Assembly (NCBI GenBank): GCA_021161545.1
Contig: JAGHAJ010000171.1
Location: 1-5,094, forward strand
Length of the DNA stretch: 5,094 bases
Source of the DNA: Synergistota bacterium
Lineage (GTDB): Bacteria; Synergistota; JAGHAJ01
Reading direction: 5' to 3'
In this document: positions 1-5,094 of the stretch, piece after piece
Position numbering within the stretch: position 1 is the stretch's first letter
Layout of the letters: each line of letters begins with the position of its first letter
The notes under the pieces: model-generated
What the model was told of the DNA's origin: nothing
Database searches by the model: none
What the model saw: only the letters and a program-made list of their open reading frames with translations
Position numbers and translations under genes: made by a program

Positions 1-12
1 GATGAAAGGTGA
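1..12 (+). CDS. Possible last codons of an upstream gene (fliJ?), partial
   Basis: All three forward frames are closed by TGA within the first 16 bases (3-5, 10-12 and 14-16), so any upstream + strand gene ends here. The frame starting at base 1 reads Asp-Glu-Arg-stop, and acidic and basic residues of this kind are plausible at the end of FliJ, the export chaperone usually encoded just before motE/flbB and fliK. Three codons cannot identify a protein. The guess rests on gene order alone, and the true frame could equally be the one ending at 16. Confidence 0.2.
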   Translation, partial: DER

Positions 13-26
13 GTGAGAATTGGTAA

Positions 27-665
27 ATGGCTGATAAAGGGGAAGGCAGGGAAGCATCTGGAGGGCAAAAAGGAAAAGGATGCCTTTTTGCCCTTATTTT
101 TTTAGGAGTTGTAGTTGGCGGAGCTCTCGGATTGCACTTTTCAGGTGTGATTAATCTGAAGAAGATGATATATCCGAGGCTTGTGGAGATGCCAGTAGTT
201 GGAAAGTATTTTAGTAAATACCTGAGAGTTGAACCCGGATGGTTTTTGACTCCACAGGAAAGAAGAAAGCTTGAACTGAAGAAGCTTGCTGCCGCACTCA
301 AGAAGCGGCAGAAGGAGCTTAACGAATTGGAACAAAAGTTAAACCAAAGGGAGAAAGAACTTGAAAAGAAAGAGAAAGAGGTATCTTTGAGAGAGAAGAA
401 GCTGAAGGACTTGAAATTTAAAGCGGAAGAGCTTATGTCTCAGGCAGTTGATTTAGACAAAAACTACAGGATACTTGCTAAGCTGTATAGTGAAATGCAA
501 CCGGGTGAGGCAGCAGACGTCTTTACTAATTTGAGTGATGATATAGTTGTTAACATTTTAAAGAGGATGGATGGGGAGAAGGCAGCAAAGATAATATCTT
601 TGATGGACCCGAGAAGAGCTGCAGATATAACAAGGAGGATGATGACAGGTAAGGAGGTGAGATAA
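27..665 (+). CDS. flbB: MotE/FlbB-type flagellar protein: one membrane helix, coiled coil, MgtE-N-like C-terminus
   Basis: The 212-residue protein has a basic, Gly/Lys-rich N-terminus and one hydrophobic segment (about 19-38). A long charged coiled coil follows (about 76-145), with a clear heptad L84-L91-L98-L105-L112-V119-L126. The C-terminal helical repeat domain (about 150-206) has Met/Pro and Ala-Ala pairs recurring at M157-P159/A162-A163, M181/A186-A187 and M193-P195/A198-A199, as in the MgtE N-terminal domain. Basic residues before the helix suggest the bulk lies outside the cytoplasmic membrane. Known relatives are rhizobial MotE (chaperone of the periplasmic motility protein MotC), Bacillus YlxF, and spirochaete FlbB, which forms the base of the motor collar. 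Its place directly before fliK is the usual one. The start is fixed by TAA at 24-26 just before the ATG; a moderate Shine-Dalgarno (AGGTGAG, 7-13) lies 13 bases upstream, rather far. It is not an Mg transporter, since no transport domain is present. The family is fairly sure; FlbB versus MotE is a naming choice inferred from the neighbours. Confidence 0.8.
   Translation: MADKGEGREASGGQKGKGCLFALIFLGVVVGGALGLHFSGVINLKKMIYPRLVEMPVVGKYFSKYLRVEPGWFLTPQERRKLELKKLAAALKKRQKELNELEQKLNQREKELEKKEKEVSLREKKLKDLKFKAEELMSQAVDLDKNYRILAKLYSEMQPGEAADVFTNLSDDIVVNILKRMDGEKAAKIISLMDPRRAADITRRMMTGKEVR
651..660 (+). promoter_or_regulatory. Shine-Dalgarno of fliK, decides the GTG start
   Basis: AAGGAGGTGA, a full match to the anti-Shine-Dalgarno, lies inside the last codons of the preceding gene and ends 6 bases before GTG at 667. 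The in-frame ATG at 682 would be 21 bases away, so GTG 667 is preferred. With only one base between stop and start, the two genes are probably translationally coupled. Confidence 0.85.
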
Positions 666-666
666 G

Positions 667-2253
667 GTGAAAGGTTTCTTTATGCCTATCCGTAAGATAG
701 GATTTTTGGAGCTCTCTGGGCACCTGAATGGGGCTAAAAAGATGGGTTATATTAGGTCTCCGTCTAACTTTGCTTTTCGAAAACTGCTTGAAGCGATGAA
801 AACACAGAGGATTAATAAAGTATCTTCTGATGCAGAGCTTATGCATTACACATTTAGAAAGAGCATACTGAAACTGATTTCAGAGAGGTTATCATCTGTT
901 TTCCCAGAAGTTAGTAAAGGGAAGGTAGAAAAGGACCTGAAGAAATTACTTTTGAAGCATGGAGTTGATCCTGATAGTGACAGTATAAATAAAGGGATGA
1001 TGCTCCTTGTTACCGTTCAGGAGATTAGAAGTCTTATCCATTTTATAGAGCCTTCTGCTATGGGAAAGGTCAAAGAGTTGCTTTCTCAGAAGGGCAGGAT
1101 AATGGAGGAAATTAGTAAGTATATACGGATAGATGGTAATATCAAGAGAGAGATTGACGGGCTTTTTGAGGAACTGAGGGAGATGGTTGATGCTCTTGAT
1201 GAGGATGTTAAGGTTGATTATCGCACTAAATTAATGCATGTTCCTGAAAGGAAAGAAGGTAAACATAGTTTGGTAAGCAAATTGCAGGCTAAGGAGAGTG
1301 GCACTTATGTTCGTGAGAAAGGTGCAAGAGATATTAGCAAAGATCAGATAACACCGGAGAAGAAAGGTTCATTAAGTAATACGGTGAGATCAGATGTTGG
1401 TAAGGTAACCGTGATGGAAAGGTCTGCGGAGGGTTACAAGCAGATTTTGAGTGCTATTGACAAGGTGAAGAATAACAACCATGATGCAATCAAGGGCAAG
1501 CCTGATGCTGTTGATAAGGTTGCACGCGTTATGAGTGAGATTGCAGTAGAAAATAATAGTAAAGATGTAAAGATGCGTGTGAATGTTGGTGAAAGGCGTT
1601 CTGGTATGTCTTTAGATGTTAGGGATGCTGGTATAATCATGAGGCATGAACAACATGATGCTGGGAAGAAACTTCTTTTGTCGGCAGGGAAACCCTCTGA
1701 AAATGACTACAGAGAGTTTGAAAATGGGAAGGATAAAGGTTTGCCTAATGCAGTAAGTGATTTTAGTATGTCCAATCGGACCAATATTACCCCTAAGGTT
1801 GAAGGTCAAACCCCATCCCTTGGCGGAAATCAGCGCGTCCTTTCAGAGTTGGTTAGCAGACAGATAGTGGAGAGAATGGATGTAGCGCTTGCTAATGGAC
1901 AGAGAGAGATAGTAATGGAATTGCAACCACCGCATCTTGGTAAACTGAGAATACAAGTGTTGATACATGGTAATAATATTTCTGCTAACTTTTGGACGCC
2001 ATTTTCCGATGTAAAGGCGATTATCGAGTCTGGACTTGCTTATCTTCAACAGCACTTTCAAGAACAGGGTATGAACCCGCAGGCTTTTTCTGTGTTTGTT
2101 GGAGGTGGGCAGACATCTGAGAGGCGTGAAGAAGTGGAATATAATGCTTCTGATGGTAGAAAAAGGCTGTTTTCTTCCCTTGCTGAAGATGAAGGGGAAA
2201 TGCAAGTGGAATCGGTTGTTAATGGGCATTATCTTGTGAACTTGGTGGGATAA
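667..2253 (+). CDS. fliK: FliK, flagellar hook-length control protein
   Basis: FliK is exported through the flagellar secretion system, measures the growing hook, and signals FlhB to switch from hook to filament substrates. This copy has 528 residues. The conserved C-terminal domain (Flg_hook family, about 390-480) is clear: it contains E418-L-Q-P-P-H-L-G-K-L427, then a beta segment with an Asn pair, an amphipathic helix, and EQGMNP before a final beta strand (F474-V478). This matches the family pattern L-x-P-x-x-L-G-x-L followed by a helix ending in a Gly turn. Residues about 50-185 look mainly helical and are not recognisable beyond FliK context. Residues about 190-385 are polar, rich in Lys, Ser, Asp and Asn, and probably disordered, as expected of a molecular ruler. 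There is no cysteine and no signal peptide, as is normal for type III export. The start is GTG at 667, chosen from the Shine-Dalgarno at 651-660. It lies between the motE/flbB-type gene and flgD, the usual place. The N-terminal two thirds are assigned by context. Confidence 0.9.
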   Translation: MKGFFMPIRKIGFLELSGHLNGAKKMGYIRSPSNFAFRKLLEAMKTQRINKVSSDAELMHYTFRKSILKLISERLSSVFPEVSKGKVEKDLKKLLLKHGVDPDSDSINKGMMLLVTVQEIRSLIHFIEPSAMGKVKELLSQKGRIMEEISKYIRIDGNIKREIDGLFEELREMVDALDEDVKVDYRTKLMHVPERKEGKHSLVSKLQAKESGTYVREKGARDISKDQITPEKKGSLSNTVRSDVGKVTVMERSAEGYKQILSAIDKVKNNNHDAIKGKPDAVDKVARVMSEIAVENNSKDVKMRVNVGERRSGMSLDVRDAGIIMRHEQHDAGKKLLLSAGKPSENDYREFENGKDKGLPNAVSDFSMSNRTNITPKVEGQTPSLGGNQRVLSELVSRQIVERMDVALANGQREIVMELQPPHLGKLRIQVLIHGNNISANFWTPFSDVKAIIESGLAYLQQHFQEQGMNPQAFSVFVGGGQTSERREEVEYNASDGRKRLFSSLAEDEGEMQVESVVNGHYLVNLVG

Positions 2254-2265
2254 AAGGAGGTGATC
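2253..2265 (+). promoter_or_regulatory. Very strong Shine-Dalgarno of flgD, decides the GTG start
   Basis: AAAGGAGGTGATC is complementary to 13 consecutive bases of the usual bacterial 16S rRNA 3' end. It begins on the last base of the fliK stop codon. Its GGAGG core (2256-2260) lies 9 bases before GTG at 2270, a normal distance. A second GTG at 2268 is out of frame, so 2270 is the start. Confidence 0.85.
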
Positions 2266-2269
2266 TGGT

Positions 2270-2713
2270 GTGCCTTATGTTAATCCTACAACGGGTAGCT
2301 ATAGAGTGATGAATTCTGTTAGGAAAAAAGATGAACCACCTAAAACGACCTTAGGTAAGGACGACTTCTTGAAACTTTTGATGGTTCAGCTTACCAACCA
2401 GGATCCCTTAAAGCCAATGGAGGACAAAGAGTTTATAGCTCAAATGGCACAGTTCAGCACGCTTGAGCAGATTACAAACATGGCAAAGGAGATGAGTACC
2501 CTTAACAAGATTAATAGTTACTCCCTTTTAGGGAAAAAGGTGAAGTTCCACTACTATGATGAAGGTGACCAGGAAGGTACGGTCACAGGTGTCAAGTTTA
2601 CTGAAGCAGGTGTTAAACTGGAAATAGATGATGGTAAGTATGAAATATCCATGGATGATGTGTTTGAGGTCGATAACACGACAGGGAGTGTCGATCAAAC
2701 CATGGGAGGTTGA
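2270..2713 (+). CDS. flgD: FlgD, flagellar hook capping/scaffold protein (short form)
   Basis: FlgD caps the growing hook so that FlgE subunits fold and polymerise beneath it, and is discarded once the hook is complete. The 147-residue protein carries the family's signature N-terminal helix region: G29-K-D-D-F-L-K-L36, then Q40-L-x-N-Q-D-P-L-K-P49, then E54-F-I-A-Q-M-A-Q-F-S-T-L-E-Q67. A small beta-rich domain follows (about 83-135, with LLGKKV and EISMDDVFEV), like the Tudor-like part of FlgD. The Ig/FN3-like domain inserted in enterobacterial FlgD (about 230 residues) is absent, as in the short forms of Firmicutes and some other phyla. Translation starts at GTG 2270. It sits between fliK and flgE and ends in a Shine-Dalgarno that serves flgE. 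Confidence 0.95.
   Translation: MPYVNPTTGSYRVMNSVRKKDEPPKTTLGKDDFLKLLMVQLTNQDPLKPMEDKEFIAQMAQFSTLEQITNMAKEMSTLNKINSYSLLGKKVKFHYYDEGDQEGTVTGVKFTEAGVKLEIDDGKYEISMDDVFEVDNTTGSVDQTMGG
2704..2710 (+). promoter_or_regulatory. Shine-Dalgarno of flgE overlapping the flgD end
   Basis: GGGAGGT lies in the last two sense codons of flgD (Gly-Gly), with its GGAGG core 10 bases before the flgE ATG at 2720. The flgD stop is only six bases from that start, which suggests translational coupling of cap and hook protein. Confidence 0.75.
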
Positions 2714-2719
2714 TCTAAA

Positions 2720-4237
2720 ATGCTGCGTTCATTGTTTACTGGAATATCTGGATTAAGAAATCACCAAACCCTGTTGGATGTTATAGGTAATAATATTTCT
2801 AATGTGAATACTGTGGGTTTCAAAAAGAGCCGAGTGGAGTTTAGAGACCTTCTTTATCAGAGTATTCAGTCTGGATCTGCTCCTCAGGCAGGTAGGGGAG
2901 GGACAAATCCAAAGCAGATAGGGTTAGGTGCACAGATTGCGGCAATAAGTACCATACACACACAAGGAGCTTTGGAGAATACCGGGAACGAATCTGACCT
3001 TGCCATTCAAGGTAACGGATTTTTCATAGTGAGCGATGGTTCAAGAGACCTTTATACAAGGGCAGGGAACTTTGAAGTTGATGCGAATGGTAATTTGGTA
3101 AACCCTGAAGGCTATATACTGCAGGGCTGGTCTGTTGATTCTTCTGGAAATGTGAGTAATGTGCTCACAGATGTGAATATACCTATTGGGCAGAAGTTGG
3201 CTGCGAATGCTACCACGACGGTGGATTATAGCTGTAACTTGGATAGCAGTGCACCACGGGTAGTGACTGAGGATGAAAGTTTTACGATTAGCGCTGATAC
3301 AGTTTCTCTTCACTATGCGTACGATACTGGTGGGGGGCAGTGGGTTGTCTCTGTGATTTCAGGAACAGACGTTTCTGTTGTCTCTATTCCTCCTGCTGAA
3401 GATGGGACGTTTGGGAGCTTATCACAGACAGTTTCTGTGAATGGACATAGGATAAGTATAACTACTGTATCTGGAGGTACAGGTATAAAGTATTATAATG
3501 CAAGCTTTGCTACGAGTCATACAACTTCATTTAATACGTTGGGTAGCCATGATACATCTATAGATGTGTATGACTCCGAGGGCAATAGCTATACTCTAAA
3601 GACGGTTTTCAATAAGGTTGATGACAATACGTGGGAGTGGCGAGCTTACTTACCAGACAACCCATCTGGGGTTACTATTTCTGATAATAATGGTGTGTTG
3701 AGATTTGGTACAGATGGACTCATAACAGATGCAACTGGTGGGCCTATTGTTATAACTCCTACGGGTGCTGAACCTATTACAATAACTCCAGATTGGGGAG
3801 TTGATGACCCTATAAGTGGTGTTACCCAATTTGCGTCTTCTTTTACGACATCGGCTAAATATCAGGATGGTTATACTATGGGTGTCCTTGAAACGTACTC
3901 TGTTGACCAGAATGGAAATGTAATAGGACACTTCGATAATGGTCAAAATGGAACCCTTTATAGGATACCTCTCGCTCTCTTTAATAACCCTGCTGGCCTT
4001 GATAAGGTGGGTGATACCCTGTTTGCGGAGAGTGTAAACTCTGGTGTACCGCAAATTAAACAGGCCAATACTGGTGGTGCGGGTTCTATTACTGCTGGAG
4101 CATTGGAGATGTCCAATGTGGACATGGCGGAGGAGTTTACCAGCATGATCATTGCACAGAGGGGATTCGAAGCAAATGCGAGGGTTATAACGACGGCAGA
4201 TTCTATACTTGCTACCCTTATGAACATAAAGAGGTGA
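2720..4237 (+). CDS. flgE: FlgE, flagellar hook protein
   Basis: FlgE polymerises into the hook, the universal joint between rod and filament, after export by the flagellar type III system. The 505-residue protein has the rod/hook N-terminal helix (residues 1-37, with S10-G-L12 and G23-N-N-I-S-N28, then V32-G-F34). An LAIQGNGFFIV strand follows (94-104), then a D2-like beta domain with I-D-V-Y-D-S-E-G near 281-288, and the returning strands from about 371. The C-terminal helix (460-505) ends with F-E-A-N-A-R-V (483-489). There is only one cysteine, C172, followed by N173, with K159 thirteen residues upstream. This arrangement matches the residues that form the lysinoalanine crosslink of spirochaete hooks (K165, C178 and N179 in Treponema denticola). 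It is about 100 residues longer than the enterobacterial protein; much of the excess lies at about 180-260, between the Cys-Asn motif and the D2-like domain. The two-ended helix pattern is shared with FlgF and FlgG, but length, the D2 domain and flgD next door favour FlgE. Confidence 0.96.
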   Translation: MLRSLFTGISGLRNHQTLLDVIGNNISNVNTVGFKKSRVEFRDLLYQSIQSGSAPQAGRGGTNPKQIGLGAQIAAISTIHTQGALENTGNESDLAIQGNGFFIVSDGSRDLYTRAGNFEVDANGNLVNPEGYILQGWSVDSSGNVSNVLTDVNIPIGQKLAANATTTVDYSCNLDSSAPRVVTEDESFTISADTVSLHYAYDTGGGQWVVSVISGTDVSVVSIPPAEDGTFGSLSQTVSVNGHRISITTVSGGTGIKYYNASFATSHTTSFNTLGSHDTSIDVYDSEGNSYTLKTVFNKVDDNTWEWRAYLPDNPSGVTISDNNGVLRFGTDGLITDATGGPIVITPTGAEPITITPDWGVDDPISGVTQFASSFTTSAKYQDGYTMGVLETYSVDQNGNVIGHFDNGQNGTLYRIPLALFNNPAGLDKVGDTLFAESVNSGVPQIKQANTGGAGSITAGALEMSNVDMAEEFTSMIIAQRGFEANARVITTADSILATLMNIKR

Positions 4238-4241
4238 TAAC

Positions 4242-4250
4242 AAGGAGGTG
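4242..4250 (+). promoter_or_regulatory. Shine-Dalgarno of flbD, decides the TTG start
   Basis: AAGGAGGTG sits 5 bases upstream of TTG at 4256, in the 18-base gap after flgE. No ATG or GTG near it gives the frame of the conserved FlbD N-terminus, whereas TTG yields M-I-K-L, the usual beginning of this family. Confidence 0.85.
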
Positions 4251-4255
4251 GTTTC

Positions 4256-4441
4256 TTGATAAAGCTAAGGAGGCTTAACGGAAAGGAGTTTGTCTTGAAT
4301 GCAGAGCTTATTGAAACTATTGAGAAGACGCCAGATACGGTTATTACGTTGATCAATGAGCACAAATATGTGGTGGAGGATGATGTAGATGAGGTAATAG
4401 GTAAGGTTATTGAATATAAGCAGAAACTTGGCAAAATGTGA
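4256..4441 (+). CDS. flbD: FlbD (SwrD family) small flagellar protein
   Basis: This 61-residue acidic/basic protein has the FlbD family pattern: M1-I-K-L-R-R-L-N-G-K10 at the start, then N15-A-E-L-I-E-T-I-E-K-T-P, a central T-V-I-T-L-I strand, and a charged C-terminal helix. There is no signal peptide or membrane helix, so it is probably cytoplasmic. In Bacillus subtilis the homologue SwrD raises flagellar torque and is needed for swarming, apparently through the stators; its mechanism is not settled. In spirochaete operons flbD lies between flgE and motA, exactly as here. The name is shared with the unrelated Caulobacter regulator FlbD, which is a different protein. Length is typical for the family (about 60-75 residues). 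Translation starts at TTG 4256. Confidence 0.92.
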   Translation: MIKLRRLNGKEFVLNAELIETIEKTPDTVITLINEHKYVVEDDVDEVIGKVIEYKQKLGKM

Positions 4442-4447
4442 TATAAT
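4439..4447 (+). promoter_or_regulatory. Candidate extended -10 promoter ahead of motA
   Basis: TGATATAAT is a perfect match to the extended -10 consensus TGnTATAAT. Its first three bases are the flbD stop codon. No good -35 is seen at the usual 17-base spacing (4419-4424 reads AGCAGA), but an extended -10 can work without one. Transcription would begin near 4453-4456, inside the longest gap in the window, leaving a leader of about 35-38 bases that includes the motA Shine-Dalgarno. The region is AT-rich, so chance remains possible. Confidence 0.35.
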
Positions 4448-4477
4448 GGTTTAAAATATAGTATATAGATGGTAAGT

Positions 4478-4483
4478 GGAGGG
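4478..4483 (+). promoter_or_regulatory. Shine-Dalgarno of motA
   Basis: GGAGGG lies 7 bases before the ATG at 4491 and supports that start over the later in-frame ATG at 4521, which has no such sequence before it and would remove part of the first membrane helix. Confidence 0.75.
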
Positions 4484-4490
4484 CTCCTTT

Positions 4491-5094
4491 ATGGATATTG
4501 CGACAATAGCAGGTATATTTATGGGGTTTGGTTTGGTGTTAGGTGCTATCATACTTGGTGGTAGCTTAGGTGCGTTTATAGATGTGCTTTCCATGATGAT
4601 AGTTATTGGTGGTTCATTGGGTGCTACTATAGCGAGCACAACAATGGAAAATGCAAAGACCCTCCCGGGAATAGTAAAAAATGCCTTTTTCTCCTCTGGA
4701 TATGATCTAAAGGAGACAGTTTCTACTATTGTTAGTTTTGCAGAGAAAGCAAGAAGGGAAGGTTTGCTTTCGTTAGAAGATAGTCTTGTAGATGTCTCAG
4801 ATGAATTCTTGAAAAAGGGTATACAGCTGGTTGTAGACGGAACAGACCCTGAGCTTGTTAAGAACATACTGGATACGGAAGTTGCTTTTCTTGAAGAGAG
4901 GCATCGTGCAGGTAAGGGACTGATGGATACACTTGCTTCAATGGCACCTGCGTTTGGTATGTTGGGTACCTTGATAGGTTTGATTCAGATGCTTGGTCAT
5001 TTAAATGATCCGTCCATGTTGGGGCCAGGGATGGCAGTTGCCTTGATTACAACTTTTTATGGTTCTCTGATTGCCAATGTTATAGCTATACCCA
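4491..5094 (+). CDS. motA: MotA, flagellar stator ion-channel subunit (3' end cut by window)
   Basis: MotA and MotB form the ion-conducting stator in the cytoplasmic membrane that turns the rotor through FliG. The window holds 201 complete codons and one extra base, with no stop, of a protein usually about 250-295 residues long. Visible are membrane helices 1 (about 4-25) and 2 (about 28-50), and the cytoplasmic loop with A-R88-R-E-G-L-L-S-L-E96. R88 and E96 have the same spacing as E. coli R90 and E98, which contact FliG. Helix 3 is at about 152-170, with A-P153-A-F-G-M-L-G-T-L-I-G-L, and helix 4 at about 182-201 ends in A-N-V-I-A-I-P201. P153 and P201 correspond by motif to E. coli P173 and P222. 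The ion used (H+ or Na+) cannot be told from this part; MotB, expected just downstream, would help. The Shine-Dalgarno at 4478-4483 sets the ATG start. Confidence 0.95.
   Translation, partial: MDIATIAGIFMGFGLVLGAIILGGSLGAFIDVLSMMIVIGGSLGATIASTTMENAKTLPGIVKNAFFSSGYDLKETVSTIVSFAEKARREGLLSLEDSLVDVSDEFLKKGIQLVVDGTDPELVKNILDTEVAFLEERHRAGKGLMDTLASMAPAFGMLGTLIGLIQMLGHLNDPSMLGPGMAVALITTFYGSLIANVIAIP

Follow-up and report, generated by a model that had tools for sequence, protein, structure and literature searches.

The hook protein FlgE of the Synergistota bacterium studied here, and that of nearly all flagellated Synergistota that were read, probably forms a lysinoalanine (Lal) bond that joins adjacent hook subunits, as spirochaete FlgE does. 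The Lys and Cys concerned were found in the register of Treponema denticola FlgE in the window, which is the whole stretch of DNA analysed (5,094 nucleotides). By analogy with spirochaetes, FlgE would be exported and then assembled as the hook. Beta-elimination of H2S from C172 in one subunit would leave dehydroalanine, to which the K159 amine of an adjacent subunit would add. The resulting hook would be a covalent polymer resisting denaturants. We infer the Lal chemistry, its yield and its mechanical role in Synergistota hooks from this analogy.

Hook protein gene and operon

The source genome (1.58 Mb, 288 contigs, 82% complete) was placed within Synergistota, alone in its family among 185 genomes, and the window is one entire contig (G000:C235). 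Its operon, on the + strand, encodes a protein matching MgtE_N/FliG_M, followed by fliK, flgD, flgE, flbD and the start of motA. FlgE was identified by Pfam domains above the cut-off, by the adjoining fliK and flgD genes and by fold matches to hook structures (Z 20-24). The features referred to below are:

667..2253, + strand: fliK, hook length control, flgE operon (PF02120)
2270..2713, + strand: flgD, hook cap, flgE operon (PF03963)
2720..4237, + strand: flgE, hook protein, 505 aa (Pfam Flg_bb_rod, FlgE/F/G D1, FlgE_D2 and Flg_bbr_C; PDB FlgE matches)
3194..3196, + strand: K159, equivalent of T. denticola K165, the Lal lysine (alignment to 6ndx_B without gaps; Lys in 82/86 Synergistota genomes)
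3233..3235, + strand: C172, equivalent of T. denticola C178, the dehydroalanine precursor (6ndx_B alignment; Cys in 78/86 and Ser in 4/86 Synergistota genomes)
3236..3238, + strand: N173, equivalent of T. denticola N179, not diagnostic (near-universal in FlgE)
3845..3847, + strand: T376, equivalent of T. denticola T334 (Thr in 56/57 Synergistota FlgE read there, namely those whose region was found by a simple motif rule)
3851..3853, + strand: S378, at the T. denticola K336 position (Lys in 51/57 Synergistota FlgE, read by the same rule; K380 of the window lies two residues on)

C172 is the sole Cys of the window FlgE and is followed by N173; K159, 13 residues earlier, is the sole Lys between K65 and K257. 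A preliminary description had reported this arrangement of the single Cys, the Asn and the Lys, and it was confirmed with exact coordinates in the open reading frame (2720-4237).

Register on the T. denticola crosslink site

The PDB sequence match between the window FlgE and T. denticola FlgE (6ndx_B) was free of gaps in this region (IPIGQKLAANATTTVDYSCNLD in the window versus IPIGQKLDAKATTSVNYAANLD), and K159, C172 and N173 were aligned with K165, C178 and N179; the 6ndx_B chain has Ala at position 178. Numbering a T. denticola-like FlgE (L220) from its Met gave K165, C178, N179, T334 and K336, the five positions marked in a 2023 survey (PMC10691653). An AlphaFold model of the window FlgE, made as a monomer only, had block pLDDT values mostly of 70-92 for residues 81-460 and of 60-66 at 361-380, with poor values in the D0 helices. 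Residues 162-386 of this model matched the T. denticola D2 crystal structures (T. denticola residues 168-344; Z 13-14), one of which is the dehydroalanine intermediate 6ndt. At either end, the match agreed with the register of the sequence alignment. The earlier placement of K159 and C172 at the K165 and C178 positions was thus borne out by the alignment and by the predicted fold; the comparison, which had been named beforehand as able to refute the placement, was made and no misplacement was seen. Both the gap-free register and the agreement of the fold at the two D2 ends argue for a Lal bond. A lysinoalanine-hook protein is expected to have Lys at the K165 position and Cys or Ser at the C178 position, and by this sequence criterion the window FlgE is a predicted one.

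The remaining marked positions were less uniform in what they contribute. Asn at the N173 position is near-universal in FlgE across all groups, and for this reason N173 gives no support to a Lal hook and was dropped as evidence, having been given too much weight in the preliminary description. The statement that Gly or Ala usually precedes Asn-Leu elsewhere was correct in that these two are the most frequent residues, but Ile, Val and Leu are common there too. Thr is present at the T334 position of the window (T376), and the Lys of the K336 position is replaced by S378, with a Lys two residues later. This Ser, which is common to the window and family f3, counts against a Lal bond and is the weakest point of the case for the window itself. 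Lys at K336 is not invariant among spirochaetes either, being found in only 34 of the 39 spirochaete FlgE read there by the motif rule. Both positions are conserved in Synergistota, as listed above, and variable in other phyla. Hook proteins otherwise seldom contain Cys (55/67 FlgE of other phyla are without any). Conservation and rarity both favour the Lal bond.

Distribution in Synergistota and Spirochaetota

Counted per genome and with the window excluded, 78 of 86 Synergistota carried Lys+Cys, four carried Lys+Ser and four had neither. Since the same pattern recurs in 78/86 genomes, Lys-x12-Cys in the window is more than a chance occurrence, and the Lys/Cys pair is a trait of the phylum. 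When named genomes were scanned with a profile of the motif region (A1), 28 loci were obtained, 27 of them titled Synergistaceae, Synergistales, Acetomicrobium or Dethiosulfovibrio. In the four genomes without the pair, the residues at the two positions were Thr/Gly, Gln/Asn, Glu/Asn and Glu/Gly; these genomes correspond to about three losses on a tree of 158 FlgE rows, and Lys and Cys vanished jointly each time. All 73 Spirochaetota genomes had a pair, either Lys+Cys (40) or Lys+Ser (33). The Lys+Ser form of Synergistota (L189, L194, L197 and L201, in G158, G154, G164 and G150, respectively) parallels the form seen in Leptospira.

Synergistota FlgE with Cys but without Lys were found only as extra copies in Synergistaceae, in genomes that also hold a Lys+Cys or Lys+Ser copy. 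In these copies (L055 1131-2660, L035, L190, L205 and L186, in G153, G157, G158, G148 and G152, respectively) Val or Ser stands for Lys159 and the Cys is kept. Hooks of Synergistaceae with several flgE genes might therefore be a mixture of donor-only and full subunits.

Coupling of Lys to Cys or Ser

Cys and Ser are the residues able to yield dehydroalanine. Lys occurred with 139/145 Cys sites and 41/44 Ser sites (180/189 pooled), versus 7/63 sites with other residues, and this preference favours a Lal bond. Of 14,706 column pairs covering the N-terminal part of an alignment of 158 FlgE, positions 159 and 172 ranked first by corrected mutual information, and within Synergistota the two columns were each other's best covariation partner. 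This first rank, together with the genome counts (Lys+Cys in the large majority, Ser in four and both residues lost in four), argues for the same reading. In a test on independent pairs, 5.2 of 7 went in the same direction and 0 in the opposite direction (median p 0.06). With only other phyla included, the pair held rank 235, and Lys was still associated with Cys or Ser (Fisher p 1e-6). The covariation is partly owed to shared ancestry, which counts against the Lal reading.

Coupling by itself is no proof of chemistry. Lys might be coupled to Cys or Ser non-covalently, by packing or a hydrogen bond across the D1-D2 subunit interface, in hooks that are non-covalent throughout Synergistota; in keeping with this, seven FlgE of other phyla keep Lys with Gly, from which it follows that Lys has a separate role in part of the FlgE family. 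We consider this explanation unlikely, as the same coupled residues make Lal in T. denticola, B. burgdorferi, Brachyspira and Leptospira (PMC10691653), and T334 and K336 are retained as well. A different purpose of the Cys, such as metal binding or a disulfide between subunits, would fit the 48 of 79 Synergistota FlgE that have two or more cysteines. The motif Cys is nevertheless the only one in the other 31, as it is in the window, its coupling partner is Lys and the coupling survives substitution by Ser, so that such a purpose is very improbable. The preliminary description's covalently crosslinked hook is accordingly retained as a prediction, supported by the register, the phylum-wide conservation, the paired loss and the top covariation in the N-terminal part.

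Many Synergistota FlgE (L006-L047 and L156-L215) are about 630-990 aa long, and their open frames extend to about 1,500 aa at most. The outer domains of these long forms contain large inserts, and many of the proteins carry extra cysteines.

Flagellar type

The L-ring gene flgH was found in 33/33 Synergistota tested, including the window's genome (G000:C267:5787-6290); one of these genes was partial, at a contig end. To our knowledge, spirochaetes are usually said to be without an L-ring. Among the 21 spirochaetes tested, flgH was absent in 13 and gave weak matches in eight; these matches (G389, G390, G392, G395, G407, G429, G442 and G484) were above the cut-off. FlaA was not found in the window's genome, which is 82% complete, and with its flgH gene this genome has neither of the marks of a spirochaete periplasmic flagellum (FlaA present; L-ring gene absent or diverged). 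Thermanaerovibrio acidaminovorans and T. velox are described as moving by means of lateral flagella, which are borne on the concave side (PMC3035242; PMC3910556), and FlgE of both species (L014 and L012, respectively) has Lys+Cys. From flgH in all Synergistota tested and from the lateral flagella of these pair-bearing species, Synergistota flagella are taken to be external. The bond has been explained by periplasmic flagella, and their absence here counts against the Lal reading; if formed, the predicted bond would be located in external flagella, and the adaptation would therefore not be confined to periplasmic ones.

Other phyla

Sampling of 64 genomes of other phyla gave four with Lys+Cys (G320, G339, G304 and G303), four with Lys+Ser (G200, G268, G294 and G377) and 56 with neither. 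Three genomes of the small phylum around G318 had Lys+Cys and one had Arg/Gly. Four genomes of the G320 phylum were found, two of them with FlgE, both Lys/Cys. Lys-x12-Cys loci were L108, L250 and L251 in the G318 phylum, L110 and L303 in the G320 phylum, and L115, L121 and L124 in three further non-Synergistota genomes. The sheath protein FlaA was detected in two spirochaete controls and in none of the other-phylum genomes carrying the pair; in the non-Synergistota Lys-x12-Cys genomes without FlaA, flgH matches were strong wherever tested. One locus with a Synergistota-like FlgE (L052, JAGHDJ010000074.1), on a 4-kb contig of a 'Dehalococcoidia' genome, was set aside as probable contamination.

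Origin of the pair

Both in the 158-row tree and in a separate, careful tree of 74 rows, spirochaete FlgE and core Synergistota FlgE each formed a group of their own, with good support. Because the two sets group separately, recent transfer from spirochaetes is an unlikely source and was rejected. The window FlgE was placed near the base of Synergistota FlgE, adjoining the family f3 branch; in the 74-row tree it was paired with G268 (Lys+Ser, other phylum; 96/78).

Synergistota and Spirochaetota FlgE were adjacent in the 74-row tree, with weak support (70/91). This position agrees with passive inheritance of Lys and Cys from an ancestor common with spirochaetes, the reaction having become weak or lost. 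Yet FlgE of different Synergistota branches are no more than about 40-60% identical, while the pair is kept in 78/86 genomes and is lost jointly, which makes mere inheritance quite improbable. We lean slightly towards Lal hooks being an older trait, and not one that spirochaetes invented in connection with periplasmic flagella. They would be common to the external-flagella Synergistota and scattered elsewhere (two small phyla and three or more further lineages), and would either predate the split of Synergistota and Spirochaetota or have been gained repeatedly.

Comparison with known hooks

T. denticola FlgE (PDB 6ndx, 6ndt) has the Lys-x12-Cys-Asn register, the T334 residue and the D2 fold in common with the window. 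It differs in its host, a spirochaete and not a Synergistota member with external flagella and an L-ring gene, in having Lys where the window has Ser at K336, and in that the bond of the window is a prediction. Leptospira FlgE, which forms Lal, has Lys together with a dehydroalanine-capable residue at the same sites; the latter is Ser in Leptospira and in the four Lys-Ser Synergistota genomes, versus Cys in the window. The non-crosslinked FlgE of Salmonella and Campylobacter (PDB 6k9q, 5jxl) have the FlgE fold of the window but are without a Lys-Cys pair at these positions.

In spirochaetes, Lal is formed by FlgE of T. denticola, B. burgdorferi, Brachyspira and Leptospira, with the Ser variant in the last, and Cys is a more reactive dehydroalanine precursor than Ser (PMC10691653). 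The reaction is self-catalysed, without a partner enzyme (PMC10691653), which also favours its occurrence in Synergistota. For the 2023 survey, FlgE sequences of all bacteria were retrieved and those of spirochaetes alone were analysed, and the bond was viewed as a spirochaete adaptation to unusual cell structure and motility (PMC10691653). No report of a Lal hook outside the spirochaetes was found in the literature searched, which included work since 2023 and did not cover the primary Lal papers of 2016 and 2019 (Miller 2016; Lynch 2019). The preliminary description had suggested an extension of the chemistry to another phylum should the host not be a spirochaete; the host belongs to Synergistota, so the predicted extension stands. 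If it is true, the link between the bond and periplasmic flagella would be broken by an entire phylum that has these residues and whose flagella are external, and the reason for welded hooks would become a general question of load or stability. Drugs against the Lal reaction may be less spirochaete-specific than proposed, since the residues are not limited to spirochaetes. The prediction is directly testable, as Thermanaerovibrio species are cultured and motile by their lateral flagella.
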